In this document: positions 1 to 39,565 of the stretch, in pieces
How the letters are laid out: each line of letters opens with the position of its first letter
Position numbering within the stretch: position 1 is the stretch's first letter
Origin: Candidatus Caldarchaeum subterraneum
GTDB taxonomy: Archaea > Thermoproteota > Nitrososphaeria_A > Caldarchaeales > Caldarchaeaceae
Reading direction: 5' to 3'
DNA length: 39,565 nucleotides
Assembly: GCA_000270325.1 (NCBI GenBank)
Contig: BA000048.1
Location: 147,476-187,040 of the forward strand
Notes under the pieces: model-generated
Told to the model about the DNA's origin: nothing
What the model saw: the letters and a program-made list of their open reading frames with translations, nothing else
The model's database searches: none
Made by a program: the position numbers and the translations under genes

Positions 1-234
1 CTCGGCCACCTTTTTTCTCGCGTTTTCATATGCCTCCGTGGCCTCGACGCTAATCTCATAAACGCCTCGGTGCACGTTGGCGTTTATCTTTTTGTAAAAC
101 TCTGCCACGGCCTCGACTACTTGGGCGGGTTTTTGGCTTGTCGCGGTGCTGTCGAGATAGATGAGGTTTTTGTTGTTTTGGAAGATGGGGAAATCTTGTC
201 TGATGCGGTGGGGGTCGAGACCGGTCGAGGGCAT
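1..234 (-). CDS. sufS: SufS-like cysteine desulfurase, 5' part only (cut by window edge)
   Basis: Reading the minus strand from the ATG at 234 gives 78 codons open to the window edge. The peptide has the class-V aminotransferase (SufS/CsdA) N-terminus: an IRQDFPIF helix, the strand LIYLDSTATSQKP (usually LDNAATSQKP) and the NANVHRGVYEISVEATEAYE stretch. The family is PLP-dependent and takes sulfur from cysteine for Fe-S cluster assembly in the cytosol. The PLP lysine and the active-site cysteine lie outside the window. LDST in place of the usual LDNA/LDSA is a mild deviation. The gene starts 42 nt after the thrS stop on the same strand, so the two could be co-transcribed. The call rests on the N-terminal signature alone, and a related selenocysteine lyase-like enzyme cannot be excluded. 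Confidence 0.88.
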   Translation of the reverse strand, partial: MPSTGLDPHRIRQDFPIFQNNKNLIYLDSTATSQKPAQVVEAVAEFYKKINANVHRGVYEISVEATEAYENARKKVAE

Positions 235-276
235 GATATATCTATTCCTTGGGATGGATTTAGCTTCTCGGTTGCA

Positions 277-2103
277 TCACGGATTGTATTTGGGCCGCTT
301 TGAAAGCTCTATCGGCAGCGTAAGAGGCCTGAATGGATAGTTCTCCGTCTCTTTCTGAATAAGTTTTACAAGCGGCTTAAGACGCATCTGTTTGACTCCT
401 TTCTTTCCTCTAATGCGTATAGCCAGTGTCCCCTTCTTGGCCTCTTTCGGCCCGAGTGTTGCGACGTAGGGTATCCAGCTTGTCTCCGCCTCGTAAACTT
501 TCTTGGCGAGTGTTTCGGGTCTATCGTCCACGTCCACGCGAATGCCGTATTTTGTGATTTTTTCAGCAAGCTGGACGGCGCGTTTGTTGTATTTCTCGTT
601 GAGCGGCAGTATGCGGAGCTGGGTTGGGCAAAGCCACGTTGGCAGGGTTGGAGGAGTCTTGCTTAGAGCCGTGTCAACGACCGCGTATAGGTATCTTTCC
701 ACGGTGCCTATCAAAGCCGAGTGCAGAATAACTGGATACTTCTTTTCCCCGTCCTTTTCGACGTAGGTGATGCCGAATCTCTCAGCGTTCCCCACGTCTA
801 TCTGCACCGTGCCTATTTCACGTGGTCGTCCAAACTTGTCTATGATGTGGTACTCGATGTTCAGCACCCAGTAGTATGAGCTGTTTTCGGGATAGAAGGA
901 GAGCAGAACAGGTTTCTTCTCTCTTTTGAGCAGTTTCTGGAAAAAGCCTCGGTTTTCTTCAAAAAACTTTCTCGAGGTAAGGTTATACAAAGAATAGTAG
1001 TCGCGGCCTAGTTTCTCGATTTCGCTGTAAATCTTGTCATGTATCTTCTCGACAATCTGGAGGGCTTCTGGGATGTCGCGGCAGAAGACGTGCAGGTCGG
1101 GCATGGACATTTTCCGCAGCCTGAACCCGAGGACAAGCTCTCCTCTTTGCTCAAGCCTGTAGCTGTCAGCGACCTCGAACATTCCAAACGGCAGACTCCT
1201 ATAGCTGATCACCCAGTTTCGCGCCAGGGCAAACTGCTGAAAACAAGCCGCGTAACGCATCACATAGGGCCTGCCGTCCACCTCAACCTTGTACATTCTT
1301 TGCCCGAAGAGGCTTGCGTGCTCGCGGATGGGTCTGCTCTCGAGGCTGAAGAGATTCGTGCCCTTGACAAAGTAGACGGGGAACCCTAGCTCTCTCACGA
1401 TTTTCGACGCATAGTCTGATATCAGGTCGTAGATGATTGTTCCCTCGGGGCCGTAGTGCATGTGGCCGCTGTCGGAAAGCTCCTCCCAGTCAATACCAAG
1501 CCTTCTCAAAACCTTGCCATGCTCGGGCTCCGATACCTCGTTTAACCCTTTGCCGAGAGCCTCCTTCTCGACCAGCACAGCCAAGCCGTCGGGTAAACGG
1601 GGCAGCGCCTCCTCGGGTTTGAGAAGCTCATCATCCGGGGTCAAAACCATGTAGGTCTTCTCCACAACAGTGACCTGCTTCTGCTGCAGAGTGGCTTGGC
1701 TGAAGACTCTCGAACGCTCCGCGAGAGGATGGCCTTTAACCGACAAGGCTAGAGCCTTGTTCCAGCCGAAAGGAGACCGGTGGACCTCGACACCACGTTC
1801 CTTTGCTATTTTCTCCATCAGAGCAAGAATCTCCACAGCATGCTCAGGCCTCGCCAACTCGCGTGAGAGATGAGCAAAGGGATAGATAACAAGCCTCGGA
1901 ATCTTAAGACGCGACATAAACTCCACCGCATCCGCCACAGCGGCCTCGGCAACACGTTCATCATCCTCTGGCTCGACAGAGGTCAGTAACACGTAGGCAT
2001 CCTCAATCCTCACAGGCTCAGGCGCAGCCTCCTCCACAACCGTCGACTCCCTCTTCACAGGACGATACTCGACAAAATCCACATGCAGACCCAGAATCCT
2101 CAA
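277..2103 (-). CDS. thrS: Threonyl-tRNA synthetase, archaeal type
   Basis: Charges tRNA-Thr. The protein is 608 aa, normal for archaeal ThrRS. Residues 1-140 form the archaeal D-aminoacyl-deacylase-like editing domain (start RILGLHVDFVEY, then VIYPFAHLS and PFGWNKALALSVKGHPLAE). The class II catalytic core follows, with the family's zinc ligands visible: C287 in YAACFQQF, H338 in PDLHVF and H461 in VILHSALIG. Motif 3 is GTVERYL with R470, and the C-terminal anticodon-binding domain starts near LRILPLNEKYN. The start is TTG, chosen because homologues begin M-R-I-L. A TATA-like box (catatttaaag, about 2125-2135) sits about 27 nt upstream, which implies a leaderless mRNA. Downstream on the same strand is the SufS-like gene. 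Confidence 0.97.
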   Translation of the reverse strand: MRILGLHVDFVEYRPVKRESTVVEEAAPEPVRIEDAYVLLTSVEPEDDERVAEAAVADAVEFMSRLKIPRLVIYPFAHLSRELARPEHAVEILALMEKIAKERGVEVHRSPFGWNKALALSVKGHPLAERSRVFSQATLQQKQVTVVEKTYMVLTPDDELLKPEEALPRLPDGLAVLVEKEALGKGLNEVSEPEHGKVLRRLGIDWEELSDSGHMHYGPEGTIIYDLISDYASKIVRELGFPVYFVKGTNLFSLESRPIREHASLFGQRMYKVEVDGRPYVMRYAACFQQFALARNWVISYRSLPFGMFEVADSYRLEQRGELVLGFRLRKMSMPDLHVFCRDIPEALQIVEKIHDKIYSEIEKLGRDYYSLYNLTSRKFFEENRGFFQKLLKREKKPVLLSFYPENSSYYWVLNIEYHIIDKFGRPREIGTVQIDVGNAERFGITYVEKDGEKKYPVILHSALIGTVERYLYAVVDTALSKTPPTLPTWLCPTQLRILPLNEKYNKRAVQLAEKITKYGIRVDVDDRPETLAKKVYEAETSWIPYVATLGPKEAKKGTLAIRIRGKKGVKQMRLKPLVKLIQKETENYPFRPLTLPIELSKRPKYNP

Positions 2104-2364
2104 GCCCGGTAGACCCGCGAACTCACCATATTTAAAGTGTCTTGGCTTTCTTCAAGAAGAAGAAATATCAGGTTTGAAAAACACTATGAAGAATAGGTAA
2201 ACAGTGGACCATAGGCCTTACCCATTTATAAGAAAACACCATCAGAACCAGAGAAACACCCAGACAAAGCCAAGACCAACATCACAAGAGCTGGAGACAG
2301 AGGAGATTATTCACAGGGTAGAGTGACAATAAAGATTAATTATTGCCAGCGACAAAATCTTACC

Positions 2365-2607
2365 ATGAGGACTAAAATAGACCACACTGGAAGGTTATAC
2401 ATACCTAAAGAGGTTAGAGACCGAGTAGCAGCTGAGGAATTTACGATAGAGACGCTAGAGGACGGAAGCATCATTCTCAGACCGATTAGAACAGACCCAG
2501 TGGATGAATATTACGGAATTGTAAAGACCAAGCCCATGTCTGTAGAGGATATGGAGAAAAAGATCAAGGAATATGTCGAGGCGCTCTACAGGAATGATAT
2601 ATCTTGA
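2365..2607 (+). CDS. vapB: VapB-type antitoxin, AbrB/SpoVT fold
   Basis: 80 aa. The N-terminus carries the swapped-hairpin AbrB DNA-binding signature KIDHTGRLYIPKEVRDRV, with beta strands TIETLEDG and IILRPI after it. The C-terminal half (VDEYYGIVKTKPMSVEDMEKKIKEYV) is the kind of tail that wraps the toxin groove. The ATG at 2365 is preferred over an upstream start because the AbrB fold begins there and an AT-rich box (attaatta, 2337-2344) lies about 26 nt upstream. It overlaps the next gene by 14 nt, the usual translational coupling of vapBC. VapB proteins neutralise the partner PIN RNase and autorepress the operon. The pair sits in a gene-poor accessory stretch. Confidence 0.85.
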   Translation: MRTKIDHTGRLYIPKEVRDRVAAEEFTIETLEDGSIILRPIRTDPVDEYYGIVKTKPMSVEDMEKKIKEYVEALYRNDIS

Positions 2608-2959
2608 CGTGAACGTCCTACAGTACTGGCTTACGGCAGACCCACGCTTTGGTGAGAGGTCAAAGGAGATACTTAAACATCATAGGGATAAGGCTACTTC
2701 AGCACTAACGATATGGATACTCTTCGTACTCAACCAAGGCAACGAGAAGAAAATCATGGAAGCCGTAGATGCTATAGGTCTTAGTGTAGCTCCGCTAACC
2801 ATTCAAGACCTTAGGGACGCAACAACCTTATCAGAGTCTCTAGGCCTAGATGTGGAGGACGCTATACATTTAGCGACTATGAAGAGACTAGGTATAGACG
2901 CAATAGCTTCAAACGATAAAGACTTCGATAAAGTATCTCGGGTCAAGAGAGTCTTCTAA
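2594..2959 (+). CDS. vapC: VapC-type PIN-domain toxin, atypical active site
   Basis: 121 aa from the ATG at 2594, within the end of vapB. It has the PIN fold: IYLDVNVL (D5) at the N-terminus, DVEDAIHLATMKRLG (D89) and IASNDKDFDKV (D108, D112) near the end. PIN RNases coordinate Mg2+ with D, E, D and D/N. Here the stretch that normally reads T-S-x-L-T-x-x-E reads TSALTIWI, so isoleucine (I42) stands where the conserved glutamate is expected. Family knowledge predicts an endoribonuclease that cuts tRNA, rRNA or mRNA when VapB is degraded. The missing acid raises the possibility of weakened activity. The fold assignment is firm; the activity is uncertain. Confidence 0.82.
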   Translation: MIYLDVNVLQYWLTADPRFGERSKEILKHHRDKATSALTIWILFVLNQGNEKKIMEAVDAIGLSVAPLTIQDLRDATTLSESLGLDVEDAIHLATMKRLGIDAIASNDKDFDKVSRVKRVF

Positions 2960-3479
2960 CGTAAAACACGTTGCCATTATAGTTATCGATTCTAGGTCCC
3001 CTTAGTAAGGGACCATGGAATAGGATGTCTAGCGTAGAGTAGTGGGCTATGGCGGGAGATAGATGAAAGAGACTTTGTGTGTCTTCATGGCATTCATATA
3101 CAACCTCCTCCTAAACGTGGCGTAAACCTAGGATATTGGAACACCAGCAGGAGAAGAGGGCATAAGGCGAAGGAAATGAAGCCACAATGCGTGTTTCGAG
3201 TTTATGTTCAGCCGTTTTGTTTCATGGGTTTTGTAGAGATTCGTTCATGTTGCTTGTCTGTTCGGATTCTGAAAGAGGAACGGGTGTCTTTAATGTTGTT
3301 GAGGACGGGTTAGATGTTTTTCCGGCTTTTCTGAAGCCCATGTTCTCAGGCAACACGATAAGCTTGAAAACCCTGTGTGGCCCTTCTCTTTTCATTTTAG
3401 ACTAGGCTGCCTGTGGCACATGGTTCTTCCGCGAGTTTGGTAACAATGCTTAAGAGTCTCCATCCTTTTCTATGTTGTT
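2960..3479. other. 520-bp stretch without a convincing gene
   Basis: No RNA gene or recognisable protein was seen. Just after vapC there is a 6-bp inverted repeat (ggtccc 2995-3000, gggacc 3009-3014, 8-nt loop) with no T-run. On the minus strand a 57-codon ORF (3395 down to 3222, starting MKREGPHRVFKLIVLP) has plausible composition but no promoter or homology I can name. Plus-strand ORFs at 3077 and 3187 overlap each other in different frames and look random. A cttaag box at 3449-3454 lies about 27 nt before the ferritin start and is probably its promoter. Confidence 0.5.
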
Positions 3480-3962
3480 ATGGGTAGGCAGGGTAAAGCG
3501 ATAGTGAAGGCCCCTATCGACGAGGTCATATCCGACCTTCTCAAAGCCTATGCCGATGAGTGGCTTGCACATTACCAGTACTGGGTAGCCGCGGTGAGTT
3601 TGAAGGGCGTCGACGCCGACACGTTCAGGCCCGTCTTAATGGAGATGTCCCAGCACGAGCTCAAACACGCCGAGAAACTGGCTAAGAGAATAATCCAGCT
3701 GGGGGGAAAACCTGTCCTCCATTTTGAAAAACTATTGGCCACAAGCGGATGCGGCTACATCCCCCCACCCGAAGACCCCGCCAACTACGAGCAGTTGATA
3801 AAGGACATTTTGAAGGCGGAGGCATGCGCCATCAAATTCTACAGCGAAATGGTTGAGAAATATCGTGTGACCGATGTTGTAACCCATGAGCTTTTCGAGG
3901 AGCTTCTCGAGGACGAGGTTGAGGATGAGCAGACTTGGGAAGATTTTCTCGCCAAGCTCTAA
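3480..3962 (+). CDS. Ferritin-like Dps/bacterioferritin-type protein (DpsL, 'thioferritin'-like)
   Basis: 160-aa four-helix-bundle protein likely to oxidise and store iron or protect DNA from peroxide. Candidate diiron ligands are E27 (YADEWLAHYQYW), E60-x-x-H63 (MSQHELKHAEK), E114 (LKAEACAIKFY) and E146. The fourth helix reads EDEVEDE, so D149 stands where ExxH would usually place histidine. Two cysteines, C91 (TSGCGYIPPPED) and C116, sit where archaeal DpsL proteins are described as having a cysteine pair near the metal site; that comparison is from memory. The length fits DpsL. The ATG follows a cttaag box by about 27 nt, so the mRNA is probably leaderless. It stands alone between the VapBC pair and the transposase remnant. 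Confidence 0.85.
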   Translation: MGRQGKAIVKAPIDEVISDLLKAYADEWLAHYQYWVAAVSLKGVDADTFRPVLMEMSQHELKHAEKLAKRIIQLGGKPVLHFEKLLATSGCGYIPPPEDPANYEQLIKDILKAEACAIKFYSEMVEKYRVTDVVTHELFEELLEDEVEDEQTWEDFLAKL

Positions 3963-4193
3963 CCTAACATAGTCAAAATCCCTTTCAAACATCCTTAAAG
4001 TGGATAAAAGCGTCTCCGTAGATAGCCTGACATCAGCTATAACAGGCTCAAAACCATTCAACAGAGAACCAATCTCGCTAACAGAGACCTCCTCTTCCTC
4101 CTTATATACAACATCACCAACCCTAATCCCTCCAAGCCTCTCCGAAAAATCATAGACAGCAACCCCATCTTCAAAATTCTTAAGCCACTTCAA
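3963..4193 (-). pseudogene. Possible decayed ORF, antisense-adjacent to the ferritin gene
   Basis: A minus-strand frame beginning TTG at 4193 reads MKWLKNFEDGVAVYDFSERL..., then GIRVGDVVYKEEEEVSVSEIG and ADVRLSTETLLSTLRMFERD. This looks more protein-like than a random frame. It then runs without a stop into sequence antisense to the ferritin gene, down to 3732. I recognise no family, and there is no promoter or clear ribosome site. It may be the surviving 5' part of a gene cut by rearrangement, or chance. Confidence 0.2.
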
Positions 4194-4252
4194 GGGATAC
4201 TCAACACGACCTGTGGCATGAGTATGTGTTGGTGTTCAGAAAGGTGGTGTAG

Positions 4253-5119
4253 ATGACAAGGTTCTACGCAGACATCCACCGAAAGAAAGACGACTCCTGC
4301 TACCGCATCACATACACAACTGATGGCAAGACCTTTAAACACACTGATTCCCCGACGAAGATTCCGGCGGAAGCTGGCGACAAGGTTTACGTAGATGTCA
4401 TACCGATAATGCATACAGATGGCTTCATAGAGTTGCTCAAGAGGGGTGTAGAAGTCTATTATCTCAGAAGGCTTACGTTGATTAAGGCAACCAGACAAAA
4501 AATGGGGATTACGTCGAAGTCTGCTAGGGCTGATGTTAGGGTTCTGATGGCTATTGAGGAGAGGTGGTTCAAAGCGGTTGATGAAACCTACCTGATAATG
4601 CGGGAGAAGGCCTCGACCTTCAGAAGTCTCCAGAAGACTATTGAACAATACTCTAATCGTTTAGATTCTGCGTCCGAGGACGAGAGAGAAGACCTCCTCG
4701 ACATGGTCAAAATCACTGAGAAGAAACTCCATAGACAGGCAAAAAGGATAGTAGAAGAGGCTGAGAGGAGATACTCAGCCTACAGCATACTCGTCGAGGA
4801 ACTGGGGATTTCTGGCTAAAACCACATATTAACACAGGAGGCTTTGGCGGAAATTATGATGTACGTTGACCCACGATGGGGCCTAAGAAAGACACTCAAC
4901 TTCTTCGGATTATTCAAAAACACCAACAAGAAGAAAAAGAAGAGATACAACGGCCAAGCAAGAAAAGCATTACAGAGACTAACTATCGCAGTCTACAACA
5001 TAAAACCAAAAGAACTGACAGCAAAGATGCAGAAGACATTACTCCGGCAAATCTGGCTGACAATCCGACAGGAAACCCAAGAGAGGCTGGCAGGCACACC
5101 GGCCCAACAACAGGGATAA
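4253..5119 (+). pseudogene. IS110-like DEDD transposase ORF interrupted by an in-frame TAA
   Basis: A 188-aa ORF starts at the ATG at 4253, with a strong ribosome site (aaggtggtg) just upstream. Its N-terminus resembles the RuvC-like IS110 transposase domain: FYADIHRKKD (first Asp), VYVDVIPIMHTDGFIELLKR, then EVYYLRRLTLIKATRQKM and the KxxxxD-type SKSARADVR. After the TAA at 4817-4819 the same frame continues for another 100 codons with AEIMMYVD, FFGLFKN and ARKALQRLTIAVY, which resembles the C-terminal Transposase_20 helix-hairpin region. The downstream piece also has its own AGGAGG (4836-4841) before a TTG at 4844. The combined length of about 288 aa fits IS110. I saw no terminal repeats. 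It is probably an inactivated element; recoding or a two-protein arrangement is possible. The family call is tentative. Confidence 0.5.
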
Positions 5120-5224
5120 AACCCAAAAGCCGGTATGACAGCTTATTTGACGTTCCAGCAACTTTGCTGGATATGACCTAACCTAAGACGTCCGGCCTCT
5201 TCTGGGTTTCCTAGATGTTGTTTG

Positions 5225-5259
5225 GTGGTTGCCTGCCAGCCAACCACTCCCCTATTTTT
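5225..5259 (+). terminator. Hairpin followed by a T-run
   Basis: Perfect 7-bp stem gtggttg (5225-5231) and caaccac (5241-5247) with a 9-nt loop, followed by a run of five T (5255-5259). It lies between the transposase remnant and the promoter at 5300, where a stop for upstream transcription makes sense. Archaeal termination usually relies on T-runs alone, so the role of the stem is unproven. Confidence 0.35.
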
Positions 5260-5299
5260 CCCTCAGCATAAGGCTTGTCTGGGTCCGAAATGGCTGGGC

Positions 5300-5307
5300 T
5301 TATATAT
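5300..5307 (+). promoter_or_regulatory. TATA box for the HflX operon
   Basis: tatatat preceded by gggct, at the archaeal promoter position. A start site about 26 nt downstream (near 5330) falls just before the ATG at 5341. This supports the short ORF at 5341 as the first gene of the transcript and argues against longer upstream starts in that frame. Confidence 0.6.
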
Positions 5308-5340
5308 CCCGTGGTCCAGCTGAATGTGGTGTCGGGGCCG

Positions 5341-5508
5341 ATGGATGTGGAGGATTTGTTGAAGTTTGTTTTGAAGAGCCACAAGCTGGTGCATCTACCT
5401 GAGCCATATCTACAAGCCATAGACGAGCTGGTGAAACGCAGGCTGTATCCCAACCAAGCCGAGCCCCTCTATACGTTAAATAAGCTGCCAATTCGTAGAG
5501 AAGGATGA
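5341..5508 (+). CDS. Short conserved-looking protein upstream of HflX
   Basis: 55 aa beginning MDVEDLLKFVLKSHKLVHL and ending LYTLNKLPIRREG. It is largely helical with mixed charge and has no signal or membrane segment. I do not recognise the family. It is supported by the TATA box about 35-40 nt upstream and by the tight junction to hflX, whose TTG start lies 10 nt after this stop. The same frame can be extended upstream to an ATG at 5275, but that start would lie before the predicted transcription start. A role near the ribosome is only suggested by its neighbours (HflX, PUA protein, NAC). Confidence 0.55.
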   Translation: MDVEDLLKFVLKSHKLVHLPEPYLQAIDELVKRRLYPNQAEPLYTLNKLPIRREG

Positions 5509-5518
5509 AGGCAATGGT

Positions 5519-6757
5519 TTGAAGGTTGCGCTTGTGCAGAGGCTTGACGACTGGGCAGAATACAACTTGGATGAGCTGGAGGAGTTGTGCAGGTCCGCGG
5601 GCTACACACCTGTCTATAAGCTGGTTCAACGGAGGCCGCCTCACAGCAAATATATGATTGGGCCCGGTAAGGTTGAGGAGCTGCGCCGCGCTGTCAAGTC
5701 TCTCAAAATTGAGAAAATTGTCACGGAAAATGAGCTGAAGCCTGTCCAGGAGTATAATCTCGCCAAGGCCCTCTCGATACCTGTGATTACGAGGACGCAG
5801 CTCATCCTCGAAACCTTCGCTCGACGAGCCGCCTCAACCGAGGCAAAGCTCCAGATTAAGCTGGCTGAGCTTCAGTACGAGTTGTCGAGGGCTAAGGAGA
5901 AGGTGAGGCTCGCGAAGAAGGGTGAGCAGCCTGGGTTCCACGGCCTCGGAGCATACGAGGCAGATGTCTACTACAACGAGGTTTTCAGACGAATATCAAC
6001 AATCAAGCAGAAGCTTAAGCAGATTAGGATGAGGAAGAACCTTGTGAGGCAGAGAAGGTTGGAAGGAGGGCTTCCAACCGTGGCTTTAACAGGTTACACA
6101 AACGCTGGCAAAACAACGCTGTTCAACAGGTTCTCTGGGGAAGAGCATCCAGCGGGCCCCCAGCTCTTCACCACACTATCGACAACCGCGCGAATAGTGA
6201 AGTTCAGAGGCAGAAAAGCCTACTTAAGCGACACAGTAGGTTTCATCAAGAACTTACCCCATCTACTGGTTGAATCCTTCCACTCCACATTAAGCGAGTT
6301 CATCTACGCCGACCTCCTGCTACTCGTCGTCGACATCAGCGAAGAAAAGTCAGTGGTCGAGTCAAAGCTAAACACCTGTTTAAACGTGTTAGATGAAGTG
6401 GGTGTGAAAAACGTGCCGATACTGGTTGTGTTCAACAAGATAGACGCTGCAGCCGATTACCGGGAGAAGATTGAGAGCATAAACCCCGAGTTTCGCTATG
6501 TCGCCGTGTCCGCTTGGACCGGGCAGGGGCTTGACACGCTGGAGGAGGCTGTGGCGGATATGATGGGCGGCTACATACGAGTCAGAGCTCAGCTGGAGAA
6601 TGGGGAAACAACTCCATCCCTGCTCAACGAGATTAAACAGTTCTGCAACGTTTTGAAAATTGAGTACAACAGCTCCGGCTATGAAATCGAGTGCGAAACA
6701 CCTCTTCAGCTTGCCGAGAAGATTAAGAGGCTTGCGGCTGAGTTTCATGTCGTTTGA
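5519..6757 (+). CDS. hflX: HflX-family ribosome-associated GTPase
   Basis: 412 aa. The N-terminal HflX domain includes the SKYMIGPGKVEELR glycine motif (residues 43-56), followed by a long coiled-coil (about 108-183) with LQIKLAELQYELSRAKEKV. The GTPase domain has G1 GYTNAGKT (192-199), G3 DTVG (238-241), G4 NKID (306-309) and a G5-like VSAWTG. HflX binds the large ribosomal subunit and in bacteria splits stalled ribosomes; archaeal members bind 50S. The start is TTG, 10 nt after the short upstream ORF. Its end overlaps the PUA-protein gene by 11 nt. Length and motifs are typical and nothing is missing. Confidence 0.96.
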   Translation: MKVALVQRLDDWAEYNLDELEELCRSAGYTPVYKLVQRRPPHSKYMIGPGKVEELRRAVKSLKIEKIVTENELKPVQEYNLAKALSIPVITRTQLILETFARRAASTEAKLQIKLAELQYELSRAKEKVRLAKKGEQPGFHGLGAYEADVYYNEVFRRISTIKQKLKQIRMRKNLVRQRRLEGGLPTVALTGYTNAGKTTLFNRFSGEEHPAGPQLFTTLSTTARIVKFRGRKAYLSDTVGFIKNLPHLLVESFHSTLSEFIYADLLLLVVDISEEKSVVESKLNTCLNVLDEVGVKNVPILVVFNKIDAAADYREKIESINPEFRYVAVSAWTGQGLDTLEEAVADMMGGYIRVRAQLENGETTPSLLNEIKQFCNVLKIEYNSSGYEIECETPLQLAEKIKRLAAEFHVV

Positions 6758-7211
6758 CGAGTTTTTGCTGCGTCAGGTAAGGCAGCTGGCGTTTTTCCAG
6801 TTTGGTGTAGCTGGTGAAATGTTCATTCCCGATGGATGCGTGGTAGAGGTTTCGCCTTCGACGGGTAGACCTCGGCGAATATGGCTCGACGGCAAATGCT
6901 TAGCAACCATCAGGGCCATGGATGGGTGGCTGACACTAACAGTTTTCGGAGCCCAGCGGTTAAACTCTCTTCTCGAGAGGGGCAGGAACAGGGTTGTGGT
7001 GAACCGCGAAGGAGCTGAAAAAGTGGCCGCGGGCTACGACGTCTACGGCGGACACGTGGTCGAAGCCGATGCATCAATTGTGCCGGGCATGGAGGTGCTT
7101 GTGGTGGACGAGGATTATCGGCTTCTCGGAGTCGGCAAAGCTGTGGTCGCTGGAGTTGAGATGACTGAGCTTCGCCGCGGAGCGGTTGTAAAAGTCAGGC
7201 ATAAGGTTTAA
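6747..7211 (+). CDS. Stand-alone PUA-domain RNA-binding protein, like the ArcTGT C-terminus
   Basis: 154 aa from the ATG at 6747, overlapping the hflX end. The segment STGRPRRIWLDGKCLATIRA...DGWLTLTVFGAQRL resembles the C2 region that precedes PUA in archaeosine tRNA-guanine transglycosylase and ArcS. A complete PUA domain follows: RVVVNREGAEKVAAGYDVYG, VVEADASIVPGMEVLVVDED, LLGVGKAVVAGVEM, and the final VKVRHKV. No catalytic TGT domain is attached. PUA domains bind structured RNA, often tRNA acceptor stems. It could be the separate RNA-binding half of a split archaeosine enzyme or a Tma20-like ribosome factor. Operon position with HflX and NAC favours a translation role. Confidence 0.8.
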   Translation: MSFDEFLLRQVRQLAFFQFGVAGEMFIPDGCVVEVSPSTGRPRRIWLDGKCLATIRAMDGWLTLTVFGAQRLNSLLERGRNRVVVNREGAEKVAAGYDVYGGHVVEADASIVPGMEVLVVDEDYRLLGVGKAVVAGVEMTELRRGAVVKVRHKV

Positions 7212-7212
7212 A
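7207..7212 (+). promoter_or_regulatory. TATA box for the NAC gene
   Basis: tttaaa centred about 28 nt upstream of the TTG at 7238. It overlaps the end of the PUA gene. The spacing predicts a transcript that begins at or next to the start codon, so NAC has its own leaderless promoter and the TTG is favoured as the start. Confidence 0.5.
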
Positions 7213-7237
7213 CATGGTTCAGTAAGGTTTTGATGGT

Positions 7238-7606
7238 TTGAAGAGGCTCAGTCCCCGTGAGATGAGGCGTGCTCAGGAGAGAATGTTGAAGAACCTTGGC
7301 CTCAACGTTGAGGAGATGGGGCAAGCGGAGGAGGTTGTCATCAAGCTGGGTGAACGTGTGATTACGCTGAGGGGGCCACTGGTCTACGCCGTGAAAACAG
7401 GCGGCGAGAAAATTTTTCAGATAATCGGCGGGGAGGAGGTGGCGGCGCAGGAGGTGGAGACGAAGCCTGTTTACGAGCCGTCGGAGGAAGATGTTTCGCT
7501 GGTGATGGCTCAGACAGGTGCGTCAGAGGAGGAGGCGAAGAAAGCGCTTCTCGACTCGGGAGGAGACCTAGCCAAAGCCATCCTAATGATTCGGTCAAGA
7601 AGATAA
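7238..7606 (+). CDS. nac: Nascent polypeptide-associated complex protein (archaeal aNAC)
   Basis: 122 aa. The NAC domain (VVIKLGERVITLRGPLVYAVKTGGEKIFQIIG) occupies about residues 32-65 and is followed by a C-terminal UBA domain (SEEDVSLVMAQTGASEEEAKKALLDSGGDLAKAILMI, about 82-118). The N-terminal basic helix (SPREMRRAQERMLKNLGL) matches the ribosome-anchoring segment. The archaeal homodimer binds emerging chains at the ribosome exit. The start is TTG, which has a TATA box at the right distance; the ATG at 7233 is out of frame. The gene ends 12 nt inside the convergent regulator gene. Confidence 0.96.
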   Translation: MKRLSPREMRRAQERMLKNLGLNVEEMGQAEEVVIKLGERVITLRGPLVYAVKTGGEKIFQIIGGEEVAAQEVETKPVYEPSEEDVSLVMAQTGASEEEAKKALLDSGGDLAKAILMIRSRR

Positions 7607-9202
7607 TATGATAAACGGACGCAAGTCCAGCAAATCCTCAGCCATTTTCACATCCATTTTTGCGACCATCCCGCCTGTGAAAAACCGGGCCAGCTCACGG
7701 GCCTCACGCGACGAAGACGATGCAACATCAAAGGAATACGGCGCGTCGCCTGCTATCCGCTCAACCTCACGCACACCAAGAGACAATTCATCAAGCCTCT
7801 TCATTCTCTCAGCCGCTCTTCTACTTGCCCTGCTTCCCAGAAGAACCACCACATCTTCATCCACACCGCTACATTCCTGAGCAACCTTCTTCACCAGCTC
7901 AACCCTGCCAAACCCCTGCTTGACAACCAGCTGCTCAACACCCACAAGGGACAATACAAATGAACCCTCTTCACCCGGCCAGAAACGTTGTAGAAAACGT
8001 TTTTTAGCAGAGAACGCGGCGGCAACAGTATCCACAGTCTCCCGCAAAGCGTCCCAGAACTTTCTCTCAGAACTCCCAGACCTGAGGAAGAGGCTCACCA
8101 TGTTGATGGAGGCTTTTCCAGAAATAATCCCCGCCTCGCCGAATGGATGACCCTCCGAGGAAACTACCCCATGAGCCAAAACCAGCAAAACATCACCAGT
8201 CAGCCGTGCGACGTTTTTGTCAAAAGGCAGAGTGGCGCATATTCCCGCTTCAGTCAACAGGTTTGACGTGTTCTCCCGCGGCTCAGAGTAGAAAACGGAT
8301 AGCCGTCTCCCAAACATGTGAACAGATTCAAACAAAAGCGTCAAGATGTTTACGTCTATGTTAGGGTCCCGCAACACCACCTCAGCCTCAACACCGCCAA
8401 CCTCGCCGAAAACAGTTTTCAACGAATCCGGCGTGTATAGACGCGAATAGACGCTAAAACCCCATGTTTCCAATCCCTCGAAATCAACCGCGCCAACCAA
8501 GTAAAGTTGAGCGGCCTCACTCGGCAAAATTTTGTGAAAAACATATTCTCTGAAAACCGCTCCAGAGGCCGTGGTTATCAGAGACATGAAATCTCTCTGG
8601 TGATGATTCTCTCTGACCAGCTTATCCACGTCAGCAACAGGCATACCCAGCCTCGCCAACCTATTCCTATGCTCCATCAACCCATGCTCGACAAGCAACG
8701 CGTTGACCATCTCACGTATCAGAGGAGCCGAAAGCTCGCCTAGCTTAAGCTCCTCCACCTTCTCCTCAAACAATTTAACAATCTTATCCGCGGTTTTAGG
8801 AGGCAAAGAAGCCTCCTCAACAAGGACCCGCGTAATCTTGTTTCTGTCAAAATCTTCGAGAACCATGTCTGACCTTCTAACCTTTATCCTCTGCGAGATA
8901 CTTGCCCTCATCTCGTTCAGGATTTTCAGAACCTGCACACCCTTCGTCGTCAACTCATAGTTCTTGGTCTGACGGTTGAGCGTTATCAAGCCCGCTGCAT
9001 AGAGCATTTTTAGATGATGCGCAAACTTTCCAGCATCGCTTTTCTTGTTCATTCCAAGTACATGCATCAACTCCGTGTAATTCAGCGGGCTTTTCTCCAG
9101 CTTCCTAAGAATGCTAAGCCTGTTAGGTGAAGCCAGTGATTTGAAGATTTTAGCGTCATCTATTGCTTCGCTCATCTCGGAGACAGATGAATGCCTTCGC
9201 AC
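7595..9202 (-). CDS. Winged-helix + ATP-cone protein with a degenerate NrdD-like domain
   Basis: 535 aa, three parts. An ArsR-like winged helix comes first (IFKSLASPNRLSILRKL, FAHHLKMLYAAGLITL). An ATP-cone follows (about residues 105-195: VRRSDMVLEDFDRNKITRVL ... EMVNALLVEHG), the nucleotide-sensing module of ribonucleotide reductases and NrdR. The long C-terminal part tracks anaerobic RNR (NrdD): VFREYVFHKILPSEAAQLYL then VGAVDFEGLETW, and later GIISGKASINMVSLFLRSGS then SERKFWDAL. I see no glycyl-radical C-terminus and no run of cysteines expected for the active site or zinc site, so it is probably not an enzyme. Best reading: a dATP/ATP-responsive transcription regulator derived from NrdD. 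GTG at 9202 is chosen because a box at about 9226-9234 is 27 nt upstream; ATG at 9175 is the alternative. It is divergent from argF. Confidence 0.75.
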   Translation of the reverse strand: MRRHSSVSEMSEAIDDAKIFKSLASPNRLSILRKLEKSPLNYTELMHVLGMNKKSDAGKFAHHLKMLYAAGLITLNRQTKNYELTTKGVQVLKILNEMRASISQRIKVRRSDMVLEDFDRNKITRVLVEEASLPPKTADKIVKLFEEKVEELKLGELSAPLIREMVNALLVEHGLMEHRNRLARLGMPVADVDKLVRENHHQRDFMSLITTASGAVFREYVFHKILPSEAAQLYLVGAVDFEGLETWGFSVYSRLYTPDSLKTVFGEVGGVEAEVVLRDPNIDVNILTLLFESVHMFGRRLSVFYSEPRENTSNLLTEAGICATLPFDKNVARLTGDVLLVLAHGVVSSEGHPFGEAGIISGKASINMVSLFLRSGSSERKFWDALRETVDTVAAAFSAKKRFLQRFWPGEEGSFVLSLVGVEQLVVKQGFGRVELVKKVAQECSGVDEDVVVLLGSRASRRAAERMKRLDELSLGVREVERIAGDAPYSFDVASSSSREARELARFFTGGMVAKMDVKMAEDLLDLRPFIILSS

Positions 9203-9225
9203 CTGCTTATTGCCTTATCGTTTCA

Positions 9226-9234
9226 AGTTAAAAT
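9226..9234. promoter_or_regulatory. Shared divergent promoter box for argF and the ATP-cone regulator
   Basis: The near-palindromic AT-rich element gttaaaatc lies in the 54-bp gap between two divergent genes. Its centre is about 27 nt from the GTG at 9257 (plus) and about 28 nt from the GTG at 9202 (minus). Both could be leaderless starts from one TATA-like element. A regulator binding here would control both directions. Confidence 0.45.
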
Positions 9235-9256
9235 CAAACTTTGCAGCGATGAGGGT

Positions 9257-10192
9257 GTGGCGAAGATGCGGCATTTTCTGGAAGTCGGCGACCTGAAGCC
9301 CAAAGAGATAGACGCGATAGTTTCTGCTGCGCTGCGTTGGAGAAAAAGTGGATATCCTAGGACAAGGCCTCTCCGCGACAAAACCGTTGTTCTCGTGTTC
9401 CAGAAGCCTTCTACGAGGACGCGTGTATCTTTTCAGGCTGCGGTGGCGAAGCTGGGCGGCGAGTCGATGTATCTAGGATGGAGCGAGCTTCAGCTGGGGC
9501 GCGGCGAATCTGTTGAAGACACTGGCAAGGTGTTGGCGCGATACGTTGACTGCATAGTGGCGCGTGTGTTCGGCCACGGCGACTTGGTGGAGCTGGCTAA
9601 AAACGGCCGCATACCCGTAATCAACGCGCTCAGCGACAGGCATCATCCGTGTCAGGCTTTGGCCGACCTCATGACCATCTACATGTATTCGAAGAAACCG
9701 TATCAGTCGAAGGTGGCTTTCGTCGGCGACGGAAACAACGTATGCGTCTCGCTTATGCAAGTTTGTGCCGCCGCGGGTGTAGACATAACCGTCGCCACCC
9801 CGCCTTCACACAGGCCGCCTGAGGAGGAGGTGAAGAAGGCTCTGAAAGTTGCTGAGGAGACGGGGGCCAGCGTCATCTTGACAGACGACCCGCGAGAAGC
9901 GGTCAGAAACGCCGACTTCGTCTACACAGATGTTTTTGTCTCGATGGGCCAGGAGGCGGAGCGGAACAGGAAACTAGCCGACTTCCTTCCAACCTACCAG
10001 GTCAACGCCTCTTTGATGTCGCATGCGAAACCAACCGCCAAATTCATGCACTGCATGCCCATGCACCTTGGCGAAGAAGTCACACCCGAAGTAGCCTATG
10101 GCCCGCAATCCGTGATATATGACCAAGCCGAGAACAGGATGCACACCGAGGCATCGCTTCTCGCGTACCTTCTCCGAGGCATGGTTAAATAG
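9257..10192 (+). CDS. argF: Ornithine carbamoyltransferase
   Basis: 311 aa from GTG 9257; ATG 9266 is a close alternative. It makes citrulline from ornithine and carbamoyl phosphate in arginine biosynthesis. Carbamoyl-phosphate motif STRTR is at 52-56 and HPCQ at 130-133. The ornithine loop DVFVSMGQEAE has SMG at 229-231, and the catalytic cysteine motif HCMP is at 265-268 (usually HCLP). The motif region continues MHLGEEV where many homologues have AHRGEEV, so an arginine is replaced by leucine. The SMG and HCxP motifs separate it from aspartate carbamoyltransferase. The longer ORF back to 9191 lies upstream of the predicted transcription start and overlaps the divergent regulator's start, so I reject it. 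Confidence 0.95.
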   Translation: MAKMRHFLEVGDLKPKEIDAIVSAALRWRKSGYPRTRPLRDKTVVLVFQKPSTRTRVSFQAAVAKLGGESMYLGWSELQLGRGESVEDTGKVLARYVDCIVARVFGHGDLVELAKNGRIPVINALSDRHHPCQALADLMTIYMYSKKPYQSKVAFVGDGNNVCVSLMQVCAAAGVDITVATPPSHRPPEEEVKKALKVAEETGASVILTDDPREAVRNADFVYTDVFVSMGQEAERNRKLADFLPTYQVNASLMSHAKPTAKFMHCMPMHLGEEVTPEVAYGPQSVIYDQAENRMHTEASLLAYLLRGMVK

Positions 10193-10214
10193 GCCGGGAA
10201 ACAGCTGAAGAGAC

Positions 10215-10385
10215 GTGGGAATCACGGGCTTCTTCAAGTCGGCGTTGACAACCCTAAAAATGGCGAAAAAACCCTCTTGGAAAGAATATTCCATAACGCT
10301 AAGAATAACTTTGCTGGGGCTGGGCATCATAGGTGTTCTAGCCTTCATCATCCGGTTTCTGGCGATAGCTTTCCAGCCCGCCTGA
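10215..10385 (+). CDS. secE: Preprotein translocase subunit SecE / Sec61 gamma
   Basis: A 56-aa ORF from GTG 10215 to TGA 10383-10385, easy to miss because of its size. The amphipathic N-terminal helix FFKSALTTLKMAKKPSWKEY precedes a single membrane span (ITLLGLGIIGVLAFIIRFLA). The KPSWKEY turn before the span is the SecE/Sec61-gamma hallmark. It clamps the two halves of SecY in the membrane. An in-frame TGA just upstream makes GTG the first possible start. A TATA-like ggttaaatag overlapping the argF stop is about 25 nt upstream. Its place directly before spt5 and L11 is the conserved archaeal secE-spt5-rpl11 order, which strongly supports the call. Confidence 0.92.
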   Translation: MGITGFFKSALTTLKMAKKPSWKEYSITLRITLLGLGIIGVLAFIIRFLAIAFQPA

Positions 10386-10440
10386 CGCAGGTTTTTATTC
10401 CCGGCGAAGCCTTAGAGTGGACAGGTTGAGCACAGCTGGG

Positions 10441-11325
10441 ATGAGGTATTTCGCAGTCAAGACAACGGTGGGGCAGGAGAGGACGGTAGCAAACGTTCTC
10501 GAGGCAAGGTTCCACGGCATTTTCCTCGACTTTGTCGGAGAATCGGTGGGAACAGTAGCGATAAGCGACAAAACTCATGCTGCAGTGATATTCGTCTCCC
10601 CGAAAACAACCACGTTAGAGAAGGTGGCGGTTTACATATCCAAGGCCGGCGAGCCGACCGAGCCTCTACGCGCCCAGTTATTGGAGTACAGCGATGAAAC
10701 AGGGTTCGGTTCAGAGCCCCTAGGTGAGGGAAGCTACGACCCCCTACTTCTCAAGACAGAGGGGTGGGCTGAGATAGTTTTCCGCTCCCCTGTGAAACTT
10801 AAGCGAGGCGCATCCTATGCTCTGAAGATTTTCAAAACAGTTGAGGAGCCAGGTGGATATAACTTGTTTCTAGGAGAAGGTGAGAAAGAAGAGCTGCGGT
10901 TCAAGGTGTTGGAGCAGGAGGAGTGGAGGGACGATGCTCGGCTGCCTCTATTCAAGCTGATTGAGAAGCCGGCGATTGCGTCTATATTCATTCTGCCCGC
11001 CTTGAAGGGCTACGTGTTTGTTGAGGCTACGTCTAAAGAGGTTATAGCCGATGCGCTGCAGAATGTTAGACATGTGAAGGCGAGGCCGCCGATGCCTGTA
11101 AAGCTGGAGACCATCGCCTCTCACTTGGTTGAGAAACCTTTGATTGAGGTGTTGGCGGCTGGGCAGATGGTTGAGATTGTCTCCGGCCCGTTGAAGGGTA
11201 TCGTCGGCAAAGTCATCAGGGTCGAGAAGTCGAGGCGCGAGGTCACGCTTGAGCTTAAGGAGGCGGCTTTCCAGCTCCCCATATCCGTCTCAATAGACGC
11301 CGTCCGCCCCCTAGACAAGACGTAA
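10441..11325 (+). CDS. spt5: Transcription elongation factor Spt5 (NusG homologue) with an inserted domain
   Basis: 294 aa, about twice the usual archaeal length of about 150. NGN begins with MRYFAVKTTVGQERTVANVL at residues 1-20 and resumes at about 169 with ASIFILPALKGYVFVEA and VRHVKARPP. A KOW domain closes the protein (QMVEIVSGPLKGIVGKVIRV, about 242-261, then VTLELKEAAFQLPISV). Residues about 26-168 are an in-frame insert with beta-rich, sandwich-like sequence (KVAVYISKAG, WAEIVFRSPVKLKRGASYAL). Spt5 with Spt4 clamps RNA polymerase and links it to the ribosome. The start MRYFAVKTTVGQE matches homologues. A GTG at 10417 is in frame but lies at or before the start site predicted from tttttatt (10392-10399). 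It follows secE and precedes L11. Confidence 0.93.
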   Translation: MRYFAVKTTVGQERTVANVLEARFHGIFLDFVGESVGTVAISDKTHAAVIFVSPKTTTLEKVAVYISKAGEPTEPLRAQLLEYSDETGFGSEPLGEGSYDPLLLKTEGWAEIVFRSPVKLKRGASYALKIFKTVEEPGGYNLFLGEGEKEELRFKVLEQEEWRDDARLPLFKLIEKPAIASIFILPALKGYVFVEATSKEVIADALQNVRHVKARPPMPVKLETIASHLVEKPLIEVLAAGQMVEIVSGPLKGIVGKVIRVEKSRREVTLELKEAAFQLPISVSIDAVRPLDKT

Positions 11326-11360
11326 GTATAAGAGTAGCCAGTAGTGGGAAAGGTCTAGAC

Positions 11361-11849
11361 ATGGGTGAAAAAACCTTCCGCTTCCTCGTAGAAGGCGGCA
11401 AAGTCACGGCAGGCCCACCGCTGGGACCAGCCCTAGGGCCTCTTGGGTTGAATGTGTTGGCCGTGGCCGAGGAGGCTAACAGGCTTACACAGGAGTTTAA
11501 CGGTATGCGGGTCCCTATCGAGGTGGTGGTCGACACAGACACTAAGAAGTTCGAGATAAGGGTTGGGACGCCTAGCACCTCGGCGCTTCTGGCCAGCGCG
11601 GCGGGTGTGCAGAAGGGAAGCGGGACCGCTGGACGTGATTATGTGGGCGACCTCAAGTTCACCGAAATCGTGAAGATTGCTGAGAAGAAGCTTCAAGACA
11701 TGAGGTCTAAGACGCTCAAAGCCGCTGTCAAAGAAGTACTCGGTTCATGCGTCAGCATGGGTATAAAAGTTGACGGCAAGGACCCCAAGGAAGTTGTCAA
11801 GCTTGTCGAACAGGGAAAATACGACAATCTACTGGGTGAACAGAATTGA
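11361..11849 (+). CDS. rpl11: Ribosomal protein uL11
   Basis: 162 aa. The N-terminal L11 domain has the signature KVTAGPPLGPALGPLGLNV, in which PPLGPALGPLG forms the proline-rich hinge contact. The C-terminal rRNA-binding domain includes FEIRVGTPSTSALLASAAG and the conserved CVSMGIKVDGKDPKEV. It binds the GTPase-centre rRNA with L10/L12. A box aagtata at about 11324-11330 places a start site just ahead of the ATG, so the ribosomal genes may have their own promoter besides read-through from spt5. Its TGA overlaps the L1 start (TGATG), indicating coupled translation. Confidence 0.98.
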   Translation: MGEKTFRFLVEGGKVTAGPPLGPALGPLGLNVLAVAEEANRLTQEFNGMRVPIEVVVDTDTKKFEIRVGTPSTSALLASAAGVQKGSGTAGRDYVGDLKFTEIVKIAEKKLQDMRSKTLKAAVKEVLGSCVSMGIKVDGKDPKEVVKLVEQGKYDNLLGEQN

Positions 11850-12505
11850 TGCGCTCCGAGTTAGCGAAGACGGTTGAAGCATTGAAAAAGGCTAAGCAAA
11901 ACAGAAAGAACACGAAGTTTAAGCAATCGGTCGAGCTTGTGATAAACGTCACTGGAGTAGACCTTACCAAGCCCCAGAACAGGTTTTCAGAAGTGATTGA
12001 GCTCCCCAACGACCTTGGTAGAAAAAGGAGAAAAATCCTGGTCATCGCTTCGGGAAACCTTGCTCTCGAAGCCTCTAAGACGCCGGGTGTGGCCCGGGTT
12101 ATCCAGAAAGAAGAGCTGGAGGCACTTGTGGGCAGAAAGAAAGAAGCGAAAAAGATTGCGGCCGAGTATGATTTCGTTCTGGTGGAGCCCGCTCTTGTGG
12201 GGTTGGCTGCGAGAGTCCTCGGAGCAGCTCTCGGCGCAAGGGGAAAGACACCTATACCCATTCCACCCGGCAGCGATATTCAGAAGCTTGTGAAAAGATA
12301 TGAAAACAGTGTCGTAGCTACTTTGAGGAAATCACCGCAGGTAGCTTGCCTCGTCGGGGTGGAGGAAGACCCCGATGAAAAAATAGCCGAAAACGTGGAA
12401 ACAGTGTTGAACAGAGTGGTTGAGAAGCTTGAGAAGAAGCGGCGAAACATCGCCAGCGTCTATGTCAAGACCACGATGGGCAAGCCGGTGAAGGTGGAGT
12501 TTTGA
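11849..12505 (+). CDS. rpl1: Ribosomal protein uL1
   Basis: 218 aa from the ATG that overlaps the L11 stop. Features include FKQSVELVINVTGVDLTKPQNR, the IELPNDLGRKRRKILVIA loop, DFVLVEPALVGLAARVLGAA, the conserved ARGKTPIPIP turn and the final SVYVKTTMGKPVKVEF. It forms the L1 stalk at the tRNA exit side. Archaeal L1 commonly autoregulates its operon by binding its own mRNA; I did not identify a kink-turn mimic here. The L11-L1-L10 order is canonical. An in-frame TTG directly before the ATG adds only one codon. Confidence 0.98.
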   Translation: MRSELAKTVEALKKAKQNRKNTKFKQSVELVINVTGVDLTKPQNRFSEVIELPNDLGRKRRKILVIASGNLALEASKTPGVARVIQKEELEALVGRKKEAKKIAAEYDFVLVEPALVGLAARVLGAALGARGKTPIPIPPGSDIQKLVKRYENSVVATLRKSPQVACLVGVEEDPDEKIAENVETVLNRVVEKLEKKRRNIASVYVKTTMGKPVKVEF

Positions 12506-12562
12506 TGAATAACTTGATTAATAACCACAGCGATGGAGCAGCCAGCGCGGAGAGTTGAAACC

Positions 12563-13426
12563 ATGTCAACCACTGTTACTCGGCCCAGCTTAGTGAAGAA
12601 GGCAAAACTCGTTGAAGAGGTAGCTGAGCTTATCAGGAAATATCCTGTGGTCGCCATCTTTGACCTGAGAAGCACAAGAGCCAACACCATACATGAGATG
12701 AGGAAAAAGCTCCGCGGAGTATGCGAAATAAGGGTTCTCAAGAGGACCTTGTTCGTGAAAGCATGCAGGCTCGCGGGTAAGCCTGAGCTGGAGAAGCTCG
12801 TGGAAAACATCAAAGCTCCTATAGGCTTTATCTTCAGCAGCGTCAACAGTTTCCAGCTCGCGTTTACGCTGGAGAAGAACAAGGTCCCCATGCATGCCAA
12901 AGCCGGTGAGAAAGCCGACTTTGACATCTGGGTGCCTGAGACAAACACAGGTCTTCCGCCGGGCCCGATTCTCAGCGACTTCGGCAAACTCAAGATACCG
13001 ACGAGAATAGAGGGTGGACAGGTTTGGATAGCGAAGGACACGCTTGTGGCTAAGAAGGGTGAGGAAATATCCCAGCTGCTTGCAAGCCTGTTGGCTAAGC
13101 TCGACATCAAAGCTGTTCTAAGAGGTGTTAACCTGATAAGCGCCTACGAGGACGGCGTCATTCTAAAGGCGGAGGAGCTTCTAATAGACCCTGTCAAGAT
13201 TGGGCAGGAAATCGCTTCAGCTGCCTCGCTCGCACTCGCATTCGCGGTCGAAATATCATACATAACCAGGGAAACACTGCCGCCGCTGCTGATACGCGCC
13301 GAAACACACGCCAGAGCACTCGCAACAGAGGCCGGGTTCTACACAAAGGAGACGCTTCCCATAATCTTTGCCAAGGCCTTGGCAGAGTCGAGTGCTTTAG
13401 CGCGGGCCGCGGGTGTTTCTGAGTAG
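12563..13426 (+). CDS. rpl10: Ribosomal protein uL10 (P0), lacking the usual acidic tail
   Basis: 287 aa from MSTTVTRPSLVKKAKLVEEV; ATG 12533 would add 10 residues. The rRNA-binding domain includes YPVVAIFDLRSTRANTIHEM, IRVLKRTLFVKAC and TGLPPGPILSDFGKLKIPT. The C-terminal helices (SAASLALAFAVEISYITR, PLLIRAETHARALATEAG, TLPIIFAKALAESSALAR) are the platform for L12 dimers. The protein ends at ARAAGVSE without the charged tail that closes many archaeal L10 proteins. The end overlaps the 3' end of alaS on the other strand by 30 nt. L12, normally next, is instead on the minus strand 5 kb away. Confidence 0.96.
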   Translation: MSTTVTRPSLVKKAKLVEEVAELIRKYPVVAIFDLRSTRANTIHEMRKKLRGVCEIRVLKRTLFVKACRLAGKPELEKLVENIKAPIGFIFSSVNSFQLAFTLEKNKVPMHAKAGEKADFDIWVPETNTGLPPGPILSDFGKLKIPTRIEGGQVWIAKDTLVAKKGEEISQLLASLLAKLDIKAVLRGVNLISAYEDGVILKAEELLIDPVKIGQEIASAASLALAFAVEISYITRETLPPLLIRAETHARALATEAGFYTKETLPIIFAKALAESSALARAAGVSE

Positions 13427-16126
13427 GTTGCTTAGCTCGGGCAAGTTGTAGACCAGCTGCTCCCTTGGTGCGGCGCCTCTGCCGAGGGTTCTGCTGCCTC
13501 CGCCCCCGCCTCCCGCCAGCTGCAGAAACTTTCTCAAAACTTCTCCCACGTTTACGCCGGCCGCAACAGCCTTATCGTTGGCGACTGCCACTACTTTTGC
13601 TGAAGGTGTTCCCGCATATGCTAAGGCCACTGCAGGTTTGTCCACCTTCACAATCTCGGCCGCAAGTTTAATCAAGTATTCCTCATCGTCATATTCTTCT
13701 TCAGAGATGTAGAGAAGAAGGCTGTCGACTGCTATTCCGACGCTCCTTATCTCCGCGGCCCTGTAGACAATTAGTTTCTCCGATAGCGTTTTTACTGTTT
13801 TTCTGAGGATGCGGAGGTTTTCGTCTAGTTCGGCTACTTTCTTCGGGATGTCTTCGACCGGTGCCTGAAGTTTTTCCGCAACCTCATGCAGCATGGTCTC
13901 CATGCCTTGGTAGCGGTGTAGGTTGGCTGGCCCCGCCACGAACTCGATTCTCTCCACACCATCCTGTATCCTCTCGCTCGAAACAATCTTAATCAACCCC
14001 ACGTCTTCTGTGTTTTCGCAGTGTATTCCTCCGCATGCCTCGGCATCCCATCCCGGTATCTCCACAACCCTTATAACACCGAGGGGGACCTCACCGCCCT
14101 GGTAGAGGCCGAACCCGTATGTTTCCTCTGCCTCGTTTCTATCCATCCACTTTATCCTAACAGGTATGCGCCGTGCCACAACCCTGTTTGCCAATTTCTC
14201 GATTTCACGTATCTGCTCGAGCGTCAGCCTCTTGTGATGATAAAAATCCAGCCTACCTTTTTCAGGCTCTTTCCTCGCTCCGGCTTGCCAAGCATGTTTG
14301 CCTAAGACGCGTCTGACAGCTCCCAGTAGAATGTGTGTAGCGGTGTGATGTCTGACGATTGCCTGTCTCCTCTCTGCGTCAACATATCCCTCCACTTCTT
14401 CACCCACATCGGGAACAGGGCCCTCAACCCTGTGGACAACAACATCCTCTAAAATCTGTGTATCAACCACCGTGCATACCTTGTCGCGGCAAACCAGCGT
14501 ACCCGTGTCCCCGACCGCTCCACCGCCCTCGGGATAAAACAGCGTCGCATCAAGTATGACGTAGCCGTTTTCCACCCCCAGCACCTTCGCTCGGAAGCTG
14601 TAGCTGTTGGGCTGCTCGTAGTAGAGCTTATGTGTCTTGGGATATGATGAGACATCTATTTGCTTTTGCATAGTGGTTTTGACAGGTTTTTCGCGTAGAT
14701 GGCGTGAAGCCACAAGCTCGTAGAAGTTTTCGGGAACAGTGACTTCAACACCCTGCTTCGCGGCGACCTCCGCCACGATGTCGGGCGTCAGCCCCTTGTC
14801 GTCATAGTACTGTATGAGTTTCTCAACCGAGATTGCTTTAGTGCTTCTCAGCTCCCTTAGAACAGTTTCGGTGCCGCGTTTGATTGTCTCCCTAAACTTG
14901 TTAACTTCATGCTCCACAATGTCGAGAACCTCTTCCCTCATCTCTGACAGGTGAGGAAAATCTTTCTCCCAGTATCTTATCTGCAGGTCGACGAGGTCGA
15001 GCAGCTTCTCCTCGGCGTCAACCATCCTCAGCAGCCTGTAAGCCCTGCGTATGAGAAGCCGTGTGAGGTATCCTGTTTTGACGTTGCTGGGCACAACCCC
15101 CTCAGCAACTATGAAAGCAATCGCTTTGCTGTAGTCGAGAGCTTGGTAAACTTTTTCATAGGGAACAATCTGCTCGTTGACTGTTTCGACGCTTATCCCG
15201 GCCATTGACGCAACTTTTCTCCTCAACTCGCTGACCGTTGCATCGGCCCCGGGTTTTACGAGACCTGTATACTTTGCGTATTTGATGAGCAGCTCTTCAT
15301 CAGGCCTGTTAACGGGTATGAGCTCCCGCACCTTGGCGAGCAGCTCGCCGTATATGGCGTCAAAAGCACTGGGTGTTTGCTGAGAGAACCACGCCAACCT
15401 CTCTATGCCGTATCCTGTGTCAACGGTTTTAATCGGCGTCTCAGCTCTCTCTCCGTCAAGTGTTTTGAACTGCATGAAGACAAGGGTAGCCAGCTCAAGC
15501 CCGCCAGCTATCACCTCGAGGCATGGGCCCTCGTTGCCGCCTCCCGCCCACCACGACTCCTTATAAACCAGCTCACCGGTGGGAACGCCGAGAACACTAG
15601 TCATAAACTCATGACAATACTCCGCTGTCTCCGATTTCCAGTAGATTTTTTTCTCGGGGTAGTTGAAGGCGTGGTGGCCACCCATCTCGAAAACCGTGAG
15701 ATGGCGGCCGAATGTGAGCCCTATCTTGTCGAGGTCTACAAGCCTTGCACATGGCTGGCTTATAACCAAGGGGTTGGCGGGAGGAGGTGCGATGCCGTTG
15801 GTTACCCACGGCTGAAAATCGACGATAGATGCATCGGTCAAGTAAAGGTCTGTCCGCCACCGCGCCACAATAGGATACGGTTTTATCGGAGCATGTCCTC
15901 TTTGAGCGAAAAACTCTATGAAACTCTGTCTAGCCTCTCTGACCGACAGAGGCTTTGAGCAGTATTTTTTCTCGAGAAAACTGTATTCGACACAGGGTGA
16001 TTCGCCGCATACATCTCTACCGGGGTCAAGGCTCCAGAAAAACTCGCCGCAAACCCTGCACCGGCTCCTCACAAACCCGTTTTGTAGAAAAAACTCGAAC
16101 CTGTACTCGTGCTCGTCGTAAGGCAA
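13397..16126 (-). CDS. alaS: Alanyl-tRNA synthetase, archaeal type
   Basis: 909 aa, full length. The archaeal N-terminal extension with CRVCGEFFWSLDP precedes the class II core (ARWRTDLYLTDASI, HLTVFEMGGHHAFNYPEK). The editing domain carries zinc ligands H594 and H598 (HTATH) and C698 and H702 (CGGIH). The C-terminal domain ends with a glycine-rich run (LAGGGGGGSRTLGRGAA) where homologues have GGGGGGRPD and AQGGG, so the RPD part has diverged. The start is TTG, with a box (cttaaaag, near 16150) about 25 nt upstream. The last 30 nt overlap the rpl10 3' end, an unusually tight convergent junction. In many archaea alaS follows rpl12 on the same strand as rpl10; here it faces them. Confidence 0.97.
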   Translation of the reverse strand: MPYDEHEYRFEFFLQNGFVRSRCRVCGEFFWSLDPGRDVCGESPCVEYSFLEKKYCSKPLSVREARQSFIEFFAQRGHAPIKPYPIVARWRTDLYLTDASIVDFQPWVTNGIAPPPANPLVISQPCARLVDLDKIGLTFGRHLTVFEMGGHHAFNYPEKKIYWKSETAEYCHEFMTSVLGVPTGELVYKESWWAGGGNEGPCLEVIAGGLELATLVFMQFKTLDGERAETPIKTVDTGYGIERLAWFSQQTPSAFDAIYGELLAKVRELIPVNRPDEELLIKYAKYTGLVKPGADATVSELRRKVASMAGISVETVNEQIVPYEKVYQALDYSKAIAFIVAEGVVPSNVKTGYLTRLLIRRAYRLLRMVDAEEKLLDLVDLQIRYWEKDFPHLSEMREEVLDIVEHEVNKFRETIKRGTETVLRELRSTKAISVEKLIQYYDDKGLTPDIVAEVAAKQGVEVTVPENFYELVASRHLREKPVKTTMQKQIDVSSYPKTHKLYYEQPNSYSFRAKVLGVENGYVILDATLFYPEGGGAVGDTGTLVCRDKVCTVVDTQILEDVVVHRVEGPVPDVGEEVEGYVDAERRQAIVRHHTATHILLGAVRRVLGKHAWQAGARKEPEKGRLDFYHHKRLTLEQIREIEKLANRVVARRIPVRIKWMDRNEAEETYGFGLYQGGEVPLGVIRVVEIPGWDAEACGGIHCENTEDVGLIKIVSSERIQDGVERIEFVAGPANLHRYQGMETMLHEVAEKLQAPVEDIPKKVAELDENLRILRKTVKTLSEKLIVYRAAEIRSVGIAVDSLLLYISEEEYDDEEYLIKLAAEIVKVDKPAVALAYAGTPSAKVVAVANDKAVAAGVNVGEVLRKFLQLAGGGGGGSRTLGRGAAPREQLVYNLPELSNLLRNTRGPR

Positions 16127-16173
16127 GGCGTCGACACCACAAGTCCGCTTTTAAGCCGCCGTTTTAACTATTT

Positions 16174-17661
16174 CTAATGCGGCGGCTCCACAGAGAAATC
16201 CTTGGTGGAATATGCGACCAGAGCCGAAGCGAACAACACATACCCAATCAGCAGATAGGGGAGGAAAGCAGGAGGATTGGTTGCAACCGGCGCGAAAAGA
16301 CGAGACATCAGCAGCGGTAGGCTAAGCAGCTGCGAACCAAGCAGTGGGAGAACAACTATGAAAATCGCAGTGAAAGAGAAGGGGGAAGAAAAACGCTTTA
16401 CCGACGAAGATATCACGAGTGCGAGAAATGAGCCGAAAACCGCTGAACACAGAAACAGCAATATATCCAAGTAAGTTAATGCGATAAACCCGCCGAAGAC
16501 CTGAATAGCCGCCACCAATACAGACGAAAAAATTAGAGAAACAATAACGTAGGCGATCAATAATGTGTAAAAATAGGATGAGATACGGTAAATAGAGAGC
16601 TGAACCAGCCACAAGTTATGTCTCTCCGTAAGCAGCCAATTGAATGAAAGGAGAGCCGGGATCATCGGGGTATACAGTGAGACTATTGTGAGGAAAATCG
16701 CCTCTGGCTGGGCCGTGAAGGCAAGCGCTCGTGGAAGAGCAGAGCCAACGTAGACAAGTAGAAGCAGGACAAAAGCGGTTATCCAAAGACTTCCGTCTCG
16801 CAGAAACCTCGTCAAATGAGCTTTAACAAGCAGCGCAGTTGGCCTGTCACCGGGGTTTATCAACAAAAATCTCGCCACAGGCATCGGAAGTTTAAAAGAG
16901 GTGATCAATTTTCGCGGCGGGTCGGTGAAAACGTTGGTCAGTATCGGCGCCAAACCCGCGTATTCGATTGTTCTGGAGAGAAAAAGATGCACCGCAAGCA
17001 GCCCGCCTATTAGTAGAAGAGCAGCAGCTGTTTTGAACCCGCCCTCCGTCATGCCGAGTAGCAGGGTTGGGGGGTATGGAAAGCTGTTAACCCATGGAAG
17101 TGATGTAAAAATGTCCAAAAGCGGCAGCAAAACTAGCATCAGCGTAACACCGCCCACAGCCAGCACACCTCTCTTTCCCAACCAATTACGCAACAGGCCA
17201 AGCAAATGTGATAACAAAATGGAGGAGACAACAGCTGCTTCAACAATCATTACAAAGCTATACAAATGAACGAGGTGACGCGGAAAAGTCAACACCGTAA
17301 CAACAAGTATCATCGACGGCAGGGTGAACATGTTGAGGAAAACAAATTGAAACAAGAAATCGGACCAGAGATATGTCCTCGGCCTCACATTCGAGGTGAA
17401 AATATAGTCTATCTCATAACCCAAAGCCGTTACGCCGCCCTTCAAACCGAGGAACACACCCACTGCCAAGACACCGGATGTTGCCAACGGCTTCAGAGCC
17501 CTGACAAAATCGTTCAAATCCATCCCGGCCACTATGCCGTAGAATCTCAGAGTCAACGAAACCAACCCTATAACAAATAGGTAAAGCATGTAGAACATCA
17601 AAGGAGCAGCGGCTTTTGACAAGGACCTTCCAAAAGAGCCGGCGAATTGCTTCACCTTCAC
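16174..17661 (-). CDS. ABC-2-type transporter permease, large
   Basis: 495 aa with roughly a dozen hydrophobic spans. The N-terminal half includes PLMFYMLYLFVIGLVSLTLR and the stretch SMILVVTVLTF; the C-terminal half includes LLIAYVIVSLIFSSVLVAAI and FTAIFIVVLPLLGSQLL. There is no signal peptide or periplasmic solute-binding part. The size and the 10-nt gap after an ATPase gene on the same strand fit a two-component ABC-2 exporter in which the permease is a fused pair of six-span units. The substrate is unknown and nothing nearby identifies it. The pair lies between L12 and alaS, inside a block that appears inverted relative to the ribosomal operon. Confidence 0.85.
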   Translation of the reverse strand: MKVKQFAGSFGRSLSKAAAPLMFYMLYLFVIGLVSLTLRFYGIVAGMDLNDFVRALKPLATSGVLAVGVFLGLKGGVTALGYEIDYIFTSNVRPRTYLWSDFLFQFVFLNMFTLPSMILVVTVLTFPRHLVHLYSFVMIVEAAVVSSILLSHLLGLLRNWLGKRGVLAVGGVTLMLVLLPLLDIFTSLPWVNSFPYPPTLLLGMTEGGFKTAAALLLIGGLLAVHLFLSRTIEYAGLAPILTNVFTDPPRKLITSFKLPMPVARFLLINPGDRPTALLVKAHLTRFLRDGSLWITAFVLLLLVYVGSALPRALAFTAQPEAIFLTIVSLYTPMIPALLSFNWLLTERHNLWLVQLSIYRISSYFYTLLIAYVIVSLIFSSVLVAAIQVFGGFIALTYLDILLFLCSAVFGSFLALVISSSVKRFSSPFSFTAIFIVVLPLLGSQLLSLPLLMSRLFAPVATNPPAFLPYLLIGYVLFASALVAYSTKDFSVEPPH

Positions 17662-17671
17662 CTTAAAAATC

Positions 17672-18409
17672 TCAATCAGCAGATTTTTTCACCCGTACAA
17701 GGGAGAGGAAGATTTCTTCAAGCGAAGAGTCACCGTTTTTCGCCTTGAGCTCCGAAAGGCTCGAGGAACACAACACTCTTCCATCGACAATTATCGTTAC
17801 ATAGTTGCAGAGTTTCTCAGCCGAATCAAGCAGGTGGGTGGATATGAGGACTCCTCCACCATCCTCTATAATCTCGTTTATGTAGAGTCTAGTAACTTTC
17901 TGAGCTTCTGGGTCAAGGCCGTTGAAGGGTTCATCAAGAATTAAAACGGTGGGAGAGCTTACAAGAGAAGCCGCTATTGCCAGTCTCTGTCGGATACCCT
18001 TCGAAAGCTCGTAGACTAGTCTGTCAGAAACCTGGTGCAGCTCATAAGACTCCATCAGTTCGGAAACCCTGCTCCGCACGCTGTCTCCGACAAGCCCTTT
18101 TAAGCGGGCTGAGAAAATCAGAAACTCTTGAACAGTCAAGTAGTCTGGAAGGGATGGGTTTTCGGGTACATAGCCCAGCTTCATCCTATAACCGTTGTTG
18201 GCTGATGGTTTTTCGCCGAAAACAGTTACGATTCCTTTATCAGGTTTCAGAAGCCCGACTATGCATTTGAGGGACGTTGTTTTTCCTGAGCCATTTGGGC
18301 CCAATAGTCCATGAACCTGCCCGGCCTCGAGCCTCAGAGAAACTCCTCTAACAGCCTCTACTCTGCCGAACCTTTTCCAGATTTCAACAGCTTCAACTAG
18401 CGAAGCCAT
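17672..18409 (-). CDS. ABC transporter ATP-binding protein
   Basis: 245 aa. Walker A is GPNGSGKTT and the Q-loop is LGYVPENPSLPDY. The signature reads ELSKGIRQRLAIAASL, with K in place of the usual second G-like position. Walker B plus D-loop is VLILDEPFNGLDPEAQK and the H-loop is LISTHLLDSAEKL. The sequence is of the CcmA/NatA group that energises ABC-2 permeases, and the permease gene follows 10 nt later. The start is ATG at 18409, 42 nt after the L12 stop, so transcription from the L12 promoter could continue into this pair. Drug, lipid or peptide export is possible; I cannot choose. Confidence 0.93.
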   Translation of the reverse strand: MASLVEAVEIWKRFGRVEAVRGVSLRLEAGQVHGLLGPNGSGKTTSLKCIVGLLKPDKGIVTVFGEKPSANNGYRMKLGYVPENPSLPDYLTVQEFLIFSARLKGLVGDSVRSRVSELMESYELHQVSDRLVYELSKGIRQRLAIAASLVSSPTVLILDEPFNGLDPEAQKVTRLYINEIIEDGGGVLISTHLLDSAEKLCNYVTIIVDGRVLCSSSLSELKAKNGDSSLEEIFLSLVRVKKSAD

Positions 18410-18451
18410 CCGATAAACAATACAGATGGGATGGGTAAAAAATTTTTGATG

Positions 18452-18763
18452 TTATCCGAAGAGGGCGCTCAGACCTGATAGAGCTTCTTCCTGCTGCTTC
18501 TCCTCTTTCGGTTTCTCGGCGGGAGCCTCTGCCGGCTTCGAAGCTGCGGCGGCGGAGGCTGGAGCCGCAGCGACGGCTACAGGCGCTGCGGTAGCCTGTT
18601 TCAGTACCTCGTCGATGTTTATCTCCGCGAGGGCCGCGGAAAGTGACTTTATCTTTGACATGTCAGGCGTTATTCCCGCTGCTTCAACGACTCTCTTTAG
18701 GCCTTCTTCGTCGATTTTCTTGCCAGCCTTGTGGAGCAACAGCGCCGCGTACACGTACTCCAT
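18452..18763 (-). CDS. rpl12: Ribosomal protein P1 (archaeal L12)
   Basis: 103 aa from ATG 18763; an in-frame GTG at 18775 would add four residues. The N-terminal dimerisation domain reads [20 protein letters not shown], followed by [20 protein letters not shown]. An alanine/proline-rich flexible hinge comes next, then a charged segment and the C-terminal tail [11 protein letters not shown], the conserved factor-binding end. It recruits translation GTPases to the ribosome stalk by dimers bound to L10. Upstream, ttaatattt (near 18801-18811) is a candidate TATA box. In most archaea it directly follows L10; here it is 5 kb away on the opposite strand. Confidence 0.97.
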
Positions 18764-18843
18764 TTTTCTATGCACCTAGGGTTTCTTCAAACTGCCCACT
18801 CTTAAATATTAACTGGGCGGGCTCGGTCTGCGGCTGGAAAGCA

Positions 18844-18852
18844 TTTATAAAT
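18844..18852 (+). promoter_or_regulatory. TATA box ahead of the DUF763 gene
   Basis: tttataaat in the divergent gap between L12 and the DUF763 gene. A start near 18875 would leave a leader of about 35 nt, and a ribosome site ggtgg lies just before the ATG at 18911. This gene is thus one of the few here with both a leader and a Shine-Dalgarno sequence. Confidence 0.55.
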
Positions 18853-18910
18853 AAGGGCCGTTACGCTTGGCAAAAATTTTTCTTCTCGCTGAAGTTCTGC
18901 ATGTTGGTGG

Positions 18911-20011
18911 ATGAAGCGCGTCGGCACGGCTACGCTGTGGCTGACCGAGGGCCCTGTGCCACATTTTAGGGAGATGGTGGAGCTTGGCCGTGAAATTATG
19001 AGAGCGCTGTGTGCACAGGTGGGTTATGAAGAGACTGTTAGAAGGTTCGCCGACCCTTTTTGGCTTAGCAGCCTCGCCTGCGCTCTGGGGTTTGAGTGGG
19101 ACACAAGTGGGCAGACGACTGTGACGCTGAAAGCCCTCAGCCTCGGGTTGATGGGAACAGATATCCCCGTCAGAGTTTTGGGAGGCAAGGGTGCTGAGAT
19201 GCGGATGGCTCAGCTGGAGGCGGGCAAGCTGCTCGCTGAAATCGGCGTTAGAGAGGTTGGAGAAATCCGCAGGGCCATGAGGCTCACAACATCCGTGGAC
19301 AACGCAGCTCTACAAGACTCCTACGACATCTACTTCCAAGCCGCAGCTGTATCCGAATCCGGGCAATGGGCCATCATCAACCAAGGCATGAACACGGTCA
19401 ATAAGACCGCTAGACGGTATCACTGGTCAAGCGACCGCGGACTCGGCGTCGAGGAGCCTCATACAGAGATTTTGAGCGACACGGTTGAGGATGTGGTGCT
19501 AGACCTTACAAGCACAACATCGGCGGAGACACGTCAGACAATACTGGAGGTGCTTGAGGACACTCCGCCCAGCAGGCTTAACGAGGACCTCGCCCAAGTC
19601 AAGGCAATAGCACGTAAACAGCACACCCTCACCAGCACATTTGAAGAGCTTCCCACAATACCGAAGCATCTCTCTCCGCCCAATAGACTAGATGAAGAAA
19701 CAATTAGACGGGCGAAAAACGTGTCAAGCTTCGACGAGCTTCTGACGACGCAGGGCGTGGGGGCCGCTACCCTACGTGGCCTAGCATACATAGCGGCCCT
19801 TGTTTATGGCTCAAAGGTGTCGTGGCGGGACCCGGTCAAATTCAGCTACGCCTTTGGAACCAAAAGCGGGAAACCTTATCCAGTCAACAGAGCGGCCATG
19901 CATGAGGCAGCTGAATTCATCAAACAAGCCGTGATGGCGTCCAAAACGGGTGACGAAACCAAGTTAACTGTTTTACGTAGGCTAAACAGCTTGCTGGACT
20001 CCAACCATTAG
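18911..20011 (+). CDS. DUF763 family protein
   Basis: 366 aa. The N-terminus KRVGTATLWLTEGPVPHFREM and the following VGYEETVRRFADPFWLSSLAC and TTVTLKALSLGLMG match my memory of DUF763 (COG1415), which is common in archaea and thermophilic bacteria. Further conserved-looking stretches are DIYFQAAAVSESGQWAIINQ, NQGMNTVNKTARRYHW and LRGLAYIAALVYGSKVSWRD, the last with a helix-hairpin-like GVGAATLRGLA. The family's biochemical role is not established to my knowledge; nucleic-acid association has been guessed. The protein is soluble with no signal peptide. The gene has a TATA box and ribosome site and overlaps the convergent aEF1B end by 4 nt. Confidence 0.85.
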   Translation: MKRVGTATLWLTEGPVPHFREMVELGREIMRALCAQVGYEETVRRFADPFWLSSLACALGFEWDTSGQTTVTLKALSLGLMGTDIPVRVLGGKGAEMRMAQLEAGKLLAEIGVREVGEIRRAMRLTTSVDNAALQDSYDIYFQAAAVSESGQWAIINQGMNTVNKTARRYHWSSDRGLGVEEPHTEILSDTVEDVVLDLTSTTSAETRQTILEVLEDTPPSRLNEDLAQVKAIARKQHTLTSTFEELPTIPKHLSPPNRLDEETIRRAKNVSSFDELLTTQGVGAATLRGLAYIAALVYGSKVSWRDPVKFSYAFGTKSGKPYPVNRAAMHEAAEFIKQAVMASKTGDETKLTVLRRLNSLLDSNH

Positions 20012-20274
20012 ATGCGTGTCACGGACTGCACATCATATTCGCCCACAAGCTCCACCGTTGAGAGATATTGTTCAAGCGCTTCGCCTACACCGTCTACCTC
20101 GGGCATCAGAAAACCCATCAAGAGAGCCTTCAACCCAAACCCTATGTCCTCAACCCTCTTGTCACTGACACGCACATCCTTCGGCAGTTTTGACTCGACA
20201 GCCCTCGCCAGCTCATCCAAATCCGTGTCAGAATCCTTTGGCAAAATCCTGACAACCATCAACACTTTACCCAT
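20008..20274 (-). CDS. ef1b: Translation elongation factor 1-beta (aEF1B)
   Basis: 88 aa from MGKVLMVVRILPKDSDTDLD. It has the compact alpha-beta fold of the GEF domain: LARAVESKLPKDVRVSDKRV, then EDIGFGLKALLMGFLMPEVD, and the final VELVGEYDVQSVTRI. The archaeal protein is only this exchange domain, so the length is normal. It swaps GDP for GTP on EF1A. The TTG-started longer frame to 20298 adds eight residues not typical of homologues. It lies 25 nt after mobA on the same strand and could be transcribed with mobBA. Confidence 0.94.
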   Translation of the reverse strand: MGKVLMVVRILPKDSDTDLDELARAVESKLPKDVRVSDKRVEDIGFGLKALLMGFLMPEVDGVGEALEQYLSTVELVGEYDVQSVTRI

Positions 20275-20299
20275 GTAGGGTAACCCGACTTTCCACAAT

Positions 20300-21199
20300 T
20301 TAACGCATTCCCGACAACATGTCTCGACGAATAAAAGCCTCCATCCTAGAGCAGATTAAAGCAGCTTCCGGTGACCGGCCTGTCTCAAACATTTTGGCGG
20401 CATCGGCCAAAGCGTGGCCAGCCAAGTGAGCCACCCCATACGAGAGGAGAACAAGGGCCTCACTCACGTATTCCTGTGCAGATTCTTTGAACCTTTTTTC
20501 GGCGGCGGCTGCAGCAGCTTGGCGGAAATGTTGCGAGCTCTCGGTGAGAAGAAGGTCGTCTCTCACACGGTCTCCACCGGACCCACGGGGTTTAGGTTCC
20601 AAAAGGTCTTGGTAGGTGTTGATGTTGGAGAACTCGTATGGGTCAGAAGATAGCTTAAACCCGGCCGCGAGCAGCATCTTGCTCGCACACCTCAGCATGT
20701 CCGAAGGCCTGTGAAGACCTCCTCTATACATGAACACGGTCTCGAGATAATTTTTCACCGCATCGACGGACAAAACCTGCACTAGTGTCTCTACTGCACC
20801 GTTGCCCCAGACAACCGAGGCAACAGATGCGGAATGGTGGAGAAATTTCTCGACTAGTTTCTGGAAGGTTGCGGCCTTTATCCTAGGCACATCGGCTGGG
20901 CTGGTCACCACTACATCGGCTTCAAGGCGATTGGCCGCTGACAAAAATCCCGAGAGAGGGCCTGCGGAGAACTCGTCTACGATGTAGCCTTTTACAAATG
21001 GTTCACAGGCCTTCATCAACTGCTCTCCTCTCTCGGCATCCCGTACGCTTAGCCAGACCTCCTCCACAGCCTCGTGAAGAGATTTTGCCACATGTCTAAT
21101 CAGCGGCTCACCGTTGAGAAGAGCAAGCGCCTTATCGCCTCCAAACCTCTTCGAAACACCTCCAGAAAGAATAACCCCGCAAACCCGCATACCCCTCAC
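20300..21199 (-). CDS. mobA: MobA-like molybdenum cofactor guanylyltransferase with C-terminal helical extension
   Basis: 299 aa against about 190-210 for typical MobA. The nucleotidyltransferase part has VILSGGVSKRFGGDKALALL (usually LAGGxSxRMGxDKAL), EFSAGPLSGFLSA and the metal-site strand VVVTSPADVPRI. Residues about 200-299 are an extra, alanine-rich helical region (SQHFRQAAAAAAEKRF, EALVLLSYGVAHLAGHALA) that I cannot assign. MobA attaches GMP to molybdopterin to make the dinucleotide cofactor. The GTG at 21199 shares GTGA with the mobB stop, which indicates coupled translation; ATG 21190 is an alternative. Some homologues handle other nucleotides, but the mobB partner favours molybdenum cofactor. 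Confidence 0.85.
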   Translation of the reverse strand: MRGMRVCGVILSGGVSKRFGGDKALALLNGEPLIRHVAKSLHEAVEEVWLSVRDAERGEQLMKACEPFVKGYIVDEFSAGPLSGFLSAANRLEADVVVTSPADVPRIKAATFQKLVEKFLHHSASVASVVWGNGAVETLVQVLSVDAVKNYLETVFMYRGGLHRPSDMLRCASKMLLAAGFKLSSDPYEFSNINTYQDLLEPKPRGSGGDRVRDDLLLTESSQHFRQAAAAAAEKRFKESAQEYVSEALVLLSYGVAHLAGHALADAAKMFETGRSPEAALICSRMEAFIRRDMLSGMR

Positions 21200-21723
21200 T
21201 TCACGAGACCCAGAGACCTCCTCACATGGTTGAAAAAATCCTGAGAAAGCTCAGGTCCATATACAGGAACCCCAATCTCAGGCAGCGACGTGTTTTCCAA
21301 GCGAAAAACTGCTACAACAGGCGGAGAAATCTCCTCAATCAACCCTATGTCCTCGCTTTTCCTGACGGTTAATATTTTGTAAACATGTGGTGACCCGCCA
21401 TAAAGCTTGGCAAACCCTTCGTAAACAACCACGTCTATCCCCTCTTCTTGGAAAATTTTTCCGAGCAATTCATCGCGGTTTGTTTCGTGTGTCTGCTTGG
21501 GGAAAATGATGGCCATTTCATTAGGCGATATGCTGGTAACTATGCTTGCCCCGCTTCGGGCCATGCGCCAAGTATCCTTGCCCTCTGTATCGATTGTAAA
21601 CTCGTGATGAACATGTTTCACTGCCGCGACACGGTACCCGTCTCCAACCAAGTCCTCGATGATCTTGGTCGCGAGAAAAGTTTTGCCGGTTTTTTTGAAC
21701 CCCATGATGGCCAGATGTTTCAC
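21196..21723 (-). CDS. mobB: MobB, molybdopterin-guanine dinucleotide biosynthesis adaptor GTPase
   Basis: 175 aa. The P-loop IMGFKKTGKTFLATKI lies at the N-terminus, followed by VAAVKHVHHEFTIDTEGKDT and WRMARSGASIVTS, both characteristic of MobB. The strand VVVYEGFAKLYGG stands where Walker B is expected. MobB binds GTP and MobA and assists guanylation of molybdopterin. The start is GTG at 21723 with a candidate TATA (atattactta, near 21745-21754). It is first of a mobB-mobA-aEF1B run. No molybdoenzyme gene is in the window. Confidence 0.93.
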   Translation of the reverse strand: MKHLAIMGFKKTGKTFLATKIIEDLVGDGYRVAAVKHVHHEFTIDTEGKDTWRMARSGASIVTSISPNEMAIIFPKQTHETNRDELLGKIFQEEGIDVVVYEGFAKLYGGSPHVYKILTVRKSEDIGLIEEISPPVVAVFRLENTSLPEIGVPVYGPELSQDFFNHVRRSLGLVK

Positions 21724-21807
21724 GTCATTTGTTCACAGACCTAAGTAATATGCGTATCACCTCGATGCGCAAAAGTTATTACACCGCCGCCGAAAAGCGG
21801 GAACGGG

Positions 21808-22059
21808 TTGTACGAGGACCTTATGATTCTACTGGTTGTCTTCGCCGCCACCACCATAGCGGCCCTAGTGTACATACTTCTGAAGTCTGCGCCAAGGTCT
21901 CCCCCTCTTAGGCAAACCATCGTGATAAACAGCTCGGAAATCCCGACGCAAACAGATACACGGCTTTCTCCGATAATTTTGCAGACGGAGAAGAATGTTG
22001 AGATGCTTGAGAAGGAGGTGGAGGGTGTTCTCGGTGGAGGCGAAGAAAAGAGCGGCTAA
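21808..22059 (+). CDS. Small single-span membrane protein
   Basis: 83 aa from TTG 21808, or 78 from ATG 21823. An N-terminal membrane span (MILLVVFAATTIAALVYILL) is followed by a short basic proline-containing linker (KSAPRSPPLRQ) and a hydrophilic tail ending in a charged helix (TEKNVEMLEKEVEGVLGGGEE). I recognise no family. A gttatta box near 21774 suits either start. The 3' end overlaps the rpiA start by 35 nt, and its last helix codons hold the strong GGAGGTG (22014-22020) that serves rpiA, so the two are likely coupled. A membrane-tethered scaffold is only a guess. Confidence 0.6.
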   Translation: MYEDLMILLVVFAATTIAALVYILLKSAPRSPPLRQTIVINSSEIPTQTDTRLSPIILQTEKNVEMLEKEVEGVLGGGEEKSG

Positions 22060-22699
22060 AGAGGCGGTGAAGTTTGTGGATGACGGCTTCGTGGTAGGGG
22101 TGGGCAGCGGCACAACTGTTTCACTGATTTTATCCGAGCTGGCCGCAGCCGGGAAAAAAATAGTGATAATTCCAGCTTCTTGGCAGAGCTACTACGAGGC
22201 GATTGAGCTGGGGCTCATGGTGTCGAGCTTGGACCAGCATCCTTGTCCAGATGTTTATCTCGACAGCTTCGACCAGGTGACCCGGGATGGCGCGATGATC
22301 AAGGGCGGCGGCGGCGCTATGCTGAGGGAGAAGGTTCTCGCTTCGGCGTCGAGAAACAGGGTGTTTGTGGGCGACCATGGTAAGCTTGTCGAGAAGCTAC
22401 GCAGGCCCGTGCCTCTGGAAATCATCCCCTTCGCATACAAGTTTGTTGAAAACAGGCTCAGAGAAAAAGGAGTCAAACTGGTGATGAGAACCTCACAGGC
22501 AAAAAACGGCCCCACAGTATCAGACAACGGCAACATAATCGGTGACGCAGACTTTGGCGAAATAGATGAACCAGCTCAAGTTGAAAAATTTCTCAAAGAA
22601 ATTCCAGGCGTCGTCGAATCCGGGATTTTCATGGGACTCGTCGACACTTTGATTATAGCACATGATTATGGAAAGGTTGAGCGATTGACCTTCCGCTAA
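22025..22699 (+). CDS. rpiA: Ribose-5-phosphate isomerase A
   Basis: 224 aa from GTG 22025. It interconverts ribose 5-phosphate and ribulose 5-phosphate. Motifs: VVGVGSGTTVSLIL (phosphate loop), DSFDQVTRDGAMIKGGGGAM with the conserved KGGGGA lysine and aspartates, and the C-terminal DADFGEIDEPAQVEKFLKEI, then PGVVESGIFMGLVD. The Shine-Dalgarno GGAGGTG at 22014-22020 fits the GTG at 22025 with 4-nt spacing. A frame open to 21995 adds an arginine-rich stretch not seen in the family. GTG 22034 is also possible. Length and motifs are normal. Confidence 0.95.
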   Translation: MFSVEAKKRAAKEAVKFVDDGFVVGVGSGTTVSLILSELAAAGKKIVIIPASWQSYYEAIELGLMVSSLDQHPCPDVYLDSFDQVTRDGAMIKGGGGAMLREKVLASASRNRVFVGDHGKLVEKLRRPVPLEIIPFAYKFVENRLREKGVKLVMRTSQAKNGPTVSDNGNIIGDADFGEIDEPAQVEKFLKEIPGVVESGIFMGLVDTLIIAHDYGKVERLTFR

Positions 22700-22703
22700 A
22701 AGC

Positions 22704-22710
22704 TTATATA
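22704..22710 (+). promoter_or_regulatory. TATA box of the DUF996 gene
   Basis: ttatata centred 25 nt before the ATG at 22732, immediately after the rpiA stop. The spacing predicts a leaderless transcript starting at the ATG. Confidence 0.6.
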
Positions 22711-22731
22711 GGCTAATCAACGGCGGATGTT

Positions 22732-23316
22732 ATGCCGGACTTAAATCAGGCAAGAATGATAGGCGGGATAGGTTCTATTCTTCTTGTTCTCACAATAGTT
22801 CCCAACGTTGGCCCGGTTCTCAGCATCGTCGGCTTCATCTTGGTCTTGCTTGCGCTCAAGTACGTGTCCGACACTGTTCAGCAGCCTGCGATTTTCCAGA
22901 ACGCGTTGTACGCCGTTATCATCGGGATAGTGGGGGCGGTCATTGCGATGGTACTTGGTGGAGCCGCGCTTTTTGCAGCCGTTGGGCCAGGCTTCGGCGG
23001 AGGATTTGGTGACGGTGTTTCGGGTGATTTCTTTTCCCTTCTCGCAGGTGTTGTCGTGGCTTTGGTTGTGGTGTGGATTTTCGCTGTAGTTTCTGCATTC
23101 TTTCTCAGAAAATCACTGTATCTCACGAGCGACGTCTTGGGAGTTAAACTGTTCAGGACAGGTGGGCTGCTCCTTTTCCTCGGCGCCATCCTGACGATAA
23201 TTCTTGTTGGGTTTATTTTGTCGCTCGTCGCATATGTTCTTCTCGCGGTTGCCTTTTTCCAAATACCTCAGACAGGTGGACAGCCTCCGCCACCTCCCCC
23301 ACCACCGCCTCCCTAG
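22732..23316 (+). CDS. DUF996-type membrane protein with polyproline tail
   Basis: 194 aa with four to five hydrophobic spans, including GGIGSILLVLTIVPNVGPVL, the segment VGFILVLLALKYVSD, and later LLAGVVVALVVVWIFAVVSA. The sequence resembles the DUF996 family of small archaeal membrane proteins of unknown role. A glycine-rich loop (VGPGFGGGFGDGVSGDF) follows the third span. The C-terminus is ten consecutive prolines written with all of CCT, CCG, CCA and CCC, so it is not a simple base repeat. The tail should face the cytoplasm or cell exterior depending on topology, which I cannot fix. It overlaps the convergent regulator gene by 4 nt. Confidence 0.75.
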   Translation: MPDLNQARMIGGIGSILLVLTIVPNVGPVLSIVGFILVLLALKYVSDTVQQPAIFQNALYAVIIGIVGAVIAMVLGGAALFAAVGPGFGGGFGDGVSGDFFSLLAGVVVALVVVWIFAVVSAFFLRKSLYLTSDVLGVKLFRTGGLLLFLGAILTIILVGFILSLVAYVLLAVAFFQIPQTGGQPPPPPPPPPP

Positions 23317-24050
23317 CTCGAGGCAAGGGCCTCCAGAGACCTCATAAGAGAAGAGGCAAAACCCCTGTCCCGCACCCAGACGACCACGGGCTCATCGTCC
23401 AGAGGCAGCCCTATAACAGCCTCACCTCCATCGGTCACCAAAACATCCAGCAACACCCCTTCACTGAAGAAGACCCGCGCGCCAATACTCTCAAAAAACT
23501 CATAATCATCTTTACCCATCTGCACCGAGGGATGCAATATGAAGAGAAATTTTTTCTCGGGAAAAGCTGCCACCACTTTTTTAAACTCCTCCTTCAGCTT
23601 CACCGCTTTTTTGACCGCGAAAACAAACCTCGTCCCCGAATCCACCATTTCCCTCAACTTAACCACAACTGGTTGAAGACCCCGTAGAATAGCCGCCTCG
23701 TTCTCAACAGCCCCCCGCTCCCTTAGCCTCGAGACGGTTGGAATAATTTGCTCCACCATTCTCTTCTTCTCCATCATCAGAGACTCAATTCTCGCCCTCT
23801 CCCGTTCAAGCCAAAAAGTGAAGGCAGAGGCGGGCTCGGTGACACGGTATCCGTCGCTGGTTCTTGTGAGAAACCCGTTTTCACATAAACTAGACAAAAC
23901 ATCATACACACGTGTAATAGGTATCTTTGATTTGCGCGCCACATCCGCGGGCTTACTGTATCCCTGTAACACGGCCAAATAGGCCTTCGCCTGATACTTG
24001 TTAAAACCGAAAACCTTCTGCAGCTTCTCCACCAGCTCCGTTTCCTCCAC
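23313..24050 (-). CDS. TrmB-like transcriptional regulator
   Basis: 245 aa. The N-terminal winged helix matches TrmB: LQKVFGFNKYQAKAYLAVLQ, then PADVARKSKIPITRVYDVLS and LCENGFLTRTSDGYRVTEP. A coiled coil follows (ERERARIESLMMEKKRMVEQ), then a C-terminal alpha-beta sensor region (FLFILHPSVQMG, ARVFFSEGVLLDVLVTDGGE, AVIGLPLDDEPVVVWVRD) that resembles TrmB/phospholipase D-like effector domains. TrmB proteins usually sense sugars; the ligand here is unknown. The start is GTG at 24050. The divergent neighbour is the UbiE-like methyltransferase, 55 bp away, which is a plausible target. Confidence 0.85.
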   Translation of the reverse strand: MEETELVEKLQKVFGFNKYQAKAYLAVLQGYSKPADVARKSKIPITRVYDVLSSLCENGFLTRTSDGYRVTEPASAFTFWLERERARIESLMMEKKRMVEQIIPTVSRLRERGAVENEAAILRGLQPVVVKLREMVDSGTRFVFAVKKAVKLKEEFKKVVAAFPEKKFLFILHPSVQMGKDDYEFFESIGARVFFSEGVLLDVLVTDGGEAVIGLPLDDEPVVVWVRDRGFASSLMRSLEALASS

Positions 24051-24073
24051 ACAACAAGTTACGAGAACAACCG

Positions 24074-24080
24074 TTTAAAT
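24074..24080 (+). promoter_or_regulatory. TATA box of the methyltransferase gene
   Basis: tttaaat in the 55-bp divergent gap, about 28 nt before the ATG at 24106, which predicts a leaderless mRNA. Its position near the TrmB-like gene start makes joint regulation possible. Confidence 0.5.
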
Positions 24081-24105
24081 TTGTCCACAGAACCTAAGAG
24101 AATAG

Positions 24106-24810
24106 ATGCAGAGAAGGGAGTATGGCCTCGGCCCGGATTGGAGGACCGTGATGAGGTCTCTGGAGAAGCTGGCGCCCATGTATGACAGGTTGAACAAAAC
24201 AATCTCTTTCAACACGGATATTAGGCTCAGGGCTGAATGTCTGAACGGCAACGTTGGTGTGTTGGACAGGGTGCTTGACGCGGGCTCGGGGCCAGGTGTC
24301 TTCACCGAGACACTGCTTAGGACACAGAACTGGAGGGGCGAAGTGGTCATGCTCGACCCCCTACCCAGCATGCATATGCTGGCCCGGAAAAAAGTGCCGC
24401 AAAACATCTCGCATCAGGTCGTGGCTGTTTTTGAGCAGATGCCTTTCCGAGACGGGGTCTTCGATACTGTGTTGATGGGCTTCTCCCTAAGAGACGCGGC
24501 AAACATGGCCAAAGCCCTTACGGAGACCCGGAAAATATTGAGAAAAGGCGGCCGCCTCCTCGTCGTCGACCTCGGCAAACCAGCGAACATCTTGAAAAAA
24601 ATCGCGATAGGCGTCTACTGGGCATTGCTGGCGCCTCTCCTAGCAGCCCTCAAACTGGGTAAAACAGGGCTTGAGGCAGCCGCAATCTACCTAACATACA
24701 GACGGCTGCCGACGAACAAGGAGCTCAAATACCTGTTGAAGACATTTTTTGAGACGGTTGAGGTCGGGGAGAAGATGCTGGGCGGAGTCGTGGTTATTAG
24801 GGCCTGCTGA
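24106..24810 (+). CDS. UbiE/MenG-like SAM-dependent methyltransferase
   Basis: 234 aa. Rossmann methyltransferase with motif I VLDAGSGPGVFTETLL, acidic strand VVMLDPLPSM, the motif-II-like FDTVLMGFSLRDAANMAKAL and ILRKGGRLLVVDLGKPANIL. The N-terminal APMYDRLNKTISFNTDIRLR corresponds to the UbiE signature YD-x-x-N-x-x-x-S-x-G. UbiE/MenG methylates the ring of demethylmenaquinone or a ubiquinone precursor. A quinone or other prenylated aromatic substrate fits the UbiA gene 2 kb downstream, but the two are separated by another gene and I cannot show a shared operon. Confidence 0.8.
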   Translation: MQRREYGLGPDWRTVMRSLEKLAPMYDRLNKTISFNTDIRLRAECLNGNVGVLDRVLDAGSGPGVFTETLLRTQNWRGEVVMLDPLPSMHMLARKKVPQNISHQVVAVFEQMPFRDGVFDTVLMGFSLRDAANMAKALTETRKILRKGGRLLVVDLGKPANILKKIAIGVYWALLAPLLAALKLGKTGLEAAAIYLTYRRLPTNKELKYLLKTFFETVEVGEKMLGGVVVIRAC

Positions 24811-24815
24811 AAACG

Positions 24816-24823
24816 TTTTTAAA
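24816..24823 (+). promoter_or_regulatory. TATA box of the RecA-like/V4R gene
   Basis: tttttaaa about 30 nt before the ATG at 24850, directly after the methyltransferase stop. It shows that the following gene has its own promoter and a short or absent leader. Confidence 0.5.
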
Positions 24824-24849
24824 CCCTTCGGCCATGTATAACTTGTCTG

Positions 24850-26307
24850 ATGGCGAACACCGAGCTGGAGAAAACTCTGTTCCCGACCGGTCATCAAGTC
24901 TTTGACCGAATAGTCTACTTCAGACACGGTATGACGGTGCTTGTCACCGACGAAACCTTCAGCGAAGCCCGAGCATTCCTACGCACACTTTTGAAGAAAC
25001 ACCAACAATCGATTATTGAGCTTGTTTCAACACGCAATCCACAGACAGAGCAAGTTCCCGTCCCAATAGAGGCGCTCCAAGACCTATCAATAAACGTAAA
25101 CCAGAAAAGAAGAGCCGAGAAAAACAGAATATTCATCCACAACTATCTGCCCGAGCTCCTCATACGCCACAACGGAGACGAAGTCCTCAAACTTTTGGAG
25201 ATGTGGCAAAAAGACGTCGCCAACGCCGGAAACCTCGAGTTCTACCTTCTGCCACGCAACACCTTCGCAGACTTCGAGAAAAAAGCCAAAGCAATAGTAG
25301 ACGCCGTAATAGAAATACACGTCGTCAAAGAAAACAACCAGTTCCTCTACTACTTCACACCAATAAGATCCTGCTCACAAGCCCACCACCTCAAAAACAT
25401 ACGATACGAAATCAAAGAAGGACAACTACTAATAGAATGGGAGAACATATTGATAAGCGACCTTCCAGCAGAACCGATTTCACGCAAACAGCTTAGAGAC
25501 CAACTCGAATCAAACGAGGACAGAATATTAATAAAACTGGGGAAGATTGACCCGAGAAATTTCACTGTAGAGGATTATGCTTTGCTCACGTCGCTTGACA
25601 ACATTCGGCTCTTAGACGCCAAGCTTCTTTTCCCAGACAGGTGGCCCGAAGTTTTTGATAAGATTATTGAATGGATATTGGCAGGGGCATTAAAAACCGA
25701 GGAAACAAAACCTGCAAAAAAATACGCGAGACGGCAAAAGCTAAAATTCAAAAATAAACTATTGCTCAACGTTCCAACCCGTCTTTCATTAATGCTGGTT
25801 TCGCTGTCTAAAGGCTTTCTAGGTAAAAGAGTAAGGACCGTACCGCTTGACGCACATCTAGCCGTTTTAGAGGCTGTGAAAAACATAGTGGACATGCTGG
25901 CCTCAGATAGGCCGGAAATTCGACGGGATGCAAGGTTTGCTACCAGATATTTCGGTGAACTTTCCGCTAGAAAAACGGCATTAGAATACATCATGAGGCT
26001 TGAGGGAACCCCCTACACCTCGTTTAGCGTCAAGCACGTTCCCAGCCTAATATCTATCACTCTCAAAGCTGGATGGGGGTTGGATGTAAATTTCATCACA
26101 TCTTCTGGAGAAATTTGGCTTTTTGAGGTGAGAAATTGTCATCTATGCGGGGATGCGGTTAGTGACGAGCCCTTTTGCGACAAATTTGTTTCTAGTGTGG
26201 TCGTCGGTGTACTTTCAGTATGTCTCAAAAGACGATTTGAATGCTTTGAAGTATCCTGCAAAGCTGTTGGAAACGAATCATGCATTTTCAAAGCATATAA
26301 AGTCTAG
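24850..26307 (+). CDS. Degenerate RecA/KaiC-like domain fused to a C-terminal V4R domain
   Basis: 485 aa. The N-terminal 200 residues read like a KaiC-type RecA fold without Walker A: VYFRHGMTVLVTDETFSEAR, the Walker-B-like RIFIHNYLPELLIR, IVDAVIEIHVV and the closing PIRSCSQAHHLKNIRYEIKE, which mirrors the K-R-G...Y-x-I end of KaiC-like proteins. A central helical region follows. The last 90 residues are a V4R (vinyl-4-reductase-like) domain with FEVRNCHLCGDAV, PFCDKFVSSVVVGVLSVCL and FEVSCKAVGNESCIF; its cysteines would bind zinc. V4R domains bind hydrophobic small molecules in sensors and tetrapyrrole or lipid enzymes. The V4R call is fairly firm and the RecA call is inference. The gene runs almost directly into UbiA. 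Confidence 0.7.
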   Translation: MANTELEKTLFPTGHQVFDRIVYFRHGMTVLVTDETFSEARAFLRTLLKKHQQSIIELVSTRNPQTEQVPVPIEALQDLSINVNQKRRAEKNRIFIHNYLPELLIRHNGDEVLKLLEMWQKDVANAGNLEFYLLPRNTFADFEKKAKAIVDAVIEIHVVKENNQFLYYFTPIRSCSQAHHLKNIRYEIKEGQLLIEWENILISDLPAEPISRKQLRDQLESNEDRILIKLGKIDPRNFTVEDYALLTSLDNIRLLDAKLLFPDRWPEVFDKIIEWILAGALKTEETKPAKKYARRQKLKFKNKLLLNVPTRLSLMLVSLSKGFLGKRVRTVPLDAHLAVLEAVKNIVDMLASDRPEIRRDARFATRYFGELSARKTALEYIMRLEGTPYTSFSVKHVPSLISITLKAGWGLDVNFITSSGEIWLFEVRNCHLCGDAVSDEPFCDKFVSSVVVGVLSVCLKRRFECFEVSCKAVGNESCIFKAYKV

Positions 26308-26320
26308 AATGAGGGTAAAA

Positions 26321-27166
26321 ATGAGTAAGTATTTTATTCAAAAGATGATTGGATTCGCTACTCTTCCAAAATCATACTTCTCACTGTTTACATCCACATT
26401 TATGGCTAGTGTAACAATCATGATTATAACTGGAGAAGGACTACTTGATTTATGGGTTTTTTGGCTTTATTTCTTTTTATCCACCGCTTTTCTAAACAGC
26501 TTCAACAACCTGATGGATATTAAATCAGATTACATCACCAAAAATAATTTCCCTCTTCCTTCTGGATTAATTTCCCCAAGGGAAGCTTCACTCTTTTCAG
26601 CCGCAACTCTGATAGCGGCAGTAGCAACACTGATCCCAATTCTGGAGGTAAACGCCTCCGCCGCAGGCATCCTTCTAATTGATTTACTGATTGGATATTT
26701 TTACTCGGCGCCAAAAATTAGGTTAAAGCGATATCCAGTGTTAAAGGCCACGATGCTGATAATTCACACCGCCATTCTACCACTCATAGTCGGATTGACC
26801 TTAGCGAATAAAAGCATTGCCGATTATCTAGCTATTGTTTTTCCCGTTTATCTCATGGGTTTAGCTGTACACACGTTGCAGGACATAGGAGATGTTGTCG
26901 GGGATGTGCTTATGGGAGATAAGACATTTCCATCAATGCTGGGTATGAAGAACTCGGTCCTTCTAACTGTGCTTCTATTCATGCTGGCCGCCATCTTTAC
27001 ATGGCTGGTTTTCGATGCGAGCTACAGGATTTTAATCATGTTTCTCTTCTTTTCACAGATTGTTCTTTCTATGTTGTTGTTTATTCGAGTAAATCTGTGG
27101 AAGATTGTTTATTGGAGCACTGCTCTCATCGCGTTTTTAATTATGGTTTTGCTCCTAGTCAAATGA
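26321..27166 (+). CDS. UbiA-superfamily membrane prenyltransferase
   Basis: 281 aa from ATG 26321, which has gagggt just before it; ATG 26309 is also possible. About eight to nine membrane spans. The first aspartate motif is FNNLMDIKSD (N62, N63, D66, D70), the second QDIGDVVGD (D188, D191, D195), and between them lies YSAPKIRLKRYPVLK. These are the Mg-diphosphate and prenyl-binding signatures of UbiA, MenA, DGGGP synthase and chlorophyll synthase. It transfers a prenyl chain to an aromatic or polar acceptor in the membrane. The acceptor is unknown. It starts 13 nt after the RecA-like/V4R gene. Its sequence is visibly more AT-rich than the flanking housekeeping genes. It ends overlapping the convergent gene by 8 nt. 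Confidence 0.92.
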   Translation: MSKYFIQKMIGFATLPKSYFSLFTSTFMASVTIMIITGEGLLDLWVFWLYFFLSTAFLNSFNNLMDIKSDYITKNNFPLPSGLISPREASLFSAATLIAAVATLIPILEVNASAAGILLIDLLIGYFYSAPKIRLKRYPVLKATMLIIHTAILPLIVGLTLANKSIADYLAIVFPVYLMGLAVHTLQDIGDVVGDVLMGDKTFPSMLGMKNSVLLTVLLFMLAAIFTWLVFDASYRILIMFLFFSQIVLSMLLFIRVNLWKIVYWSTALIAFLIMVLLLVK

Positions 27167-28319
27167 TGTGTGCGTAGCGCATGAGTCTGTCGGGAACCCT
27201 CGCTACCAAAAAGTCGACGAAGTCGGCGGGATTTTTAGATTGGAAAAACCATTTTCGCACGGTGAAGAATCTAAAGACGTTCATGCTTGCGATTAGGCTC
27301 TTTTCATCAAATTCCACATATTTGGCTGCTTGTCTCAATAGGTCTAGGCCTCTTAGGAAATGGAGGTCTCCAAGCCTTATCGTCTGTCTTTTTAGGAAAT
27401 TGTTTTTCAGCGATTCCTCCGGTTTGGTGATGATTGCGAGGTCACGTCCTAAGTAGACGACGCTGTTCCATATTCCTAGTCCAATATCGACGCTGAGGTC
27501 AGCAACATCGTCATAGTAGTTGGATGATTTGAAGACGTAGTCGAATCCTTTTCTTAGGTATCCGAAGCCCTTGATTTCTTCTTTAGTTCTTTCGCATAAA
27601 CTTTCTAGCATGCATAAATCGAGTCCTACCCACACTCTTCCAACACCTTTCTCATTCATGTTTTTCAGGTAGTCACGAATCGTCAGTTTTTCGCGGTCAA
27701 TACTGTTCTGCTGTTTAAAAGTCGCGCCTTGTCCAGAAATGTAGAGTGCAAGGTCTCTTAGGAACTCTTTTCTCGCTGTTAATATTGTGTCGGGAAGGCT
27801 TTTCAGCCATTTGTTGACAAGTAGCGCCAATAATGTGCATGAGTTTTCGGCTCGTTTGACTATGTCGTTGTTTCCTGCGGAGATGTATATTCCTTCTTCT
27901 ATGGCTTTTTTCTGTCTTTGTAGCGATTGTTCGGCTTCTTCGGTTGTGTGGAAGGTGTCGTTGATGTTGTCGAGCACCTTTATGCTGATTATTAGAGCCA
28001 TTTTTGCGAGGACTGTTGAGAATATTTGTGCCCTTGTTGCTTTTTTGTGTAGCAGTGGATAGGCGGAGATGGTTGCCATGTATGATGAATAGGGTAGGTA
28101 CTTCTTTTTCATGACGCCGAGGTCCATCAATTCCTGGAGGCTGGCTGTCTCCTCTCCCCCCAGTATGTTTTCCATGGTTTTGCCGAAATAGTCGGATGCT
28201 TCGCGGATGATGCAGAGCATCTCAGACAGGTTTCGCCTGTTCCCGGCTATGTATCGCAGCATCACAAGGCCCGCGGCTTTTGTAAAATAGTCTAACCCCT
28301 CCCCACTATTCTGGGTCAT
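27159..28319 (-). CDS. Class I isoprenoid-synthase-like protein
   Basis: 386 aa, almost entirely helical. Two acidic motifs lie at the right spacing for a trans-prenyl synthase or terpene synthase fold: VLDNINDTFHT (D117, D121) in mid-protein and SNYYDDVADLSVDIGLGIWN (D270, D271, D274, D278) about 150 residues later. In known enzymes paired Asp-rich motifs hold Mg-diphosphate. Neither motif is a perfect DDxxD, and I see no clear chain-elongation signature, so it could be a synthase, cyclase or head-to-head condensing enzyme. It lies tail-to-tail with the UbiA gene (8-nt overlap), which supports prenyl-lipid metabolism. The assignment is by motif and helix pattern only. Confidence 0.55.
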   Translation of the reverse strand: MTQNSGEGLDYFTKAAGLVMLRYIAGNRRNLSEMLCIIREASDYFGKTMENILGGEETASLQELMDLGVMKKKYLPYSSYMATISAYPLLHKKATRAQIFSTVLAKMALIISIKVLDNINDTFHTTEEAEQSLQRQKKAIEEGIYISAGNNDIVKRAENSCTLLALLVNKWLKSLPDTILTARKEFLRDLALYISGQGATFKQQNSIDREKLTIRDYLKNMNEKGVGRVWVGLDLCMLESLCERTKEEIKGFGYLRKGFDYVFKSSNYYDDVADLSVDIGLGIWNSVVYLGRDLAIITKPEESLKNNFLKRQTIRLGDLHFLRGLDLLRQAAKYVEFDEKSLIASMNVFRFFTVRKWFFQSKNPADFVDFLVARVPDRLMRYAHII

Positions 28320-28351
28320 GCAAATATTATTTCAGCGATAGAAAATAAGGT

Positions 28352-29104
28352 TTAGATAACTTTCTCGGTTGGATACACCTCTAATCCGCCGATTACAAAT
28401 TTATAGGGATGAGGCTCCACGTCGTGGTCTACTCCCCTCATTTTTTCGATTTGAATCGAGCTGGCTACAGTCCCGTCCTTGAGATATTTTCTAAGTATTA
28501 TTACGCCGTCAGCTAGGTATTCCTCGAACTGGTATGGCCTTTCGGCGCCGCTGTACCTTAGCTCTGTCAGCAACAGGGTGGTGCATCTTAACGGTGTTAT
28601 TCCCTCCAACAGCTCAAGGAACGCGGCCCTTCTCTCCGCAACCCGTGGATACTGGATGAAGAAGGATGTTAGGGAGTCTATGACAAGCCTTTTCGCGTTA
28701 ATGTTTTTCACGTGGTTTCCGACGGCCGCTATCAGGGCAGCGAGCGAGAAATCTTTTTTACCGATGGATATGCCGCCGAGCTTTATCTCACCCGGTATCG
28801 TCCTAATAGGTGAGGCGTCAACTATCGCTAATCTTCCTTCTTTTACAAACGGCTCCAAGTCGATGCCGAGGTTTGACACGTTTCTAAAAACGCTTGCAGG
28901 CCTCTCATCAAGAGTCACGTACACACCATTCTCCCCTTTCAGGCAGCCGTGATACAGGAACTGGAGGCCTAGGGTGGTTTTTCCAGAACCAGGGGAGCCC
29001 ATCACCACGATGTTGAACCCGGCGGGGAACCCTTTATTGTTTAGGAGAGTGTCAAGGCCGCTGACGCCGGTGCTTACATACTCCATGCTTTCTCCGTTGC
29101 TCAC
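28352..29104 (-). CDS. KaiC-like RecA-superfamily ATPase
   Basis: 250 aa from GTG 29104; ATG 29086 is preceded by ggagaa and is a good alternative. A single KaiC domain: STGVSGLDTLLNNKGFPAGF, Walker A GSPGSGKTT (36-44), the catalytic glutamate in VYVTLDERPASVF, Walker B RLVIDSLTSFFI, and the closing IEKMRGVDHDVEPHPYKFVI. Archaeal single-domain KaiC-like proteins are signalling or regulatory ATPases of mostly unknown function. The GTG lies about 27 nt from gatataaaac, supporting a leaderless start. It is intact, unlike the RecA-like domain of the V4R fusion nearby, which hints that the two could interact. Confidence 0.9.
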   Translation of the reverse strand: MSNGESMEYVSTGVSGLDTLLNNKGFPAGFNIVVMGSPGSGKTTLGLQFLYHGCLKGENGVYVTLDERPASVFRNVSNLGIDLEPFVKEGRLAIVDASPIRTIPGEIKLGGISIGKKDFSLAALIAAVGNHVKNINAKRLVIDSLTSFFIQYPRVAERRAAFLELLEGITPLRCTTLLLTELRYSGAERPYQFEEYLADGVIILRKYLKDGTVASSIQIEKMRGVDHDVEPHPYKFVIGGLEVYPTEKVI

Positions 29105-29125
29105 GCTTTTTATGATTGTAAGAAT

Positions 29126-29141
29126 GATATAAAACTTAAAC
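29126..29141. promoter_or_regulatory. Divergent promoter between the KaiC-like and presenilin-like genes
   Basis: The 55-bp gap holds gatataaaac followed by ttaaac. Read on the minus strand, gttttatatc lies about 27 nt from the GTG at 29104. On the plus strand, cttaaac lies about 25 nt from the ATG at 29160. Both genes would be leaderless and share this segment. Confidence 0.5.
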
Positions 29142-29159
29142 CCATCCATAAGCATAGAG

Positions 29160-29993
29160 ATGTGTCCCGTGGGTTTGCGAAGGTACCTAGTGGCGGTATA
29201 TCCTGTTTTGCTGACTATGGTATTGGCCATGGTGTTTCAGGCACTGTTTGCCGGCGTGATGTTGCCTCAGCCTCCGTTGACGCCTTTGGAGGAAGAGGGT
29301 GACGACGTTGCTGTTCTGGGTTCTCCCGCGCCCTATCTAAACAGCCTTCTTGTCATAGCGGTTATGTTTCTAGGAAGCCTTGCTATGCTCTGGCTTATAC
29401 GGTTCCGCAGAGCCCTCGCCGTCATCGTTTCCGTGGTTCTCTTCACAACAGCGGTTTCTGTAACTTTTCTGTTACTATTTGTTTCGACGAGTCTGGGCGA
29501 GGAGCTGCTTGCGGCTGTATCAATACTGGTTGGTGGGATGGTTTTGGCGGGTGTGTTTTCGAGGAAGGGTTTGTTTAACGTGTTGGCCGCCGCTTATGTG
29601 GCTTCGGCGAGCGGCGTGGTTTTCGGGTCTTCTCTACCCTTCTGGACCTCGCTCGTCCTGCTAGCAGCTGTTTCTGTTTACGACGTGGTCGCGGTCTTCA
29701 AGGGGCATTTGAAGAGACTTGGAGACATGGATATGGCGGAGTTGAGAGGGCTTGTTGTGACTTTTGAGGGCTTCAGCATAGGGTTGGGCGACCTCTTCTT
29801 CTACTCTGTTGTCCTAAGCTTCTCGGTGAACAACCTCGGCTGGCTGCCTGGAATAGCCGCCTCCGCCGGCCTCATCGTCGGCTACCTCGCGACCATCAAG
29901 CTTGCCGAGACAAGGCCCGTTTTCCCCGGGTTACCGCTCACCCTACTGGCCGCGATGGGCTTCGCATTCATCAGCTACCTCATACCGGTGTGA
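29160..29993 (+). CDS. Presenilin/signal-peptide-peptidase-type intramembrane aspartyl protease
   Basis: 277 aa with nine hydrophobic spans. The catalytic YD is in VSVYDVVAVFKGH (D175), GxGD in FSIGLGDLFFYS (D211), and the PAL-like motif in FPGLPLTL (256-262). These define the presenilin homologue family, which cuts substrates inside the membrane. A charged loop (PLEEEGDDV) follows the first span. The archaeal substrates are unknown; clearing signal-peptide remnants is the usual guess. The stop TGA overlaps the next gene's GTG (GTGA), so the two are translationally coupled, an unexpected pairing. Confidence 0.92.
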   Translation: MCPVGLRRYLVAVYPVLLTMVLAMVFQALFAGVMLPQPPLTPLEEEGDDVAVLGSPAPYLNSLLVIAVMFLGSLAMLWLIRFRRALAVIVSVVLFTTAVSVTFLLLFVSTSLGEELLAAVSILVGGMVLAGVFSRKGLFNVLAAAYVASASGVVFGSSLPFWTSLVLLAAVSVYDVVAVFKGHLKRLGDMDMAELRGLVVTFEGFSIGLGDLFFYSVVLSFSVNNLGWLPGIAASAGLIVGYLATIKLAETRPVFPGLPLTLLAAMGFAFISYLIPV

Positions 29994-30865
29994 AAACGAT
30001 GTCGCCGGAGGATGCCGCAAGATGCTGCACACTCGGTCTATTGCTCGAGCTCGCCACCTCACCAAAACCCGGTCTCGTTGACAGACTCTCTAACCCAGAT
30101 GTTTATGCATGTTTCACCGCATCCGCAGTCGCCCTTTATCCATGTTTCCTGAAAGCGGCCCAAGGCACGTCTGTGGGAGACGCTGTGCTCTGCTCAACCC
30201 GTGAGATGATGAGCTGGCAGAAAGGAGGAAACACACATCTCGGAAGCCTTCTGCTGCTAACGCCCATCGCGAAAGCAGCCGTCGAAGCAGGGAAAATCGA
30301 GAGATTACGCGGCAGCTTGGAGAAAACGCTCAAGCAAATGGATTACAGGGATTTGCATAAGATTTTGAAGGCTATCAAGATGGTTGGGCCCGGTGGATTA
30401 GGAAAAGTCGCATACCTTGACGTCAACAACGCCAAGACATACAACTTGGTGAAGCAGCGGAAGACCTCAGTCATCGAGGCCTTCAACCCCTACGCCCAGT
30501 GGGAGGTCGTTGCCCACGAGTACTGCACAAACTATCAAGCAAGCATCATGCATGGTTACATGTTTCTTAGAAAAAGAATAGAGCAAGAGGACTGGAACAC
30601 AGCGGGGATAAACACTTTCCTAAACATTTTACAGCATCTCCCCGACAGCCACGTATCACGCAGACAAGGCAGACATGCTGCGAAAATTCTCTCCCGAATG
30701 GCTAAGCAGGTTCTCGATGCAGGAGGAGTAGGCACCGAGGAGGGCGGCCGCAGATACACACAGTTCATTAAACACGTTAAGAGAGCGGGAATGAAGCCGG
30801 CCGCGGCCGCAGACGTGCTGGCTGTATCCTACACCCTGCTTCTGCTAAGTGGCTGGAGACCCTGA
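29990..30865 (+). CDS. CitG-family triphosphoribosyl-dephospho-CoA synthase-like protein
   Basis: 291 aa. The CitG signatures are visible: TSPKPGLVDRLSNPDVYACF at the N-terminus and KGGNTHLGSLLLLTPI near residue 80, then MVGPGGLGKVAYLDV and VVAHEYCTNYQASIMHG. CitG/MdcB joins ATP and dephospho-CoA to make the prosthetic-group precursor of citrate or malonate decarboxylating enzymes. No citrate lyase or malonate decarboxylase genes are seen here, so the archaeal member probably serves another nucleotide or cofactor reaction. It starts with GTG inside the presenilin-like stop. The pair likely forms an operon. Confidence 0.88.
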   Translation: MKTMSPEDAARCCTLGLLLELATSPKPGLVDRLSNPDVYACFTASAVALYPCFLKAAQGTSVGDAVLCSTREMMSWQKGGNTHLGSLLLLTPIAKAAVEAGKIERLRGSLEKTLKQMDYRDLHKILKAIKMVGPGGLGKVAYLDVNNAKTYNLVKQRKTSVIEAFNPYAQWEVVAHEYCTNYQASIMHGYMFLRKRIEQEDWNTAGINTFLNILQHLPDSHVSRRQGRHAAKILSRMAKQVLDAGGVGTEEGGRRYTQFIKHVKRAGMKPAAAADVLAVSYTLLLLSGWRP

Positions 30866-30869
30866 TTTA

Positions 30870-31160
30870 TCATGTCCGTGAGAGGTAGATGAAGATGGTG
30901 AACCCTGCGAACCCTATCACGTTAAGCATAAGCAGCGGCGTGGCTATGTGCATTTCCTCGCTGTATGAGACGGACATCATGTAGAAAACATACGCCGCGT
31001 AGAGGTGTTGTATCAGAAAAACGGAGGTCAACGCAACCAAGGCGTTCGTGAACTTTGTTCTCGCATATTTTCTGGTTAGTAGATAGTTGCGTAGGGAGTA
31101 GAGCAGCCCGGTTACAATCATCAACGATATCAGGATGTTTATCAGCCAGAGCGGGCCCAT
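30870..31160 (-). CDS. Small three-span membrane protein
   Basis: 96 aa with three hydrophobic segments: LWLINILISLMIVTGLLYSL, ALVALTSVFLIQHLYAAYVF and TPLLMLNVIGFAGFTIFIYL. Between the first two lies a basic loop (RNYLLTRKYARTKF). I do not recognise a named family. The gene starts inside the end of the winged-helix gene (19-nt overlap, same strand), so the two proteins are probably made together. Pairing of a winged-helix protein with a small membrane protein suggests a membrane-linked regulator. Confidence 0.7.
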   Translation of the reverse strand: MGPLWLINILISLMIVTGLLYSLRNYLLTRKYARTKFTNALVALTSVFLIQHLYAAYVFYMMSVSYSEEMHIATPLLMLNVIGFAGFTIFIYLSRT

Positions 31161-31471
31161 GACACACGCGCCTTTGAGCTGCCCAAAACCTCGTCAACCA
31201 CCGAATCAAGTATGTCCATGTTCTCCGAAACCACCTGAGAGAGTCTGTATTTGACGTCATACCTCCCCTCATCTGCTTCAACTAAGTTGTTCTCTATGAG
31301 AAACTCGAGATGATGTAGTATGGTTTTGTAGTTTAGGTGCAGAGCTTTAGCAAGCTGGTTGGCGTTGGCTGGGCCGTCTCTGAGCTTGAGAAGGATGAGC
31401 AAGCGTGTGGGTCCTCCGCGTGTGCCTAAGAGAACCCATCGGAAAAAAGTCTTGATAGGCCTGTCCGACAA
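31142..31471 (-). CDS. Winged-helix transcriptional regulator
   Basis: 109 aa from TTG 31471. The HTH is NANQLAKALHLNYKTILHHL followed by EFLIENNLVEADEGRYDVKY and a C-terminal helix (ENMDILDSVVDEVLG) for dimerisation. The N-terminal FRWVLLGTRGGPTRLLILL matches the archaeal ArsR-like group I recall. The TTG start has agggt just upstream, and a cttaag box near 31500 is about 27 nt away. A longer frame to TTG 31522 overlaps the cyclase gene and is less likely. Same strand as the cyclase and CoA-transferase genes, so it may regulate them. Confidence 0.8.
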   Translation of the reverse strand: MSDRPIKTFFRWVLLGTRGGPTRLLILLKLRDGPANANQLAKALHLNYKTILHHLEFLIENNLVEADEGRYDVKYRLSQVVSENMDILDSVVDEVLGSSKARVSWARSG

Positions 31472-31499
31472 CTTGTTACCCTGAAGTGGTTGTCGGGTC

Positions 31500-32330
31500 T
31501 TAAGCTTTTCCCTCGTAAACAAGCGCGATAGGTCTCACGAGAGAGCCTGTGCCCCCGACGATTTTCAAGGGAGTAACCACCAGCACTGAGACATACGCCT
31601 TGTCTCTCGCCATATCCTCTAGGTATAGGCTTTTCATCACATGCGTTCCGGCGTCGACGAGAAACATCAGGTGAACGGTGAAGGGCTTTGGCACCGCCAT
31701 GGCGAGGTTGTCGATTCCGAGAAGAGAGATTTTGCGGTCTATGAGCCATTTGGCCGATTCCTCGGTTATTCCCGCAAAGTCGTGTAGATACTTCTCCTTG
31801 TCCGTTGTAAAGTAGCGCGAGTATCCTGTTCGTATGAGAACCGCGTCCCCCTCCTTTATCTCTGTTTTCTGAAGCTTAAGGGCCTGCTCCAAATCCTGTG
31901 CGGTTATTCCGTACCGTGGCGGAAGTATGTCAAGGTTTTTTGACGCGGGGATGTCTAGCAGGACGGCTCTCTTGACGTAAATCGGGATTTCCTCTGTCCC
32001 ATACTTTGTGTACCCGCTGTGTTTAACGATTTCAGCTGCTTTTACGCCGTTGTAAAGCAGACCGTTCCGGGCCATGTGGCATTTGGCGTCTATGTGTGTG
32101 CCGGAATGCATGCTGGTTATCACCAGCTCCATCGAGTCGGAAAACCCTGGAGCAACTTTTTCAAACAATTTCTTCGTATATTCATGATATCTGTAAATGA
32201 CCATGGAGTATGGTGGGTCTTCGGGGTGGACGGGCATGCCGTTGAAGTAGGGTTGGCCGAGGTCGTACACCTTAGCCGAGGAAACTATTTTCACAAAATC
32301 TTCAGGAGAAGTCATGATAGGGAAATGCAT
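31500..32330 (-). CDS. Cyclase-family metal hydrolase (kynurenine formamidase-like)
   Basis: 276 aa. The family metal-binding motif HxGTHxDxxxH is complete as MHSGTHIDAKCH, with the N-terminal strand VYDLGQPYFNGMPVHPEDP typical of the fold. Further signatures are GDAVLIRTGYSRYF, ISLLGIDNLAM and the closing GTGSLVRPIALVYEG. Members hydrolyse cyclic imides, isatin, formylkynurenine or similar ring amides using Mn or Zn. The substrate is unknown. The start ATG 32330 lies 9 nt after the CoA-transferase stop; ATG 32315 is an alternative. It sits in a run of four genes on this strand. Confidence 0.88.
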   Translation of the reverse strand: MHFPIMTSPEDFVKIVSSAKVYDLGQPYFNGMPVHPEDPPYSMVIYRYHEYTKKLFEKVAPGFSDSMELVITSMHSGTHIDAKCHMARNGLLYNGVKAAEIVKHSGYTKYGTEEIPIYVKRAVLLDIPASKNLDILPPRYGITAQDLEQALKLQKTEIKEGDAVLIRTGYSRYFTTDKEKYLHDFAGITEESAKWLIDRKISLLGIDNLAMAVPKPFTVHLMFLVDAGTHVMKSLYLEDMARDKAYVSVLVVTPLKIVGGTGSLVRPIALVYEGKA

Positions 32331-32339
32331 AGCGATGAT

Positions 32340-33542
32340 TTAAGTTGTTTTCACAACTCCCTTATTCGCGAGTTCGTGGATTTTTCTACTGGAGTACCCC
32401 AGTTCCTTGAGTATGTTTTCCGTGTGCTCACCGAGGCGTGGCGAAGGCCTTTGATACGCTGTAAACCCTTGGAAAAACGCTGTAAGCCTTACTGCCAAGA
32501 CCTCGCCTATGGTTGGGTGACGCGTCGGCGAGAACAATCCTAGGGATGAAAGGTTTTCATCGTTTAGAACATCTGTCAGCGAGTAGACTGGGCCCGCGGG
32601 AATTCCCATTTTTTGAAATAATGTGACCCATTCTTTCGAGGTTCTTTCCACAAGCGTCTTCTGGAGCTCGGATGCCAGGTAACTTCTGTTATTAGGATTT
32701 ATCCTGTCTTGATTGGTTCTAAACCTCTCGTCCTGCATCAAGTCCAAGCGTCCCGTTGCTTTGCAGAGGCTAAGCCACTGTTCATCGTTTCCAACAGCCA
32801 CAACTATCCAGCCATCCTTAGTTCGGAAAGGTTCGTAGGGTGCGAGCGCTGGATACTTGTTGCCAAAGGGCTTGACCTCCTCCTTGGTGACCCATGTGTC
32901 GACGAGCCACTGCGAAACCGCTGCTAAGCCCATCTGCAGCAAGGAGGCTTCAATTTTCACAGCTTTCTTGAGACGCTTCCTGAGATGAAGAGCGGCGCAG
33001 ACCGCTGTGGCGGCGCTGTAGGCGGCGAGAATGTCTGTAAGAGGTGCTGGAAGACGCATAGGTTCCGCGTCTTGTTCACGGTTCATCCACATCAAGCCGC
33101 TCATCGCCTGGACGACAACATCATAGCCTTTGAAATCTCGGTAAACCCCATGTGAACCAAAACCCGAAATGGAGCAATAAATGATTCGCTTGTTTAGACG
33201 TTTCACCTGCTCATAGGCGAGACCAAGTTTAGATAATGTGCCGGGTCTATAATTCTCTATCAAAACATCCACCCTTCTTATCAGTTCTTTGACAATTGCG
33301 AGTCCTTCTTTTTTCTTGATGTCGACGGCGAGGCTGAGCTTGTTTCTGTTGTAGTTGAAGAAGTAAAGGCTTTCACCTTTTACGATTCTTCCGAAATGTC
33401 TCGCATCGTCTCCACGTGAGGGGTGCTCCACTTTAATCACTTTAGCACCCATTTCCGCGAGAATCGCGCCACAGAGAGGGCCGGCGATGGCCGTTCCTAT
33501 TTCAAGCACAGACACATCATCAAGGGGTGCGGCCGGTTTCAT
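32340..33542 (-). CDS. Family III (CaiB/Frc) CoA-transferase
   Basis: 400 aa, the usual length. The N-terminal VSVLEIGTAIAGPLCGAILA and GAKVIKVEHPSRGDDAR, plus SLYFFNYNRNKLSLAVDIKK and VLIENYRPGTLSKLGL, are hallmark segments. The catalytic aspartate is D170 in PAPLTDILAAYSAATAV. Family III enzymes move CoA between carboxylic acids through an acyl-aspartyl intermediate. It is divergent from a crotonase and upstream of a cyclase, which suggests breakdown of an organic acid through CoA thioesters. The acid is unknown. The ATG is about 27 nt from a TATA box in the divergent gap. Confidence 0.94.
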   Translation of the reverse strand: MKPAAPLDDVSVLEIGTAIAGPLCGAILAEMGAKVIKVEHPSRGDDARHFGRIVKGESLYFFNYNRNKLSLAVDIKKKEGLAIVKELIRRVDVLIENYRPGTLSKLGLAYEQVKRLNKRIIYCSISGFGSHGVYRDFKGYDVVVQAMSGLMWMNREQDAEPMRLPAPLTDILAAYSAATAVCAALHLRKRLKKAVKIEASLLQMGLAAVSQWLVDTWVTKEEVKPFGNKYPALAPYEPFRTKDGWIVVAVGNDEQWLSLCKATGRLDLMQDERFRTNQDRINPNNRSYLASELQKTLVERTSKEWVTLFQKMGIPAGPVYSLTDVLNDENLSSLGLFSPTRHPTIGEVLAVRLTAFFQGFTAYQRPSPRLGEHTENILKELGYSSRKIHELANKGVVKTT

Positions 33543-33565
33543 CTACGAGTTGATGTCTCTGAGGA

Positions 33566-33587
33566 ATTTAAAATCAAAGTTAAAAGG
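33566..33587. promoter_or_regulatory. Divergent leaderless promoters of the CoA-transferase and crotonase genes
   Basis: The 68-bp gap contains two boxes. aatttaaaatc (about 33566-33576), read on the minus strand, is about 28 nt from the CoA-transferase ATG. agttaaaagg (about 33578-33587) is about 27 nt from the crotonase ATG at 33611. The symmetric layout implies coordinated expression. Confidence 0.55.
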
Positions 33588-33610
33588 CCCTACACCTATT
33601 CTACCCCGCT

Positions 33611-34408
33611 ATGACCGAGTATAAACACATCATCTACCAGAAATTTCCGGAAGACAAGGTGGCTGTCATAACTTTCAATAGGCCCGAGGCGCGGAACGCT
33701 ATGAGTGTAGCCATGTTGACCGAGTTTAATGATGCTTTGCACAAGGCCGCCGATGACCCAGAGGTTTGGTCGATTATCGTGACCGGTGCAGGTGATAAGG
33801 CGTTTTGCTCAGGAGGGGATGCGAAAGAGTTTCTCGCCAACGTTGAGGCCGGCAAAATAAGCGAGATAGAGAAGTTTAACAGGTTCAACCTCGATGTCTG
33901 GAGGTTCATGGAAAAGATGAGGAAACCGATAATAGCCGCGGTTAACGGGTTCTGCAACATAGAGGTCATCCAAGCGGTGGACCTTGTTATCGCCAGCCAG
34001 AACGCGAAGTTTGGACTTCCTGAGGTAACTATAGGAGTCAGCCCCGGAGCCGGAATAACGGTGAGGTTGCCTCGTTTCCTCAGTAAATACTGGGCCAAGT
34101 ATTTTCTGTTCACGGGTGAATGGGTTTCGGCGGAGGAGGGCTACAGGCTTGGCTTCGTGAACAAGGTTGTGCCCCATGAGAAGCTGATGGAGGAGGCGAT
34201 GGCGCTGGCCCGTAAGATAAACAAGAACGCGCCGCTGGCAGTCGGAGCGACAAAGGCATGCGTAAACCTCGGCGGAGAAATGCCAATAGACGAGGGTATG
34301 GAGTACCAGCTCAAGGAATCGATACTGATGTTCTACACCCAGGACCTCAAAGAAGGAATAAGGGCGAGATTTTACGAGAAACGGGAGCCACGGTTCACTG
34401 GGAAATAG
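33611..34408 (+). CDS. Enoyl-CoA hydratase/isomerase (crotonase) family protein with a shortened oxyanion loop
   Basis: 265 aa. Crotonase fold with VAVITFNRPEARNAMSVAML, the first oxyanion segment AFCSGGDAKEF and FGLPEVTIGVSPGAGITVRL. Both positions of the catalytic glutamates are present: E in NIEVIQAVD and E in LPEVTIG. The second oxyanion segment, normally N-G-x-A-x-G-G-G-x-E, reads NGFCNIE, three residues shorter and lacking the glycine run. The overall family call is safe, but the reaction (hydration, isomerisation or hydrolysis) cannot be given. It is divergent from the CoA-transferase and ends one base before the DUF655 stop on the other strand. Confidence 0.9.
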   Translation: MTEYKHIIYQKFPEDKVAVITFNRPEARNAMSVAMLTEFNDALHKAADDPEVWSIIVTGAGDKAFCSGGDAKEFLANVEAGKISEIEKFNRFNLDVWRFMEKMRKPIIAAVNGFCNIEVIQAVDLVIASQNAKFGLPEVTIGVSPGAGITVRLPRFLSKYWAKYFLFTGEWVSAEEGYRLGFVNKVVPHEKLMEEAMALARKINKNAPLAVGATKACVNLGGEMPIDEGMEYQLKESILMFYTQDLKEGIRARFYEKREPRFTGK

Positions 34409-34993
34409 CTATTCACGCGGAGACGGCTCCCTCACAAACAACCTATACTTCTCATCCTTGTTTTTTATTTCTTGAACAATTCTCTTGACTATGGCTTCAA
34501 CGGGGTTTGGCAGACCTGTCCTGTTTTTCACATCTTCGAAGCTTGTGAAGCTTGCGTTATCCCTCTCGGTCAAAAATTTTTGTAGCATCTTCTTCCCTAT
34601 TCCGGGGACAAGCTCCAAGGCATGCATCCTCGGCGTCAACATCCCGCTGTTGTTGATAAAATCCAGAAACCTCTGCGGATGTTCTTCAACAATTTTGTAG
34701 ACAGCGGGTTCGAGATTGGCTATAGACGTCTCCGTCAAATCCGTATAATCTATCCTCCTCACTATGCGGAGTATTTCCCTTGGCACATCTCTTCCTATGT
34801 AGAGCTTTGTGCCAGGTTTTGGCTTGAATTTTTCGTTGACAGCCACCTCGAGAAGTGTGAAGAAATCTTCTCCGAGCAGCTGGACGATGTACTCGTTTTT
34901 GTCGTGATGAAATTTTTGGAACCCTGCTCTCTGCTGGGCGGGGAAAACGTCTAAAACATATCCATAATCCTCGTATCGTTTTTGACGCTGCAT
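34409..34993 (-). CDS. DUF655 RNA-binding-like protein
   Basis: 194 aa. YEDYGYVLDVFPAQQRAGFQ starts an S1/OB-like half, and the second half has a helix-hairpin-helix (HALELVPGIGKKMLQKFLTE) with NRTGLPNPVEAIVKRIVQEI. This is DUF655 (COG1491), an archaeal protein encoded after L21e and RpoF in many genomes, and that order holds here. Nucleic-acid binding is inferred from the domains; the function is not established as far as I know. It lies 13 nt after the rpoF stop. Confidence 0.92.
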   Translation of the reverse strand: MQRQKRYEDYGYVLDVFPAQQRAGFQKFHHDKNEYIVQLLGEDFFTLLEVAVNEKFKPKPGTKLYIGRDVPREILRIVRRIDYTDLTETSIANLEPAVYKIVEEHPQRFLDFINNSGMLTPRMHALELVPGIGKKMLQKFLTERDNASFTSFEDVKNRTGLPNPVEAIVKRIVQEIKNKDEKYRLFVREPSPRE

Positions 34994-35006
34994 GTTTTTT
35001 CCCGCT

Positions 35007-35363
35007 TTATTGAAGGCGGCCCGCTACAGCGTCTTCCACGAGCTTAACAACTGTCCGCATTTTTTCCTCGGAGAAGAGAAGAAAAGAGACAAGACGCTTG
35101 TATCCGCTTAGGATAGCACGCAGTTCCTCAACGTTTCGTGGACAGGTATCTGCTACCTGGACAGCCTCCTCACGTGTCAACCCCACGTCTGTCATAAGCT
35201 TCTGGACAAGTAGCTCAGCCTGGTCCGGGGACAGCTTCGCATATTTTTTGGCATAGGTGTAAACCCGTGTTTGGAGACTATTCAGGTCTTCAGCCCTCTG
35301 CTCCATGAGCTTTACCACGGTAGCCATAGGTACTTCGGTTTTGGACAATATTTTACGAGCCAT
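35007..35363 (-). CDS. rpoF: DNA-directed RNA polymerase subunit F (Rpo4/Rpb4)
   Basis: 118 aa. The helical core reads LSKTEVPMATVVKLMEQRAE, then LQTRVYTYAKKYAKLSPDQA and the HRDC-like end LREAILSG-type segment, here VEELRAILSGYKRL. Rpo4 pairs with Rpo7 to form the polymerase stalk. The start is ATG at 35363, 3 nt after the L21e stop, and the L21e-RpoF-DUF655 order is the conserved archaeal one. The tail SEEKMRTVVKLVEDAVAGRLQ is charged and of normal length. Confidence 0.94.
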   Translation of the reverse strand: MARKILSKTEVPMATVVKLMEQRAEDLNSLQTRVYTYAKKYAKLSPDQAELLVQKLMTDVGLTREEAVQVADTCPRNVEELRAILSGYKRLVSFLLFSEEKMRTVVKLVEDAVAGRLQ

Positions 35364-35366
35364 TCT

Positions 35367-35654
35367 CTAGTTCACTACCCCGCGGATATGGTCTGGAAGA
35401 ATAGACAGCGTCTTTTCCTCATCCCCGACCTTGACGACATAGCCTCTGCCCCGTTTCTCCACGATAACCCCAATCTTGCCGTGATACCTTCTATGAGGTG
35501 AGCCCTTCTGGACACTGGGCTCAATGGCTAAAAGGACACGGTCACCGGGCTTATATTCTCTAAGATATATGTCGGGCCTAGGACCACTTCTCGACCCACG
35601 GGGCTTTTTAAGATATCCCCTCGATTTCCTACGAAAACCTTTAGACTGCGGCAT
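35367..35654 (-). CDS. rpl21e: Ribosomal protein eL21
   Basis: 95 aa. The basic N-terminus KGFRRKSRGYLKKPRGSR is followed by the SH3-like barrel (PGDRVLLAIEPSVQKGSPHR, RYHGKIGVIVEKRGRGYVVK, VGDEEKTLSILPDHIRGV). It is specific to archaeal and eukaryotic ribosomes. Length and sequence are canonical. It begins 43 nt after the pus10 stop and leads directly into rpoF. Confidence 0.97.
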   Translation of the reverse strand: MPQSKGFRRKSRGYLKKPRGSRSGPRPDIYLREYKPGDRVLLAIEPSVQKGSPHRRYHGKIGVIVEKRGRGYVVKVGDEEKTLSILPDHIRGVVN

Positions 35655-35697
35655 GACCTACGTCCATAAAAGCTGTTATACACCATCATAAAAGCGT

Positions 35698-37017
35698 TTA
35701 CGCCTCGACCTTTAACACTGTTAGCTCCATGGCTATGGGGACAAGTCCCAATACGTCGGCGAAGCTTGGTTTGGTGCGGCCGCCGTCACCTGTGACAAGC
35801 TCTTTGACATACAATCCTCCTTGGCAGTTTATCCTGAATAACGCGGTTCTGCTGTCGACGAGCTCAGCCTCCACCGAGTAGACTGTTTTTCTGCGAAGCT
35901 TCTCGGCGCGGCGTCGCAGCACCCTCAACGGGGTCAGCTGCTCGACAACCGTGTTTCTAAAACGTGTCTCCAATTCCTTGACCTTGTCTGGGTTGAGGTC
36001 GGCGTCGTAAACTGCTTTGAGCAGATAGGTTTTTGCAGCGGTTGAGGCTGCTAGCTTTATCTGCCTGACTTGCCGCCGTGTAGTGTAGGCTTCTAGATAG
36101 ACTGTGACTAGGCCTTGGGTGTTGGTGTTGATGTGCTGCTGCACTTGGTCTAGTGGGATGTTTCTTCGCCGTGGCCGTTTCAACTCCAGTATGAAGGGCC
36201 GGCCCTCTCCCTCTACCAGCGCGTCAACATCTTCACGTCCCGCCGCGTGAAACTTGTAGTCAGCGGCTTGATACAGTGTTTTGGCAGGTTCTCCGACGAG
36301 TTCAGCAACGCTGGTCGGATAAAGACGCCCTGTGTATCCGCACTCTTGGCATCCGCGTCCCCAGCATTTTTTACAGTGCCAAGGTGACTGAGGCAGTTCC
36401 CTGCTGTGCTTAAGATAGCGCCCGCTGATGAAGACTGGGTTGGGAAATGCTTCGACCTTGTCCCTGAACAGGTCCACGGTTATGACGACGTCTGGTGAGC
36501 TGTGGTCGAGTTTTTTCCCGGTGATGTTTGCGAAAACCCTGCTTATTTCCCGCTTTATCTCATTTCTGATGTTCTCGCCCTCAGTCAACCCCGCCAAAGC
36601 ACGTAGCCTATCCTCTGTGTTGACGACATCTCCACTAGCCTTTGCTCCCACGAGAAAGGTCTCAAACTCGATATCGTGCAGCAACTCCGCAGCTTTTTCC
36701 GCCGCCTTCCTAAACACCGTCTCATCCAACACCCCATGGCAAAGGCCGCAGACACGCTTCTCAACACTCCGCCCAGCCTCGGAGACATACTTGACCGCTT
36801 CATCCAATCCCCCGTTGGAAGCCAGAACAAACAGCGTATCCATGTCTCTCCTCTTAACCGCGTCGAGGAGCAGGGCGATTTTGAGTATCCGGCCTTTCTC
36901 CCTGTTGCTTACCTCATGATGTATGCGTGCGAATTGTCGACCGAGGCAGTAGTCGCAGAGGGCCTCGCTTCTCAGCAGCAGAAGAACATCGTCCAATATC
37001 GTCGACAACTTATCCAA
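35698..37017 (-). CDS. pus10: tRNA pseudouridine synthase Pus10
   Basis: 439 aa. The N-terminal CxxC pairs C21/C24 (LCDYCLGRQFARIHH) and C90/C93 (VCGLCHG) belong to the zinc-binding accessory domain, and a further CxxC cluster lies at 205-216 (HCKKCWGRGCQECG). The catalytic segment FHAAGREDVDALVEGEGRPF holds the aspartates D263/D265; homologues read GREDxDVRxLGxGRPF, so the stretch after the Asp differs here. Pus10 makes pseudouridine at positions 54/55 of archaeal tRNAs. It starts with TTG, overlapping the SRP54 stop by 8 nt, so the two are coupled. Confidence 0.94.
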   Translation of the reverse strand: MDKLSTILDDVLLLLRSEALCDYCLGRQFARIHHEVSNREKGRILKIALLLDAVKRRDMDTLFVLASNGGLDEAVKYVSEAGRSVEKRVCGLCHGVLDETVFRKAAEKAAELLHDIEFETFLVGAKASGDVVNTEDRLRALAGLTEGENIRNEIKREISRVFANITGKKLDHSSPDVVITVDLFRDKVEAFPNPVFISGRYLKHSRELPQSPWHCKKCWGRGCQECGYTGRLYPTSVAELVGEPAKTLYQAADYKFHAAGREDVDALVEGEGRPFILELKRPRRRNIPLDQVQQHINTNTQGLVTVYLEAYTTRRQVRQIKLAASTAAKTYLLKAVYDADLNPDKVKELETRFRNTVVEQLTPLRVLRRRAEKLRRKTVYSVEAELVDSRTALFRINCQGGLYVKELVTGDGGRTKPSFADVLGLVPIAMELTVLKVEA

Positions 37018-38341
37018 GTCCTCTGGAGGATTTTAGAAGCTGTCTAAGCTGTCTGCTTTTCATCATCTTTTTGGATGCTTGGTAGCTGCGGAGAAGTTCA
37101 CGCACGTCTCTCTCAAGCACACCCGCGCCGTAGGCTATGCGGCGTATTCTTGAGCCGTCGAGGATGCTGGGGTCGTTTTTCTCCTCAGCGGTCATCGACT
37201 TGATTATCGCGTTCCACTTCCTTATCCGGTCCTGCGCCTTCTCGAGCTGGTCGTCTGGTAAGGCGTCGATGCCGGGGAAAGGTAGTTTCGCCAGCAGCTT
37301 CTTCAGCGGCCCGAGCTTGGTGAGGCTGTTCACCTGCTCAACCATGTCCTCGAGAGTGAACTTGCCTTTCAGAATAGCTTCGAACTGCTTCTCGTCAGCG
37401 GTTAGTTCGGCGAGCTTAACTCTCTCCACGATGCTCTCAATATCCGGCATACCGAGAAGCGACGCGATGTATGATGAAGGGTTAAAGGGCTGGAAATCTT
37501 CAACCGATTCTCCTACGCCGACAAACTTGATGGGCGCACCCGTCTCCGCCACAGCCGCCAACGCTCCACCACCTCGCCCAGACGTGTCAAGCTTGGTGAT
37601 GATAATCGAGCCAACAGGTGTAGCCTTGTGAAAAGCCGCTGCATGCGCACCGGCCTGCTGCCCGATTGTTCCATCAATAACTAGGATGTTTTCATCGGGC
37701 TTCAACTCTTTCTCAAGCATCTTCATTTCATCCATCAGCGACTCCTGTTGCCTATGTCTCCCCGCAGTGTCAATAATCACCACATCAACACCCATTTGCT
37801 TAAAGTGTTCAAGACCTTTTCGAGCTATCTCAACGGGGTTGTTGTTTTCTGGTTCGCCGTAGACAGGTATTTGCCTCGGCTCGAGAAGATGCTTCAGCTG
37901 TTGATAGGCGGCTGGCCTGTATGTGTCTGCGCAGACCACTCCGACCTTGTAACCCCCAACCTTGAGATAGTTGGCCAGCTTCGCGGCGGTGGTTGTTTTA
38001 CCCGTTCCCTGTATGCCTAGAAGCATAACCACATATGGTTTCTTACCGCCTGTGCTGAACTGGGCAGGCTTTCCTCCCAGCAGGTTTATCAACTCCTCGT
38101 AAACAATCTTCGCCACGCTGTCTTTCCTGCTGACGCCCGGTGGAAGCTTCTCCTCAAAAGCCCTCGCCCGTATACGTTCCGAGATTTTCTGAACAAGCTC
38201 AACCTTCACATCAGCCATCAACAAAGAACGCTGGATACCCCGCACCAATTCCTCGACCGAAGACTTGTCAGCCGAGGGTGATGCGAGAAATTTCCTGAAA
38301 ACCTCTTTCAGAGACCTGCCCATGGAGGAAAACGAGGACAT
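37010..38341 (-). CDS. srp54: Signal recognition particle 54-kDa protein (SRP54/Ffh)
   Basis: 443 aa from ATG 38341; ATG 38323 is the alternative. The N domain includes VEELVRGIQRSLLMADVKV. The G domain has GIQGTGKTTTAAKL (G1), DTYRPAAYQQL, DTAGRHRQQ (G3) and TKLDTSGRGGGALA (G4 and closing loop). The M domain carries FTLEDMVEQVNSLTKLGPLK, KLPFPGI and the RNA-binding RIRRIAYGAGVLERDVRELL. It delivers ribosomes making secreted proteins to SecY. The raw frame continues 108 codons further upstream but that part is antisense to the epimerase gene and lies before the TATA-like gtttaata (38371-38378), so I exclude it. Confidence 0.95.
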   Translation of the reverse strand: MSSFSSMGRSLKEVFRKFLASPSADKSSVEELVRGIQRSLLMADVKVELVQKISERIRARAFEEKLPPGVSRKDSVAKIVYEELINLLGGKPAQFSTGGKKPYVVMLLGIQGTGKTTTAAKLANYLKVGGYKVGVVCADTYRPAAYQQLKHLLEPRQIPVYGEPENNNPVEIARKGLEHFKQMGVDVVIIDTAGRHRQQESLMDEMKMLEKELKPDENILVIDGTIGQQAGAHAAAFHKATPVGSIIITKLDTSGRGGGALAAVAETGAPIKFVGVGESVEDFQPFNPSSYIASLLGMPDIESIVERVKLAELTADEKQFEAILKGKFTLEDMVEQVNSLTKLGPLKKLLAKLPFPGIDALPDDQLEKAQDRIRKWNAIIKSMTAEEKNDPSILDGSRIRRIAYGAGVLERDVRELLRSYQASKKMMKSRQLRQLLKSSRGLG

Positions 38342-38370
38342 TCCGTCAAATAAGCAGACTCCAAGGATTG

Positions 38371-38393
38371 TATTAAACATGCCTCGTTTAAAT
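38371..38393. promoter_or_regulatory. Divergent promoters of srp54 and the epimerase gene
   Basis: In the 76-bp gap, gtttaata on the minus strand (38371-38378) is about 30 nt from the srp54 ATG. gtttaaat on the plus strand (about 38386-38393) is about 27 nt from the epimerase ATG at 38418. Both fit leaderless or near-leaderless starts. Confidence 0.5.
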
Positions 38394-38417
38394 AAAGCCC
38401 TTTGCGGCAAGTCTCTG

Positions 38418-39335
38418 ATGAAGGTGCTGATAACTGGTTCGGAGGGGTTTGTCGGCAGGCATCTTAGAGAGTATCTTGGTGGACGTGGCTTCGTGGTCGT
38501 GGGAGCGGACATATCCTCGGGCGCAGACATACGAATGGATGTCACAGATTTTGACTCTGTGTTGAAGACCTTTGAACAAAATCGCTTCGAGGCGGTGGTG
38601 CATCTCGCAGCCGTCGCGGACATTCCATTAAGCATGCGAGACCCGCATAGATGCTTCAAAGTCAATGTCTATGGCTCGCTCAACGTTTTGGAGGCCGCGA
38701 GAAGAATGGGTGTGAGGAGAGTTGTTGTGTTTTCGTCGGCCAACTATTATGGTGCTCCAGTAAAGCTACCTGTCACAGAGGATACTCCGCCCAATCCACG
38801 GACACCGTATGACTACTCTAAAGTGGCTCTCGAGAATGTTGCATGGAGCTATCATCGAAACCATGGCGTGCCCTTAACTGTTCTGAGGCCTTGGAAAGCC
38901 TTTGGCGAGTATGAGCCGGGTGAGAAGATGGTGCCACGTTTTGTGAAAGCTTGTCTGGCCTCGGAGCCGATACCTCTGTTTAACGGGGGAGCGGATGTAA
39001 CCGACCCCTATCATGTCGACAACCTCTGCCACGCGGTCGAGCTCGGGCTGATAAAGGACGAAGCTGTAGGCGAAGCCTTCAACGTCGGAACAGGGAACGC
39101 GTTATCAGTCAGAGAATTGGCCGAGAAAATCAAACAACTCACAAACTCTTCATCAAAACTCGAGAGCCTTCCACCTCGCACACCCGCCGAAGCAACCCCG
39201 ATGAAAAGCATCCCCTCAATCAAAAAGATAGCGACAAAACTGGGCTACACACCGCAGGTCAGCCTCGAGCAAGGCCTCAAACGCGTCATAAACTTTATAG
39301 CCTCAAAACAACAAAACACCAACACGGGCCGGTAG
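38418..39335 (+). CDS. NAD-dependent nucleotide-sugar epimerase/dehydratase (GalE-like)
   Basis: 305 aa. Extended short-chain dehydrogenase: NAD-binding VLITGSEGFVGRHLREYLGG with GxxGxxG, then VHLAAVADIPLSMRDPHRCF, the serine strand VVVFSSANYYGAP and the YxxxK pair in PYDYSKVALENV. VTDPYHVDNLCHAVELG and AFNVGTGNALSVRELAEKI complete the substrate half. It is of the UDP-glucose 4-epimerase group, probably for cell-surface sugars; the exact sugar is open. The ATG at 38418 is 27 nt after a TATA box. The stop codon TAG lies inside the tRNA-Ala gene (10-nt overlap), so transcription likely continues into it or the tRNA has its own promoter within this gene. Confidence 0.9.
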   Translation: MKVLITGSEGFVGRHLREYLGGRGFVVVGADISSGADIRMDVTDFDSVLKTFEQNRFEAVVHLAAVADIPLSMRDPHRCFKVNVYGSLNVLEAARRMGVRRVVVFSSANYYGAPVKLPVTEDTPPNPRTPYDYSKVALENVAWSYHRNHGVPLTVLRPWKAFGEYEPGEKMVPRFVKACLASEPIPLFNGGADVTDPYHVDNLCHAVELGLIKDEAVGEAFNVGTGNALSVRELAEKIKQLTNSSSKLESLPPRTPAEATPMKSIPSIKKIATKLGYTPQVSLEQGLKRVINFIASKQQNTNTGR

Positions 39336-39399
39336 ATCAGTCTGGAAGATCGTCCGCCTCGCACGCGGAAGGTCCGGGGTTCAAATCCCCGCCGGTCCA
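39326..39399 (+). tRNA. tRNA-Ala, anticodon CGC
   Basis: A full cloverleaf can be drawn. Acceptor gggccgg (39326-39332) pairs with ccggtcc (39392-39398) including a G3-U70 wobble, the main alanine identity element. D stem gatc/gatc; anticodon stem tccgc/gcgga with loop ctcgcac, anticodon at 39360-39362. Five-base variable region; T stem cgggg/ccccg with loop ttcaaat. The discriminator is A (39399) and CCA is not encoded. No intron. It reads codon GCG. Four T residues follow the gene directly. Its first 10 nt overlap the epimerase 3' end. Confidence 0.97.
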
Positions 39400-39518
39400 T
39401 TTTCGGCTCTCCGAGGCAGTTCGACGAACCAATCAACTCCGCCACATCATCACCAGAGTCCTCGACATCTCTGTGTTAATGCAAAAACTCACAGCGTTGT
39501 CGGTTTTTTCAAGGACCA

Positions 39519-39565
39519 TCAAACACCTTGATACGTAGCCTCAACGAACCTCTCTTCAACGTCTC
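39519..39565 (-). CDS. Possible C-terminal end of a further gene (cut by window edge)
   Basis: One minus-strand frame gives DVEERFVEATYQGV then TGA at 39521-39519. The composition is protein-like but 14 residues are too few to name a family. The stretch between it and the tRNA (39400-39518) holds a T-run (about 39505-39510) and no gene. Confidence 0.25.
   Translation of the reverse strand, partial: DVEERFVEATYQGV

Follow-up and report, generated by a model that had tools for sequence, protein, structure and literature searches.

The DNA analysed here (the window, 39,565 nucleotides) comes from the genome of Candidatus Caldarchaeum subterraneum, which is a single contig of 1,680,938 bases. 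It carries a gene for the transcription elongation factor Spt5 on the forward strand (10441–11325, 294 amino acids), read as one open frame from an ATG at 10441 to the stop codon at 11325; a start up to eight codons further upstream is possible. The product scored 101.5 bits with the archaeal Spt5 model TIGR00405, above the cut-off of 69.95, and matched Spt5-NGN (PF03439) and then KOW (PF00467) in Pfam. A search of the genome returned one match, so that spt5 is single-copy in C. subterraneum. The neighbours are conventional: upstream lies a small secE-like open reading frame (10215–10385, forward strand; 56 amino acids with one membrane span, as read from the sequence), and downstream the list of open reading frames shows the ribosomal protein genes rpl11 and rpl1 (11361–12505, forward strand), with rpl10 (12533–13426) after rpl1. 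Elsewhere in the window, the reverse strand holds a 535-residue open reading frame (7595–9202) that looks unusual by eye, with a winged-helix-like start followed by an ATP-cone-like segment (RSDMVLEDFDRNKITRVLVEEASL).

Of the transcription elongation factors, Spt5/NusG alone occurs in all cellular life, and few parts of the transcription machinery change as little as its NGN domain. Archaeal Spt5 usually has about 150 residues and an uninterrupted NGN, a usual rather than a defining form from which the 294-residue protein of the window departs. It could be aligned with the Spt5 of sister families at residues 1–24 and again from about residue 178, with 153–154 extra residues between, and the site of insertion falls between NGN helix 1 (residues 13–23) and NGN strand 2 (residues 179–183). 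Alignments and the structure model assign the first part of NGN, strand 1 and helix 1 (MRYFAVKTTVGQERTVANVLEARF), to 10441–10512; profile matches and the model assign the second part, from strand 2 onwards (IASIFILPALKGYVFVEA...) together with a linker, to 10972–11160, and the KOW domain follows at 11161–11322 (PF00467, 2.7e-5), all on the forward strand. Between the two parts of NGN, positions 10513–10971 (forward strand, residues 25–177) encode an inserted jelly-roll (beta-sandwich) domain, delimited by alignments, AlphaFold2, Foldseek and profile homology. An earlier note made from the sequence had placed the insert at 10516–10944 (residues 26–168), which is correct as to location but one strand short: the folded unit extends to about residue 177, because the strand at 171–175 (LFKLI) is part of the insert fold.

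An AlphaFold2 model of the whole protein, built on an alignment of 11 rows, had a mean pLDDT of 87; most of the insert, which was all beta, exceeded 90. The pTM of the whole model was 0.62, and the orientation of the domains in this model is uncertain. Modelled by itself, the insert formed an all-beta jelly roll with a pLDDT of 91.4 and a pTM of 0.87. This agrees with the proposal that NGN is interrupted by a separate beta-sandwich domain, and residues 26–168 do belong to such a domain. Computation shows the insert to be a jelly-roll domain of about 153 residues present in single copy inside the NGN of Spt5; a second copy was not found in the C. subterraneum genome, where the one match was Spt5 itself.

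Each of the eight Caldarchaeaceae genomes sampled (two of C. subterraneum, two more of Caldarchaeum, two of Pelearchaeum, HR01 and SZUA-1515) had the same insert at the same position; these genomes represent four genera and independent assemblies from different sources. The family includes Pelearchaeum and Caldarchaeum (PMC10547907). In the sister families of Caldarchaeales (three families, Calditenuaceae and the Terraquivivens/Geocrenenecus group included), Spt5 was of normal length in every sequence read. The phylum Thermoproteota was surveyed with TIGR00405 (300 genomes drawn, plus two follow-up searches), and no insert of comparable size was present in the Spt5 matches listed outside Caldarchaeaceae, since the model matched these contiguously over about 410–460 bases, fragments at contig ends apart. 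A search of 398 Thermoproteota genomes with the insert profile found Spt5 in Caldarchaeaceae only; other archaeal phyla were sampled solely via the scan of the genome collection. In these searches the insert is restricted by lineage. A short extension of about 14 residues was observed in the same helix 1–strand 2 loop of four Spt5 sequences of the Geocrenenecus group, and the loop therefore tolerates length change outside Caldarchaeaceae too.

An annotation or assembly artefact, such as a chimeric contig or a fusion of neighbouring open reading frames, has a negligible probability, and nothing was found to support it. It would have left the insert in this one sequence, next to an assembly error; eight genomes from different projects share both the insert and its place, and their separate assemblies rule out an assembly error or fusion. 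The gene order argF-spt5-rpl11-rpl1 is also kept across the insert-bearing genomes wherever contigs reach and a simple motif test permits.

The insert evolves faster than the protein that carries it. Between genera, identity was 15–38% in the insert and 60–77% in the Spt5 core, and in comparisons with the window gene the dN of the insert was 3–7 times that of the core. The dN/dS of the closest pair was 0.119 for the insert and 0.021 for the core, wider pairs being saturated at synonymous sites. The insert is under purifying selection, with an omega of about 0.12, and for this reason is not a product of chance. All eight inserts are acidic (pI 4.6–5.5, net charge -3 to -12), the core being basic. 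Their invariant residues are mainly of the kind that maintains a fold (G, W, P and aromatic). The alignment of the eight inserts also revealed a motif, YDPLLL (residues 99–104; 10735–10752, forward strand), which lies on a loop and is conserved in all of them, reading FDPLMM in HR01. In the SZUA-1515 protein, about 16 further residues (around ELDYVSLIRDAQLLT) were observed in the loop before this motif.

The top matches of the insert model in the PDB (Foldseek) were baseplate proteins of phage phi812 (9EUI/9EUJ; E 8.6e-7, TMq 0.70), and further fold matches were the central fibre of mycobacteriophage Douge (8ZDP), a capsid protein of PBCV-1 (8H2I) and a capsid protein of cyanophage A4 (9JWB). 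These jelly rolls have the same fold over most of the insert (TM about 0.6–0.7), but they are virion proteins with 10–19% identity to it, whereas the insert sits in a cytoplasmic transcription factor. Against viral models the best TMq was 0.82, and many minor tail proteins were among the matches. By both values, the insert has the full-length jelly-roll fold of the virion/surface superfamily. At the sequence level, the best of the inserts matched phrog_877 (9e-6), Lectin_like (PF18560; 1.8e-4) and DUF4082 (PF13313; 2.5e-4). Several inserts match the latter two families weakly, and the C. subterraneum protein, at 12.5 bits, falls well short of the DUF4082 gathering cut-off (28.4 bits). No CBM family was matched in the Pfam search with the insert, the NCBIfam search gave nothing meaningful, and the insert profile had no match at E 10 or better among PDB sequences, 1M1G and 2XHC included. 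The likeness to domains of extracellular or carbohydrate-binding type that the earlier note had seen is upheld by the jelly roll itself, the weak DUF4082 and Lectin_like matches and the phage tail and baseplate folds.

Relatives were also found in archaea. The insert profile matched a 1501-codon frame of surface-protein character (E 2.1e-9), a 377-residue protein that has a hydrophobic segment at its N terminus (0.004; DUF4082 matched there at 4e-11) and Caldarchaeales proteins of 541–559 residues (2.2e-4 and weaker). The last of these adjoin genes for a tail protein, tape measure, tail tube or terminase, and therefore belong to head-tailed proviruses. For profile–profile comparison we used five domains, three from provirus tail regions (L039, L040 and L042) and two of surface type (L099 and L100). 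The insert aligned with them in hhalign at 99% over 141 columns, and its HMM gave E-values of 4.8e-11 (L099), 9.8e-5 (L100) and 0.004–0.007 (provirus domains), with shuffled controls at 2 or worse in this small set. Homology of the insert to the virion/surface jelly-roll superfamily is well supported at the profile level, because the hhalign value is high and the real domains lie far below the shuffled controls. The five domains share the strand pattern of the insert, its DGG-W motif and its terminal F-F/R motifs. They differ in that YDPLLL was not seen in any of them and in that they occur beside tail genes or in predicted secreted proteins.

Archaeal Spt5 (TIGR00405; 4ZN1/4ZN3, 3P8B, 9BCT) has the same NGN, KOW, RNAP-facing hydrophobic residues, Spt4 partner and secE-spt5-rpl11 neighbourhood as the window protein, but lacks its approximately 153 extra residues between NGN helix 1 and strand 2. 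Identity to Spt5 of M. jannaschii was 38% in the Foldseek alignment. A5, Y191 and F193 of the window protein align with A4, Y42 and L44 of M. jannaschii Spt5, which we take to be the RNAP clamp-binding residues of published mutagenesis; the change of L44 to F is conservative. The conserved E195 is kept in the same alignment. Spt4 (PF06093) was detected in 21 of the 21 genomes searched, including all eight of Caldarchaeaceae; the Spt4 sequences read are ordinary, and four from Caldarchaeaceae retain the zinc-finger cysteines. Judging by these alignments, the RNAP-binding, Spt4-binding and KOW parts of Caldarchaeaceae Spt5 appear to be intact.

In the T. kodakarensis complex, NGN contacts nontemplate DNA via residues 12, 13 and 68 (PMC11616081). 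Two of these, 12 and 13, come before the N-terminal end of helix 1. The C-terminal end, where the insert exits, would lie roughly 15 Å beyond these two contacts, judging from the length of the helix. This exit, together with the acidic surface, argues against contact with upstream DNA, and a position near that DNA, one of those suggested in the earlier note, is not favoured. A nucleic-acid-binding insert is likewise disfavoured by the negative net charge of all eight domains on a basic core.

It had also been suggested that the insert could parallel a domain inserted in the NusG of Thermotoga and Aquifex. That domain, DII (T. maritima 2XHC, A. aeolicus 1M1G), is an extra NGN domain in housekeeping NusG, as the insert is in Spt5, and to this extent the parallel is sound; the site is different, however, and homology to DII was not detected. 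A. aeolicus NusG aligns to DII-less NusG over residues 12–63 and 131–247, and T. maritima NusG from residue 226; this places DII (A. aeolicus residues ~64–130) after NGN strand 2 and before strand 3, whereas the Caldarchaeaceae insert, between helix 1 and strand 2, comes one element before that site. The two have no sequence match, and the bacteria are without Spt4. As far as sequence comparison can tell, the insert is not a member of the DII family, and the two seem alike only in being extra NGN domains.

The reading that we favour, tentatively and with slightly less than even confidence, is that a surface- or virion-type jelly roll was captured once in an ancestor and is now a rigid accessory module of Spt5 for protein docking or bracing. 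Spt4/5 would occupy its usual place over the polymerase cleft, with the insert as a rigid acidic side module that would not affect the RNAP-binding cavity, the interface with Spt4 or the KOW domain. Attached where NGN helix 1 ends, the jelly roll would point away from the upstream nontemplate DNA and might serve as a protein–protein docking or bracing surface toward RNAP, Spt4 or a lineage-specific partner, rather than as a binder of nucleic acid or sugar. A docking or bracing role is suggested because the insert is acidic, is constrained in its fold and, a few residues (YDPLLL, GW) apart, evolves fast. Nearly as likely as docking, and likewise possible rather than probable, is a tolerated passenger: a stable domain in an essential gene, inserted at a loop that permits it, harmless and constrained only to fold. 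The low identity between genera, the raised dN and the mostly structural nature of the invariant residues point in this direction, as does a loop that tolerates extra length both in Geocrenenecus and in the longer insert of SZUA-1515. Against a mere passenger, none of the eight genomes has lost or truncated the domain, which is under purifying selection, YDPLLL is conserved on a loop, and the acidic charge is common to all eight.

By analogy with DII of T. maritima NusG, the insert could instead be a thermal stabiliser or recruitment aid that braces Spt5 or strengthens the Spt5–RNAP interaction when hot. DII has been described as a heat adaptation that aids recruitment and stabilises NusG:RNAP (PMC7819879), and the host organisms come from geothermal settings (PMC10547907). 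However, such a role is weakened because the sister families in Caldarchaeales, although found at hot sites of the same kind, do without the insert; other Thermoproteota surveyed, many of them expected thermophiles, have ordinary Spt5, and the NGN site is not that of DII. We therefore consider a DII-like heat role quite unlikely. Far less probable still is that the insert replaces Spt4 as the partner that stabilises NGN. A mini-domain of Aquifex has been placed near the Spt4 position (Werner, 2012; PMC3382729), which would suit such a replacement, but all eight genomes encode Spt4, which has its zinc-finger cysteines in the four sequences read, and Spt5 keeps E195; the replacement was rejected on the presence of Spt4.

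No earlier description of the Caldarchaeaceae Spt5 insert was found in the open literature searched; the insert is real, family-wide and well folded, and apparently undescribed there. It indicates that NGN can accommodate a large module not only where bacteria have one but also at another site, while apparently keeping its contacts with Spt4 and RNAP. Caldarchaeaceae Spt5 offers a natural test of what can attach to the elongation complex from NGN, and of the use, if any, of extra NGN domains, be it heat stability or the recruitment of partners. Across one heat-loving archaeal family, Spt5 has kept a domain whose type is met elsewhere in viral tails and in proteins of the cell surface.

The presence of YDPLLL in all inserts, and not in their relatives, fits one acquisition followed by vertical descent. 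A tree of the Spt5 core (about 140 positions) did not recover Caldarchaeaceae as a clade (support 25), and for this reason a single gain leans on genome taxonomy, on shared gene order and on the shared YDPLLL. The HR01 insert is very divergent (15–28% identity, with a branch of 1.5 substitutions per site), whereas the HR01 Spt5 core branch is not long; it is possible that the domain was replaced there within the family. Most likely, the insert would have been gained once in the ancestor of Caldarchaeaceae by capture of a domain type found both in surface proteins and in the tail proteins of head-tailed Caldarchaeales proviruses, and then inherited with the gene. More specifically, the jelly roll of a tail or fibre of a head-tailed archaeal virus might have entered NGN by capture and come to serve as a docking module, specific to the lineage, on the elongation complex, which we regard as rather unlikely; if true, part of a virion became part of the core transcription machinery of the host. 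No viral contigs encoding close relatives of the window Spt5 or of the Pelearchaeum tail-region protein were confirmed. Three head-tailed provirus cassettes were observed in Caldarchaeales (L101 on contig C70 of G007, L102 on C38 of G040 and L103 at 83–99 kb of C1 of G025). In their 541–559-residue proteins, a loop of one jelly roll apparently houses another, a domain-in-domain habit shared with Caldarchaeaceae Spt5.

Follow-up and report, generated by a model that had tools for sequence, protein, structure and literature searches.

In class I terpenoid synthases the metal sites are located where long helices end, on their C-terminal side. DDxxD and NSE/DTE motifs characterize the class I bacterial terpene synthases, and squalene/phytoene synthases are defined with two DxxxD motifs. 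Section 5.2 of PMC7839719 gives DDxx(D,E) together with NSE/DTE as the canonical motif definition, and attributes the motifs DYLDNLxD and DY(F,L,W)IDxxED to the class IB ('large') terpene synthases; in 5yo8 these read DYLDNLCD (88-95) and DYFIDQEED (252-260). V4R domains, according to PMC2253512, are presumed to bind hydrophobic ligands and to signal in cis or trans.

The window, i.e. the whole stretch of 39,565 nucleotides from Candidatus Caldarchaeum subterraneum that was analysed, contains on its reverse strand, at 27159..28319, an ATG-started ORF for a protein of 386 aa. An earlier note had described this protein as all helical, with two non-canonical Asp motifs about 150 residues apart and family signatures otherwise absent, and had likened it to isoprenoid synthases as a divergent type. 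The ORF and both motifs were recovered at the residues given there, and D117 is separated from D270 by 153 residues. The first motif spans residues 114-121, K-V-L-D-N-I-N-D (27957..27980, reverse strand), D117 and D121 being carried by VLDNINDTF; the second spans residues 269-286, YDDVADLSVDIGLGIWNS (27462..27515, reverse strand), with D270, D271, D274 and D278 all contained in NYYDDVADLSVDIG. Our best explanation, held with somewhat more than even confidence, is that the product of 27159-28319 is a class I isoprenoid synthase of divergent sequence, probably active, and that its terpenoid or prenylated product is bound by the protein of a linked partner gene and processed by those of neighbouring genes.

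Searches for relatives gave matches in 11 of 61 closely related genomes and in 16 of 398 genomes of the phylum, the window genome being included in both counts. When 84,980 species' genomes were scanned with two short peptide patterns, 182 stretches fitted the patterns and 27 of them proved to be relatives, all in archaeal records; since only two short patterns were used, relatives may also exist in bacteria. The sequences found belong to Caldarchaeum, HR01, Bathyarchaeota, Hecatella, Terraquivivens, Nitrososphaerales, a Methylarchaceae genome, Thaumarchaeota and Theionarchaea. Two Theionarchaea genomes contain two copies each, and they are the only carriers among 115 genomes of their phylum. 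A tblastn search of plasmids and phages produced no match, and none of 64 pattern-fitting stretches from viral contigs was a relative.

Conservation was evaluated on 34 sequences, namely the 28 of alignment A2, where identity to the window synthase falls as low as 25%, and six more, the window protein being one of the 34. The family form of the first motif is K[VLIAT]LDN[IL]xD, and that of the second [YW]DDxxDxx[E]D, followed by NS. Within the motifs, K114, L116, D117, N118 and D121, and likewise D270, D271, D274, D278 and S286, are invariant in all 34 sequences, as are P88, L90, K106, D189, Q197, G227, W230, D234, F263, R350, F352 and R355 elsewhere. K71 and K73 occur in 33 sequences, K224 and K264 in 32, and N285 in 30; at position 277, E is found in 24 sequences and V in the window protein. 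The alignment includes near-copies (e.g. L016 and L048), so the 34 sequences do not represent 34 independent events; since the motif residues are kept throughout, the motifs are not a chance pattern.

No Pfam or NCBIfam family matched the window synthase over its curated cut-off. Weak matches to Pfam EMC4 and Sterile fell below the cut-offs and were set aside. The same was done for the matches of single A2 members to MS_C (E 0.005), Terpene_syn_C_2 (E 0.0096) and polyprenyl_synt (E 0.061); such weak single-member matches were spread over 17 Pfam families for the 28 sequences. A phmmer search of PDB with the window synthase returned a single insignificant match, to a nucleolar protein (E 0.03), which was rejected, and the profile built on the 28 sequences gave no PDB match at E <= 10.

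A structural relationship became apparent from the predicted fold. The AlphaFold2 model, built with alignment A2, is all helical, as the earlier note had anticipated, with pLDDT 92.8 and pTM 0.92, and its comparison with the class I terpenoid-synthase fold, the check suggested there, recovered that fold. The best Foldseek match in PDB is Sat1646 (7e4n; E 1.3e-5); the title of the sister entry 7e4o names class I pimarane-type diterpene synthases. E <= 0.001 is reached by seven of 566 Foldseek matches, all of which are terpene synthases as judged by title or name, and the best 50 of the 566 are, on the same basis, terpene or prenyl synthases. Sat1646 also leads the structural alignments, with Z 22.2 and rmsd 3.2 over 276 residues, and tolypothrichol synthase (9kgb) reaches the same Z, at identities of 8 and 10%, respectively; the DDxxD and NSE/DTE motifs of the class I bacterial terpene synthases are missing in the window family. 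Title or name again identifies the best 50 of 998 aligned chains (Z 22.2 to 19.3) as terpene or prenyl synthases, Sat1646, SVS_A2, TEAS and HEPS2 being bare abbreviations. Z >= 8 was reached by 854 of the 998 chains. A reference set of five mostly helical models without clear match has a typical best Z of 14, and a Z of 22 with a very uniform match list is well above that level. Motif 1 is placed by the model at the C-terminal end of helix 96-123, while D270 and D271 close helix 246-273 and D278 falls in the next short helix. The window protein is thus predicted, with near certainty, to have the class I terpenoid-synthase fold. A shared fold alone shows no function.

Canonical DDxxD, NSE/DTE and FARM/SARM motifs are absent from the window protein, and DNxND and DDxxDxxxD are present instead of the DDxx(D,E) and NSE/DTE pair. 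The motifs resemble those of class IB, and an archaeal branch of that class (large-terpene, DUF2600/YtpB), converting a long prenyl diphosphate into a cyclic or linear terpene, is the strongest alternative to be weighed; we put its probability a little below even, and the same holds for a synthase of class IB type in general. The class IB structures 5yo8 (Z 21.9, 307 residues) and 6loo (Z 21.8, 308 residues) provide some of the longest alignments among those listed, the class I fold being shared over about 307 residues with this group (BalTS/YtpB, PF10776). The motif skeletons agree as LDN[LI]xD and DxxxDxx[E]D. Two class IB sequences also share the Asn that stands seven residues past the last Asp of motif 2, N285 in the window protein. 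Short blocks built on the two motifs peak exactly at the published class IB motifs in all four combinations of two blocks and two sequences, and a longer motif-2 block does so in both sequences; these blocks were picked after the published motifs were known.

Other results speak against this assignment. In neither class IB sequence does the longer motif-1 block keep the motif register, and the block scores do not stand out from those of 1421 background ORFs: as many as 15 (BalTS) and 184 (Anoxybacillus) of these score as high with the short motif-2 block, 460 and 79 with the short motif-1 block, and 81 and 197 with the long motif-2 block. The strict motif DYLDNLxD was not found, LDN[LI]xD being kept and its first Asp replaced by Lys in 34/34 sequences; nor was DY(F,L,W)IDxxED, of which the three Asp are kept, E occurs in 24/34 and Tyr is replaced by Asp in 34/34. 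The window protein has no match to PF10776 (DUF2600), for which the Bacillus subtilis control was positive and L119 scored E 5.9e-152; among the 398 phylum genomes no match exceeds the cut-off of this family and one lies below it. The family HMM scores -1.2 and -1.9 bits on two class IB proteins, and hhalign of the family against one class IB sequence gave 0.5%. The window family also differs from class IB in being archaeal and in having a linked partner gene. Profile comparison gave no evidence of homology with class IB, and the motifs are like those of the class but depart from its strict consensus. The likeness to isoprenoid synthases drawn in the earlier note is supported by the fold, and the motifs have some precedent in class IB (PMC7839719, section 5.2). 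K114, at the place of the first class IB Asp, and the lack of significant similarity to known synthases were counted against our best explanation.

Relationships to two further groups were evaluated. PF00494 matched neither the window protein nor any of the 28 family members, and the single PF00494 gene of the window genome sits elsewhere. Two DxxxD are present (D117-D121 and D270-D274), a feature not specific to squalene/phytoene synthases; the latter do not appear among the best 50 structural matches, from which their exclusion does not follow. Trans-prenyl diphosphate synthases (PF00348) share the fold, with Z about 20, and have Asp motifs at helix ends, but the window protein has no PF00348 match at E <= 1 and no DDx2-4D, and only one of 28 family members shows a match, at E 0.061. 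Outside the family itself, the top ranks of the family HMM are mostly taken by GGPP synthases, and a comparison of 32 GGPPS-like with 342 length-matched ORFs gave a Mann-Whitney p of 2e-14. Their candidacy as nearest sequence relatives was rejected by judgement: the scores do not exceed 7.7 bits, many of the 32 ORFs are closely related to one another, and the alignment places the GGPPS 'S.GQ..D' region opposite model residues 212-283, past the family's own GQ.

The linked partner gene, which the earlier note did not pick up, lies at 24850..26307 on the forward strand and encodes a protein of 485 aa made up of a KaiC-like domain, a middle region and a V4R-like domain. In an all-against-all comparison of the ORFs from 27 loci and the window, it is the most widely shared other protein, being found at 20 of 28 loci; a HAD family follows, with 12. 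Full-length matches to the partner profile A3 (E <= 3.6e-132) occur in exactly the 16 of 398 genomes which contain the synthase. Matches of any kind are found in 116 of the 398; among those listed, the remaining ones cover the V4R end only, with two exceptions, a paralogue in three Caldarchaeum genomes and a weak match to the KaiC part (G095). In all 16 genomes the partner is located downstream of the synthase on the same contig, at 43-161 nt in eight and 864-1380 nt in the other eight, distances being taken between matched ranges; nine pairs are on the same strand and seven are convergent. Twelve further genomes, chosen because they bear the synthase, bring the total to 28. The partner is present in nine of the twelve. 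Seven have it whole, two of them (the genomes of L018 and L035) on another contig, and two have it shortened: in G405 the match covers the model from position 69 onward, and in G403 it covers just the final 67 positions, next to a contig end. The only three of 28 genomes with a synthase and no partner are those of the two Theionarchaea and of a groundwater thaumarchaeon.

The AlphaFold model of the partner has pLDDT 85.4. Residues 4-200 (24859..25449, forward strand) are predicted to form a KaiC/RecA-fold domain, matching the KaiC C1 domain in Foldseek (E 5.3e-9) and KaiC 8dba with Z 17.8; the P-loop is missing, and the Walker A pattern occurs in none of 19 partner sequences, a difference from KaiC-family proteins. 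Residues 425-482 (26122..26295, forward strand) resemble V4R (Pfam E 2.8e-5); the 24.5 bits of this match are under the 31-bit Pfam cut-off, which the paralogue of the window genome exceeds with 33.8 bits. The KaiC fold is shared with KaiC-family proteins, and the C-terminus, with its cysteines, is similar to V4R-domain proteins; C430, C433, C443, C470 and C478 are invariant in the 19 aligned sequences. The middle region gives us the impression of a winged helix.

A UbiA-family prenyltransferase gene (26309..27166, forward strand; UbiA E 6.4e-25, 88.3 bits) lies between partner and synthase; the match was scored on a longer ORF from 26153, and the start at 26309 was read from the sequence. Its ATG is located 1 base past the partner stop, and its end overlaps that of the synthase ORF by 8 bases. 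A UbiE-like methyltransferase gene (24106..24810, forward strand; Ubie_methyltran E 3e-20) ends 39 bases upstream of the partner, and homologues are found close to the pair in L012, L013 and L014. The packing of these three genes on one strand, 39 and 1 bases apart, suggests a single transcript; scans for bacterial-type promoters and terminators gave signals at chance level. An intact KaiC-family ATPase, with Walker A GSPGSGKT (28352..29230, reverse strand; KaiC E 4.2e-57), has homologues near the synthase gene in some other lineages.

In the eight of 16 genomes with room for a gene between synthase and partner, this gene is UbiA in four (G000, G002, G003, G005), HAD in three (G122, G163, G168) and a geranylgeranyl reductase-family flavoprotein in one (G229). 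UbiA directly follows the synthase gene in the two Theionarchaea, being weakly MenA-like in the one tested, and follows the partner on a Nitrososphaerota contig; a reductase separates the pair on a Bathyarchaeota contig. The HAD phosphatases near the pair belong to at least two subfamilies, some with a small gene in between, and, being common genes, provide weak evidence by their nearness alone. Over the 34 family entries the neighbours are HAD in 18, UbiA in seven and reductase in two; none of the three types is found in the other seven (L015, L018, L025, L027, L028, L035, L037), three of which (L018, L035, L037) run into a contig end. Mapped on the tree, the UbiA label needs at least 2 changes and HAD 4, some deep joins of this tree being possible long-branch artefacts: the labels follow the tree, though not as single events.

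This neighbourhood bears on a second alternative, according to which the protein is a prenyl-chain-elongating or condensing synthase of the trans-prenyltransferase type that provides a special prenyl diphosphate for UbiA, e.g. for a quinone or lipid. The fold is also that of prenyl diphosphate synthases (4lob, Z 20.8), UbiA is next to the locus in relatives of Caldarchaeum, the two Theionarchaea and one Nitrososphaerota, the UbiE-like methyltransferase is present in the Caldarchaeum group, and the partner paralogue sits between two complex-I-type antiporter genes. We consider this reading rather unlikely nonetheless: DDxxD motifs are missing, hhalign of the family against 23 PF00348 proteins (archaeal GGPP synthases) gave 0.3%, two PF00348 enzymes are already encoded in the window genome, and HAD rather than UbiA accompanies most family members. 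Five other UbiA genes are present in the window genome.

A non-catalytic class I fold, serving as a regulatory or scaffold subunit of the partner, would fit the non-canonical motifs and the strong linkage with a sensor-like partner whose KaiC domain has itself lost the P-loop, but is improbable, because a dead subunit would not need the metal-site Asp, which are invariant, like several Lys/Arg, in 34/34 sequences despite identities down to 25% in A2, and because three genomes contain the synthase and lack the partner.

A metal-dependent class I synthase is preferred because of the fold, the invariant Asp, Lys and Arg residues, the likeness of the motifs and the linkage with the partner, and enzymatic activity is, in our judgement, likely. 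Gene family, conservation, predicted fold, linkage and gene neighbours were computed, and from them we infer catalysis, substrate, product and the role of the partner. D117/D121 and D270/D274/D278 would bind Mg2+ where the helical bundle opens and invariant Lys and Arg residues would bind diphosphate, so that a prenyl diphosphate, probably C20 or longer, could be ionised to yield a terpenoid or prenylated product. Through its V4R-like domain the partner may bind this hydrophobic product and hand it on or report it; a partner acting as dedicated receptor or carrier of the synthase product is a tentative suggestion. UbiA, geranylgeranyl reductase, methyltransferase or HAD phosphatase, depending on the lineage, may process the product further.

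On a broader and equally speculative reading, the locus would be an as yet undescribed archaeal terpenoid module, in which a class IB-like synthase and a pseudo-KaiC/V4R receptor or carrier are inherited as a unit, with lineage-specific tailoring enzymes, across Caldarchaeum relatives, Terraquivivens, Nitrososphaerales-type archaea and Bathyarchaeota. The terpenoid could be diffusible or reside in the membrane, and its synthesis would be coupled to sensing or channelling.

The fold and the general chemistry are known; for the family, its motif set and the partner no description was found. No paper on the synthase family or on archaeal class IB-like synthases appeared among the literature matches listed, nor any description of a synthase paired with a KaiC/V4R partner, the literature being incompletely covered in both cases; two passages of PMC10563020 contain nothing on archaeal synthases.

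The location of the synthase gene near a hydrocarbon-binding-type partner in most genomes points to an undescribed isoprenoid pathway, and the linkage nominates the UbiA, UbiE-like, reductase and phosphatase genes as steps of it. Ligand binding by V4R domains is described as poorly understood in the literature; the near-constant partner offers a handle on the V4R ligand, and connects isoprenoid metabolism with a degenerate KaiC fold. If the protein is active, uncultured archaea would hold class I isoprenoid synthases missed by motif- and HMM-based mining, and archaeal terpenoid chemistry other than that of membrane lipids and carotenoids could be probed directly.

In the genome of the window, a PF00494 (squalene/phytoene) synthase gene, a UbiA gene and a PF00348 (trans-prenyl diphosphate synthase) gene lie close together at about 555384-559026 of G000:C1 (stretches L053, L055 and L116), in what looks like a carotenoid cluster distinct from the synthase locus. 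A paralogue of the partner is also found elsewhere in this genome, at about 1256550-1257956 of G000:C1 (L156:6051-7457, + strand of L156; V4R, 33.8 bits), flanked by two Proton_antipo_M genes, of complex I or Mrp type, with the paralogue on the opposite strand. Beside it there is no synthase relative; G000 contains just one.

Within the window, other genes encode a presenilin/signal-peptide-peptidase-like membrane protein (29160-29993, +; Pfam E-values 1.9e-8 and 4.2e-6) and a CitG-type triphosphoribosyl transferase homologue (29990-30865, +; E-value 1.2e-58).

In Theionarchaea (L034:1382-5398), the synthase gene is followed by genes for UbiA, a SpoIIM-family protein, one further protein and a family 2 glycosyltransferase. 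In Nitrososphaerales-type genomes, genes for small hydrophobic-looking proteins are located between the partner and the HAD phosphatase gene (L029:4545-5108, L030:9771-10334, L031:3234-3812, L033:6034-6768). By eye, these resemble carotenoid-cyclase-type membrane proteins; for the two of the four that were tested, from L030 and L033, neither Pfam nor NCBIfam yielded a hit with E <= 0.01.

Outside the archaea, a short ORF on a Calothrix plasmid (AP018277.1; L118:2186-2656), about 60% identical to residues 1-113 of a tetraprenyl-beta-curcumene synthase, appears to be part of a broken class IB (large terpene synthase) gene in a cyanobacterium.

KaiC-family genes are located near the synthase, or near the synthase-partner pair, in several lineages (window 28352-29230, L021, L037, L099, L106, L108 and L109), and Walker A is intact in the one found in the window. 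The KaiC domain that lacks a P-loop may have these neighboring proteins as partners.
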